Positions 1 through 42,851 of a stretch of DNA of 42,851 bases are shown here, in pieces. Under the pieces are notes generated by a model that did not search any database, was not told where the DNA came from, and was given only the letters and a program-made list of their open reading frames with translations. Source of the stretch: Syntrophaceae bacterium UBA1163 (lineage in GTDB: Bacteria > Desulfobacterota > BSN033 > UBA1163); assembly GCA_002311635.1 (NCBI GenBank), contig DBZJ01000079.1:1-42851 (forward strand). The letters run 5' to 3'. How positions within the stretch are numbered: the first letter of the stretch is position 1; each line of letters begins with the position of its first letter. The position numbers and the translations under genes are program-made.

Positions 1-427
1 AATTTTTAGAGGAACCCTTAAGTTTTGACCTCACTTCTTTAGAGATTTCGACGTATTTTGGTAATGGATAATCACGTGTCGTCATAAAGAATATGGCATT
101 GGCTCCATCGGCTTCGGCGCTAAGGGCGGACTGAAGGATCTCTTCGATCGAAAGCTCTTTAGCCTCTTTAAACACTCCGTTCTTTGCAGCAAACGCGCAA
201 AATGAGCAGTTATTCGGGCAGGGAGAAAGGTTCAGTCCAATCTGGGCATGAACTTCTGCCTTTCCTTTTGAAGCCATTCGATTGATCACGTTGGCGGCAG
301 CCATTATAAATCCTTCGTCCAAAGATTTATGCTTGCTGTTCAGAAGATAGACAATCTCATCCCTTGTAAGGAAATCTCCGTCGAATACTTTGCTGACAAT
401 ATCTTTGACTGCAGGACTGACTTCCAT
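1..427 (-). CDS. Radical SAM enzyme, biotin-synthase-like, N-terminal part
   Basis: The gene starts at an ATG at 427 behind a GGAGAG ribosome-binding site and runs off the left edge, so only about 142 residues are visible. A CX3CX2C motif (C70, C74, C77, in SPCPNNCSFCAF) is the radical SAM [4Fe-4S] signature. The helical N-terminus before it resembles the BioB/HydE/PylB group. It lies 15 nt upstream of nothing else on its strand and follows the DUF364 gene closely, so it is probably cotranscribed with it. The substrate cannot be told from this fragment; the radical SAM assignment is firm, the subfamily is inference. Confidence 0.8.
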   Translation of the reverse strand, partial: MEVSPAVKDIVSKVFDGDFLTRDEIVYLLNSKHKSLDEGFIMAAANVINRMASKGKAEVHAQIGLNLSPCPNNCSFCAFAAKNGVFKEAKELSIEEILQSALSAEADGANAIFFMTTRDYPLPKYVEISKEVRSKLKGSSKN

Positions 428-442
428 CTTTCTCTCCTGGAT

Positions 443-1162
443 TCACTTTTTTAAAGTGAGTAGTTTGACCCCTGTCACTTCTTTGAAAGTGGCGCCTTCG
501 CCAATGGAACGAACAACCTTTTCCGCATCGATCACCTTTGTGCCACAAATGGCCTCGATGCCATAATCGAAGAGCACGGAGGAAAGGGGAGACGTTGGCC
601 CGACCAACACAACATATGCTTTTTTGCAAAGATTGAGAAGCCCTTCAATCGTATGATTGATGAAAGAGGTTCCTGTAATGCCTACCACGTCACACTGGGG
701 TAAAATCCGGATGGCCTCCTTTGCAGGCAGATCTCCCTCGCGAACCCTCTGTTCGAGAACCCAGAGATTTTGCACCTTCTCTTTCAATTTGGGAATCCAG
801 GGAAAGTGACCCACGATCGCTACATTTTTCCCCTGACCTTTTTCCAGAATGATCTCAAAGGCGTTTTTCTCAATGCACTTTGACTCATCAATATCGATCA
901 ATGAATTGATGGCAGCCATACCGATAGAAGCCTCCAGCAGGCTGTTCGACCGGGCATATTCGGCCAATTCCAAGGCCGTCTTTTGAGTGAGGTTTCCCAC
1001 GTCTCTTACACCTCGTTCATGTGAAGGCCCCTCGTCCCTAAAGGTAGAAGAGAGGCCACAGCGCTTGCTCACGACAGCCGTCCAGAAGGCGCAGGTGTGG
1101 ACACTCTTCACTTGAGAATCATTTCCTTTGAGGCTCTCTATGAGATCATCGAGTATTTTCAT
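443..1162 (-). CDS. DUF4213/DUF364 putative heavy-metal chelation protein
   Basis: The 239-residue protein has the layout of DUF364 proteins: an N-terminal enolase-like DUF4213 part (about 1-95) and a C-terminal Rossmann-like part (about 105-235). Recognisable family motifs are CDVVGITGTSFINHTIEGLL and the strongly conserved GPTSPLSSVLFDYG. The family is thought to bind or chelate metals, and its genes often sit beside ABC metal transporters or cofactor genes; the exact reaction is unknown. It follows the methyltransferase gene by 65 nt and precedes the radical SAM gene by 15 nt. A second, divergent paralogue lies at 5403-6164. Confidence 0.85.
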   Translation of the reverse strand: MKILDDLIESLKGNDSQVKSVHTCAFWTAVVSKRCGLSSTFRDEGPSHERGVRDVGNLTQKTALELAEYARSNSLLEASIGMAAINSLIDIDESKCIEKNAFEIILEKGQGKNVAIVGHFPWIPKLKEKVQNLWVLEQRVREGDLPAKEAIRILPQCDVVGITGTSFINHTIEGLLNLCKKAYVVLVGPTSPLSSVLFDYGIEAICGTKVIDAEKVVRSIGEGATFKEVTGVKLLTLKK

Positions 1163-1227
1163 CTTTCTTGACCTTCAATGGCTTCGCCCGATGTCTCTGT
1201 TCTTTTTCAGCACAAAATCTTCTCAAG

Positions 1228-1869
1228 TTATTCTCCCTTTTCGGCGTATATCAGTTTGGATTGCCCAGTCGGACTCACCTGTCCCGCAACCTTTTTAAAA
1301 CATCCTTCCAAGATCGATTCTTCTTCTCCAAGAAACTTTCTCGCATCCTTTGCGCCGAGAAATAAGATACGGATATAAAAGAGCAATCGAGGAATTTGTT
1401 TCCGGGGCTTGGCGTGCTCCATCAAGCAGAATCTGCCGTCATCCATTAGAACTCTTGCCACTTCATTGATTGCCTTTTCCCTTTCATGTCCCTTCAGTTC
1501 GTAAAAGGCATGCGAGCAGGTAATTCCTTGAAAGGAGCATTCCTTGAAGGGGAGTTGACTGGCATTTGCTTGCACGAAGTGGAGCTGATCGATATTGGAA
1601 TTCTTGGCTTTTTCCTTCGCTTTCTCAATCATCCCACGTGAAAAATCGAGACCGATCACCAGGCCCCTTTCCCCCACCTGCTTAGCCAATTCGATAGCTA
1701 CCGAACCGGTGCCGGTGCAAAGATCCAAAGCTTTATCTCCTTTCGACAGATTTGCCTTCTTGACAATAAATCTCCGGAGCGAACCTGCTGTATCCCGGGA
1801 ATGTAGACGGATTATGAAGTCGTAGAAATTAGAAAAAATATCATAGTAGAACTGCCTTAGGGAAATCAT
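1228..1869 (-). CDS. Class I SAM-dependent methyltransferase (UbiE/Methyltransf_11-like)
   Basis: A 213-residue Rossmann-fold methyltransferase. Motif I, LDLCTGTGSV, is at residues 49-58 and binds S-adenosylmethionine. It is followed by an acidic end of strand 2 (VIGLDFSRGM) and a QANASQLPFKECSF segment typical of the UbiE/Methyltransferase type 11 group. The start is the ATG at 1869, only 8 nt after the stop of the lipoate-ligase-like gene, so the two are likely translationally linked. The substrate is unknown. A role in small-molecule or quinone methylation is possible, but nothing here identifies it. Confidence 0.85.
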   Translation of the reverse strand: MISLRQFYYDIFSNFYDFIIRLHSRDTAGSLRRFIVKKANLSKGDKALDLCTGTGSVAIELAKQVGERGLVIGLDFSRGMIEKAKEKAKNSNIDQLHFVQANASQLPFKECSFQGITCSHAFYELKGHEREKAINEVARVLMDDGRFCLMEHAKPRKQIPRLLFYIRILFLGAKDARKFLGEEESILEGCFKKVAGQVSPTGQSKLIYAEKGE

Positions 1870-1877
1870 GTGAAGCG

Positions 1878-2951
1878 CTATTCTCGGTCTGACTTTGGCT
1901 CGATGACTGGGTTCAAAATAGCCATGGCAATGTCTTTGGAATCGACTCCCGGCGATTCGATTCCTTTCTCGCCATAAAAAGTCTCTACTTTTTCGATGAC
2001 ACGATCTTTTTCTAAAGGAGCTTTTCCCAATGATTTCTCTAACCCGTTGAGGTCCTCTTTTGGATGGAACGTGAAATCACCTGAAATGGTGATGCCTTGG
2101 ATCTCTTTCCCTGAAATTTCCTCGACGGTTCGAACGAGACCTCCCCTGGCCTTGTGAAGGCCATAATATATTTCAACTCCTTCTCTGATTTTCACCGCTT
2201 TTGGAATTTTTGGAGTCTTTTTATGCAGAAATTCTTCGGAGGTCATCCATGATTCTAACTCCTTCATCTTTCCAATGATCTCTTTATCTAATGATACAGG
2301 TTCTAATCTTCCTACCTTCCTTTCAAATTTCTCTTTTAGCACAGCAACTACTTCCTCTCTTGGGGGAATCGTTCCCAACTCCCTCTTCATGGTTGCCAAA
2401 TTTTCTTCCATTGATTTAAAAATCTTGTCCCTGAATTTTTCATCCGGAACCTTTAATATCTTGCTCATCGCCTGATAATCGAAATCGAGGAGAATACCGC
2501 CCACGAAGACCATGCATTCTCCGATATCTCCTCCCCCTTCTCCCGCAATCTTTCTTCCTCCCTTCGTAATAATATCATTGATCGCCCGATATTCTGCCTG
2601 AATCCCAAAAGATCTGTACGTTTCTACAGGAGCTTCGGAGAACCAAGGGAAGGCGTCCTGAATAGCCTTCGGAAATCCGGAGTTATCCCTCTTCCAGATC
2701 AACTGATAGAAGATCTGATTTTCCTCCAGATAGGTTGCGCCCCCTCCTACCTCCCTCCGCATAAACGGGATTCCCGATCCCCTGCAATATTGAAGATCCA
2801 CTTCCTGTTCGGCATCCTGGAAATATCCAATACTCACCAGGGGACTTTTGGGAGAGACGATGACAAGGGACTCAACGCCCATTCGGGCAAGGACATGGAA
2901 GATGAGCATGGACTGCTGTTCGGGAAGTTTACCGAGATCAAATAGAAGCAT
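1878..2951 (-). CDS. Lipoate-protein ligase A family protein
   Basis: A 357-residue protein of the LplA/BirA-like fold, which activates lipoate with ATP and transfers it to a carrier lysine. RREVGGGATY (residues 65-74) is the family RRxxGGG signature, and GGRKIAGEGGGD holds the expected catalytic lysine (K134). About 110 residues beyond the catalytic domain resemble the C-terminal accessory domain of long LplA proteins. I chose the ATG at 2951, which has an AAGAGAGG ribosome-binding site. An upstream TTG at 2981 would overlap the HAD gene. No lipoyl-carrier gene is visible in the window, so its client protein is unknown. Confidence 0.8.
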   Translation of the reverse strand: MLLFDLGKLPEQQSMLIFHVLARMGVESLVIVSPKSPLVSIGYFQDAEQEVDLQYCRGSGIPFMRREVGGGATYLEENQIFYQLIWKRDNSGFPKAIQDAFPWFSEAPVETYRSFGIQAEYRAINDIITKGGRKIAGEGGGDIGECMVFVGGILLDFDYQAMSKILKVPDEKFRDKIFKSMEENLATMKRELGTIPPREEVVAVLKEKFERKVGRLEPVSLDKEIIGKMKELESWMTSEEFLHKKTPKIPKAVKIREGVEIYYGLHKARGGLVRTVEEISGKEIQGITISGDFTFHPKEDLNGLEKSLGKAPLEKDRVIEKVETFYGEKGIESPGVDSKDIAMAILNPVIEPKSDRE

Positions 2952-2961
2952 ATTCCTCTCT

Positions 2962-3432
2962 TTACTCTCGCAATGTGGCAATCAGCCTCTTGGGTTTCAA
3001 AAAGAGATCTAAGGCATCGGAAATGGTCTTCACAACAATATCTGCATTCTTTATCGCAGAGATAGACAAGCCCTCATCCCCTATCACGGCAATGCCTAAA
3101 GCCGCTTCCTTCAGAATGAGATGATCATTGTTTCCGTTCCCGATAACAACCGTCCTCGTCGGATCCAGGGATTCCATAACTCTTAATTTCACTTCAGCGC
3201 TATCCTCTTCGGAAACCTTAAGCAATTCCACGTCCATATCTGAACTTTCTTCGCCGGCAGTCCCCTGAGTATCAGCGGTGAGTAAGTAAATTTTCGCTTC
3301 ATTGGATAGGCTATTTATTTTCTCCTTCACTTCCGAAGGAATTCTTCCGTCTGTGGCAATCGTTCCGTTTAGATCCAAGACAATATTCTCAATCTCCATA
3401 TCTCCCCAACCGGGGATACTTATCCTGATCAT
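2962..3432 (-). CDS. HAD-superfamily phosphatase, soluble P-type-ATPase-like
   Basis: The 156-residue protein carries the HAD core: motif I DLNGT (D20, with N22 in place of the usual second Asp), motif II LTADT (51-55) and motif IV GNGNND (98-103), with K82 as a possible motif III lysine. This is the pattern of small stand-alone proteins that look like the P-domain of P-type ATPases. The second Asp of DxD normally acts as general acid, so N22 could mean a slow phosphatase or a phosphate-binding role, as in P-type ATPases. It is the first gene of a short run with the lipoate ligase and methyltransferase genes; about 200 non-coding nt separate it from the MBL gene. Confidence 0.8.
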   Translation of the reverse strand: MIRISIPGWGDMEIENIVLDLNGTIATDGRIPSEVKEKINSLSNEAKIYLLTADTQGTAGEESSDMDVELLKVSEEDSAEVKLRVMESLDPTRTVVIGNGNNDHLILKEAALGIAVIGDEGLSISAIKNADIVVKTISDALDLFLKPKRLIATLRE

Positions 3433-3636
3433 AATTTTCGTGATGGTGAATCGTGTTAGTGACTGTTTTGAAAATAAAGCCTAAGTTCGAACGGTTAGGG
3501 CAAGGAAGCCAGCTTCGTCAATGGGTTAAGTCAATTGCCCTAAAATCTTTACCTTCACCCTTGGACATTAGACCGTACGGACTTCGTAACCTTAACCGAT
3601 AGACCATTTTCATCGTTAGGTCTACTTCTTTCTTAT

Positions 3637-4476
3637 TCAAACCTCCAGAACGCTTCCCACGCATCCATAGAAGAATCGGTCCCCAAATTCCTGGTGAAGT
3701 CGAAAGGCCGCTTTCATTCCCGTGCAATGGGAGACGCCGATCTTCCCGATCTCCATCCTCTTGAGAGATTTGATCGATTCTTCCAACTGCTCAGGGGTTA
3801 AAAAATCTAAGTGGGTTCCGCCAACAATCGCATAAAATTTTTGTTTCCCAGTTTTATGCATGACATGATTGACGATGTTGATCATTCCAGCGTGAGCACA
3901 GCCAAGAATCAAAATAAGACCTTTCTCTGTATCCAGAGCAAGAGATTGATCATCTAAAAAGAGATCTTGAGTCATGGACCCATCCATTTCACTGAAAAGT
4001 CTCGGATCCCGCTTTTCAAAATTGGTTTGCCTGGGCACTTCCCCTGTTAAAAACAATCCCTTCTCTACCTCGTTAAAATCTGTATTGAAAACAAACTGAG
4101 CCCCCAAGGATTCTAAGTAACTCTTCTTGTAATGAATGCCTATGAACCTTTTTATCTCCCTGCCCTCCTCCTTGAAGACAACAATCCGGTCTAAAAAGAC
4201 ATGGGGATGGGCATGAACATCTACTTTGCCTTTCAATTTGAGCACTTCAGAAAGACCTCCGGTGTGGTCATAATGACCATGGCTTAAAAAGATCTTTCTT
4301 ATACTCTTCAAATCTTTATTCAGAGTGAGACTGTTTGGCACGATAGAACGGCCACTGCCCGTGTCGAAGAGATAATTCCCCTTATCCAATTCAATAAAAG
4401 CAGAGAACCCGTGTTCACCAGAACCAACCAAATGACCCACCAAATTATCACATAATATCGTAATCCGAGTTTTCAT
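3637..4476 (-). CDS. MBL-fold metallo-hydrolase (dihydropterin-type, COG1237-like)
   Basis: A 279-residue metallo-beta-lactamase-fold protein. The metal-binding HxHxDH motif is HGHYDH at residues 66-71, followed by GCAHAGMINI and a C-terminal GVSHCTGMKA segment. Together these mark the group related to the archaeal beta-ribofuranosylaminobenzene 5-phosphate-dependent dihydropterin synthase. Members are cytosolic and have varied substrates. The gene ends GSVLEV, and its ATG is 12 nt after the MOSC stop. Neighbouring MOSC and ferredoxin genes hint at a molybdopterin or pterin context, but that is inference. Confidence 0.85.
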   Translation of the reverse strand: MKTRITILCDNLVGHLVGSGEHGFSAFIELDKGNYLFDTGSGRSIVPNSLTLNKDLKSIRKIFLSHGHYDHTGGLSEVLKLKGKVDVHAHPHVFLDRIVVFKEEGREIKRFIGIHYKKSYLESLGAQFVFNTDFNEVEKGLFLTGEVPRQTNFEKRDPRLFSEMDGSMTQDLFLDDQSLALDTEKGLILILGCAHAGMINIVNHVMHKTGKQKFYAIVGGTHLDFLTPEQLEESIKSLKRMEIGKIGVSHCTGMKAAFRLHQEFGDRFFYGCVGSVLEV

Positions 4477-4488
4477 CGATTTCTCTCC

Positions 4489-4923
4489 TTAACCTTCGAT
4501 CAATTTAATAATATTCCCTACCGTTACCACTCCGCTTTCGATCACCTTACAAAAAACACCTTCCGTTGGGAGAAGAGAGTACCCCTGATAGCGATAGGTA
4601 TGAGGCTGAGATGGATCTTTTCCTATTTGAACTACCGTAAGTTTTGCCTCACCCACCTGCAATTGAGATCCGATGGGAAGGGAAGTCAAATCTATCCCCT
4701 CCGTGGTGATATTTTCTGCAAAATATCCAGGTTCCACGGATATACCGGTCTCCTCGCATAGTCTGTGGATACTTTCGATTGCCAGAAGACTGACCTCTTT
4801 TTCAGTTCCAGCGTGAGAATCCCCCACCAACCCAAACCCCCATTGGAGAAAACCTTTACCCACATTCTTCTTTGGATCAATCCTTCTTTGACTCATGCAC
4901 ACGCCTACAACTTTACCCACCAT
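4489..4923 (-). CDS. MOSC domain protein
   Basis: A 144-residue stand-alone MOSC domain (molybdenum cofactor sulfurase C-terminal). Visible family features are GLVGDSHAG, ENITTEGIDLTSLPIGSQLQ, and a C-terminal cysteine in LPTEGVFCKVIESG, the position thought to carry or transfer sulfur. Small bacterial MOSC proteins are believed to sulfurate or bind molybdenum cofactor. The ATG at 4923 lies 1 nt after the ferredoxin stop, with GGAG inside the end of that gene, so the two are translationally coupled. A longer frame from 4965 exists but overlaps the ferredoxin and is less likely. Confidence 0.85.
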   Translation of the reverse strand: MVGKVVGVCMSQRRIDPKKNVGKGFLQWGFGLVGDSHAGTEKEVSLLAIESIHRLCEETGISVEPGYFAENITTEGIDLTSLPIGSQLQVGEAKLTVVQIGKDPSQPHTYRYQGYSLLPTEGVFCKVIESGVVTVGNIIKLIEG

Positions 4924-4924
4924 T

Positions 4925-5101
4925 CTATGCTCCTTCGGCGATGGCCTTTTCAGGGCATTCATCAATACATGTCCCGCAGTCGACGCAGGTTTCCTTGTCT
5001 ACCACCGCTTTTTCATTCTCCACCTTAATGGCTTCTACCGGACAACCCTCCGCACACGTCCCACAGCCTGTACATTTTTCCAAATCAATGATGACTGCCA
5101 T
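4925..5101 (-). CDS. Small 2[4Fe-4S] ferredoxin
   Basis: A 58-residue clostridial-type ferredoxin. The two cluster motifs are CTGCGTCAEGCP and CVDCGTCIDECP, each CX2CX2CX3CP, which ligate two [4Fe-4S] clusters. It transfers low-potential electrons in the cytoplasm. Its start overlaps the end of the upstream membrane-protein gene by 17 nt, and its stop is 1 nt before the MOSC start, so membrane protein, ferredoxin and MOSC form one coupled unit. The electron donor and acceptor are not evident. Confidence 0.93.
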   Translation of the reverse strand: MAVIIDLEKCTGCGTCAEGCPVEAIKVENEKAVVDKETCVDCGTCIDECPEKAIAEGA

Positions 5102-5378
5102 GTTTCCCCTCCTTTTGAATTTTTATCTTTTTATACTCTCCAATGATCCCATTGGCACAATAAATCCCACCGAAAAAAAGAATCCCCCCTCCAATCAGAA
5201 AAAGCCACATGAAAACTCCCACTCCCATAAAGACAATGGCGAGTAAAGAAACGATGTAGCCAATGATGGGATAAAGGATCCCATATCTTTTTGGCTGGTT
5301 TTGAATAGGCTCCCAATCAAATTCGATCACCTCATGTTTATAGTGCTTCCTGATCTCTTCAAACACCTTTGGTTCCAT
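5085..5378 (-). CDS. Small membrane protein with two transmembrane helices
   Basis: A 97-residue protein of no family I recognise. A soluble N-terminus of about 30 residues is followed by two hydrophobic helices at about 33-53 and 56-77, then a basic, His-containing tail (KKIKIQKEGKHGSHH). The two helices with a very short turn suggest a hairpin in the inner membrane. The start ATG has GGGAGATGAA just upstream. Overlap with the ferredoxin gene argues for joint expression and perhaps a membrane anchor role. Confidence 0.7.
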   Translation of the reverse strand: MEPKVFEEIRKHYKHEVIEFDWEPIQNQPKRYGILYPIIGYIVSLLAIVFMGVGVFMWLFLIGGGILFFGGIYCANGIIGEYKKIKIQKEGKHGSHH

Positions 5379-5402
5379 TTCATCTCCCTGCCAACCCGAG
5401 AC

Positions 5403-6164
5403 CTATTGGGTTCTACTGTATGGACAGATCCTGTTCAGCCCCATTAACTGGCAAATCCCTGCTCCCGTCACCCCATAGATCAAGTAATCCTTTTGATCAT
5501 TCTGTACACCTCGCATGATAGGATCGAAAGTTCCGTTGACAAAGGTCGTCCCTGTGATCAGGATGACATCAGATTGTTTAACTAAATCTTTTGTCATTTC
5601 GTTGCCATCCCATACCTTTACTCCATATTTGAAAGAATTTACGTTCTGTTTATTGAGGTCGGTAATCCTAACATTTTCAATGCCAAAAGTTTCAATCAGG
5701 TTCTCGGCGATGGCCGGATTCAAACCGATGAAACCCACTTTGACTTTGCCCCACCTTTTCAGAAGCTGAGAAGCTACTTCTTTTCCGCATTTTTCGGGAT
5801 CTTCGTCTTTACAGTGGATCGTATTCTCGACGAAATTGAGATACTTGAGTGTCGCATTGAGTGTCGCCACGTAGATGCTTCGCTCTCTGTTTGAAGCGAG
5901 GGGAAGATCGAGCACCATCCTTAAATCACCCATAAATTCTCCGGGAGAATCGGTGAAGGCATGAGCCTTAGCTCCCAGAACTTCTGCTTCGACAACCCTT
6001 TCCTTTCCCAGAATAATTGGAAAGTCCCTCCTTCCTGGTACCCCAATAGCCTCTTCAGGAGTCAGGATTTTAACCAGGACGGATACATGGGCATCAAGTA
6101 ATCTGTTTTTGGCGACGATTTCGGCAAATGGAATCTTCGAATTCTCCAAAATAGAGGTATCCAT
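5403..6164 (-). CDS. DUF364 putative heavy-metal chelation protein, second paralogue
   Basis: A 253-residue member of the DUF364 superfamily, divergent from the one at 443-1162. It has a cysteine pair CKDEDPEKCGKEVASQ in the middle and a Rossmann-like C-terminal half with VKVGFIGLNPAIAENL, SDVILITGTTFVNGTFDPIM and a final YGVTGAGICQLMGLNRICPY. The extra cysteines near the middle and C-terminus could bind metal or a cluster; this is inference. It lies 24 nt upstream of the membrane-protein gene and 86 nt after the selenoprotein gene. Confidence 0.8.
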   Translation of the reverse strand: MDTSILENSKIPFAEIVAKNRLLDAHVSVLVKILTPEEAIGVPGRRDFPIILGKERVVEAEVLGAKAHAFTDSPGEFMGDLRMVLDLPLASNRERSIYVATLNATLKYLNFVENTIHCKDEDPEKCGKEVASQLLKRWGKVKVGFIGLNPAIAENLIETFGIENVRITDLNKQNVNSFKYGVKVWDGNEMTKDLVKQSDVILITGTTFVNGTFDPIMRGVQNDQKDYLIYGVTGAGICQLMGLNRICPYSRTQ

Positions 6165-6250
6165 TTCTATTCAATATCTCCTTTGATAAAAACAGCAACC
6201 CGGTTTTCAGGTTGAGTCATATCCTTCTTCGAGCAAAGTGGAAAAAACCA

Positions 6251-7621
6251 TCACGATCTTTGTACTTTCCTGGATGCCTGTTCGGCCGCAATTAAGATTG
6301 GATCAAACGGTGCTGAAAAAGGAGGGGCATAGGCAAAATCCAGCCTTGAAATTTCATCCACCGTCATTTTTTGGTGGAGCGCCACTGCCAATGCATTGAT
6401 CCTTCGAGCCACTCCTTCCTTTCCTGCCATCTGGGCTCCTAAAAGCCTTCCGCTCTGTCGATCAAAGATCAGTTTGATCAACATCTGCTTTGATCCTGGC
6501 ATATAGCCCACCTTGGATTCAGCCTCGATCACCTGTGAATCCGCATCAAAGCCATATTGTCGTGCCATCTGCATCCCTAAACCGGTAAAGGCCACCTCCA
6601 ATTCAAAGACCTTGAAGGCCGCAGATCCCACCACACCGGAAAAGGTAGCGTTACCTCCTGCGGCGTTTTCACCGGCAGTGCGGCCCTGTTTATTGGCGAT
6701 GTCTCCAAGAGGTGTATGAACCCAGTCTTGACTTACAAGGTTGAAAACTTCACAGCAGTCTCCCGCGGTATAAATATCTGCAAGATTAGTCCTTTGAGCC
6801 ATGTCAGTCCGAATCGCTCCCGTCTTTCCAAGTTCAGCGCCTGCCTCGTTGGCTATCTCCACATTTGGGATAACGCCCACGGCCATCAGAATCATGTCTG
6901 CCGGAAAGTGAGTTTGGTTCGTCTCAAGAGAAGTAACCTCCCCATTGCTATCCAATCTAAAAGCGGCTGGTTCCTGATAGGTGATGAAGTGAACACCGTT
7001 TTCCTGTAATGCCTTTAATATTTTCTCAGAGATTTCCTTCTCTAAATTTCCTGCCGGCAAATCCCTCCGGCAGAATAGAAAGGTTTCCAGATTCCTCAAC
7101 CGAAAAGCCTCGCACATCTCCAATCCAATAAAACCCCCACCGAGAATGGCTACTTGTCCCGGCCTCTTTTCATCGATATAGTTTTTGATACGGAGGCCAT
7201 CCTGAAGGTCTTTGAGGGTGAAAATATTCTTGGCATTGCTTCCGGGAATGTTAAGGCGTCTGGAACGGGCACCCGTGGCAATGATAAGTCGGTCGTAAGA
7301 AAACCATTGAGTTTGGGAGTTAGCCAAATTCACTACCTCGATCCTTTTCCCCTTCGGATCAATTTTTGTGACGCGGTGTTCTGTCTTCACATCAATATCC
7401 TGCATCTCTTTAAATTGCTGAGGGGTTCGAACCACCAATTTTTTCTGATCTTTTACTACATCGCCGATGTAGTAGGGGGTTTCTCATGAGCCATAGGAGA
7501 TGAATCGACCTTGCTCGAACATGGCCACTTCGAGATCAGGGTTAACTCGCTTCGCTCTCGCTGCTGCGCTGGGTCCTGCCGCCGAACCGCCCAGTATGAC
7601 AAGTTTTGCTCTTCTTGACAT
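6251..7621 (-). CDS. CoA-disulfide reductase/NADH-oxidase-like flavoenzyme, selenoprotein (Sec46)
   Basis: The frame has one internal TGA at 7484-7486; read through, it gives a complete 456-residue FAD/NAD(P)H disulfide oxidoreductase. GGSAAG near residue 11 binds FAD, GGGFIGLEMCE binds NAD(P)H, YTAGDC is the second FAD motif, and the C-terminal dimer domain ends with LDFAYAPPFSAPFDP. TGA falls at SYGS-U-ETPYYIGD, exactly where relatives have the single redox cysteine (Cys44 in 18565-19908, Cys47 in 27150-28904). A 9-bp hairpin follows it. Start ATG at 7621 has AGGGAG 6 nt upstream. The expected reaction is reduction of a disulfide, persulfide, polysulfide or oxygen with NAD(P)H. It closes the large NifU/MinD operon. 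Confidence 0.88.
7454..7474 (-). promoter_or_regulatory. Candidate bacterial SECIS hairpin, flavoenzyme gene
   Basis: Nine nucleotides after the in-frame TGA (7484-7486) lies a perfect 9-bp stem, TACTACATC / GATGTAGTA, closed by a GGC loop. The loop starts 19 nt after the TGA and begins with G, which fits the known bacterial SECIS pattern (short apical loop with a G in its first two positions, about 16-37 nt from UGA). It would recruit SelB-GTP-Sec-tRNA. Confidence 0.85.
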
Positions 7622-7651
7622 ATTCATCTCCCTAATATTAAAAATGGAAGC

Positions 7652-7789
7652 TTAAGCCTGCGGCGAAAGGTAGTTTCTTTGCAAATAGCGCAATCTAAAG
7701 ACTGCGACTATCCCGGTTTTCAATATCTGTTTCTCAGGATCTTCTTTCCCGATGGTCTCAACAAGCATGATTGGTATTTTCGATAACAT
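7652..7789 (-). CDS. Small hypothetical protein (45 aa)
   Basis: An ATG at 7789 follows an ideal AGGAGG ribosome-binding site with 9-nt spacing and opens a 45-residue frame ending in TAA. The protein has a hydrophobic, basic character (IPIMLVETIG, then ILKTGIVAVFRLRYLQRNYL) and no motif that I recognise. It starts 6 nt after the stop of the gene at 7796-8128 and ends 30 nt before the selenoprotein flavoenzyme, so it is probably a real operon member. Confidence 0.6.
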   Translation of the reverse strand: MLSKIPIMLVETIGKEDPEKQILKTGIVAVFRLRYLQRNYLSPQA

Positions 7790-7795
7790 GCTCTT

Positions 7796-8128
7796 TTACC
7801 TCCTATTTCGATCTTCGGAAGCGATATCTTGCGTGCTGCTGTTAATAGATTTTTGAAATGGGCGTTCCTCCTTTTCAAACAATGGCTCTTCCATGTCCAA
7901 GACTTTCAAAGGATTCTTCCCTGTGAAAAGTTTGATAATTTTCCCCACAGTATATGCGTTTCCTTTGAGCATCAGTTTGCAGTTTTTGAAGGAGCATCTA
8001 GTGACCTCTGTCTCTCCCTTTTCAAGGATGACGATGCAGTTTTCGAATTCACAATGAAGAAAGGACTTTCCATCCAGTTCAACTTTCTCTTTAGAAAATT
8101 TGGAATTCTTGTATCGAACCCTATAAAT
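7796..8128 (-). CDS. Hypothetical protein with apparent ATT start
   Basis: An open frame of 110 codons lies between the NifU-like gene and the 45-aa gene. It contains no ATG, GTG or TTG near its 5-prime end. An ATT at 8128 sits 8 nt after an AAGGAG ribosome-binding site that overlaps the upstream stop codon, so ATT is the best start. The protein shows alternating Cys/Asn-rich strands (LDGKSFLHCEFENC, then RCSFKNCKLMLKGNAY) that resemble a short pentapeptide-like or beta-helical domain, then VGKIIKLFTGKNPLKVLDM. I do not recognise a function. The frame is convincing; the start codon is unusual or a sequence error. Confidence 0.7.
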   Translation of the reverse strand: MYRVRYKNSKFSKEKVELDGKSFLHCEFENCIVILEKGETEVTRCSFKNCKLMLKGNAYTVGKIIKLFTGKNPLKVLDMEEPLFEKEERPFQKSINSSTQDIASEDRNRR

Positions 8129-8133
8129 CCCCG

Positions 8134-8595
8134 TTACTCCTTATACCGTTGCTTAGCAGGATTATTTTTTTTAGAATCAAAGTAATTTTTGATCGCCTTT
8201 TTTAAGGTATTGGATGCCAGAAGAGCACATTGGACACTCTTCTCAGGCAAGCCATCCAAACCCTCCAGGATCATTTGTTGGCTTATCTTTGCCGCCTCTT
8301 CAAGCTTATCTCCTTGAGCCAATTCGGTTGCCATACTGCCGGCGGCTATACTGGAGGCGCATCCATCCGTCATGAATTTAATTCTTGAAAGTCTCCCGCC
8401 CTTGACCTTGAAGGAAATCTGCATCGTGTCCCCGCAAGGACCTTTAATCTTTGCAAAACCATCCGCATTTCGGACCTCACCCTGGTTCCTCGGATTTAAC
8501 CACCGCTCGATCACTTTTTCAGAATAGACCTTTCTGGCATCTTCCATAATGGATGCTTGAAGTTCGTTTACCGTCTTTTCAAAATCACTGGACAT
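8134..8595 (-). CDS. IscU/NifU-type Fe-S scaffold protein
   Basis: A 153-residue scaffold-like protein. The three conserved cluster-ligand cysteines are present as GPCGD (C54), TDGCASS and VQCALLA, with the Asp after the first cysteine that permits cluster release. This fold assembles transient [2Fe-2S] or [4Fe-4S] clusters for transfer to targets. The start at 8595 has GGAG with 7-nt spacing and overlaps the TrmO-like gene by 11 nt. No cysteine desulfurase gene is visible in the window, so sulfur would come from elsewhere. A second scaffold lies in the same operon at 11705-12142. Confidence 0.88.
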   Translation of the reverse strand: MSSDFEKTVNELQASIMEDARKVYSEKVIERWLNPRNQGEVRNADGFAKIKGPCGDTMQISFKVKGGRLSRIKFMTDGCASSIAAGSMATELAQGDKLEEAAKISQQMILEGLDGLPEKSVQCALLASNTLKKAIKNYFDSKKNNPAKQRYKE

Positions 8596-9058
8596 GTTTC
8601 GACTCCTTAATAGATTTCCCGCAAACTTTCGAGAAATCTGTTTCCTTGACCCATCCCACTCTGACATTTGTCTTTGAATCAATTTCAGGCAGATAAGGTT
8701 TGATATCAATGAGAGGTGTTTCTTCCAATGCGTCTAAACCTTTTACCTTGAGCTTATTTCCGTCTCTTTCGACCAATTCAACGACTGAAAAGCCCAAAGC
8801 ATTCGGCCTATCGGGGGAGCGGGTAGCAAAAACGCCATGGGGCTCAGAATCCCAGGGTGTTTTTACCAAAAGGGAATAATTCCTGGAGCAATGAAGCCAA
8901 TAGAATAAGATCAGATGGGAAAACCCATCGATATCCTTTAGCCCCTCCTTATACTCTTCAAACACCTCGACCCAGCAAATTTCCTCTCGCCCTTGAGGGG
9001 GGCAATCTTTCCTCTTTTTGTACGGGGAACGAATTATTCCAATGGGTTTTAGCATCAT
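8585..9058 (-). CDS. TrmO/TsaA (YaeB)-like methyltransferase
   Basis: A 157-residue protein of the TrmO family, a SAM-dependent enzyme that N6-methylates t6A37 in tRNA-Thr. Family motifs are IGIIRSPYK at the N-terminus, GVFATRSPDRPNALGFSVVEL in the middle (quoted in part), and DALEETPLIDIKPYLP. In archaea and anaerobic bacteria such short single-domain members also occur inside metallocofactor gene clusters, so a role outside tRNA modification cannot be excluded. It overlaps the following NifU-like gene by 11 nt. Confidence 0.85.
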   Translation of the reverse strand: MMLKPIGIIRSPYKKRKDCPPQGREEICWVEVFEEYKEGLKDIDGFSHLILFYWLHCSRNYSLLVKTPWDSEPHGVFATRSPDRPNALGFSVVELVERDGNKLKVKGLDALEETPLIDIKPYLPEIDSKTNVRVGWVKETDFSKVCGKSIKESKHVQ

Positions 9059-9104
9059 ATTTCACTACCGATCTGTGCAAGCCAAACTGGCTGCTTAACT
9101 ATCC

Positions 9105-9383
9105 TCAGGAGGGCGCTTTAAAGATGAGTGTATCTCCGTCGTTTAAGGATGTCTGCATACGGTTTTCAGAAAGGTAGGTTGCTCCATTAAGAAGCACCCG
9201 AATGTCCAGATCGATATCTCCATTTTTATCCAGAAGAAACTTTTTCACTTCGAATCCAAATTTTCTTACCATGGCATCGATCAACTCCTTTAGAGTCTTC
9301 CCAAGAAATTCGAATTCTATCTTCTTGTTCTTCCCAAAGGTCTTATAAAGGGGTAATCCTGCTATCTCGATGTTAACCTTCAT
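9105..9383 (-). CDS. MoaD/ThiS-family ubiquitin-like protein without diglycine tail
   Basis: A 92-residue beta-grasp protein. EFEFLGKTLKELIDAMVRKFG, in part, and ATYLSENRMQTSLNDGDTLIF follow the MoaD pattern (strand, helix, then NGxxxxxxxxxxLxDGDxxxxxxP). The usual C-terminal GG that is adenylated and thiocarboxylated is absent: the protein ends FKAPS. Either it is processed, or it has lost sulfur-carrier activity, or it serves another purpose. The ATG at 9383 has GGAGG with 8-nt spacing; the longer frame from 9422 is not needed. Confidence 0.75.
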   Translation of the reverse strand: MKVNIEIAGLPLYKTFGKNKKIEFEFLGKTLKELIDAMVRKFGFEVKKFLLDKNGDIDLDIRVLLNGATYLSENRMQTSLNDGDTLIFKAPS

Positions 9384-9461
9384 CTTCTTTGCCTCCTTTT
9401 TGTCATCACCACTCTGTCTCAACCAAAAAAGAGAAGCATGGACTAAATTTGTTGCAAGAAT

Positions 9462-9704
9462 TTAATCCCGTCTGCAACCATTTCCCGTGGAGCAGGGAGG
9501 TGTGGAACAGCGCTCCTCTCTGCCGCAACAGGTGTGGCCAGGAGATCTTTTTTCAGTTGTGATGGAATGAGAGACAGAAAGCATTTTTTCCAACCGGGGG
9601 CTTCCACACTGTTTGCAATTTAAGTTTTGGCCTTTCGAGCTTACACCTACCAGAAACTCTGAAATGGTGCCGCAATGATTACAGCGATATTCGTAAATAG
9701 GCAT
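9462..9704 (-). CDS. FmdB-type zinc ribbon protein
   Basis: An 80-residue protein starting MPIYEYRC, the hallmark of the FmdB regulatory-protein family. The zinc ribbon is CNHCG and CKQCG separated by about 20 residues. The tail is cysteine-rich (HTCCGREERC, CSTPPC, NGC) and might bind additional metal or a cluster. FmdB was named for a link to formamidase expression, but its biochemical role is not settled. The start at 9704 has GGAGG with 7-nt spacing. A paralogue lies at 24343-24576. Confidence 0.85.
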   Translation of the reverse strand: MPIYEYRCNHCGTISEFLVGVSSKGQNLNCKQCGSPRLEKMLSVSHSITTEKRSPGHTCCGREERCSTPPCSTGNGCRRD

Positions 9705-9773
9705 TGATAAACCTCCTTGCAGAAATGAAAGAGTGAAAAGCGTTATGTTAGACAAGGTTCTCAGAGCAGCGTA

Positions 9774-10052
9774 TCATTCGACGATCAGCTTATAGCTGGC
9801 TTTACCTTCTTCGGGATAGATGAGGAATGTAACTTCCTTTCCTTCCGTAAGATATCTTTCATATTGGCTTCGAAGGTGGCCAAAATCTGTTGATTCCAGA
9901 AATAGCCTTAAGACTTCAAGTCTTTCCCCAAGCTCCTCGTTCACACTTCCTTCTTTAAGAAGGAGATTGAGAGTTCTCTCGTATTCTCTTTTCGACAGGG
10001 TTTCAATACAACTTGACAGATCGGGTTTCAGCTCAATGGGGACTATTTTCAT
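9774..10052 (-). CDS. Hypothetical protein (92 aa)
   Basis: A mostly alpha-helical 92-residue protein with one cysteine (DLSSCIETLSKREYERTLN) and a C-terminal beta segment (EVTFLIYPEEGKASYKLIVE). No family is recognised. It starts 8 nt after the stop of the 244-residue protein at 10061, so it is probably coupled to it, and it lies between the MinD-type ATPase and FmdB genes in the operon. Confidence 0.65.
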   Translation of the reverse strand: MKIVPIELKPDLSSCIETLSKREYERTLNLLLKEGSVNEELGERLEVLRLFLESTDFGHLRSQYERYLTEGKEVTFLIYPEEGKASYKLIVE

Positions 10053-10060
10053 CTCGCAGT

Positions 10061-10795
10061 TTAACCTTTGTTCTTATTGTTGTCGGCCGCCCTTTGAGTC
10101 CTTACTTCAAAATACTGATCCATTGGGAGATGAGCAAACTGGACGGCTCCGATGCAAGGAACGACGCATTTTACCGGCCATTGTTCTCCCAGAATGTTGA
10201 AAAATTCGAGGCACGAGGAGCAGACATAAATGCTGTCAGCAATGGAATAAGGAACCTTTGAACCATTCATATTGATGAAAAATTTAGGATCGATGAAATT
10301 AGCATGGTTTGCTGAATGGCTCAGGAGGATTTTTTCAAAATCGAAAGGTTCCTTTCTCTGCTGACGCTCAAACCATCTCTGATAAAAATCATTTTCAAGA
10401 GGATCAGGCTTATCCCATTCAGAAGGTTTCTTCTTTTGATACTCCTTGGATCGGACCAATTGAGAGATCTCGTCAGGATTTGGGAGCCGGCCAGGCATAA
10501 AGTTAGATCCCATAATAGTGATCGGGCTCTCCAGGTCAGGAACGTCCAGAGGAGAGTTGGAAACAATCAGGAATTTCCCTGCCCTGTCGGAGTTCCGGTA
10601 CCATGAAGTCCTTCTTTTACAGAAACCATTCCAGGCTGGAGGAGCTAAAAAGGCAATTTCCTTTGCCGCCCTTAATACCCGACATGGGATACGAGCTTCA
10701 TCGGGCAGTTCAATCTCCCTTTCCTCAAGACCCCTCCTTACCGCTTTGAAACTATGAAAATCTACCCAGTAACAAAACTTTTTGTATTCAGACAT
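10061..10795 (-). CDS. Hypothetical Cys-containing protein (244 aa)
   Basis: A 244-residue cytosolic protein that I do not recognise. Near the C-terminus is ADSIYVCSSCLEFFNILGEQ followed by KCVVPCIGAVQFAHL. The CSSC pair plus two later cysteines looks like a zinc or Fe-S site. The central part is rich in aromatic and charged residues (FYQRWFERQQRKEPFDFEKI). The start is within the end of the MinD-type ATPase gene (34-nt overlap) with AAGGTG upstream, so it is translationally coupled to that ATPase and may act with it. Confidence 0.7.
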   Translation of the reverse strand: MSEYKKFCYWVDFHSFKAVRRGLEEREIELPDEARIPCRVLRAAKEIAFLAPPAWNGFCKRRTSWYRNSDRAGKFLIVSNSPLDVPDLESPITIMGSNFMPGRLPNPDEISQLVRSKEYQKKKPSEWDKPDPLENDFYQRWFERQQRKEPFDFEKILLSHSANHANFIDPKFFINMNGSKVPYSIADSIYVCSSCLEFFNILGEQWPVKCVVPCIGAVQFAHLPMDQYFEVRTQRAADNNKNKG

Positions 10796-11673
10796 TTTTT
10801 CACCTTAAGACTATCTTCAACCTCTTTCCACATCCGGTGGACAACCCCTTGAACTTCATTGCAAGGGTAGTCCATAACCGTTTTCCCTTGAACCAGTGCT
10901 TCCACCACTCTGGGTTCGTAAGGGATTTCTCCGATGAGGCGGGACCCGTTCTTCTTGCAGTGGGATGCTATTTTGGCCGTATTCCCAAGGTTGATGTCGA
11001 ATTTATTGACGCAGACCATCGAGGGAATTTTAAAGTGATCGGAGAGTTTCAAGATTCTTTCCAGATCATGAATTCCTGAAAGAGTAGGTTCTGTGATGGC
11101 TAAGACCAAATTCACTCCGGTCAATGAGGCCGTGACCGGGCAACCGATCCCTGGAGGTCCGTCAATAAGGATCAGTTCCAGACCTCTTTCTTGGGCAACT
11201 TCCATCGCCTTCTTTCGAACGACGGTGACCAGTTTCCCTGAATTCTCCTCCCCGATTCCCAACCGTGCATGGATAAAAGGACCGTAAGGCGTCTCAGAGA
11301 CAAACCAATCTCCTGAAAAAGCCTCTCTCATTGTGATTGCCTCTTCAGGGCAGATATGGGAGCAAAAGCCGCATCCCTCGCATGAGATAGAATTGACAAC
11401 CCCATTATCGATTGCATTAAAGCGACAAACCTCGGCACAGAGACCACATTGAGTGCATTGCTCCAGATCTACATGTGGACGCTTTCCACCAAAATACTTC
11501 TCTTGAGTCAAAATTTTGGGTCGAAGCAAAAGGTGGAGGTCCGCGGCGTCAACATCGCAATCCACCATGACTTTATCTTTCGCTAAAGCTGCAAAGGCAG
11601 CGGCAATCGTGGTTTTCCCTGTACCACCTTTTCCACTGACGATGGCCAATTGTTTTATTTCGGAGCCGTCCAT
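10762..11673 (-). CDS. MinD-superfamily P-loop ATPase with inserted ferredoxin domain (first copy)
   Basis: A 303-residue COG1149-type protein. The deviant Walker A SGKGGTGKTT is near residue 13. An inserted 2[4Fe-4S] ferredoxin domain (CTQCGLCAEVCR and CEGCGFCSHICP) lies at about 73-112. The switch motif LILIDGPPGIGCP and AITEPTLSG complete the MinD/NubA core. Such proteins are ATP-dependent redox or cluster-delivery factors whose partners are unknown. It is one of two copies in this operon, each next to a NifU-type scaffold, which suggests a scaffold-carrier pair. It overlaps the next gene by 34 nt. Confidence 0.9.
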   Translation of the reverse strand: MDGSEIKQLAIVSGKGGTGKTTIAAAFAALAKDKVMVDCDVDAADLHLLLRPKILTQEKYFGGKRPHVDLEQCTQCGLCAEVCRFNAIDNGVVNSISCEGCGFCSHICPEEAITMREAFSGDWFVSETPYGPFIHARLGIGEENSGKLVTVVRKKAMEVAQERGLELILIDGPPGIGCPVTASLTGVNLVLAITEPTLSGIHDLERILKLSDHFKIPSMVCVNKFDINLGNTAKIASHCKKNGSRLIGEIPYEPRVVEALVQGKTVMDYPCNEVQGVVHRMWKEVEDSLKVKKCLNTKSFVTG

Positions 11674-11686
11674 AAATTTCTCTTAT

Positions 11687-11726
11687 CCCCCCTCACCCTT
11701 CCCCTCACCCTCTTTGGGGAGAGGGA
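11687..11726. repeat. C/T-rich REP-like element at the end of a NifU-like gene
   Basis: A run of CCCCTCACC-type units is followed by TTTGGGGAGAGGG, which can fold back on the CCCTC part. The element overlaps the last codons of the NifU-like gene (tail PPSPQRG), as if a repeat had supplied a new C-terminus. A similar CTCTCCC-GAG-GGGAGAG hairpin occurs at 42755-42771. Intergenic repeats of this composition are common in environmental bacterial genomes; its family cannot be confirmed here. Confidence 0.45.
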
Positions 11727-12142
11727 GGCAGAGAGGACTGATAAGTTGTGATCGCCTCGTGTAATCCTCTTATCGCTAACAGGGAGCAGTGGGCCTTCCT
11801 TGCCGGGATACCTCCGGCTGCATGGATCACATCATTGTCTGTAAGCATCAGTGCCTCTTCGAGCGTCTTCCCAATGGCCAATTCCGTGGCGATGCTGGAA
11901 GTAGAAATGGCTCCAGGACAACCCTGGGTCAAGAATTTAAAATCCGAAATTTTCCCGTTCTTTACGTTGATGTAAACCCTGACATAATCCCCACAGGCTG
12001 GATCGCCCACCACTGCCATGGCATCAGGGTTTTCTATTTCCCCTACATTTCTCGGATGGGTAAAATGATCGATCAGCATTTCGTTATAGATGAGATAACC
12101 CGCCTCATCACCCAATTCTTGTCCTTCTTCGATTTGACTCAT
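11705..12142 (-). CDS. IscU/NifU-type Fe-S scaffold protein (second copy)
   Basis: A 145-residue scaffold-like protein. The three cluster cysteines are conserved as PACGD, TQGCPG and KAHCSLLA. It is more divergent from housekeeping IscU than the copy at 8134 (for example GCPGAIST in place of GCASSIAA). The start at 12142 has GGAG with 7-nt spacing. The C-terminal SSLPPSPQRG reads into a repeat-like element and may not be part of the ancestral protein. It sits between the two MinD-type ATPases. Confidence 0.87.
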   Translation of the reverse strand: MSQIEEGQELGDEAGYLIYNEMLIDHFTHPRNVGEIENPDAMAVVGDPACGDYVRVYINVKNGKISDFKFLTQGCPGAISTSSIATELAIGKTLEEALMLTDNDVIHAAGGIPARKAHCSLLAIRGLHEAITTYQSSLPPSPQRG

Positions 12143-12159
12143 AGAGTTTCTCCAAAAAT

Positions 12160-12197
12160 CCTCTCGTCCCCCTTTTGCATAAGGGGGGGACGAGAGG
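12160..12197. other. Intercistronic 13-bp hairpin
   Basis: A perfect inverted repeat, CCTCTCGTCCCCC and GGGGGACGAGAGG, with a 12-nt loop lies between the stop of the second MinD-type ATPase and the ribosome-binding site of the NifU-like gene. There is no T-tract on the transcribed strand, so it is not an obvious intrinsic terminator. It may protect or process the mRNA, or be a REP-like repeat. Confidence 0.7.
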
Positions 12198-12200
12198 GAA

Positions 12201-13052
12201 TTAACCATTTGAAACAGCAATCTGGTTTTCAATTTTTTCAAATAGGCCTTCGAATTTCTGGATATAGGAAGGGTTCTCAACGACGATTGGAATTCCTCTT
12301 GAATAAGATTCCGCTATTTGCCTATCCATCGGGATTTCCATGAGGATGGGAATATTTCGTGAGTCGCAATAATCCCACACCTTTCGATCTCCTATATCTG
12401 CTTTATTAATCACTACACCCATTGGAATTCCCAATCTTTCAAGCATTCCAACTGCCAATTCCAGGTCATTCAGACCAAAGGGTGTTGGTTCAGTAACAAG
12501 GAGGCAAAAATCACTTCCCTTTACGGTTTCGATGACCGGGCAGGCTGTTCCGGGAGGGGCATCGAGAATCACGATTTTTTCCTTTTGGATCTTTTCTTTG
12601 GTCTTTCGGATGAGCGGAGAGGCCATTGGTTCTCCTACGTTCAACACCCCATTAACGAAAGGAATTCCGTTTCCGCTTCCTTCCTGAATAATGCCGATTT
12701 CTCTTTCTATTTCGAAAATAACCTTTTCAGGACATAAATAGGAACACGCACCGCACCCATGGCAGAGTTCATCGAAAACCAGCACATTTTTCAGAATAAC
12801 TGTCATCGCATGATATTCACAGACCTTTGCACATTTGCCACAGTAAGTGCATTTGGATTCATCAATTCGGGGGACTGGAATTCCCATAGAGGTAACCTGG
12901 TGGATGGTGGGGGATAAAAAAAGGTGGGAATTAGGTTCCTCCACATCGCAGTCAATTAATTGGACGGTCCCTTTTTGAAGAGAGAGGACCAGATTCACTG
13001 CGATGGTGGTCTTTCCGGTTCCCCCTTTTCCACTTGCAATTGAAATAATCAT
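12201..13052 (-). CDS. MinD-superfamily P-loop ATPase with inserted ferredoxin domain (second copy)
   Basis: A 283-residue protein with the same architecture as 10762-11673. It has Walker A SGKGGTGKTT at residues 7-16, two cluster motifs CTYCGKCAKVCE and CHGCGACSYLCP, and VILDAPPGTACP as the switch. It lacks the short N-terminal extension of the other copy. The two proteins may act as a heterodimer, as has been described for other MinD-like pairs; this is inference. It is the first gene of the packed operon that runs left to 6251, preceded by 74 non-coding nt. Confidence 0.9.
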   Translation of the reverse strand: MIISIASGKGGTGKTTIAVNLVLSLQKGTVQLIDCDVEEPNSHLFLSPTIHQVTSMGIPVPRIDESKCTYCGKCAKVCEYHAMTVILKNVLVFDELCHGCGACSYLCPEKVIFEIEREIGIIQEGSGNGIPFVNGVLNVGEPMASPLIRKTKEKIQKEKIVILDAPPGTACPVIETVKGSDFCLLVTEPTPFGLNDLELAVGMLERLGIPMGVVINKADIGDRKVWDYCDSRNIPILMEIPMDRQIAESYSRGIPIVVENPSYIQKFEGLFEKIENQIAVSNG

Positions 13053-13126
13053 GCTGTTATCCCTTATCCATGCATCTTAAAAAATCGCTTGGTAATTTTT
13101 TGAAGCACAATTTGCATACTATCCAT

Positions 13127-13795
13127 TTAGAGCCTCAAATCCTCTCTCACCCTCTTGCGTGGACCTCCATCCCTGGCAGTGGTCCAATCCTTTATCGGGA
13201 TGATTTCCTCATATCGATCCAACTGTCCGAGCTCCTTTAACCGATCGATTATGAGCTGCCAGCCACAGTCAGTTTCTCTGTCCACTTCACACTTTCCATT
13301 AGTCGATCCACCACAGGGACCATTGAGTAAACTCTTGGCACACCTCGCAATCGGACAGATTCCTCCGGTCTGATCAAGGATACAGGTCCCGCAACCCTGA
13401 CACCGCTCAGCCCAAACTCCTTGCTCAAGAGTAACTCCCAAGAAAGTGGTATTGACCGCCGGTAGCACTGGCTTCGTCCTGTACTTCTCGGCCACGTACT
13501 GGACTCCTGCCCCACAGGCCATTGACAGGATTGCCTCATAGTCTCCAACAAAGGGACGGACCTGATCGATGTACTCAGGATCGCATTGACGCTCAAGGGT
13601 ATGCTCCCGAACTTCCACCTCCTCCCCCTCCTTTGCACGGAAGAGCCTCAACTCTGAGGCCAGTGCTCCAACCTCCCTCTCTCCCCCAACGGCACAAACG
13701 GTTACACATTCGTTACAGCCAAGAAGGAGAACCTTCTTATAAGGCTTGATCATCTGCAGGATCTTATCAAGTGATTTGCGATTTGCTACAATCAT
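13127..13795 (-). CDS. metV: MetV-like methylenetetrahydrofolate reductase C-terminal-domain protein
   Basis: A 222-residue cysteine-rich protein of the MTHFR_C family. Cluster-type cysteines appear as GCNECVTVC near the N-terminus and CQGCGTCILDQTGG...CPIARC further on, with LNGPCGGSTNGKCEV as a family signature. MetV partners MetF in the methyl branch of the Wood-Ljungdahl pathway and probably passes electrons to it. No metF is visible in the window. The ATG at 13795 is preferred over the TTG one codon earlier. It follows the radical SAM gene by 18 nt; CooS lies 1.7 kb upstream on the same strand. Confidence 0.85.
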   Translation of the reverse strand: MIVANRKSLDKILQMIKPYKKVLLLGCNECVTVCAVGGEREVGALASELRLFRAKEGEEVEVREHTLERQCDPEYIDQVRPFVGDYEAILSMACGAGVQYVAEKYRTKPVLPAVNTTFLGVTLEQGVWAERCQGCGTCILDQTGGICPIARCAKSLLNGPCGGSTNGKCEVDRETDCGWQLIIDRLKELGQLDRYEEIIPIKDWTTARDGGPRKRVREDLRL

Positions 13796-13813
13796 CAAGG
13801 CCTCTATTTATAT

Positions 13814-14767
13814 TTAGTCAGTTGCAACATTCTCGTAATAGCAGCGATGCTCATACATCCGATATCGGATTGCCCCTGTTTTTGTAAGATGATCCAGGTG
13901 CTTCACAACCTCATCGATGCGGAGTCCAAGAGCTTTAGAAATATCTTCCGTCGTACAAGGTCTTCTCTTAATCAAGTGAAGAATCTCTCTATCCTTCACG
14001 GAGTTAAATTCTTCTCCCAGGGGAGCAGTAAACTCGGGGATAATCTCTGCCTTATCTTCAAGTGTTCTTCTTATCTCCTCCAACTGACCCAAGGTTAAAG
14101 GGAAAACAAAATCTTCGGCAGGAGGCCTGACCAGTGTATTTAATTGAATCCTATCAGGCTCGATTCTCTCGATAACCTCTTTGAGTTTTTCGATTTCTTC
14201 TTTACCGTCATTGACACCCCGGCAAAAGAGAATTTCCAGCCAGATTTGACCTCGATATTGTCTTCGAAATTGAATGAGGCCCGAAATGATTTCCTCAATT
14301 CTCAAGGAGGGATGGGGTCGGTTTATGTATTCAAAAAGGGCTGGAGTGATTGCGTCAAGGGATGGGAGGATGACATCGGCTTCCAAGAGATCCCTTCTCG
14401 CCTCATCTAACGATAGAAGAGAGCTATTCGTTAATACGGCTATGGGAGTAGAGGTAATCTGTTTAATCCTTTGGATTATTTCCCCAATCTTGGTATTTAA
14501 TGTGGGCTCACCGGAGGCAGACAGGGTTATGTAATCTGGCTTTTTATCCAAAACTGATAGATAAAGTTCCAGTTCCCCCTGGATCTCTTCTGGAGGAACA
14601 TAAGATTGCCGAGATACGGTCTTATGAGTTGTCCTTCCCAACTCGCAATAGATGCAATCAAAGGTACATGTCTTATATGGCACAAGATCAACCCCTAAAG
14701 ACCTTCCCAGCCTTCTCGAAGGAACTGGGCCAAAGACATATTTCGGTTTCAATGAAGATTTATCCAT
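13814..14767 (-). CDS. Radical SAM protein (COG0731, Tyw1-like) with winged-helix tail
   Basis: A 317-residue protein. CTFDCIYC (C34, C38, C41) is the radical SAM cluster motif, preceded by the family hallmark FGPVPSRRLGRSLGVDL. The TIM-barrel part runs to about 235. The last 65 residues (REILHLIKRRPCTTEDIS...HLDHLTKTGAIRYR) form a winged helix. Members resemble the wybutosine enzyme Tyw1 core, but bacterial forms have no assigned substrate. It overlaps the upstream small gene by 8 nt. Confidence 0.88.
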   Translation of the reverse strand: MDKSSLKPKYVFGPVPSRRLGRSLGVDLVPYKTCTFDCIYCELGRTTHKTVSRQSYVPPEEIQGELELYLSVLDKKPDYITLSASGEPTLNTKIGEIIQRIKQITSTPIAVLTNSSLLSLDEARRDLLEADVILPSLDAITPALFEYINRPHPSLRIEEIISGLIQFRRQYRGQIWLEILFCRGVNDGKEEIEKLKEVIERIEPDRIQLNTLVRPPAEDFVFPLTLGQLEEIRRTLEDKAEIIPEFTAPLGEEFNSVKDREILHLIKRRPCTTEDISKALGLRIDEVVKHLDHLTKTGAIRYRMYEHRCYYENVATD

Positions 14768-14993
14768 CCTTGTCCTCTGATTGAACTTTTTCGAAATCTT
14801 GAATCAGGCGATTCTTATCCACGTCAAAGAGAATGCAAGCCATCCCGAGCGTCTGGAGCTTAAATCCCCGCTTTTTCAGGCAATGTCCACCAAAATATCT
14901 TTCCATGATCCCGGCCATCTGGATATATTCCCTTAGAATATTCCCGATCGATTTATTTTCTAAAGAAGAACCCTTAAACGAAAACGGCGTCAT
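14760..14993 (-). CDS. Hypothetical protein (77 aa)
   Basis: A 77-residue protein with IREYIQ-like helix NILREYIQMAGIMERYFGGHC, in part, and a conserved-looking ending LGMACILFDVDKNRLIQDFEKV. Two cysteines are present. I do not recognise the family. ATGA overlap with the PaaI-like gene and an 8-nt overlap with the radical SAM gene make a real, translationally coupled gene likely. Confidence 0.65.
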   Translation of the reverse strand: MTPFSFKGSSLENKSIGNILREYIQMAGIMERYFGGHCLKKRGFKLQTLGMACILFDVDKNRLIQDFEKVQSEDKDG

Positions 14994-15454
14994 TTCTTCG
15001 CCCCTTGATGAACCCTTCTTTTCATGCTCCCATATTTGGCCTTTGCACTTGCCACCCTCTTCCCATCCACCAGAGCCTTCCCTTGTAAAATGAACATTCC
15101 ATGGAGTTGGTCAACAATCCTCGCTTCTAATTTCACAACTGTTCCCGTTCGAATGGGGATGGAATACTTGATTGATAGTCTTCCCGTGAGGGCAGGGATA
15201 TCTTTCATTAAGAGACAGTGGGTCATCGCAGAATCCAACAGAGTAGCTATAATTCCTCCATGAATGATGCCCGAATAGCCTTCGTACTTCGGGTCTGCAA
15301 AGAAATTTCCGAAGACAGCTCCATCTTCATTCTTATAAAACTTGAGTCCTAAACCTATTCCGTCATTTGAACCACAGGCAAAACAATTTCTGTGGAGACT
15401 GTTTTCTGTCTGTCCTTTCTTACCGGTTAACATTTCACCCATGGGTTCCCCCAT
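14990..15454 (-). CDS. PaaI/YigI-like hotdog-fold thioesterase
   Basis: A hotdog-fold protein of 154 residues (150 if the second ATG at 15442, which has GGGGGA just upstream, is used). RNCFACG near the start and YSGIIHGGIIATLLDSAMTH (helix with the HGG motif) are the family features. Such enzymes hydrolyse acyl-CoA thioesters in the cytosol; the substrate is unknown. It lies 71 nt downstream of cooS, in a gap that contains a perfect 16-bp palindrome (15490-15505). Confidence 0.85.
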   Translation of the reverse strand: MGEPMGEMLTGKKGQTENSLHRNCFACGSNDGIGLGLKFYKNEDGAVFGNFFADPKYEGYSGIIHGGIIATLLDSAMTHCLLMKDIPALTGRLSIKYSIPIRTGTVVKLEARIVDQLHGMFILQGKALVDGKRVASAKAKYGSMKRRVHQGAKK

Positions 15455-15489
15455 CTTTTATCGAACTTCGCTACCTCTTGTGCTTCATT

Positions 15490-15505
15490 ACGATCCATGG
15501 ATCGT
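15490..15505. other. Perfect 16-bp palindrome between cooS and the thioesterase gene
   Basis: ACGATCCATGGATCGT is fully self-complementary and lies 21 nt after the cooS stop. No T-tract follows on the minus strand. It could be a protein-binding site or a weak RNA hairpin; one site cannot distinguish these. Confidence 0.5.
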
Positions 15506-15525
15506 GGATGACGGTTGATACTTGG

Positions 15526-17490
15526 TTATGCGGCCTCCAGTTCACGGCGTTTGGCCATGTCAAAGAGGATTCGTTCCCTTGCTTTATCAATACCTAATGC
15601 CTTTCGCTTTTTATCGATATGCTCAATCATCATCCGGGCTGCCTTTATCGGGTCCGGTTCGAACCCCCATCTTCCTTTGAAGATCTCATCAAATCCTTCA
15701 AAGAGCATTTTGGTAACCTCTTCACTCCCGAGCGTCGGCCACGTGACACCAAACACCGTATAGACCCCTGAAGCAACAAAATATTGGCCGATCGAGATGG
15801 CCTTTTCGCTCATCCACTCAGGTGCCGCACCAGCAGCCGGCAGATCGCTGATGTCATCCCCCAGCCCTCCGTCCTTGACCACAGCGGTTGCTGCCATCAA
15901 GATCCGACTGTTATCCACACAAGAGCCCATATGGAGGACAGGTGGAAGCCCAACGGCCTCACACACAGAGGCTAATCCTTTGCCCGCATATTTGTGAGCG
16001 GCTTCGGGAGTGAGAAGACCATATTTCCCTGCGGCCATGGCGCTGCACCCTGATGTCAGGACGATGACGTCATTACCAATCAACTCCAGGATCATCTTCA
16101 GATGAGGATCGTCGTGTGTGACACGGGCGTTGTTACACCCCACCACACCGGCAATGCCGCGAATCCGGCCATTAATGATATTATCGTTCAAAGGTCTGTA
16201 AGATGCCCTGAAGAGACCACCCAGGAGGTAGTTGATCGTTTCGTGGCTGAAACCCACAACCGTGTCCATACTTTCCGCTGGAATGAGAAGGGGAGATCTC
16301 CGATTGGGGAAGTTTTCAATGGCTTCCTTGAGGATCTTCTTTGCCACATTTAGAGCCTCATGTTCATCGAATTGGATATGCATGGCCCCTTCAATCTTTG
16401 CTCTACGGTCAGTAGTAATGAGTTTTGTGTGGTAGCACTTGGCTACATCGGAGAGAGACTGCATCTCACACTGGACATCCACAACCATTGCCTCTACTGC
16501 CCCGGTGATGATGGCCAGTTCTTGCTGGAGAAAATTACCCGCGCAGGGAATTCCATGACGCATCAGGATCTCATTGGCAGAACAGCACATGCCGGCAAGG
16601 TTTATCCCCTTTGCGCCTCTTGATTTAGCGAGGTTCAGGATTTCAGGATCCTGAGATGCCACAACAAGCATTTCCGGAAGAAGCGGCTCATGCCCATGAG
16701 TGATCACATTGACATGGTCCTCTTTTAGAACTCCGAGGTTGATCTGACCGGCCATGGGAACGGGGTTCCCGAACATGGCATCCTGGAGTTCTGTCGAGAT
16801 CATCGACCCGCCCCAGCCATCTGCCAAGGCACAACGTGCAGAGGCTCTGAGAATATTCTGGTAATCCTGATCCACACCGATATGGGTTCGATGCATGATC
16901 TCGACGATCTCTCGGTCGATGCCCCGTGGAGCAGTCCCTGTTTCCCGCCAAAGCTGTTGCCGTTTGAGAGGAGCTCGTTTAAGAAAGAGAATCTCTCCCT
17001 CTTGGCGGCCAAACTCTGCCAGAGCTTTTTCACCCACATCAATTGCGACGTCCTGGACGGATCGATCTCCGATTTCAACCCCAAAATCCATGGCCAGTTG
17101 ATAAAGTTTCTGTTCGTCTTTTATCTGGTAATCAGGGACTTCACCTTTAGCTGTAGCCAGAAAGAGTTCGGCTACCCCTCTCGCATGGTCAGAATGAGCA
17201 GCAGCCCCCGCGGCAACCATACGGGCAAAATTACGAGCCGCTATGGTCTCTGCTGTTGCCCCACAGAGACCTCTCCGTTTTGTCTTCTCGGGAACTCCCT
17301 CTTTCTTTTTAGGGGCAGGGACCCGGCAAGGCCCCATCCCGCAGTTCTTACAGCAACTCCCCTCTGCTCCAATGGGGCAAGGTTTCATCGCCTCTGCTCG
17401 GTCAAAAATCGTCTCGCACCCATCTACTGCTGCCTTTTCAATCATTATTTGTGTCGCTCTATCAACGCTTTTCTTATCTATCTCACCCAT
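15526..17490 (-). CDS. cooS: Ni-Fe carbon monoxide dehydrogenase catalytic subunit
   Basis: A full-length 654-residue monofunctional CODH, catalysing CO + H2O to CO2 + 2H+ + 2e-. D- and B-cluster cysteines are present in order (C38, C46; C47, C50, C55, C76). The C-cluster ligand segments are recognisable: HGHEPLLPEM, GMCCSANEI, VDVQCEMQSL, GVVGCNN, TSGCSAMAAGKYGL and HMGSCVDNSRI. The start has GGGAGG with 5-nt spacing. No cooF, cooC or acs genes flank it, so electrons and nickel insertion depend on distant genes or on the local MinD-type or Mrp proteins. Nearby MetV fits a C1 pathway. Confidence 0.95.
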   Translation of the reverse strand: MGEIDKKSVDRATQIMIEKAAVDGCETIFDRAEAMKPCPIGAEGSCCKNCGMGPCRVPAPKKKEGVPEKTKRRGLCGATAETIAARNFARMVAAGAAAHSDHARGVAELFLATAKGEVPDYQIKDEQKLYQLAMDFGVEIGDRSVQDVAIDVGEKALAEFGRQEGEILFLKRAPLKRQQLWRETGTAPRGIDREIVEIMHRTHIGVDQDYQNILRASARCALADGWGGSMISTELQDAMFGNPVPMAGQINLGVLKEDHVNVITHGHEPLLPEMLVVASQDPEILNLAKSRGAKGINLAGMCCSANEILMRHGIPCAGNFLQQELAIITGAVEAMVVDVQCEMQSLSDVAKCYHTKLITTDRRAKIEGAMHIQFDEHEALNVAKKILKEAIENFPNRRSPLLIPAESMDTVVGFSHETINYLLGGLFRASYRPLNDNIINGRIRGIAGVVGCNNARVTHDDPHLKMILELIGNDVIVLTSGCSAMAAGKYGLLTPEAAHKYAGKGLASVCEAVGLPPVLHMGSCVDNSRILMAATAVVKDGGLGDDISDLPAAGAAPEWMSEKAISIGQYFVASGVYTVFGVTWPTLGSEEVTKMLFEGFDEIFKGRWGFEPDPIKAARMMIEHIDKKRKALGIDKARERILFDMAKRRELEAA

Positions 17491-17518
17491 TGGAGCCTCC
17501 CTTCATCCTAAAGCTAAT

Positions 17519-17749
17519 TCATTTTCTTACCATCGGTGAACCGCATTTAGGGCATTTCACAAAGTAGCACGGCGTTCCTGCTTCATGAGCAACAGTCGTT
17601 CCGCATTTTGGACACACACATTCTCCAGCCGGACCTGCACCGGCTCTGGAGCCGCCCATTCTTCCCCTACGAGATCCACCCATTCCTGCACCTCTGCCCC
17701 TACCAGGACTGCTACCCCCGGGAGGACCTGTTCCGTCTCCTCTTGGCAT
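17519..17749 (-). CDS. DUF5320-like Gly-rich protein with zinc ribbon
   Basis: A 76-residue protein starting [12 protein letters not shown], typical of the small DUF5320-type proteins found beside NifX and Mrp genes. A Gly/Arg-rich middle leads to a zinc ribbon (CPKCG and CPKCG, 18 residues apart). The ATG at 17749 is chosen because the MPRGDGTGP start is conserved; a longer frame exists. Function unknown. It is the gene directly before cooS (28-nt gap). Confidence 0.75.
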
Positions 17750-17899
17750 CCTGATCACCACCTTTCCACACCGTTGGTTACAATGATGGGCGAGGGGACC
17801 GGTCATTGGTCAAACCCCAGAAGAGATACAATTGACCTTTTAAAAATGACCGATCCCCCGAGCCTCATCGCTGGCCCCCATGCAATCTATCCTTTGCCA

Positions 17900-18160
17900 C
17901 TACCAGCGACGAAACCCTCGCCCGCCACCAAAGACTCTACCACGGCCACCACCCCATGGAAGCCCTCCACGGCCTGCTCCGAAGACGGGCCCATAAAAGG
18001 GCCTTCCATAAAATGGATAACCACCGGGAGTTGGATAATAAGGTGCCCGCATGGCATACCCATATGGACCGTAGCCCCTGTATGGCATAGCGCAGAAACC
18101 TCTGCCCCCTCCGGTCATCGAACCCTGTCCTAATGGCCCTGTTCCATCAAATCCTGGCAT
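17900..18160 (-). CDS. DUF5320-like Gly/Tyr/Pro-rich protein
   Basis: An 86-residue low-complexity protein starting MPGFDGTGPLGQGSMTGGGR, the family hallmark, followed by Tyr/Pro/Gly repeats and a Gly/Arg-rich end. A single cysteine (RGFCAMPYRG) is in a conserved place. GGAGG with 7-nt spacing precedes the ATG at 18160. It has no known function. Homologues accompany NifX-domain and Mrp genes in anaerobes, as here. Confidence 0.75.
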   Translation of the reverse strand: MPGFDGTGPLGQGSMTGGGRGFCAMPYRGYGPYGYAMRAPYYPTPGGYPFYGRPFYGPVFGAGRGGLPWGGGRGRVFGGGRGFRRW

Positions 18161-18221
18161 GAAAATCCCTCCTTTCATTTTAAAAATAACGTGTCAGTGT
18201 CACGGGTCTCGTGTCCGTAGC

Positions 18222-18434
18222 CTATTTCTTCAACTCTTCGAGCCTTTTTTCAATCTGGCTAAGCTCTTCTCGAAAGAAATTGGCTTCCTCTTCAAGAAAC
18301 CTAATCTCCTTTTCCTTGGTTGGCGGTCCCCATGGTGGAACGGGTACTCCGTACCACCCGGGATTCCAACACCTCCCTCTGCCATAACCGTAAGGATAGT
18401 ATCTCCATCCTGCCGGTCCCATTCCGTATGGCAT
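18222..18434 (-). CDS. DUF5320-like protein with C-terminal coiled coil
   Basis: A 70-residue protein with a Gly/Tyr/Trp/Pro-rich N-terminal half (MPYGMGPAGWRYYPYGYGR) and a charged C-terminal coiled coil (KEIRFLEEEANFFREELSQI and following). This two-part design is typical of one DUF5320 subtype and suggests oligomerisation. It is the third such small gene in a row, ahead of cooS. 130 nt with no visible gene separate it from the flavoenzyme gene. Confidence 0.7.
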   Translation of the reverse strand: MPYGMGPAGWRYYPYGYGRGRCWNPGWYGVPVPPWGPPTKEKEIRFLEEEANFFREELSQIEKRLEELKK

Positions 18435-18564
18435 AATGCTCCCTCTTATCTACCTTGATAGCCATACATCATCTGAACCAATGGATAGCATAGCTAACCC
18501 TCAATTCGAATTGCAGCAAAGCTGCGTTCAGAGTGATGTAAGGTATATCAGTTAAGCTAAAGTG

Positions 18565-19908
18565 CTATCTAAGCTTCATGACGGCTTCTTCTGCCGCATT
18601 CACTGTCTGGTAGGCAATTGGTGAAGCGCACAGTGCCGGATGGGTACCCATCTGAAACAGTGAAACCTGGTAGGCAGTCATGTTATGCTGGATACAAGCA
18701 CTGATGACGTTAATAAGCTCGCCCACTGATATACTTCCTGAAGCTTCGCCGCCGAGCATCACCCCATTGTTTTTAGAGAAAATAAGTTTCACTGAAGTTG
18801 GCACCGCGCCTGGCATCCCGCCTGGATGCTTGCTTGGCGCCTTTGCCTGACCAACAACGATATCATAACCTTCTGCGAGTGCCTGTCTCTCGGTCAGACC
18901 GGCGGCAGCAATGGCAAGTTCGCCAATCTGCGTGGAGAAAACACCTACGACACCCAGCCCTGCATATTGCGTCACAAACACATTGGATGCTGCAAGACGG
19001 GCCTCATTGGTAGCTATGGAAGCAAGCCAGGTTTTTAGGGGTTTGCCGTTATAATATGAGACCTTCATGGCGCAATCGCCACAAGCCAAGATATCGGCGT
19101 CGCCTTCAACGCGCTGATAGCGGTCAACAACTATTCCACCCGTCATATCATCAACACGGAGGCCGGCACGCGCCGCCAGCTCTGTATTCGGAGATACTCC
19201 TGTGCTCACGATAACTACGTCAGCCTTTATCTCGGAGCCGGTTAAACGGACCGACTTCACTTTGTTATCACCGAGTATAGCCGCTACGGTGTCGTTACCA
19301 ACTATTTTTATCCCTCTGTCTTTAAGAACCTTCTCAGCCTCAATGCATAATTCATCGTCAAATGCCAATTGTAAGCAATGGGGAAGCTTCTCAATAATCG
19401 TGACGTTGGCCTGACGGTTTTTCTTACACTCATCAGCGAATTCCGCTCCAATGAAACCGCCTCCTATGATAACTATGTCACTGGATTTGTTAACCTCTTC
19501 GAGCATTTTCTGAAGGTAGCCGACTTCTTTTTTTACTATAAAAACATTCTCTTTCTCAATACCTGGAATAGGCAGGACAACAGGCGAGGACCCTGTAGCC
19601 AGAATAAGCCTATCATAGCTTATCTGCTCACCTTTGGCTGTGTGAACGAGCTTCCTTTTCCTGTCAATTTTTTCGGCAGCACTAATAACGATTTGCACTC
19701 CATTACTAGTCAGCAATGTGTCAGGAATTAGATTCTTTTGCGGACTACCAAGGGTTCCAAAAATATATGGTATACCACAGGGGATTGACACCTGCTCTTC
19801 CTGGCGTATTACGGTGATTGACTTGCCAGGATTTCTGCGTTTGCAGCTGACAGCTGCGGTAGCTCCGGCAGCACTGCCTCCGATAATAACTATGTCAGCA
19901 CGTTCCAT
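18565..19908 (-). CDS. CoA-disulfide reductase/NADH-oxidase-like flavoenzyme (Cys type)
   Basis: A 447-residue FAD- and NAD(P)H-dependent oxidoreductase. The FAD motif GGSAAGATAA begins at residue 10, the single redox cysteine is C44 in VSIPCGIPYI, the NAD(P)H motif is GGGFIGAEFAD, and LACGDCAM is the second FAD contact. The dimerisation domain is present. Probable substrates are CoA disulfide, persulfide, polysulfide or oxygen. The start has GAGGAGG with 8-nt spacing and lies inside the end of the frameshifted periplasmic gene (14-nt overlap). It is one of three such enzymes in the window. Confidence 0.9.
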   Translation of the reverse strand: MERADIVIIGGSAAGATAAVSCKRRNPGKSITVIRQEEQVSIPCGIPYIFGTLGSPQKNLIPDTLLTSNGVQIVISAAEKIDRKRKLVHTAKGEQISYDRLILATGSSPVVLPIPGIEKENVFIVKKEVGYLQKMLEEVNKSSDIVIIGGGFIGAEFADECKKNRQANVTIIEKLPHCLQLAFDDELCIEAEKVLKDRGIKIVGNDTVAAILGDNKVKSVRLTGSEIKADVVIVSTGVSPNTELAARAGLRVDDMTGGIVVDRYQRVEGDADILACGDCAMKVSYYNGKPLKTWLASIATNEARLAASNVFVTQYAGLGVVGVFSTQIGELAIAAAGLTERQALAEGYDIVVGQAKAPSKHPGGMPGAVPTSVKLIFSKNNGVMLGGEASGSISVGELINVISACIQHNMTAYQVSLFQMGTHPALCASPIAYQTVNAAEEAVMKLR

Positions 19909-20274
19909 AAGTTCTTCCTCCTCTATTTTTTATTTTCAATTTAATTCTATCAACTTTGTCCTTCGGCGTAATCTTGATGTCTTGATTTTCAATGTACCAC
20001 TCAGGCCCTAAATGGACAGAGATAGTTTCCCGGCTGGTCCTCAAGACCAGATGCACCCCAGAGGACATTCCCTTCATGGGAGTTATAAGGTTCACGCTCA
20101 CCACTTCCCCATAAGAGTCTCAACGGTTTTGGGGTCATACATCCTGCTGTAGGGAGTTCCCATCCCCCATCCGCCACTTCCTTTCCACTTCACTCCTCGC
20201 TGTGCAAAAGATTCGGTAGCGAGAAAAAAGCTAAAAATGGTGATTACTGCTAACAAGATTCCGATTTTCTTCAT
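19895..20274 (-). pseudogene. Frameshifted exported small protein
   Basis: From ATG 20274 (GGAGG upstream), a signal peptide MKKIGILLAVITIFSFFLA and a mature start AQRGVKWKGSG run to ETLMGKW, where TGA stops the frame. The minus-one frame resumes at once as GEVVSVNLITPMKGMSSGVH and continues to 19895 with VHLGPEWYIENQDIKITPKD. The two halves together make one periplasmic protein of about 125 residues. One missing base near CTTATGGGG explains the break. No slippery heptamer is evident, so I favour mutation or assembly error over programmed frameshifting. The function of the family is unknown to me. Confidence 0.75.
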
Positions 20275-20360
20275 TTTGTATCCCTCCTTTATTTTAGCCC
20301 ACCCAATTGTTCAGCTAACGCCCACACATGAGGTTCAGGGCGTGATTCATGGTTTATGAT

Positions 20361-20759
20361 TTAAACACTTCTGCGGCGACCCATGCCTCGGCCTCCGCCC
20401 ATTCCGAAATGAGGAGGAACCGTAGGTCCACTTGCCTCTTGGAGTTTTCCTGCTTTAAATGCCGCCGTTACCTCTCCTACCGTTCCTCTGGGAACCAAAT
20501 GGACTTTAATCCCCGCTGCCGACAGAGCCGAGGCAGCATTAGGCCCAAGATTACCCGTAATGACGACGCTCGCACCTCTTTGGGCAATAAGTTGTGCGGC
20601 CTGAACCCCGGCACCGCCCGATGCCATCAATCCCTCGTTCTCGAAAGCTTCGAATGCCATGGTCTCAGGATCGACAAAAACGAAATACTGGCATCTTCCA
20701 AACCTCGGATCGATCTGGCAATGAAGGTCTTTTCCTGTCGCACTCACAGCAATTTTCAT
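20361..20759 (-). CDS. NifX/NifB-domain (dinitrogenase FeMo-cofactor-type) protein
   Basis: A 132-residue protein with the NifX-like ribonuclease-H-related fold: MKIAVSATG, IDPRFGRCQYFVFVD, ASVVITGNLGPNA and GTVGEVTAAF. Such proteins bind Fe-S or Fe-Mo cofactor precursors during transfer. A basic Gly/Arg tail (FGMGGGRGMGRRR) resembles DUF5320 tails. Its ATG overlaps the stop of the preceding NifX gene, so they are translationally coupled. It is the last gene of the sigma-54 unit. The true target is unlikely to be nitrogenase, as no nif structural genes are seen. Confidence 0.87.
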   Translation of the reverse strand: MKIAVSATGKDLHCQIDPRFGRCQYFVFVDPETMAFEAFENEGLMASGGAGVQAAQLIAQRGASVVITGNLGPNAASALSAAGIKVHLVPRGTVGEVTAAFKAGKLQEASGPTVPPHFGMGGGRGMGRRRSV

Positions 20760-21145
20760 CGTCCCTCCTCCTCGCATCCATGATCATGCCCGTGATGTTC
20801 ACAAGCCACGACTCCCTGAATTTCACCTCTGAGATAGGCCTCTACCACATCCCTTACTTTCCCCTGAGCGCCCGTGGCCACATCGATCCCCAATTGATTG
20901 AAGAAGTCGATAGCCCTCGGTCCCATTCCACCCGCGATCATCACGTTTGCCTTTTGAGAGTGGATGAACTGAGGGATCACTCCGGGTTGGTGGTTTGGAT
21001 AGTGGGGATTCGCAACTACCTCAAAGCCCACTATTCGATCTCCTTCCACATTGACAAACGTGTAGAAAGGACACCTGCCAAAATGGGCACTGAGTGCTCC
21101 TTCGAGGCCAGAACCATCTTCGCTGGCTAATGCAATTCTCTTCAT
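20756..21145 (-). CDS. NifX/NifB-domain protein with His-rich tail
   Basis: A 129-residue NifX-domain protein: ALSAHFGRCPFYTFVNV, ANVMIAGGMGPRAIDFF and GKVRDVVEAYLRGE. The end is rich in His, Cys and acids (ACEHHGHDHGCEEEG), which looks like a metal-binding tail. GGAGGTAAAGAG precedes the ATG. It lies between the Mrp gene and the next NifX gene in one operon and probably handles a metal cluster. Confidence 0.88.
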   Translation of the reverse strand: MKRIALASEDGSGLEGALSAHFGRCPFYTFVNVEGDRIVGFEVVANPHYPNHQPGVIPQFIHSQKANVMIAGGMGPRAIDFFNQLGIDVATGAQGKVRDVVEAYLRGEIQGVVACEHHGHDHGCEEEGR

Positions 21146-21156
21146 CTCTTTACCTC

Positions 21157-22089
21157 CTATTCTTTAAAATGGTATGGAAATTTTTCTCTTTCAAATTGTT
21201 TCTCAATCTCTTTAAAACCAACATACTCCTTACAGCGTTGGGCTATCTCCCCAAAGGCCTTGGTTGCCTCAGAATTTGGGTGGGCCATCACAAAGGGCAT
21301 CCCTCTGTCGCAATCGGTGACCATCTCGGGGTCAATGGGTATCTTTCCAAGAAAGGGGACCTTTAGGTCACGGGCAGCTTTTTCTCCTCCGCCCATCTTG
21401 AAAAGAGGAATCTCTTTATGGCAGTGCGGGCATTCCAATCCACTCATATTCTCAACAATCCCAATCACTGGAATACTGAGCATCCTACTGAAGGTAACCG
21501 CCTTTCGAGAATCAAGAAGGGCAACATCCTGGGGAGTGGTTACAATAACGGCTCCGTCCACGTTTTTAATCAAATGAGCCACACTTAGCGGTTCATCTCC
21601 TGTTCCCGGAGGAAGATCGACGACCAGAAAATCGAGAGGTCCCCATTCCACTTCTCCCAGAAACTGGCTGATGGCACTGTGTTTAAGCGGACCTCGCCAG
21701 ACCACCGGGTTATCCCGATCTCCAATGAAAAAGGCCATGGAGATGACCTTCAAATTCGGGAAGACCTCCACGGGGATCATCCCCTTCCCAAAGGTTTCTA
21801 CATGTTGAAATTCGATTCCCAGCATCTTGGGGATATTGGGACCATGGATGTCAGCATCCAGAATTCCAACATTGAGTCCATCTTGGGATAAGGCTACTGC
21901 TAAGTTCGTTGCTACAGAACTCTTTCCAACACCGCCTTTCCCACTCATCACCATGATTCGATGTTTGATGTGCGAGAGCTTTGATCTTAATCTCTCCTGG
22001 GCATGGGTCTCTTTCTCCTGCTGGCTGCAAGAATTGGTTTGATCACACGTTTCACAGGTTGAATCTTGTTCACACTTTTCTTTTTCCAT
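21157..22089 (-). CDS. Mrp/NBP35-family Fe-S carrier ATPase
   Basis: A 310-residue P-loop protein. A Cys-rich N-terminal segment (CEQDSTCETCDQTNSC) precedes the deviant Walker A GKGGVGKS at residues 50-57. Further motifs are DADIHGPNIPKMLG, DLPPGTGDEPLS and the CPHC pair that bridges a [4Fe-4S] cluster between two subunits. Mrp proteins bind and transfer clusters to apo-proteins in an ATP-dependent way. The start follows the NifX stop directly (TAAATG), with GGAGGGAGG upstream, so it belongs to the sigma-54 unit. Confidence 0.93.
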   Translation of the reverse strand: MEKEKCEQDSTCETCDQTNSCSQQEKETHAQERLRSKLSHIKHRIMVMSGKGGVGKSSVATNLAVALSQDGLNVGILDADIHGPNIPKMLGIEFQHVETFGKGMIPVEVFPNLKVISMAFFIGDRDNPVVWRGPLKHSAISQFLGEVEWGPLDFLVVDLPPGTGDEPLSVAHLIKNVDGAVIVTTPQDVALLDSRKAVTFSRMLSIPVIGIVENMSGLECPHCHKEIPLFKMGGGEKAARDLKVPFLGKIPIDPEMVTDCDRGMPFVMAHPNSEATKAFGEIAQRCKEYVGFKEIEKQFEREKFPYHFKE

Positions 22090-22470
22090 TTATGTTTTCC
22101 TCCCTCCGGAACCATTTCTCCGAGCACAAAAGCGTCTTCTTCCTCTTCTTTCACAACAGAAGCCGGGTCGAAGCCTTCCTTTCATGAAAAGATCAAAGAC
22201 GATCTCGGCATCTCCTATGACATCTTGAACGACATCAATACCCCTACTTCCAAGTTGACTCTGACAAAAACCATCAATTCCGCCGCAGATGACTTTATCC
22301 ACCCCGTTTGAGGTGATCTGCTCCAGACGCTGGGGGAGATTGAGATTAGCCGTTGGGAGCTTTTCCTGCCTTACGACCTCTCGCCCCTCAACATCGATGA
22401 TCCACATCTCAGGTGAGAAGTCAAAGCGGGGGGAAATTCGATTTCCAAAAATGGGAATGGCGATCTTCAT
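22090..22470 (-). CDS. NifX/NifB-domain protein, first gene of sigma-54 unit
   Basis: A 126-residue protein: MKIAIPIFGNRISPRFDF is the canonical NifX-domain start, then VDKVICGGIDGFCQSQL and a Cys/Arg-rich tail RPGFCCERRGRRRFCARRN that might bind a cluster or nucleic acid. A sigma-54 promoter lies 18 nt upstream and leaves a very short leader without a clear ribosome-binding site. It overlaps the Mrp gene start by adjacency. Confidence 0.87.
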   Translation of the reverse strand: MKIAIPIFGNRISPRFDFSPEMWIIDVEGREVVRQEKLPTANLNLPQRLEQITSNGVDKVICGGIDGFCQSQLGSRGIDVVQDVIGDAEIVFDLFMKGRLRPGFCCERRGRRRFCARRNGSGGRKT

Positions 22471-22487
22471 AGCTACGGATTCTAAAA

Positions 22488-22503
22488 AGCAAAATGGGTG
22501 CCA
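22488..22503 (-). promoter_or_regulatory. Sigma-54 (RpoN) promoter
   Basis: On the minus strand the 16-mer TGGCACCCATTTTGCT matches the consensus TGGCAC-N5-TTGCW at every fixed position. It lies 18 nt upstream of the NifX start at 22470, so transcription should start near 22477. It drives the NifX, Mrp, NifX, NifX unit, and the enhancer-binding protein gene is directly upstream. Confidence 0.92.
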
Positions 22504-22590
22504 AATGCTGGAAAGAGAGGGAAAGTCAGTGATTTAGATAAATTGGAGAATTTTTAGATAGAGGAGGGATGAAAGAGGGAAAAGATAAAC

Positions 22591-22637
22591 GTCTCATAAA
22601 TGAGACTTATGAAACATAAAAGTTTCAGTAATGTTAC
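22591..22637. promoter_or_regulatory. Tandem dyads, candidate enhancer (UAS) for the sigma-54 activator
   Basis: Three inverted repeats stand side by side: GTCTCAT-AA-ATGAGAC at 22591-22606, TGAAAC-ATAAAA-GTTTCA at 22610-22627, and GTAA-TG-TTAC at 22628-22637. They lie about 90-150 bp upstream of the sigma-54 promoter, the usual distance for activator sites, and just after the stop of the activator gene at 22641. Confidence 0.75.
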
Positions 22638-22640
22638 ATT

Positions 22641-23978
22641 CTATGTTAACCCGTATCGCTTGATCTTCCTCCACAGTGTCGCCCTGCTGATGCCTAACTC
22701 CTCGGCCGCCTTGACCCTGCTACCCCCGTTTTTTTCCAAAGTCCTTATCACTATTTCAGCTTCGGCTTTCTCAAAGGGGTGTTCCTCTTTTAGTGAAACG
22801 AATAAATCTGTTTTCTCTTGCTTCATGGTCAGTTCTCTGGGCAGGCAGTCCAGATCAATCCTGTTGCCTCCACAGAGGACGAAGGCATGCTCAATGACGT
22901 TTTCAAGTTCCCGGACATTTCCGGGAAAGTCATGATTCAATAGCAATCGCAGAGCCTGATCGGATACGCCAATGATCTGTTTTCCCATTTTGGCATTATA
23001 TTTCTTAATAAAGGCATCCATCAGCACGGGAATATCCTCTCTTCTTTGGGAGAGGGGAGGCAGATCGATCTTCACCACGTTGAGTCGGTAGTAGAGATCA
23101 TCACGGAATTTCCCTTCCTTCACGAGTGTTGCCAGATCTTTATTGGTCGCGGCAACGATCCGGACATCTGTCTGTCGTGGACTGGTTGCCCCTAAGGGCT
23201 CATACTCCTTTTCCTGAAGCACGCGAAGTAATTTTACCTGGAGGGAAGGTGACATATCGCCCACTTCATCGAGAAAAATCGCCCCCCCATTGGCAAGGGC
23301 AAATCTCCCGGGCTTGTCCTTCTTTGCATCCGTAAAAGCTCCCCTAACATATCCAAAGAGCTCCGATTCAAGTAACGTATCTGGCAGAGCGCCACAATTT
23401 ACCTTGATGAAGGGTTTTGTTTTTCTTCGACTAAGGTTGTGGATAGCCTTTGCAAAAAGTTCTTTGCCTGTGCCGCTGGCACCCTGGATCAGGACAGTGC
23501 TATCGCTCTCCGCTATATTCGGCAGAATGTTGAAGATGTCATGAATCAGGTGATTTTTGCTTATAATATCGCCGACCGTATACTTTTGTGAGAGCTCTTT
23601 TCTAAGCTCTTCAATCGCAGAGAGATCTCTAAAGGTTTCAACACCTCCGATGATCTGTCCCGCCTCGTTCTTCAAAACAGCCGTGCTGACGCTGATAGAA
23701 ACCTTCTGCCCGCCCTTTTTTAGAATGGTAGCAGGCAGGTTTATGATCTCTTTTTTTGTCTTGAGGGTCTCCTTGAGGGCACATCGAGACTGGCAGATAT
23801 CCGCCCTGAAGACGTCGAAACAGTAATGGCCGATGGCTTCCCTGTTGGAAAATCCGGTGATCTCCTCGCCTGCTTTATTCATGAAAGTGATCTTGCCGTC
23901 ATTGTCTGTAGTGAAGACGCCATCGGCAATGCTATTGAGGATCACATTAAAGAATTTATCAGCCTCTCTTCTTTTCAT
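22641..23978 (-). CDS. Sigma-54-dependent PAS-AAA+-Fis transcriptional activator
   Basis: A 445-residue enhancer-binding protein. An N-terminal PAS domain (about 5-115) contains C53, C62 and C66 (CFDVFRADICQSRC), suggesting a redox, metal or Fe-S sensor. The AAA+ domain has Walker A GASGTGKE at 166-173 and Walker B AIFLDEVGD. The sigma-54 contact loop reads GAFTDA (213-218) instead of GAFTGA. A Fis-type helix-turn-helix (KAAEELGISRATLWRKIKRY) closes the protein. It lies directly upstream of a sigma-54 promoter and tandem dyads on the same strand, so it very probably controls the NifX-Mrp unit. Confidence 0.92.
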   Translation of the reverse strand: MKRREADKFFNVILNSIADGVFTTDNDGKITFMNKAGEEITGFSNREAIGHYCFDVFRADICQSRCALKETLKTKKEIINLPATILKKGGQKVSISVSTAVLKNEAGQIIGGVETFRDLSAIEELRKELSQKYTVGDIISKNHLIHDIFNILPNIAESDSTVLIQGASGTGKELFAKAIHNLSRRKTKPFIKVNCGALPDTLLESELFGYVRGAFTDAKKDKPGRFALANGGAIFLDEVGDMSPSLQVKLLRVLQEKEYEPLGATSPRQTDVRIVAATNKDLATLVKEGKFRDDLYYRLNVVKIDLPPLSQRREDIPVLMDAFIKKYNAKMGKQIIGVSDQALRLLLNHDFPGNVRELENVIEHAFVLCGGNRIDLDCLPRELTMKQEKTDLFVSLKEEHPFEKAEAEIVIRTLEKNGGSRVKAAEELGISRATLWRKIKRYGLT

Positions 23979-24177
23979 GGACCTTGACCCTGGCCTGGCC
24001 TATTTCCGAATTATACATTCCGCGATTCTCTTAATTTGATTACAGTACATCTTCGTCGCCAGATTCAGGAGATTTCTTTCAATCCTCTCTTTGTGTGAGG
24101 ATTATCTCTCTGCTCTAGCCAGCAGACGCAGGTCGGATTGAACTCGGGCATTCTACTTCGGTTCATTGACTTGGGGC

Positions 24178-24342
24178 CTAATTGGCAAACAGCCTGCCAA
24201 AGACTACCTCGTATAGCCACGCATCAATTCCGCCGTCCATGAATTTAACGTCATAACCCTTTCTCGCTGGGATCATCTGATGCAACGATGAGATGATCTT
24301 CCCATGTGCGGCCCATCCCACCTTTTGGAGAACAGAGATGGC
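24178..24342 (-). pseudogene. Rhodanese-domain remnant
   Basis: Directly after the FmdB stop, the same frame continues as about 54 codons ending in TAG at 24178-24180. The part GYDVKFMDGGIDAWLYEVV matches the end of the rhodanese domain in the CoADR fusion (PDVKFMDGGLEAWPYGV). The catalytic-cysteine loop and a start codon are missing. It is a decayed fragment. Its closeness to the intact domain 3 kb away suggests an old duplication in this locus. The 198 nt between it and the activator gene hold nothing I can name. Confidence 0.7.
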
Positions 24343-24576
24343 CTACCCGGAACAGCAACTTCCCGGTGTGCCGCATGAATTGGGCGTCCCGCAACAGCCT
24401 CCGGAAAGGGGTTCAGTAGGTCCACGCGACGGGGCGATGACTGTATTGTGAGCGGACAACAGCTTCGTTAAATCCTTACTGCCGCACTGCTTGCACAACA
24501 ACGGATCCCGTCTTCCCAGAATCAGAAATTCATTAACTTGACCACATTGTTCACAGCGATACTCATAAATCGGCAT
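24343..24576 (-). CDS. FmdB-type zinc ribbon protein (second copy)
   Basis: A 77-residue protein starting MPIYEYRCEQCG, with the second zinc pair CKQCGSKDL and a Cys-rich tail (GGCCGTPNSCGTPGSCCSG) like that of the copy at 9462. The ATG at 24576 has GGAG with 5-nt spacing. It follows the NifX gene at 24653 by 76 nt. Its regulatory or metal-related role is unproven. Confidence 0.83.
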   Translation of the reverse strand: MPIYEYRCEQCGQVNEFLILGRRDPLLCKQCGSKDLTKLLSAHNTVIAPSRGPTEPLSGGCCGTPNSCGTPGSCCSG

Positions 24577-24652
24577 ATCTTCTCCTTTACGTTTGCAGAC
24601 GAACACCCTGCCTGTCTATACGGTAATCTTTTTGTTCCATTTCAAGCTTGTT

Positions 24653-25027
24653 TCAGTGTCCACATCCTCCCTGATGAGCTCGACACGCATCGTATACAGA
24701 AAGCTCCTCAAGCTTATTTTGACTTAATAACTCAAGATTTTCCTTAACCGTTGGCGCCGCTGCGGCATAGACTTTCACACCCATGGCGTTTAACTTCGTG
24801 ATGGCACCTGAGCCTATTCCGCCAACCACCATTGCCTCCACACTCTTCCCATCAAGAGCCATAATCGGATTGCATGCGCCGTGGACGTGATGGATATCTT
24901 GGTTGTTTACTGTCAAAACTTCTTTTCCGTCAGTATCGACGATGATAAACGCCGGTGCTGAACCAAAATGGTCATAAACCTTGCTTTCCACTCCTTCATT
25001 GCCCTGTACCGCGAAACCTACCTTCAT
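24653..25027 (-). CDS. NifX/NifB-domain protein with CGH tail
   Basis: A 124-residue NifX-domain protein: MKVGFAVQGNEGVESKVYDH, VEAMVVGGIGSGAI and NAMGVKVYAAAA, with a metal-binding-like end ACRAHQGGCGH. GGAG with 7-nt spacing precedes the ATG at 25027; a longer frame reaching 25207 only shadows the DUF134 gene. It lies 43 nt after DUF134 and is probably expressed from the DUF134 promoter. Confidence 0.87.
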   Translation of the reverse strand: MKVGFAVQGNEGVESKVYDHFGSAPAFIIVDTDGKEVLTVNNQDIHHVHGACNPIMALDGKSVEAMVVGGIGSGAITKLNAMGVKVYAAAAPTVKENLELLSQNKLEELSVYDACRAHQGGCGH

Positions 25028-25070
25028 GACTTTCTCCTTTCTCGTTTGGCTTTCATTGCGTTCTTCTTCG

Positions 25071-25550
25071 TTATTTTTCTTGTTGGGCTGTACGGCAACA
25101 CCTGCCCTGTCCTCTACCAACCCCCCGAGCATATCCTCTGTCTTCCTCCGCTCTGCGAATGTTGCCACCTTTGCAAGAAGGACAGTTTTCCGGTCTACCG
25201 GTTCCATAAGGTAGCTCCCAGGTATGCTGGCAGTCAGAACATTTAAATTTTCTCATAGAAGCCATTTCAAACTCACCTCCTTCAATCTTCAGTGCTTTGC
25301 CTTGAACTAACGCCTCCGCTACCTTTTTATGCGCCGAGTCTATAATCCGTCCAAAGGTTTGACGGGAGACCTTCATCTTTTCCGCTGCCTGTTCCTGGTA
25401 TAAACTCTCAAGGTCAGCAAGCCTGATCGCTTCACACTCGTCAACCGTTAGAATGACTTCTTCCAACATGGAAAGAGGGATACCTCTTGGCTTGAAGTAG
25501 TCACTTTGAGGCATGAAACCAACTCGCCTACAATTTATTGGCCTTGCCAT
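25071..25550 (-). CDS. DUF134 (UPF0251) DNA-binding protein with zinc ribbon
   Basis: A 159-residue predicted regulator. The N-terminal family signature is MARPINCRRVGFMPQSDYFK. A sigma-70-region-4-like helix-turn-helix lies at about 37-85 (TVDECEAIRLADLESLYQEQ, then AAEKMKVSRQTFGRII). A zinc ribbon follows with C104, C107, C123 and C126 (CSDCQHTW, CPSC). Its own promoter has a palindromic spacer that recurs before the CoADR-rhodanese gene, so autoregulation is likely. AGGAGG with 8-nt spacing precedes the ATG. DUF134 genes commonly accompany NifX and Mrp genes, as here. Confidence 0.9.
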   Translation of the reverse strand: MARPINCRRVGFMPQSDYFKPRGIPLSMLEEVILTVDECEAIRLADLESLYQEQAAEKMKVSRQTFGRIIDSAHKKVAEALVQGKALKIEGGEFEMASMRKFKCSDCQHTWELPYGTGRPENCPSCKGGNIRRAEEDRGYARGVGRGQGRCCRTAQQEK

Positions 25551-25574
25551 TTAGAATTCCTCCTGTCAGTGTTA

Positions 25575-25603
25575 ATTATAAGCATATGCTCATAATTTGT
25601 CAA
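25575..25603 (-). promoter_or_regulatory. Sigma-70 promoter with palindromic operator, DUF134 gene
   Basis: On the minus strand TTGACA (25598-25603) and TATAAT (25575-25580) are both perfect and 17 nt apart. The spacer contains the palindrome AGCATATGCT (25581-25590), within the broader dyad ATGAGC-N4-GCTTAT. A bound protein here would block RNA polymerase. The predicted start of transcription is about 18 nt before the DUF134 ATG. Confidence 0.9.
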
Positions 25604-25648
25604 GGGGCAAAATGCATGCACTTCCAAAAATCTGAAAGACTCTCTTGC

Positions 25649-26869
25649 TTACGGCGTACCAGTCTTCGCCAGATTTTGGTGGATTCCTTCAATCGTCTTT
25701 ACCTCTGTTGGGATTACATCTACCTCTGAGCTCGAAAGGACATAGAAAGGTCCTTTCCCTTCAAAGGCCTTTCTGGTCAAAACTGCATCCACCCCATTTT
25801 GGAGAAGCCACTCGCTCACTTTGATTCCTTTCCCTTTTTCCTCGTTGAGGTAAGGGTTCGGGAGAATCTTTTCTTCTTGTATAATGTGCCCCTCTGCACT
25901 CATTCGAATAAGATAAAAATAAGGTGCGCCGCCCAAATGCTCTGAAAGGTTATGTCTATCCTCATCTACGGGAACGGCGTAGATCAAAAAGTTCTTCTCT
26001 ACTGGTTCGTAATGGATCATTACTTTATCCACATGTGGAATCTCCTTTAAAAGGGCCTTTTCTATTCCTTCGCTTAGGTGGTGGGCCTGGGTGAATTTCT
26101 TTACGTCAAAGACGATCTCTGCCCGTACGAAGACAAATCTGCCCGAATTTCTTGCCTGAATGGATTTGATCTTTTTTACTTGTGAAAAGCGTTGAATTGT
26201 ATCTCTGATACGATTTAAAGTATCTGGATCAACCGAGGCATCCAATAGAGTCTTCATCGAATCTTTGAGTATATTCCATCCAACTTTAGCGATGAACCCA
26301 ACCATGGCGAGAGCAGCCAGTCGGTCTATTAAGGGGTACCCGATTTCCGCTCCCAAAAGGGCAACGAGCGCGAGTGCCGTCGAAGCAATGTCCGAGTACC
26401 AATGTGAGGCATCTGCGAGGAGACTCGGGGAGTTAAGGTCTTTTGCTTTTTGGGTCTCGTATCGCGAGAAGAAAATAATTACCACGACTATAATCAGGAG
26501 ACCCAACGTCGATATAAGGAGATGGGATAAAGGGAATGCCCTTTTCGCAACGAAGGCATGTCTAACAATCTCATAGCCCGCCAGGAAGATGAAGCCAGCA
26601 CTGACTAAGGCAACGAGGTTCTCAACCTTGTATAGGCCCCATGGGAAGGCTTCGGATCTTTTTCCAGACAACCAGATCCCAACCAGGACAAGAATGCTGG
26701 CGAAGGCATCTGAAAAACCATGGACCGTATCGGCCAAAAGAGCAGAACTGCCCGAGAGCCACGCCAATATACCCTTTGTTCCTGCTACCCCGATATATAA
26801 AAGAGTGGAGCGAAGCGCGATTCGGGAAGGGGCATCGTTCTTCTTCGTTGTGGGTTGGTTATTCGCCAT
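25649..26869 (-). CDS. Cation diffusion facilitator fused to a NifX domain
   Basis: A 406-residue fusion. The first 200 residues hold the six membrane helices of a CDF exporter; the metal-site residues are H50-D54 (HGFSD) in TM2 and H156-D160 (HWYSD) in TM5, the HD-HD pattern usual for zinc-selective members. The CDF cytoplasmic domain (about 205-290) follows. From about 298 a NifX-like domain appears (LIYAVPVDEDRHNLSEHLGG, then YFYLIRM, NGVDAVLTRKAFEGKGPFYV). The NifX part may sense or deliver the metal or cluster. The ATG at 26869 lies 7 nt after the coiled-coil gene. Confidence 0.88.
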   Translation of the reverse strand: MANNQPTTKKNDAPSRIALRSTLLYIGVAGTKGILAWLSGSSALLADTVHGFSDAFASILVLVGIWLSGKRSEAFPWGLYKVENLVALVSAGFIFLAGYEIVRHAFVAKRAFPLSHLLISTLGLLIIVVVIIFFSRYETQKAKDLNSPSLLADASHWYSDIASTALALVALLGAEIGYPLIDRLAALAMVGFIAKVGWNILKDSMKTLLDASVDPDTLNRIRDTIQRFSQVKKIKSIQARNSGRFVFVRAEIVFDVKKFTQAHHLSEGIEKALLKEIPHVDKVMIHYEPVEKNFLIYAVPVDEDRHNLSEHLGGAPYFYLIRMSAEGHIIQEEKILPNPYLNEEKGKGIKVSEWLLQNGVDAVLTRKAFEGKGPFYVLSSSEVDVIPTEVKTIEGIHQNLAKTGTP

Positions 26870-26876
26870 TTTAGCT

Positions 26877-27122
26877 TTACTGTTTCCCTCTGGTTCCCTT
26901 GCAATGCTCTGCCTCCACGTGCTCAACCTCTTCTTGTAGGAGATGAAGGGCATTCTCTACTGCCTTCATACGACCCTTTACCTCCCGAAGGTCTATCTCT
27001 TCAATCTGATCCGTCCAGACGGATTTCATGTCTCTCTCCGCCTTCTTTATCGATTCCCCGAGAACCATAATCCTTTCCGAAAGTTCCGAAAAATTTTTAA
27101 GGTGCTCCGTCGTCTTTGCCAT
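26877..27122 (-). CDS. Small coiled-coil protein
   Basis: An 81-residue, highly charged, all-helical protein (HLKNFSELSERIMVLGESIK, then ALHLLQEEVEHVEAEH). It is probably a dimeric coiled coil in the cytoplasm. GGAGG with 8-nt spacing points to the ATG at 27122; the GTG three codons earlier is inside the ribosome-binding site. It lies between the CoADR-rhodanese gene (27-nt gap) and the CDF gene and shares their operon. No function is recognised. Confidence 0.7.
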   Translation of the reverse strand: MAKTTEHLKNFSELSERIMVLGESIKKAERDMKSVWTDQIEEIDLREVKGRMKAVENALHLLQEEVEHVEAEHCKGTRGKQ

Positions 27123-27149
27123 CTTTTTCACCTCCTTTTCGGAAAAAAA

Positions 27150-28904
27150 TTATGCGGCCCTCAGGCGTATACTCGATTCTTGATGCGAGGGCTTAGATGC
27201 GGCATCACCAGCCACTCCGTATGGCCACGCCTCTAAACCCCCATCCATAAATTTGACGTCCGGGTAGCCCTCTCCATCCAGAATCCTTTGTGCCTCATAG
27301 CCGCGCAGACTCAACTTACAGAAAGTGATAATTTCCTTGTCCCTGGGTAGTTCATTAAGGCGCTGGCGGAACATGCCAAGAGGAATCAATTTAACTCGGG
27401 GATCTTCGATACGTTCCTTCTTATATTCGGCAGGCGTCCTGACATCGAGCCAAATGAAATCCTCATCTCTGTCGATTTTGCCTTTGACCTGCATAGGAGT
27501 AAGTGCCTTTGCAATTCCCTCGATTTTGTTACGGAGAATGTTAGCAGCATGGGCAGAGATATCGACTGCCGTTGAATACGGCGGGGCGTAGCCGAGGTCA
27601 AGACCAGGCAGATCGTCTACGGTCGCTCCGAAGCTCAGAGCTGTCGCGATCACATCCACCCTCTTAACCGTTTCACCAAAACCCACTGCCTGCAGGCCGA
27701 GAATTTTCTTTGTCTTTCGGTCGGCGATCAATTTGAGAAGAACCGGTTTATGAGTTGGGTAGTAGTGCGCATTGTCCGTCGCAGGGCAAAGAGTCGTAAC
27801 CGCATCAAAACCAGCTTCGCGGGCCTGGCATTCGGTTAACCCTGTTTTCCCAACGTTATAATCGAATACCTTAACAACCCCAGTCCCCAGGACACCCTTG
27901 AATTTCTCCTTGTATCCCATGATGTTGTTGGCAATAACGCGCCCATGTCTGTTTGCGGTGGAACCCAAAGGGACAAAAACTTTTTCCGCTGTGATTAGAT
28001 GGACGTTTTCCACGCAGTCACCGCCCGCGTAAATATCGGGATCACTGGTTTGAAGGTATTCATTAACGACAATGCCGCCTGTCTTACCGATTTCCAGTCC
28101 CGCCTCTTGCGCCAGCTTTGTATTGGGGCGCACCCCTATGGCGATCAATACGATATCCGACGGAATTTCCGCACAGGGCGTAATAACTTTTGTCACGTTT
28201 CCCTCGTCATCCCCAAGAATTTCGGTCACACGACTCCCAGTCAGAACATCCACCCCCTGGGAACGGATATACCGTGTCAGGTAGGCTGCCACCTCTCCGT
28301 CAAACAAACCGGGCAGGATGTGGGGCATCATCTCCGCTATCTTTACGTGGAGTCCCAACCTGGTGAGTGCCTCCGCCATCTCGACGCCAATCATCCCCCC
28401 GCCAATGATAACAGCCGTCCTTGGGTTTCCAGCAGCAACCACTTCTCTCATGGCAATGGCATCCTCCGGCTGGTATAACCGAAACACTTTGTTGAGGCCA
28501 GCTCCTTCAATAGGAAGAGCGATCGGTTGTCCGCCTGTAGCAAGCACTAACTTGTCGTACGGAAGGACATCTGATTCTCCGGTCTCAACATTAACAATAT
28601 CCACCGTCCTATTCTTCCGGTCGATTGACCGCGCTAGGGTGCGATCGAGCACGTTGACGTCTTTGACGTTGCGGAAAAAGACCGAATCACGAAGAACACC
28701 TGCTGATGTCGAGCTTAGACTCTGGCAATCGAGGACATCACCGCTCACATAATAGGGCATCCCGCAGCCGGCATAGGAAAGGATCTTTCCCCGTTCGATA
28801 ATTGTAATCTCTGCCTCCGGGTTCAAACGTCTCAGTCGCGCAGCTGCTTTTGGCCCGGTTGCTACGCCGCCAATGATAAGAACTTTCATCTTCTTCTTTT
28901 CCAT
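27150..28904 (-). CDS. CoA-disulfide reductase-like flavoenzyme fused to rhodanese
   Basis: A 584-residue two-domain protein. The flavoenzyme part has GGVATGPKAAARLRR near residue 12 (FAD), C47 in LSYAGCGMPYY as redox cysteine, GGGMIGVEMAE (NAD(P)H) and YAGGDC. The rhodanese part occupies about 475-560 and has FCKLSLRGY as its catalytic loop. CoADR-rhodanese fusions reduce CoA persulfide or polysulfide with NADH. I chose ATG 28904 (GGAGAG, 6-nt spacing). An ATG at 28940 would be at the predicted transcript end. It shares its promoter-operator design with DUF134. Confidence 0.92.
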   Translation of the reverse strand: MEKKKMKVLIIGGVATGPKAAARLRRLNPEAEITIIERGKILSYAGCGMPYYVSGDVLDCQSLSSTSAGVLRDSVFFRNVKDVNVLDRTLARSIDRKNRTVDIVNVETGESDVLPYDKLVLATGGQPIALPIEGAGLNKVFRLYQPEDAIAMREVVAAGNPRTAVIIGGGMIGVEMAEALTRLGLHVKIAEMMPHILPGLFDGEVAAYLTRYIRSQGVDVLTGSRVTEILGDDEGNVTKVITPCAEIPSDIVLIAIGVRPNTKLAQEAGLEIGKTGGIVVNEYLQTSDPDIYAGGDCVENVHLITAEKVFVPLGSTANRHGRVIANNIMGYKEKFKGVLGTGVVKVFDYNVGKTGLTECQAREAGFDAVTTLCPATDNAHYYPTHKPVLLKLIADRKTKKILGLQAVGFGETVKRVDVIATALSFGATVDDLPGLDLGYAPPYSTAVDISAHAANILRNKIEGIAKALTPMQVKGKIDRDEDFIWLDVRTPAEYKKERIEDPRVKLIPLGMFRQRLNELPRDKEIITFCKLSLRGYEAQRILDGEGYPDVKFMDGGLEAWPYGVAGDAASKPSHQESSIRLRAA

Positions 28905-28945
28905 TGCTATCTCTCCTTCCACTTGAGATTCCTCCTCCATAGACA

Positions 28946-28974
28946 ATTATAAGCATATGCTCATAATTTGTCAA
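28946..28974 (-). promoter_or_regulatory. Sigma-70 promoter with palindromic operator, CoADR-rhodanese gene
   Basis: TTGACA (28969-28974) and TATAAT (28946-28951), 17 nt apart, with the same spacer palindrome AGCATATGCT (28952-28961) as the DUF134 promoter. The identity with the 25575-25603 element extends over more than 30 bp, beyond what the promoter boxes require, so a shared repressor site is likely. Confidence 0.9.
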
Positions 28975-29006
28975 GGAATCCTTCTCCGCTTCCTTCCAAC
29001 GGAATG

Positions 29007-29034
29007 ATGAGCCTACGCTCATGGTTTACCAAGG
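29007..29034 (-). promoter_or_regulatory. Third, diverged copy of the operator
   Basis: A 28-bp stretch aligns with the 28949-28976 operator-promoter at 21 of 28 positions. The dyad is kept perfectly (ATGAGC-CTAC-GCTCAT) while both promoter boxes have changed (-35 now TTGGTA). This looks like a duplicated promoter that survives as a second operator 58 bp upstream of the first. Confidence 0.7.
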
Positions 29035-29118
29035 TTGGGAAATAGGGAGTTGGAAAAGGACTGAGACCGGTAAACGAACGAGCATAATCAAGAGAGAGGA
29101 TAACCATGCTTCCCGTGT

Positions 29119-29134
29119 TGCAAAAAGCCAGCCA
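29119..29134 (-). promoter_or_regulatory. Weak sigma-54-like site upstream of CoADR-rhodanese
   Basis: TGGCTGGCTTTTTGCA on the minus strand has the invariant GG and GC at the proper spacing but differs from TGGCAC-N5-TTGCA at two positions. It is about 215 bp upstream of the CoADR-rhodanese start and upstream of its sigma-70 promoter. It could be a second promoter under the same activator, or chance. Confidence 0.3.
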
Positions 29135-29167
29135 TTGGCAGAAGAATAATTGCAGCACCATTAAAGT

Positions 29168-29344
29168 TCATCTCGGTATGCCAGTCCCCTTCTTCGAATC
29201 AAGGGCTCGATTTCCCTTGGCCCTTATTTTAGGTTTTATGACGTCGAACAAAAACTGCAGGGCTTCCTCTTTATCTTTATCCATAAAAATAGCCTCCAGG
29301 CGCATCACTTCTTCTTCAGTAAAACTTAGCGTTGTTATTTCCAT
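29168..29344 (-). CDS. Small hypothetical protein (58 aa)
   Basis: A 58-residue protein: MEITTLSFTEEEVMRLEAIF, then DKEEALQFLFDVIKPKIRA. It is helical and acidic, with a basic tail. GGAG with 7-nt spacing precedes the ATG at 29344. It is in the same direction as its neighbours. I do not recognise the family. A candidate sigma-54-like site lies just downstream at 29119-29134. Confidence 0.6.
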   Translation of the reverse strand: MEITTLSFTEEEVMRLEAIFMDKDKEEALQFLFDVIKPKIRAKGNRALDSKKGTGIPR

Positions 29345-29518
29345 CGATCTTCTCCGGTGAGCCGGTATACTCCTCATTGCGGCTCTCTTTTTTCATGTTT
29401 TCGTTCTTGCCTCTACAACAGTAAATAGGGTAAGAACCGTGTTTCATGAACAGAAAACTAGGGTTTCTCTGAGCGGCTTCCTTCCCGGAACGGCAGAACG
29501 AACCCCAAGCCAAGCCAG

Positions 29519-29540
29519 CATTGTCTCTGACACGACAATG
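29519..29540. other. Inverted repeat between small genes
   Basis: CATTGTC-N8-GACAATG is a perfect 7-bp dyad in the 254-nt gap between the 58-aa and 60-aa genes. No T-tract follows. It might be an operator or a weak RNA hairpin. The rest of the gap shows no reading frame I can support. Confidence 0.4.
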
Positions 29541-29598
29541 TTTAGAGGAGTAGAATAGGAGGGAATTCCTAAGGGGTCACCCTTCTTCGCTCAATCCT

Positions 29599-29781
29599 TC
29601 ATTCTTTCATTGATTCAAGGAGATCTTTTTTTCTCTCAAGTTCTCGTTCTTTTTCCTCCATCAGCTGAATGATTTCATATCTGACGGAATGTGGCGGAAT
29701 CCTCTTTTTTATCTCCTCAATCTCATGTTCGAGCTCTCCAATCTCTTTTAAGAGGCTGTTTTTTTCTTCACTCGAATCCAT
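29599..29781 (-). CDS. Small coiled-coil protein (60 aa)
   Basis: A 60-residue protein with two helices (EIGELEHEIEEIKKRIPPHS, then YEIIQLMEEKERELERKKDL) broken by a PPHSVR turn, so probably a helical hairpin or dimer. The KKRIPPHSVR turn looks conserved in a small family found in anaerobes, as far as I recall. Function unknown. It lies 36 nt after the HesB-like selenoprotein gene and is probably cotranscribed. Confidence 0.65.
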   Translation of the reverse strand: MDSSEEKNSLLKEIGELEHEIEEIKKRIPPHSVRYEIIQLMEEKERELERKKDLLESMKE

Positions 29782-29817
29782 TCAGGAAATCCATCGATCT
29801 AGTATTCTGATTATCTA

Positions 29818-30171
29818 TCATCTTGCAGCGGTGGGTTGGCAAACGGCCTCTCCATGTCCTACGCTGACCACGGGATCAGCAAGCCCCCTCCCCGAAAGGG
29901 ACAACTCGAATCCCCTCGCCCAAGGATGGTCCGCGTAATCGATCAAGAGGTCCCCGTATGATCGAATGGCATCCGCTACCTCTGAACCCATAACAAAGGA
30001 CAAACCCTCTGCCTCGATTCTTTCGTCATCGGCCTTTGGCTCGTCCAGAGCCAGACCCATTTTGGGCCCGCCTCAGCCGATACCACTTATAAAAACGCGA
30101 AACAAATTCTTTTGGCTGTTCTGATTCGTCTCTTTTAATTTTTCAGTAGCCTTTTTTGAAATATGGATCAT
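29818..30171 (-). CDS. HesB-like selenoprotein (Sec33)
   Basis: Reading TGA at 30073-30075 as selenocysteine gives a complete 117-residue HesB/IscA-like protein: MIHISKKATEKLKE, then RVFISGIG-U-GGPKMGLALDEP, then EVADAIRSYGDLLIDY. TGA is at the position of the first conserved cysteine of the A-type carrier fold. HesB-like proteins with Sec at this site are a known selenoprotein family in anaerobes. The frame starts at an ATG with GGAGG and 7-nt spacing, and a SECIS-like hairpin follows the TGA. It may carry an Fe-S cluster or a sulfur/selenium redox group; function is unproven. Confidence 0.93.
30037..30053 (-). promoter_or_regulatory. Candidate bacterial SECIS hairpin, HesB-like gene
   Basis: A 6-bp perfect stem TGGCTC / GAGCCA with loop TGGAC. 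The loop starts 26 nt after the TGA and has G at position 2, within the accepted bacterial SECIS geometry. A weaker alternative hairpin (GGCCCA / TGGGTC, loop AAA) lies closer to the TGA. Confidence 0.8.
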
Positions 30172-30232
30172 CTTTCAGCCTCCTTTCAATAAGTTCCTAT
30201 TTTTTCCTCAAGATCACGCAGGATCCTTCTTC

Positions 30233-30295
30233 GGTATATACTATACCCCCCTCCGGTATACAACTGATGCTAATCTGTCGCTTCCAGTTTGTCAA
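30233..30295 (-). promoter_or_regulatory. Promoter and dyad operator of the HesB-like gene
   Basis: On the minus strand TTGACA (30290-30295) and TAGCAT (30267-30272) are 17 nt apart. Immediately downstream are three alternating arms, GGTATA (30233), TATACC (30242) and GGTATA (30255), with a C6/G6 tract between two of them. The TATACC-CCC...GGTATA arrangement resembles CsoR/RcnR/CstR-type operators. About 90 nt of leader separate it from the ATG. Confidence 0.6.
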
Positions 30296-30321
30296 GAAAA
30301 ACTTTCCACCTGTCTTCCTTG

Positions 30322-30350
30322 TTGACAATTCCCTCACAGTTTCTTTAATA
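30322..30350 (+). promoter_or_regulatory. Sigma-70 promoter for the secreted-protein gene
   Basis: TTGACA (30322-30327) and TTAATA (30345-30350), 17 nt apart. The predicted transcription start would be at or next to the ATG at 30358, so the mRNA may be leaderless; no ribosome-binding site is visible. Confidence 0.6.
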
Positions 30351-30357
30351 TGAAATT

Positions 30358-31725
30358 ATGCGGTTTTTGGCATCTCTCCTCGTCCTCTTCTTCACTGTGC
30401 CCTCTTTTGCACAAAGCGTGAAGGAATCATCTCTTCAAGTATGGAAAGTAGGGGAACGTCGATGGACTGTCGCAGAAGAGCACCGATTTGCGAATTGGGT
30501 GGAGAAAAATATCACAGAGGATTTCTTTATCCGTTATAAAATCCCCGTCGACTGCGCGGATGTCCCCTATGCGGTGCGATGGATTTATGCACGGATCGCC
30601 CACCTTCCTGCTGCGGCTACCACAAAGGACGGCCAGTTGATCGGTCACTGGTCCACGGAATGGGGGAAGCTGCGGACTCATCCGGAGTGGCATAAAGATC
30701 TCCGGTTTCGCAAAGCCCTTCTTCATATGCTTTCGGAAACAACGACTCGAACCCTTCCGTCGGATACCTACCCGGTTCGAATTGAGCCGGATGCGATCAC
30801 TCCGGGAACGGTTTTTCTGGTGACAGAATCTCATTCAGGGATCATCGGCCGCGTCATCTTAGACGGAAGCACCGCTCATCCCCTTCAGACTTGGGAGGCC
30901 ACGACCCCCGTCAAACTCCAGAAGATGAACCAAAGGAATTTTCTGATCACAAGACCGGAGTCGACGATCTACTCCGGTCTGATTAAGTTCCGCTGGCCGA
31001 TATTTGAAAATGGACATTGGAAATATCTTCCTGCAGAGGAGCATCCCTTCTATTCTCTTGAACAGTACTCACCAAATTTTTCACAAGGTTATACCGATTT
31101 TGTCGAAGCCGTGGCAAAGAGAATTGACCCGACGGATTACGATCCGTGGGATAAAATGGACAAGGTATTGGACAACACGGTTCGGTACGTCAAAGAGAGG
31201 ATTCCGATTGTGTTGGAAGGATTCCAACGGTGTCACAAAGGAGGCTGCCCGGAAGGTTCGGATCTATGGGAGATTCATAGCACGCCCGGTCGCGACGGGT
31301 ATATCATTTTACTCATGGACCATCTCCATCATCTCATCGAGTTGAACCATCTCGACAATGACGCTGCAAGAGGGATGATGGAAGGAATTGTGATTCCCAT
31401 CCAAAAAGGTCAATCGGCCACCTTTTACCATCTCTATCAGAACTACCTCTGGCTCTCCCCCAACCCGGAAGATTCCATTGAAGCCCGATGGGGCTTAAGG
31501 AAATGCGACATGATTGTTTCGCAAATGCGAAGTGCCCATCACTCCATGGACTTTATTGAGAAGACCTATCGAAAGCAGGATCCCCAATATGCTGACTTCT
31601 GCATCCGGCAGCAACTGGAGATCACTCGAAGACTCGTTGAGGAATGGAACTCGTCTGAATGCAGAGTATCCTCCTTTTCTCCTCCCAAGAAAGAAGAAAA
31701 GATAAGGAGAGGAGGGAGTCGGTAA
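30358..31725 (+). CDS. Exported protein with NlpC/P60-like Cys and His motifs
   Basis: A 455-residue protein with a clear signal peptide (MRFLASLLVLFFTVPSFAQ), so periplasmic or secreted. VDCADVPYAVRWIYARIAHL and, later, GTVFLVTESHSGIIGRVI resemble the catalytic Cys and His segments of papain-like NlpC/P60 peptidases or amidases. The remaining 250 residues are helical, with a CHKGGC pair. The tail SPPKKEEKIRRGGSR is low-complexity. No neighbours hint at a substrate; a cell-wall or peptide hydrolase is possible. Confidence 0.7.
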   Translation: MRFLASLLVLFFTVPSFAQSVKESSLQVWKVGERRWTVAEEHRFANWVEKNITEDFFIRYKIPVDCADVPYAVRWIYARIAHLPAAATTKDGQLIGHWSTEWGKLRTHPEWHKDLRFRKALLHMLSETTTRTLPSDTYPVRIEPDAITPGTVFLVTESHSGIIGRVILDGSTAHPLQTWEATTPVKLQKMNQRNFLITRPESTIYSGLIKFRWPIFENGHWKYLPAEEHPFYSLEQYSPNFSQGYTDFVEAVAKRIDPTDYDPWDKMDKVLDNTVRYVKERIPIVLEGFQRCHKGGCPEGSDLWEIHSTPGRDGYIILLMDHLHHLIELNHLDNDAARGMMEGIVIPIQKGQSATFYHLYQNYLWLSPNPEDSIEARWGLRKCDMIVSQMRSAHHSMDFIEKTYRKQDPQYADFCIRQQLEITRRLVEEWNSSECRVSSFSPPKKEEKIRRGGSR

Positions 31726-31865
31726 AATTAAAAGTCACAGATTCCAACTCTCACATATTGAATTGTAAAGCTTGGACTCTACTCATATCGCGAAGTCCGT
31801 AGATTCTCCCTCTGAAATCTTCGTTGAAAGCTCACTTTAGAGCGATTTGAAATCTAAAAGAAAAT

Positions 31866-31887
31866 GGGAAAGAGTTTTCCCTTTTTT
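31866..31887 (+). terminator. Rho-independent terminator
   Basis: GGGAAA-GAGT-TTTCCC followed by TTTTTT, 140 nt after the stop of the secreted-protein gene on the plus strand. Confidence 0.7.
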
Positions 31888-31981
31888 GGGGAAATCATTC
31901 GGGAGTTTTATGAAAAACGCTTCCATTTTCACGTTTCATTGATCCATTCAGCTATTAGAGAACTATCATTATTTCAGAGAC

Positions 31982-32010
31982 TTGTGATGATAGTAGAAAC
32001 TTGGTATAGA
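31982..32010 (+). promoter_or_regulatory. Extended -10 promoter upstream of the Fn3 gene
   Basis: TTGTGA (31982-31987), 17-nt spacer, TATAGA (32005-32010) with TGG directly before it (extended -10). The 17-mer TTGGTATAGAAAATGCT (32001-32017) is identical to one on the minus strand at 38277-38293. Confidence 0.55.
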
Positions 32011-32112
32011 AAATGCTCGCTATATACTCCGGAAAGTTGTCTACACTCACCCTAAGCCATTCACCGGGTAGACACTGCGCAGCAGTGGAATAGGTTGACA
32101 AGGAGGAAAATG

Positions 32113-32445
32113 ATGCCATTGATCCGTAAGAGACGAATTTGGTGGGAATCCGTTCCTGAGGCTACCAGCTATGTGGTGTACGTCGCCAACGATAGCAGCC
32201 TTTTCGATCCCGGAAAATTTTCGTGGGAGGCGACACCCGGAATAATCTTCAAGCATGTCACCGGGAAGACGGAGTTGACCATCCCAGATGAATGGCCTGA
32301 GTTCCCTATGAAACCCGGAACCTACCATATCGGGATTACTGCCCAAGACGAGGTGGGAAACCAAAGTGACCCTTTCTTATCCGAAGGACAATTCAAATTC
32401 TTTTCCCCCCTTATGCCTTCGAGAGGCGGGATCGAGAGTCCTTAA
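32113..32445 (+). CDS. Small fibronectin type III-like protein
   Basis: A 110-residue protein without signal peptide. RRIWWESVPEATSYVVYV and GTYHIGITAQDEVGNQSDPF are the first and last strands of an Fn3 beta-sandwich, and the whole protein is one such domain. GGAGG lies 6 nt before the ATG at 32113; the ATG one codon earlier is also possible. Fn3 domains mediate binding; partners are unknown. The frame ends in a C6 run region where the next ORF overlaps in another frame. Confidence 0.75.
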   Translation: MPLIRKRRIWWESVPEATSYVVYVANDSSLFDPGKFSWEATPGIIFKHVTGKTELTIPDEWPEFPMKPGTYHIGITAQDEVGNQSDPFLSEGQFKFFSPLMPSRGGIESP

Positions 32446-32456
32446 CTGAACCGGCT

Positions 32457-33230
32457 TTGCTGATTGAATCGATTCTTCGGGTAAGAAGCGCTCTGGGTTC
32501 CATTCGAGACGTTACTGAGCTTTCTCGAGGGAAATTTATAGAGAGGGAATTTGGCGAGTCTTTTTGTCGAATTATTGCGAAAGAGATCGAGATCTGTGAT
32601 CTGGTATTAACGAGCCTTCTCCATTATATCAAGACCGGCACCCCCGTTGAAAAAACAAACACCGTCCATACCCTCATCGAGCAGATGTTGACGAAATATC
32701 GGGCCCAACTGGAAGAAAAGAATATCAAAACGACCGAAACATTTGAAGAGAATCTTCCTGAAACGGTCGTCCCTGATGAGCAGTTGAAATATATTTTGAA
32801 TTCCGTTCTCCTATACGCAGTGGCCTCGACACCGCCCAGCGGGAACATCGAATTCCTAACCAGATCCCTGAGCCTTGAGAGGAATGCAGGTGGGGGAGAG
32901 GCTTTTTTCGTGAAGGCCGGGAGGTATATTGAGATCCGGTTGGTCGTTTCAAGCGTGACAAGACCGACGGGAGGGTCCAGGAAGGCAATGGAGGGAATCT
33001 TGTCCCCGCAGAAGAACACAGGGTTTGATCTAGTATTACGACTCGCGATGGAGGTGGTTCAGACGAATCGAGGAATGATGAAATTTGAAACAGATGAAGA
33101 GAAGGCAAAGATGATCATTTCCTTAGGATTTCCCGTTGAGAGGAGAAAGGTGTTTTCTTGCAAACCAATTAGCATTAGCCCTCCAACGAACCCTTCTATG
33201 GGTTCTATTCCCAATATCCCTTTTCCGTAA
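32457..33230 (+). CDS. Histidine-kinase-like protein without recognisable input domain
   Basis: A 257-codon frame beginning with TTG and no ribosome-binding site. It reads like the dimerisation and degenerate ATP-binding part of a sensor kinase (LIESILRVRSALGSIRDVTE, then VVPDEQLKYILNSVLLYAVA as an N-box-like helix, then FDLVLRLAMEVVQTNRGMM). The usual phospho-accepting His and the G-boxes are not clear. The open frame extends back to about 32402 into the Fn3 gene region, so the gene may be 5-prime truncated or joined by a frameshift at a C6 run. Confidence 0.55.
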   Translation: MLIESILRVRSALGSIRDVTELSRGKFIEREFGESFCRIIAKEIEICDLVLTSLLHYIKTGTPVEKTNTVHTLIEQMLTKYRAQLEEKNIKTTETFEENLPETVVPDEQLKYILNSVLLYAVASTPPSGNIEFLTRSLSLERNAGGGEAFFVKAGRYIEIRLVVSSVTRPTGGSRKAMEGILSPQKNTGFDLVLRLAMEVVQTNRGMMKFETDEEKAKMIISLGFPVERRKVFSCKPISISPPTNPSMGSIPNIPFP

Positions 33231-33289
33231 CGGCCCGTCGATTCCTTGGCCTATCTCTCGACTTCACCCCAGTTGGCAACGGTCCCCTG

Positions 33290-33655
33290 TCAGTCCACTC
33301 CTCCCCTCTTTGGGGAATGGATAGCGTCCCTTTGGCATCCAACGTTGTACCAATAACGACTTGTATTCTCTTCTCGAATTCTGTCCGTATTTCTTGCAGA
33401 AACAAACTCCCAGGGATGCTCGGGATCATCATAATAACCAATTGGCCTTGCGTCGAGACCTGGCCTCTTCGATCTTTCTTGAAACCATACCAACCCGCAA
33501 CAAGCACACCTGTATAAGATTTCGTCATCCTTCTTGGAAGCCCAAACTTCCGGCGGGAGCCAGTTGGGTTTTCCTCTTATAGGATACAATTTAATTCTAT
33601 CTCTCTCGGTGCAGGTAGGCGAAGGGCAATGCGGTTCATACGATTTCATGCGTAG
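33290..33655 (-). CDS. Hypothetical zinc-ribbon-like protein
   Basis: A protein of about 121 residues. CPSPTC near the start and YRCACCGLVWFQE about 40 residues later form a plausible zinc ribbon; aromatic and charged residues follow (GYYDDPEHPWEFV). I chose ATG 33655 with GAGAG upstream; the next in-frame ATG (33646) is also possible, and the longer frame to 33829 looks non-coding. Function unknown. The zinc-ribbon pattern supports coding, but only moderately. Confidence 0.5.
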   Translation of the reverse strand, partial: LRMKSYEPHCPSPTCTERDRIKLYPIRGKPNWLPPEVWASKKDDEILYRCACCGLVWFQERSKRPGLDARPIGYYDDPEHPWEFVSARNTDRIREENTSRYWYNVGCQRDAIHSPKRGGVD

Positions 33656-34096
33656 CATTTGCTCTCTGTTCTCAAAAGCCAAATCCCGCGGTAGATGCGT
33701 ATATGAATTGGGAAGCGTGTCTCTCCCCAGTGCTTGACCTGCGCAGACCCGTGGAGGCTGCCCTTGTTCACAACGCTCCTTGTTCCTCCTGCCTTTTTTG
33801 TCCAAGAGTAAGGACCTCTCCTTATGCAAGCGCCGATTGGAGCGTTGCAGGGTCGGATCCGACCCTCAGACGGCGTCCCTAGCCGATAGATTAGAGTTCG
33901 ATAGCGGAGGGCCCGTCTGGGAAACAGCCTACCAAATTTGTTCGGGGAAATCAACGAGAATGTCTTGCTACTCAAATATTCCTTGCAACTTATTGATCTT
34001 TAAGGACTAAAAATTTCTCTTGACATTATCTTTTTAAACTTGTAGAATTATTCATCAAAAATCACCGTTTTTAATCATCACGATTCATTGATCCAT
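33656..34096. other. 441-nt intergenic region with structured stretch
   Basis: No supported gene. A compact set of inverted repeats lies at 33850-33919 (listed separately), followed by AT-rich sequence with TTGACA at 34019-34024, a possible -35 box for the RHH gene. Confidence 0.5.
33850..33919. ncRNA. Candidate structured RNA or operator region
   Basis: A perfect 16-bp palindrome GGGTCGGATCCGACCC (33850-33865) is followed immediately by CAGACGG...CCGTCTG (33867-33873 with 33913-33919), which encloses CCCT...AGGG. The nested stems would fold into a long hairpin. No tRNA or known riboswitch pattern fits. Transcription direction is not known. Confidence 0.35.
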
Positions 34097-34300
34097 ATGA
34101 CGAATGGGAAGTTAAGACAACGGATAACAATAAGCCTTGATAAGGAAGCACTAAAACGTCTTTCGTCCATTGCCTTAGAGAATGACGTTTCAATAGCCCG
34201 AGTTATTCGACACGCGGTAGATAACTTGTTGAAAGGATGGAAGGAAGACAGCCAGGAACAACTTTTTCTTCCCTTGGCCAAAAAGAAGGAAGGTAAGTAG
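34097..34300 (+). CDS. Ribbon-helix-helix (CopG/Arc-like) DNA-binding protein
   Basis: A 67-residue protein. RQRITISLDKEALKRLSSIA is the strand and first helix, and NDVSIARVIRHAVDNLL the second helix, of a ribbon-helix-helix domain; a short basic tail follows. Such proteins are small repressors, often of toxin-antitoxin or plasmid type, but no toxin gene is recognisable beside it. No strong ribosome-binding site precedes the ATG at 34097. Confidence 0.75.
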   Translation: MTNGKLRQRITISLDKEALKRLSSIALENDVSIARVIRHAVDNLLKGWKEDSQEQLFLPLAKKKEGK

Positions 34301-34327
34301 AATAGGTCAACCGGGGGAAATATGTAA

Positions 34328-34468
34328 GAAATCTGTGTCACCACAGAGATAACGTTGACAGAAGGGGAATTCTTCCAAAAAATGGAGGAAAAATCAGGAA
34401 ATCAGAAACATCTCGAAGAGGCATTTGGAGTGTCGTTCAAATTGGGGCCGACCGGGTTGAGATTATAA
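34328..34468 (+). pseudogene. Short gene remnant
   Basis: A stop-free stretch reads VTTEITLTEGEFFQKMEEKS and ends FGVSFKLGPTGLRL-stop. A second protein-like piece, SNVFTIRLTGFSGKLG, follows in a different frame. There is no good start codon (an ATG at 34382 would give 28 residues). It looks like a decayed small gene between the RHH gene and the 60-aa gene. Confidence 0.3.
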
Positions 34469-34536
34469 GCAATGTTTTCACCATCCGACTAACGGGATTC
34501 AGCGGAAAGCTTGGAAACCGCGTGGAGTCTTAGAGG

Positions 34537-34719
34537 ATGACAGCTTATGAATTCTATTATCGTGATGAAAAAGGGCATGAGCATTTTATTGGGATACTAC
34601 CCGAAAGAAGAAAAGATCCGAAAAGAATAACGAAGGAATCTGTCTTGAATTGGGGATGGAAGGTCATCGGTGATAGCTCAGATGTCAAAGACATTTATTT
34701 CGTAAGTGTTGATGTGTAG
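34537..34719 (+). CDS. Small hypothetical protein (60 aa)
   Basis: A 60-residue protein: MTAYEFYYRDEKGHEHFIGI, LPERRKDPKRITKESVLNWG and a final IYFVSVDV. Its beta-alpha-beta look and the RKDPKRITKESVLNW segment suggest a conserved small family, but I cannot name it. GGAG with 9-nt spacing precedes the ATG. It converges with the HD-GYP gene. Confidence 0.6.
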   Translation: MTAYEFYYRDEKGHEHFIGILPERRKDPKRITKESVLNWGWKVIGDSSDVKDIYFVSVDV

Positions 34720-34796
34720 TATCGTTCAGAACCAGCCATCCCGACTTTGATAGCCCCCAAAACGGTCTTAGCACTGCTCTAAGATTTAAAAAACCT

Positions 34797-36281
34797 TTAC
34801 AAAAAATATTTGGCGATGTCGATGTGGTATTTATATGGGTCTAAGGTCTTGACGATGCTCCGTTTGTAATTTCCTCCCCCATCCGTCTCGGTTAAATCAA
34901 CCAACTCTTTCTTCGGATACCCCTCTTCATCTCGATCGACCAAGAGGATGATGGGGCGGTCCAACCACGTAGATTCTGGTTTGGTCTTATAAACAATTCC
35001 TATTTCGTGGGTATTGAGAAGGACCAGGGACCCAATAGGATAAACTCCCACAAGGCCGATGAAGATCTTGAGCAGAAGGGCGTCAAAATGAACTGTCTTC
35101 TCTCGCAGCATGATGGCGAGGGCTTGCTCCGGTGTGTACGGAATTTTCTTGTAAATCCGAGGGGTCGTCATCGCATCATAGGCATCCGAAATCTGAATTA
35201 TCCTTCCGAAGAGGCTCACCTCTTTTTTCCGGAACAGCTTCGGGTATCCTGAAAGATCAGGTGTCAAGTGGTGGTCAAAGATACCGACCACCATCCTGGG
35301 ATTGATCTCCCCTAATTGCTTCAAATTGAGAACGACCTCCACGCCCATCAAGGGATGCTTCTTCATCATCTCCCATTCCTCATCGTTGAGGGCCGCAGGT
35401 TTATTCAAGACTTCTCTTGGAATTTTTGATTTTCCGATATCGTGAAGCAGGGCGGTAATGCCCAACTCGGTCAAGGTCTTTTTCGAAAATCCCAGTCGTT
35501 TTCCGATCGCCAAAGAATAGATCGAGACATTGACGGAATGGTTGAAGGTATATTCGTCATAATTTTTAATCATGGTCATTCCCATGAGAATGGATTCGTC
35601 TTCGATGACGAGATGGATTGCTTTCTGGGCCAACCGCTTCAGCTTCCTTACATCGGCATGCTGCTTTCCTTTGATATTGGTAATCACCTCTTTGATCGTC
35701 CCGATGGTCTCAAAAAATATTTTCTTGGCCACTTCCCGCTCGTCCTCTTTTTGAACGGTAAAGGCTTCCTCTTCACCTTCAACGACCTCCAGAGGATTCG
35801 CCTCGATCGAGGTAATATTGTGGGCCGTCAGCTGTCTTACGAGAAGATCCGCATTCTCCTCTCGACCCTCCTCCAAGTTGATAAACGTGTAGATGAAATA
35901 CCTCAACCACTCTTCTTCCAGCAGGGTTTTGAAAATCACTTCACCGATCAACCGCTTTTTCCATTGGGTCAGAAGGTATTTGAAACTGGTGAAGCCTTCC
36001 ACCGAATACCGCAGCCGCTGGTCGTTGAGGAAGAAGTCATCTCTGCGTATTTTGAGGGAGAGGACTCCTTCCCCCTTGATCAATGTGTTTATGGTGCCGA
36101 GAAATTCTTGGACAAACTGATTGAGAGCCACATTCTTAGAATCATAAATCTGGGAGATCCTCATCAGCACATGGAATTTGGTCACGAGGTTGTTCCCCAA
36201 TTTCGACAATTCGGAGTCCATGGCATCGGGCGGCTTTGGGCTCACTGTCTTGGGTTGGGTCGCGGATGGTGAACTATCCAT
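34797..36281 (-). CDS. HD-GYP domain protein (degenerate second motif)
   Basis: A 494-residue cytosolic protein. An N-terminal helical domain of about 200 residues has no name I know. The HD-GYP domain follows, with HDIGKSKIP (HD motif) and HHLTPDLSGYP where the family has HHExxDGxGYP. The altered second motif leaves the cyclic-di-GMP phosphodiesterase activity in doubt; HH and GYP themselves are kept. AGGAG with 5-nt spacing precedes the ATG at 36281. It lies 70 nt after the HEAT-repeat gene, whose start region resembles its own N-terminal helical part. Confidence 0.88.
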   Translation of the reverse strand: MDSSPSATQPKTVSPKPPDAMDSELSKLGNNLVTKFHVLMRISQIYDSKNVALNQFVQEFLGTINTLIKGEGVLSLKIRRDDFFLNDQRLRYSVEGFTSFKYLLTQWKKRLIGEVIFKTLLEEEWLRYFIYTFINLEEGREENADLLVRQLTAHNITSIEANPLEVVEGEEEAFTVQKEDEREVAKKIFFETIGTIKEVITNIKGKQHADVRKLKRLAQKAIHLVIEDESILMGMTMIKNYDEYTFNHSVNVSIYSLAIGKRLGFSKKTLTELGITALLHDIGKSKIPREVLNKPAALNDEEWEMMKKHPLMGVEVVLNLKQLGEINPRMVVGIFDHHLTPDLSGYPKLFRKKEVSLFGRIIQISDAYDAMTTPRIYKKIPYTPEQALAIMLREKTVHFDALLLKIFIGLVGVYPIGSLVLLNTHEIGIVYKTKPESTWLDRPIILLVDRDEEGYPKKELVDLTETDGGGNYKRSIVKTLDPYKYHIDIAKYFL

Positions 36282-36351
36282 TTTATCTCCTTTGTGATCG
36301 GGTCCGTCCAACAGGATTCGGTCACTCCTCCCCTAAAAATCCCCCTGCTTT

Positions 36352-38001
36352 CTAAGCGTCAAACATTTTCAACGTATTGGTAGCGCATTGTCTCATCTCG
36401 TTCCATTTCTCCCCTTGGAACCAGGTCCTTTTCTTGGCAATCTTCTGCAAGATCGGTATCACCTCTTCCGACTTTGTCTCTCCCAGCGCCCTGAAGAAAG
36501 AGACCTTTTCGCTGTAATCCCGTTTGTAAAAATCCTCAGAGAGGATGATCTCTGTGAGGGGCTTCACCGCCTCCCCCTTCGCATTCCTCGCCAAGAGGAG
36601 TGCAGCCTTTGCCCTGATTCCAGATACGGAGTCCATCAAGAATTTCTTAACGAGGTCCTTCCCCTTCTCTCCCAATTTATCGAGAACGTGAAGAGTCTCT
36701 TCTCTCACTTTCAAATCCTGGTGGCCAACCAAACCTCCTAAGTATTTCACTGTGGCGGGACTCCCGATCTTCTCAAGGATGTAGAGAATCTGGCAGACCA
36801 ACAGGGCGTTGGGATCCGACAGGAATTTGCTCAGCGGTTGGATCTCTCCTCGGGAAAGCTCGACCACCTGGTCACAGATGACCTTTCTCCATCTCCCGGA
36901 CTCCAACTCGCCCAACAAAAGGCAGAGAGGTTCAACAGCCTGGTTTGTGAGGAATCGAAAATATTGGAGGATGGGCTCTACTTTGCCCTCTCCCTTTTCT
37001 TTCATGGCCTTTCCCAAAAGCTCAATGTAGCGGGGGCTCGAGGTTTTTTCGAGGATGCGTTGGATGGCAAAAATCTGTTTGTCTTTCATCATAATGGATT
37101 CCATGGTTTCGTTCAGGCTTTTCAATAGCGCCACAGCCTTTCCCACTTCTTTCTGTTCGAGAAGATATTGAATAACCCGATCGAAATAGGAAATCATATT
37201 TTCATAGGCATCCACGTCCTCCCCGAGATGAAGCAAGATCTCAATCAGATTGTCAATCAAGACATAGATGTAGTCCGCCTGTTCCTCTTGTCGTGCATCC
37301 CGATGGATCACCTCGCTCTCCGCGGGGGTGAGCTGACAGGCCTGAACCAAGGACTGCCCCGGAGCGGGATTGATCACCTGCTGCAACCCCTCAGTGACGG
37401 GAACCTGAGAACTCTCCGCCTCCCCTTCCTCCACCTTCTCTTGAGGTCCTTCCTCCCAGGATCCCTTGAACTCTGATCCCTTTATCAAATCCTCCTCTGT
37501 CGCGGGGACAAAGGTGGCGCCTCCCTCCAAAAATTCATCCACGGTGGTAAAGGTAATGTGAGAAAAATCTTTTTCCCAGAGCAGGGTGACAAGATCATCT
37601 TCCATGCGATTAAGGGAGTCACTTTTTCTTACGATATTGAGAAAGTCGATCATCTCCTCGAATTCCAACCCTTTTGAAAATTGGAGTTCCCGAACCCCAT
37701 CTTTAAAAAAGAGAAAGGCTAAACTTTCCTTTACATCCTGATTCTCATAGACGACGTTCCCCCGGTAGTGGAGCCGGTGTTCGCCGACCTGGAGGGAGAA
37801 AGAATCGAAGGCGTCGAAATATTGATCAAAATCCCTCCTCAGTCTCTCCAAGAATTTGGATAGAATAGGATGATCGGCCTCATACAGCCGAAAGGCTTTC
37901 AGAGTCTGAAGAAAAGTTTGAATCAACGCCTTGGTTGACTTAACTTTCTCCTCAATCTCCTTCTCTTCGGAAATATCCAGTTGATCTTCTAAACTCTTCA
38001 C
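36352..38001 (-). CDS. HEAT-repeat protein linked to HD-GYP gene
   Basis: A 549-residue helical protein. The first 180 residues (LIQTFLQTLKAFRLYEADHP, then FDSFSLQVGEHRLHYRGNVV) resemble the N-terminal part of the HD-GYP protein next door. A Gln/Glu/Pro linker follows at about 185-230. HEAT-type repeats fill residues 330-545 (for example VKYLGGLVGHQDLKVREETL, DSVSGIRAKAALLLARNAKG). Such proteins act as scaffolds. The pair probably forms a signalling module, which is inference from adjacency and shared N-termini. Confidence 0.8.
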   Translation of the reverse strand: MKSLEDQLDISEEKEIEEKVKSTKALIQTFLQTLKAFRLYEADHPILSKFLERLRRDFDQYFDAFDSFSLQVGEHRLHYRGNVVYENQDVKESLAFLFFKDGVRELQFSKGLEFEEMIDFLNIVRKSDSLNRMEDDLVTLLWEKDFSHITFTTVDEFLEGGATFVPATEEDLIKGSEFKGSWEEGPQEKVEEGEAESSQVPVTEGLQQVINPAPGQSLVQACQLTPAESEVIHRDARQEEQADYIYVLIDNLIEILLHLGEDVDAYENMISYFDRVIQYLLEQKEVGKAVALLKSLNETMESIMMKDKQIFAIQRILEKTSSPRYIELLGKAMKEKGEGKVEPILQYFRFLTNQAVEPLCLLLGELESGRWRKVICDQVVELSRGEIQPLSKFLSDPNALLVCQILYILEKIGSPATVKYLGGLVGHQDLKVREETLHVLDKLGEKGKDLVKKFLMDSVSGIRAKAALLLARNAKGEAVKPLTEIILSEDFYKRDYSEKVSFFRALGETKSEEVIPILQKIAKKRTWFQGEKWNEMRQCATNTLKMFDA

Positions 38002-38039
38002 CGGGCTTCACCCCTTATTTCTTCTTGCCTCCGACCGAT

Positions 38040-38237
38040 TCATGCTGCCTGTGGATGTTCGTTCTCTCCTTTAAGAAATCGATCCAACTCTGATTTGAGA
38101 ACCTTCCAACCCTTTCCCGCCTTCGTTCCCTTAATTCTACCCAAATATAGGTACTTGAGATAAGTAGGCCTCGAGATCCGAAGGTAGTGGCAGGCCTCCC
38201 GAGTCGTCAGGACGGTATCTTCGCCATTTCTTATCAT
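38040..38237 (-). CDS. Excisionase/MerR-type helix-turn-helix protein
   Basis: A 65-residue DNA-binding protein: VLTTREACHYLRISRPTYLK is the helix-turn-helix and LGRIKGTKAGKGWKVLKSEL the wing, ending in a short tail. This is the HTH_17 (excisionase-like) family, often used as small regulators and not only by phages. No integrase or att-like repeat is nearby. It is 38 nt upstream of the HEAT-repeat gene and may regulate the signalling pair. Confidence 0.85.
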   Translation of the reverse strand: MIRNGEDTVLTTREACHYLRISRPTYLKYLYLGRIKGTKAGKGWKVLKSELDRFLKGENEHPQAA

Positions 38238-38548
38238 AGCTTTCCACCTTTTCTATTAGACTTTACACTTGTTGATAGCATTTTCTATACCAAAAAAGAT
38301 GATTTTATCTAACCTACTGTAATTGAAGGGGATTTGTTCTGAATCTCCGGGGTCTTAAGAAGGGAGTTGACATTTTTTGTCCTCCTAACGCTGAACTTGT
38401 CTCATACTGACGTCAAGGGCAGGAGGAAGGGGAGATGTGGACACTGGCTGGAGATTGTACAAATATGCTAATAAGAGAAGAGTTTCAAGTTTAAGGCCTA
38501 AAGTTCAAAGATCATAGTTTCAGGTTCACCATTCATCCAGAGGGGACT
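38238..38548. other. 311-nt divergent intergenic region
   Basis: It separates the HTH gene (minus) from the endonuclease III gene (plus). It holds the extended -10 promoter on the minus strand (38284-38312) and AT-rich sequence with several imperfect repeats; I see no gene and no clear promoter for the endonuclease III gene. Confidence 0.55.
38284..38312 (-). promoter_or_regulatory. Extended -10 promoter upstream of the HTH gene
   Basis: TATAGA (38284-38289) with TGG before it and a weak TTAGAT (38307-38312) at 17 nt. The 17-mer TTGGTATAGAAAATGCT on the minus strand (38277-38293) is identical to the one at 32001-32017. Confidence 0.5.
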
Positions 38549-39199
38549 ATGAAAAAACAAGAGGATTTAAGAAAAAGAGTAAAGAAGATCATTGAAATTT
38601 TGTCCACAGCCATACCCGATCCTAAAATCGCTCTGACATTTTCCAATCCCCTCGAGCTTCTCATTGCCACCGTTCTCTCTGCCCAGTGTACGGATGTTAG
38701 GGTGAACCAAGTCACGGCGGATCTCTTTAAGAAGCATCGTTCGGCGAAAGATTATGCTGAGTCAGATCTGGCGAAATTGGAAGAGGAGATCCGGCCAACC
38801 GGATTCTATCGAAACAAAGCCAAGGCGATCCAGCGATGCTGCCAGGAACTGGTCACGCGATTCGGAGGAGATGTTCCAAAAAATCTGGAGGAATTGGTGA
38901 CCCTTCCTGGAGTAGGAAGGAAGACAGCGAATGTCGTTCTGGGAAATGCTTTTGGAATGCCAGGCATTGTCGTGGACACCCATGTTCGCAGGGTGAGCCG
39001 AAGGATTGGGCTGACGAAGAAAGATGATCCCGTGAAGATTGAGTTCGATTTGATGGAGATCGTTCCCCAGGAAGAGTGGACCCATTTCTCAAACCTTCTC
39101 ATCTGGCACGGTAGGAGAACCTGCGTAGCAAGAAAGCCACTCTGCGGCATCTGTCCCATTCGAAAATGGTGCGATTATGGTTCAAACGCAAAACTATAG
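38549..39199 (+). CDS. nth: Endonuclease III
   Basis: A 216-residue DNA glycosylase/AP lyase that removes oxidised pyrimidines. The helix-hairpin-helix LPGVGRKTANVVLG carries the catalytic lysine, VVDTHVRRVSRR the catalytic aspartate, and the C-terminal CX6CX2CX5C (CVARKPLCGICPIRKWC) binds a [4Fe-4S] cluster. Length and motifs are normal. AGAGGGG precedes the ATG. It is a housekeeping gene and the first on the plus strand in this part. Confidence 0.95.
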   Translation: MKKQEDLRKRVKKIIEILSTAIPDPKIALTFSNPLELLIATVLSAQCTDVRVNQVTADLFKKHRSAKDYAESDLAKLEEEIRPTGFYRNKAKAIQRCCQELVTRFGGDVPKNLEELVTLPGVGRKTANVVLGNAFGMPGIVVDTHVRRVSRRIGLTKKDDPVKIEFDLMEIVPQEEWTHFSNLLIWHGRRTCVARKPLCGICPIRKWCDYGSNAKL

Positions 39200-39259
39200 G
39201 GTTGGGATCATTGACTTCTCAATTCGAGATTGATAAATTCATAGCCAGAGAGTTTGAGA

Positions 39260-39724
39260 ATGGAATCTGCTAAATATAGCATTCTTGTGGTGGATGACGA
39301 AGAATTAATGAGATACCTTGTCGTTTCCTATTTATCCAAGCTAGGACACTCGTGTTTGACGGCAGTGGATGGGGCGGATGCTCTGGATAAAATCAAGAAA
39401 AATAAGATTGATGCCGTCATCACAGACATAAGATTACCCAACATGGATGGAATGACTCTCACACAAGAGATTTCAAGACAATACCCCGGACTTCCCATCA
39501 TGATCATGACGGCGTTTGACGAGGAATATTCCGAAGGAACGGTGATTTCTGCTGGGGCCCGAGAATTCTTAAGAAAGCCGTTCACCCTTGACGAGTTTGC
39601 CGTTAGATTAAACAAGATGATCGATGACTCCGAAACGATCAAACGGATGGAGAAAGAAAAGAAAGCAGACGAGGATCTGCAAGATCTTATGAAGGAGTTG
39701 GAAAGAATCCTGAAGAATAGCTAG
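39260..39724 (+). CDS. Single-domain response regulator
   Basis: A 154-residue protein with a CheY-like receiver domain: acidic pair VDDEE, phospho-acceptor Asp in VITDIRLPNMDGM, Thr in MIMTAFDEE and Lys in LRKPFT. A 30-residue charged helical tail (RMEKEKKADEDLQDLMKEL) follows in place of an output domain. It would signal by protein-protein contact. No cognate kinase is adjacent. The ATG at 39260 is preferred over the TTG two codons earlier. Confidence 0.88.
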   Translation: MESAKYSILVVDDEELMRYLVVSYLSKLGHSCLTAVDGADALDKIKKNKIDAVITDIRLPNMDGMTLTQEISRQYPGLPIMIMTAFDEEYSEGTVISAGAREFLRKPFTLDEFAVRLNKMIDDSETIKRMEKEKKADEDLQDLMKELERILKNS

Positions 39725-39779
39725 TTCTTTACGGGCGTCGCAATCCCATTTTTATTCAATCAAAAATATGCTATGAAGT

Positions 39780-41129
39780 ATGCAAGGTCACTCGATGAAG
39801 CATTTCTCCGATGCCTACCGGCTAAAAACACCCCGCTCAGAAGCCCTCTTCAAAAGGGCCAGGGAGGTGATGCCTGGGGGGATCTCTCATAATATTCACT
39901 TTTTCCCGCCTTATCCTTTCTTTGTCGAAAAAACAAAGGGTTCCAAAATCTGGGACGTGGATGGAAATGAATACATCGACTTCTGGATGGGGAACTACAC
40001 TCACATTCTGGGCCACCGTCCACGGGTTGTGGTCCAGGCCATCGAAGAACAACTCAAGGAGGGAATTCACTGGGGCGCCCTGTATCGAAAGCAAATCGAG
40101 TGGGCAGAGTTGATTCGTGAGTTGGTTCCCAGTGCAGAGATGGTCCGATTCTGCTGCTCGGGGACGGAAGCAACGATGTACGCGATCAGGCTGGCCCGGG
40201 GTTATACGGGCAAGAAGACCGTCCTGAAAGCCGCCGGCGGATGGCACGGGGCCAATTCTGACCTCTCCTTGGGTATTAAGATGCCCTACGAGAGAGAGGA
40301 AAGCCTTGGTTTGTTGCCCGAACTTCAGGAATACACGAAAGTGATCCCTTTCAATGATCTTTCCGGCTCGATCGAGGTCATCCGTCAAAACAAAGAGGAT
40401 TTAGCAGGAATCATTGTTGAACCAGTCATCGGGGAAGGCGGGTTTACGCCGGCCGCGAAAGAATATCTTCAAATGCTTCGCTCTGAAACCCGAACGCGGG
40501 AGGTTCTTCTCATCTTCGATGAAGTGATTTCTTGTTTTCGAGTGGCCTTGGGGGGTGCTCAGGAACGGTTCAACGTTGTGCCAGACCTGACGACCCTGGG
40601 GAAGATCACCGGTGGGGGATTACCCGTCGGGGCCTTGGTGGGAAGAAGGGAGATCATTGAGGCGTCCTCTCCAGAAAAAAAAGGAAATAAATGGGAGAGA
40701 GTTTTAATCGGCGGGGGGACCTTTTCCGCCCATCCGCTGACAGCCGTTGCGGGATTGGCCATGCTCCGCTATTTAAGAGCTCATCGCAAAAGGATCTATC
40801 CTCTTCTGGAATCGAAAGGAGAGAAAGTTCGGAAAAGGCTCCAGGAGGCGTTCGACCGGGAGGGGTTGAACGCCGCGGTCACAGGGATAGGCTCGCTCTT
40901 CCAAACGCATTTCCCTTTTGAAAAAGGGGTGACGCTGAATTCTCCGCAATCCATCCATCGCCTCACCGATTTGGAGAAAAGGGAGATTGAGTTTCGAGTC
41001 AGAATGCTCGCAAAAGGGGTTCATGTGATGCATGGCGGAGGTTGCCTATCGATCGCTCACTCTGATGAGGACATTGAAAAATTCATCAAAGCGACCCGAA
41101 AAGTAGCCCGGGAAATGAAAAGAGAATAG
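39780..41129 (+). CDS. Class III (glutamate-1-semialdehyde-type) aminotransferase
   Basis: A 449-residue PLP-dependent enzyme. GSKIWDVDGNEYIDFWMGNY, CSGTEATMYAIRLARGYTG, IFDEVISCFRVALGG and the PLP lysine in TLGKITGGGLPVGALVGRRE mark the aminotransferase III family, nearest in style to glutamate-1-semialdehyde aminomutase. The WMGNYTHILGH and HMHGGG-like details (VMHGGGCLS) are typical of uncharacterised paralogues, so I do not call it HemL. Start at 39780 or at the ATG five codons later. The substrate is unknown. Confidence 0.88.
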   Translation: MQGHSMKHFSDAYRLKTPRSEALFKRAREVMPGGISHNIHFFPPYPFFVEKTKGSKIWDVDGNEYIDFWMGNYTHILGHRPRVVVQAIEEQLKEGIHWGALYRKQIEWAELIRELVPSAEMVRFCCSGTEATMYAIRLARGYTGKKTVLKAAGGWHGANSDLSLGIKMPYEREESLGLLPELQEYTKVIPFNDLSGSIEVIRQNKEDLAGIIVEPVIGEGGFTPAAKEYLQMLRSETRTREVLLIFDEVISCFRVALGGAQERFNVVPDLTTLGKITGGGLPVGALVGRREIIEASSPEKKGNKWERVLIGGGTFSAHPLTAVAGLAMLRYLRAHRKRIYPLLESKGEKVRKRLQEAFDREGLNAAVTGIGSLFQTHFPFEKGVTLNSPQSIHRLTDLEKREIEFRVRMLAKGVHVMHGGGCLSIAHSDEDIEKFIKATRKVAREMKRE

Positions 41130-41186
41130 AGGGCAAGCGATGAGCTTACCGTTTAAAATATATTATAATTTCTAAAAGAGGTGGGA

Positions 41187-41909
41187 ATGAAAAATTTAGC
41201 GGCGAAAACGTTAGCCTGGACATTATTATTCACACTGGTTTTGGGAGGGATGGCTATGGCAAAGGAGACAAGAAAAATTGGAGTCATTGTTGTGGACATC
41301 CAGGGAGACTTCACCAAGCTTAAGAATGGATCCTTAGCCGTGGAAGGGACAGACGAAGCCTACATGAAAACGGTCGAAGAGAATACGAGGAAACTGAAAG
41401 AGGCAGGGTTCCTTATCTTCGCCACTCAGGATTGGCACCCTGCTGATCACGTATCCTTCTTTACTAATCATCAAGGGAAAAAGGCCTTTGATGTGATCAA
41501 ACTTAATGGAAGAGACCAAGTCCTCTGGCCGCCCCATTGTGTGCAAAATACTCCCGGAGCAGAGATCCTGCTCGATAAGAAATTGTTTAAAGCCGTCGTG
41601 AGAAAGGGCATGGACCCGCGATATGACAGTTATTCCGGATTTCAGGATGACGGGGGGAAAAAGACAGATCTGGACAAGCTCCTCAAAAAGGATGGGATTA
41701 AAAAGGTGATTCTCTACGGTATCGCTACCGATTATTGCGTCAGGGCAACTGCCCTTCATGCCATCGACGCAGGGTACAAAGTAATCGTGATTAGGAATTT
41801 GTGCCGGGGGGTTGCGCCGGATACCTCTCAAAAGGCGATTGAAGAGATCAAAGCAAAAGGGGTTGTTGTTCTGGACGATCTGGATTTAGAAAAAATCATA
41901 GGTAATTAA
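41187..41909 (+). CDS. Exported nicotinamidase/isochorismatase-family hydrolase
   Basis: A 240-residue protein. After a signal peptide (MKNLAAKTLAWTLLFTLVLG, ending AMAK), the nicotinamidase core is complete: catalytic D37, K140 and C184, and metal ligands D82, H84 and H88 in DWHPADH. It should hydrolyse nicotinamide to nicotinate. Most PncA enzymes are cytosolic; export here is unusual. AGAGG precedes the ATG at 41187, with a GTG two codons earlier. 25 nt separate its stop from the convergent selenoprotein gene's stop. Confidence 0.88.
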   Translation: MKNLAAKTLAWTLLFTLVLGGMAMAKETRKIGVIVVDIQGDFTKLKNGSLAVEGTDEAYMKTVEENTRKLKEAGFLIFATQDWHPADHVSFFTNHQGKKAFDVIKLNGRDQVLWPPHCVQNTPGAEILLDKKLFKAVVRKGMDPRYDSYSGFQDDGGKKTDLDKLLKKDGIKKVILYGIATDYCVRATALHAIDAGYKVIVIRNLCRGVAPDTSQKAIEEIKAKGVVVLDDLDLEKIIGN

Positions 41910-41934
41910 GAAATAGGGCGGGTGCTACCTCCTC

Positions 41935-42735
41935 TTAAGGGGTTACTCGATAGGAAAGAATGTGTTGGCCGAAGTTGCCTGCTTGATCGACGGCGAGGAT
42001 CTGAAGCTTCACCTGATCAAAGTTTCCTGGAGGGGATGCCTCCCCTTCGAAGAGGCTTGGTTTTCCTGCATAATTTAAATTAAATTTTCCCGAAACCTTA
42101 TCTCCATCAACCCACTGCCCCCATATCTCAAATTTATTCGCATCCCAGAGACCTCCGGGAGTGACGGGGCATCCTCAAAGCATCCTGACTTCAGCCCTCG
42201 CGAAAGCTTTTTCTCCTGCCTTTAGACTTTCTTTCGGGGAAGGGCTTAGGATGTTGACAATCAATCCGTTTAACTCGATGATTACGCCTTCGCCCGTGAT
42301 ATGCTTTCCAGGAATGAGGAGCATTGTTTTTGAGCCTTTTTGAACAGATTGAGGATAGGCAAGAGGACCTTCTGCATCTATCTCGACTTGAGTTGGTCGT
42401 TCCAGCGGGATCTTGGCCTCGAAGGAAGCTGCACCAAAGGTTCCATAGATGACCTCTCCACGCTGGTGCGGTCGAATCATGATACGATCTGTACTACCGG
42501 CCCCTCCTTCCTGTTTTCCCTCTGCGAGGATTTCTCCAGTCTCCAGATTCTTGATTCGAACGAGTGCACCGCCAACCCCTGACCCAATCAACTGGGCATC
42601 TCTTGCAGCCACACGGACGACCACTTTTGTGATAATCTTTTCCGCAGAAAAAGATGGGGGGACAAAACAAATAACGAGACATATCGAGATCAAAAGGGTA
42701 TGGATAACCTTTAGCCTGATTCTTGACCCTATCAT
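41935..42735 (-). CDS. Secreted beta-rich protein, candidate selenoprotein with Sec-Gly-Cys motif (Sec187)
   Basis: From ATG 42735, a signal peptide (LKVIHTLLISICLVICFVPP, ending FSA) and beta-rich domain run 186 residues to TGA at 42175-42177. The same frame then continues protein-like for 79 residues to TAA: GCPVTPGGLWDANKFEIWGQ and later FDQVKLQILAVDQAGNFG. TGA-Gly-Cys gives a Sec-Gly-Cys motif in the context VRML-U-GCPVTPGG, like a CxC redox pair. A 7-bp hairpin with GGTC loop follows at the right distance. The product would be a 266-residue periplasmic or secreted thiol/selenol protein of unknown function. A plain 186-residue product is the alternative. Confidence 0.8.
42143..42160 (-). 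promoter_or_regulatory. Candidate bacterial SECIS hairpin, secreted-protein gene
   Basis: Fourteen nucleotides after the TGA (42175-42177), a 7-bp stem TCCCGGA / TCTGGGA (one G-U pair) closes a four-base loop GGTC. The loop starts 22 nt after the TGA and begins GG, matching bacterial SECIS geometry well. Confidence 0.8.
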
Positions 42736-42754
42736 CGACGCCTCACCTATCTCT

Positions 42755-42771
42755 CTCTCCCGAGGGGAGAG
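42755..42771. repeat. REP-like hairpin in the leader of the secreted-protein gene
   Basis: CTCTCCC-GAG-GGGAGAG is a perfect 7-bp hairpin 20 nt upstream of the ATG at 42735. Its composition matches the C/T-rich element at 11687-11726, so both may belong to one dispersed repeat family. Confidence 0.45.
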
Positions 42772-42810
42772 GGGAATATCGTTTGCTTTCTACTTTGAGC
42801 TTTTGGCCTA

Positions 42811-42840
42811 CTAATACAAACGACATAGATTAAGTGACAA
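42811..42840 (-). promoter_or_regulatory. Sigma-70-like promoter for the secreted selenoprotein gene
   Basis: On the minus strand TTGTCA (42835-42840) and TATTAG (42811-42816), 18 nt apart, about 75 nt before the ATG. Both boxes are imperfect. Confidence 0.45.
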
Positions 42841-42851
42841 ATAGGGATTCA

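Follow-up and report, generated by a model that had tools for sequence, protein, structure and literature searches.

Does the in-frame TGA at positions 42175-42177 of the window (i.e., the whole stretch of 42,851 nucleotides analyzed here, which is contig 176 in a draft genome of 4.08 Mb) end a protein of 186 residues, or is it read as selenocysteine (Sec) within a longer, exported one? A sequence-only reading had proposed the latter, a secreted selenoprotein with a Sec-Gly-Cys motif, and had left the strand unstated. The TGA is present as codon 187 on the minus strand, in a frame that opens with an ATG at 42735, runs for 186 codons to the TGA, continues with GGA TGC CCC (Gly-Cys-Pro), and reaches a TAA at 41937-41935 after 79 further codons in all; the cysteine noted two residues past the TGA is Cys189, following Gly188. 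We estimate a probability of about 0.9 that this is a selenoprotein gene in which UGA187 is read as Sec, judging from the comparisons described below. The features of the locus are as follows.

41935..42735, minus strand: whole predicted selenoprotein gene, 266 codons plus TAA, with UGA codon 187 as Sec.
42742..42747, minus strand: Shine-Dalgarno-like GGTGAG, 6 nt 5' of the ATG, recognized from the letters only.
42643..42735, minus strand: probable N-terminal signal peptide, residues 1-31 (ending PSFSA), with a hydrophobic helix at 4-23.
42271..42639, minus strand: N-terminal beta-sandwich domain (residues 33-155), the AlphaFold2 model of which loosely resembles prealbumin/CnaB.
41938..42267, minus strand: C-terminal Ig-like beta-sandwich domain, residues 157-266, with the U-G-C-P motif.
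42175..42177, minus strand: in-frame TGA, predicted Sec187; the aligned codon is TGA in 5 further distinct loci and codes for Cys in 25.
42169..42171, minus strand: Cys189, which would pair with Sec187 in the UGC motif; conserved in at least 90% of the rows of a 27-row alignment.
42143..42160, minus strand: SECIS-like hairpin with a stem of 7 bp, one of them G-U, and a GGTC loop placed 21 nt past the UGA.

The contig extends just 116 bases 5' of the ATG, and the 3' neighbor is a convergent isochorismatase-family gene. By itself the open frame of 79 codons is weak evidence, with a chance of about 8% if TAA and TAG alone count as stops. The reading goes beyond chance because homologous loci can be aligned to the frame past the TGA, 25 with a Cys codon and five others with a TGA at the same place; the protein-like continuation that had been claimed is thus present.

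Homologues were found at E 0.001 in 8 of 99 genomes comprising the own genome and its relatives, and in 32 of 395 genomes of a phylum-wide sample, some of these matching a short C-terminal part only. Identity is 63-69% within the genus; outside the genus but within the phylum, the longer matches have 34-47%. The distribution of the gene is patchy: no match was obtained in one congener (G004), nor in the 12 same-family genomes searched outside the genus. Two further database records came from a 'Deltaproteobacteria' MAG (the same gene as in congener G002) and from a Thermodesulfovibrionia (Nitrospirota) MAG. Position 187 could be read as DNA in 31 distinct loci (L017-L050, where L017, L022 and L027 represent a single gene, the window itself appears as L019, and no row was obtained for L050) and is TGA in six, namely the window, L018, L020, L021, L022 and L031, and a Cys codon (TGT/TGC) in 25. 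Five of these 25 (L026 and L046-L049) match over a short stretch or are uncertain, and chance may explain L046, which sits inside a long frame. Both states occur even within one genus, g119, where L031 (genome G371) has TGA and L030 (genome G261) has TGT. An in-frame UGA with conserved coding downstream and Cys in the homologues was therefore found at this locus. Homologues with the Cys and a GCP..PGG-like continuation, for which the sequence-only reading had asked, do exist; the Cys is seen in 25/25 non-TGA loci and in 120/120 of the database proteins listed for a profile of the mixed alignment. Columns U/C187, G188, G224 and G256 are invariant among the 27 aligned rows, and C189, P190 and W197 are among those conserved in at least 90%.

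Codon changes among congeners extend this picture past the TGA. Third-codon-position changes account for 26 of 49 changes downstream and 102 of 178 upstream in L020, for 43/80 and 103/188 in L021, and, over a shorter stretch, for 11/27 and 96/181 in L022; over half of the downstream changes are hence at third positions, as upstream, in two of the three comparisons. One congener copy (L022; L017, 5560-5718) is frame-broken 33 codons past the TGA, with its tail recognizable in another frame. In distant homologues, the C-terminal domain is also found alone.

The 7-bp hairpin with a GGTC loop that had been described 3' of the TGA is present at 42160-42143 (TCCCGGA-GGTC-TCTGGGA) and starts 14 nt past it. 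The published bSECIS model asks for a stem of 4-16 bp, a loop of 3-9 nt with a G in its first two places, a spacing of 16-37 nt, and a minimum free energy of at most -7.5 kcal/mol (PMC13188914). With 7 bp, GGTC, 21 nt and -9.3 kcal/mol, the hairpin lies within all of these constraints; a bSECIS check had been suggested by the sequence-only reading. An identical hairpin (7 bp, GGTC, -9.3 kcal/mol) is found in the window and in three congeners, i.e., in all four read. The hairpin of L031 differs (GACTCC-GGGC-GGAGTC, 17 nt, -8.3 kcal/mol) and also lies within the constraints, while that of L018 (TAACCC-CGGGC-GGGTTA, 16 nt, -5.9 kcal/mol) misses the energy cut-off as a simple stem. None of the 19 Cys homologues tested (of 25) reaches -7.5 kcal/mol, the best attaining -6.2; weaker stems do occur in the same stretch of some of them, e.g., in L030 at the same place with -2.5 kcal/mol. 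Of 1000 synonymous shuffles each, 11, 4, 6 and 5 equal the hairpin in the four congeners, 59 do so in L031, and 113 in L018. Fourfold sites with a shared amino acid are unchanged among the four congeners at 5/5 places within the hairpin vs. 8/55 elsewhere. Plain shuffling gives unexceptional z-scores for the four congeners (-0.7 to -0.9), -2.3 for L031 and -1.9 for L018, with values of -2 or below also in some Cys homologues. By the synonymous comparisons, the hairpin is conserved beyond coding need.

The host very likely decodes UGA as Sec, as had been supposed: SelA, SelB, SelD and tRNA-Sec were all found in its genome. The curated cut-offs are exceeded by selA (643 bits; passed by 1 of 14 control genomes), selB (364 bits; 2 of 14) and selD (386 bits; 2 of 14), the last with an in-frame TGA of its own, and tRNA-Sec scores 81 bits (5 of 14 control genomes pass) and is called by ARAGORN as tRNA-Sec with anticodon TCA. 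As a marker for coupling between the family and Sec use, selA was rejected: it is over the cut-off in 28 of 29 chosen genomes, yet also in 89 of 98 relatives at large, and presence of the family is therefore not a specific tracker of Sec use.

The claim of two other Sec-type genes in the window stands firmly for one. A CoA-disulfide-reductase-like FAD oxidoreductase at 6254-7651 (minus strand) has an in-frame TGA at 7486-7484 (residue 56), which is spanned by Pyr_redox_2 and by NF007123 (410.6 bits, under the cut-off of 458). CoA-disulfide reductase is a catalogued selenoprotein family with the motif UGxP (PMC13188914); the motif in the window is U-E-T-P. For the second gene, the candidate is a MoaD/SAMP-like ubiquitin-fold gene at 9102-9422 (minus strand) with a TGA at its C-terminal end, and its identity with the gene originally meant is uncertain. 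Here TGA is the penultimate codon (..FKAPS-TGA-GGA-TAG), and the model TIGR01687 matches at E 6e-8, under its cut-off. The end S-U-G-stop recurs in every genome of the genus that gave a match, four in all (G000, G001, G003 and G004; G002 has none), each time with a hairpin just 3' of the stop (loops GTT, GGG, GGA and GGA, 17 nt from the UGA) that folds with -8.1 to -10.7 kcal/mol. Distant MoaD-like homologues (L112, L113, L115 and L121) have ..GG at the same end and stop there or soon after. The protein could be a sulfur carrier with C-terminal Sec-Gly, in which Sec would replace Gly rather than Cys.

That the TGA is an ordinary stop, leaving a protein of 186 residues and a leftover frame downstream, is suggested by database proteins. 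The sequence-only reading had itself named homologues that end at the TGA as evidence against a selenoprotein, and such proteins do occur: with the read-through protein as query, 1,339 proteins match at E 0.001, and 120/120 of those listed end one residue before Sec (..ML), while a query with the Nitrospirota Sec form finds 444 proteins, of which 65 of 120 listed end in ..MI, 54 have CGC, and one (P0242) has Trp. The frame-broken congener copy would fit a stop as well. Against this stand the homology of the downstream frame to full-length Cys proteins, i.e., all 120 proteins listed of the 1,335 found with the mixed-alignment profile (115 with CGCP, five with CGCT), the predominance of third-position changes in two of the three congener comparisons, and the structural model, in which a stop at 187 would truncate the C-terminal domain after its second strand. 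At the DNA level the frame runs on homologously in 6/6 of the distinct TGA loci read, and the database ends therefore look like gene-calling truncation; they are most simply taken as an annotation artefact, an interpretation drawn from the DNA of these six loci. We regard an ordinary stop as very improbable. Slightly more improbable still is a reading of UGA as Cys or Trp by an altered code or an unusual tRNA: the homologues do have Cys, and in P0242, a relative of L018, Trp takes the place of Sec, but the genome holds Sec machinery including tRNA-Sec(UCA), and the hairpin is kept beyond what coding would need. P0242 branches beside the Nitrospirota Sec rows of a tree and therefore may be a TGA rendered as Trp by the gene caller.

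This tree was built by a quick method from 86 rows with columns cut before Sec, the truncated rows being labeled Sec by inference; it comprises 25 loci, 10 of the 120 proteins listed for the read-through query, 20 of the 120 for the mixed profile, 15 truncated proteins (of 65) and 15 Cys proteins (of 51) from the Nitrospirota-form query, and P0242. Three Sec/Cys changes suffice on it, and the starred branches force at least three, whereas shuffled labels average about 25. Sec rows fall into three places that are kept apart by starred branches, each with at least one TGA locus read from DNA; one of these places is L031 alone.

With UGA187 read as Sec, the following mechanism can be envisaged. 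SelB, which would bind the hairpin starting 14 nt downstream, and tRNA-Sec would decode UGA187 under its direction, and the chain would then be exported, probably by the Sec pathway, as a two-domain beta-sandwich protein. Export is suggested by the leader sequence, by the helix in the model, and by similar leaders in full-length homologues. In a confident AlphaFold2 model, the protein consists of two beta-sandwich domains, and U-G-C-P lies in a loop of the Ig-like one, after the strand of residues 177-185; the N-terminal domain modeled alone reaches a pLDDT of 78, with a middling second structural look, and the C-terminal domain is Ig-like by structural comparison of the model. A search for sequence relatives with a solved structure yielded no clear one. 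The C-terminal domain would thus display Sec187-Gly-Cys189-Pro in a loop, and Sec187 and Cys189 might be the working site, forming a reversible selenenylsulfide for which the CxC disulfide of CsgC could serve as a model. CsgC is an Ig-fold periplasmic protein in which an invariant CxC joins the BC loop to strand C, with a measured potential of -139 mV, and a relationship to DsbD's redox-active Ig domain has been reported (PMC3173608).

The likeliest role, tentatively assigned from motif, modeled fold and analogy, would be that of a periplasmic selenol/thiol-disulfide redox protein. Gene neighbors gave no operon clue in a clustering of the ORFs of 23 stretches, which comprised the last 17.9 kb of the window, L017, L018, and 20 further loci with at most 17 kb each: no other ORF cluster is common to more than 5 of the 23, a comparison in which most neighbor genes lacked annotation and the family gene was in the ORF set of 17 stretches, those of L056, L063, L064, L067, L068 and L069 being missed and their neighbors left uncompared. 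Congeners G001 and G002 have four upstream genes in common, the window and G002 two downstream, and G003 differs. As no conserved gene partner was found, the redox role is argued from motif and fold.

The main rival to a redox role is a selenoprotein whose U-G-C site binds a soft metal (e.g., Cu, Hg or Cd) or a metalloid for periplasmic trafficking or scavenging without redox function. Among the selenoprotein families catalogued in Table 1 of the review, several have names that relate to metals (PMC13188914). A distant homologue, L048, has CGMP in place of CGCP. Cys/Met swaps are typical of soft-metal sites. However, the second Cys is conserved in at least 90% of rows, and no recurrent gene cluster was seen next to the family gene, with most neighbors lacking annotation; on balance we find metal binding unlikely, if less so than a mainly structural or chaperone function, in which the U-G-C pair would form a permanent Se-S bridge in the Ig-like domain. 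Ig-like folds are indeed frequent in structural and binding proteins, among the structural matches as in general, but the three or more Sec/Cys changes on the tree suggest a selenium chemistry worth keeping or gaining, which a bridge would not need, and we consider the structural role rather improbable.

As regards known families, a review of May 2026 catalogues 119 prokaryotic selenoprotein families or subfamilies (PMC13188914), and none of its rows, as far as the available text goes, fits the protein, rows lacking a model being judged by name and motif. Its Table 1 gives a UGC motif for DUF1573 and for a TlpA-type protein, neither of which fits (PMC13188914). An NCBIfam scan at E 1 matched no model to the window protein and, for four homologues, a single non-selenoprotein model at E 0.2; in Pfam, no match to the protein exceeded its cut-off. 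The nine new families of deep-Sep are unlike it by name or domain, as set apart by the descriptions in the accessible part of that paper (PMC12013277), and the NCBIfam scan matched none of the models that the review gives for several of them. No description of the family was found in the literature, within open-licence papers. The statement that the protein lies outside the known families thus holds against the available part of the 119-family catalogue, with one caveat: GOS_A, a hypothetical protein of 2008, comes with no accession or model for comparison in the part of its source that was available (PMC2398784). We rate the family as nameless, widespread and new, set apart from catalogued families partly by description, and with GOS_A aside.

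Some known proteins resemble it in part. DUF1573 (PF07610) has the same [C/U]-G-C-[T/P] motif in a similar stretch and is catalogued as UGC (PMC13188914), and a Sec form exists in the same phylum (L099 of genome G023), where SUGCT replaces SCGCT. However, hhalign aligns just 11 columns around the motif with a probability of 5%, the domain layout differs, and PF07610 is not among the Pfam matches at E 1, or at E 0.5 for 10 members of the C-terminal domain. DUF1573 matches in further relatives (L090, L093, L094 and L100) also hold a TGA somewhere. The TlpA/Prx-like selenoprotein (cd02966) has the UGC motif too, but is thioredoxin-like by its domain label (PMC13188914), whereas the family described here is a beta-sandwich in the model. 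CsgC and the N-terminal domain of DsbD are periplasmic, redox-active Ig folds in which a CxC pair lies close to the BC loop (PMC3173608), and the modeled window protein has an Ig-like C-terminal domain with a CxC-type motif; no sequence relationship to either appeared among the matches listed, and CsgC is absent among the 50 structural matches listed, which is uninformative either way. Our best guess is that the protein is laid out like CsgC, and no kinship is claimed. The C-terminal domain of sulfite oxidase/dehydrogenase and the C-terminal Ig domain of a Cellulomonas mannanase match as generic Ig-like sandwiches with 17% and 10% identity, and we know of no motif in common with them.

A broader and somewhat more tentative proposal is that this large exported family (1,339 proteins at E 0.001) might carry a U/C-G-C-P redox or capture site on an Ig-like rather than a thioredoxin fold, might have switched between Sec and Cys three times or more, and might form, together with Sec-containing DUF1573 proteins, a periplasmic 'CGC-loop' class that is truncated in annotation. 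The stop of 120/120 listed best relatives just before Sec indicates a systematic annotation error. The predicted bacterial selenoproteome would gain a widespread family that is extracytoplasmic and probably outside the thioredoxin fold, and its natural Sec/Cys pairs, one of them within a single genus, may help to learn what selenium buys in the cell envelope.
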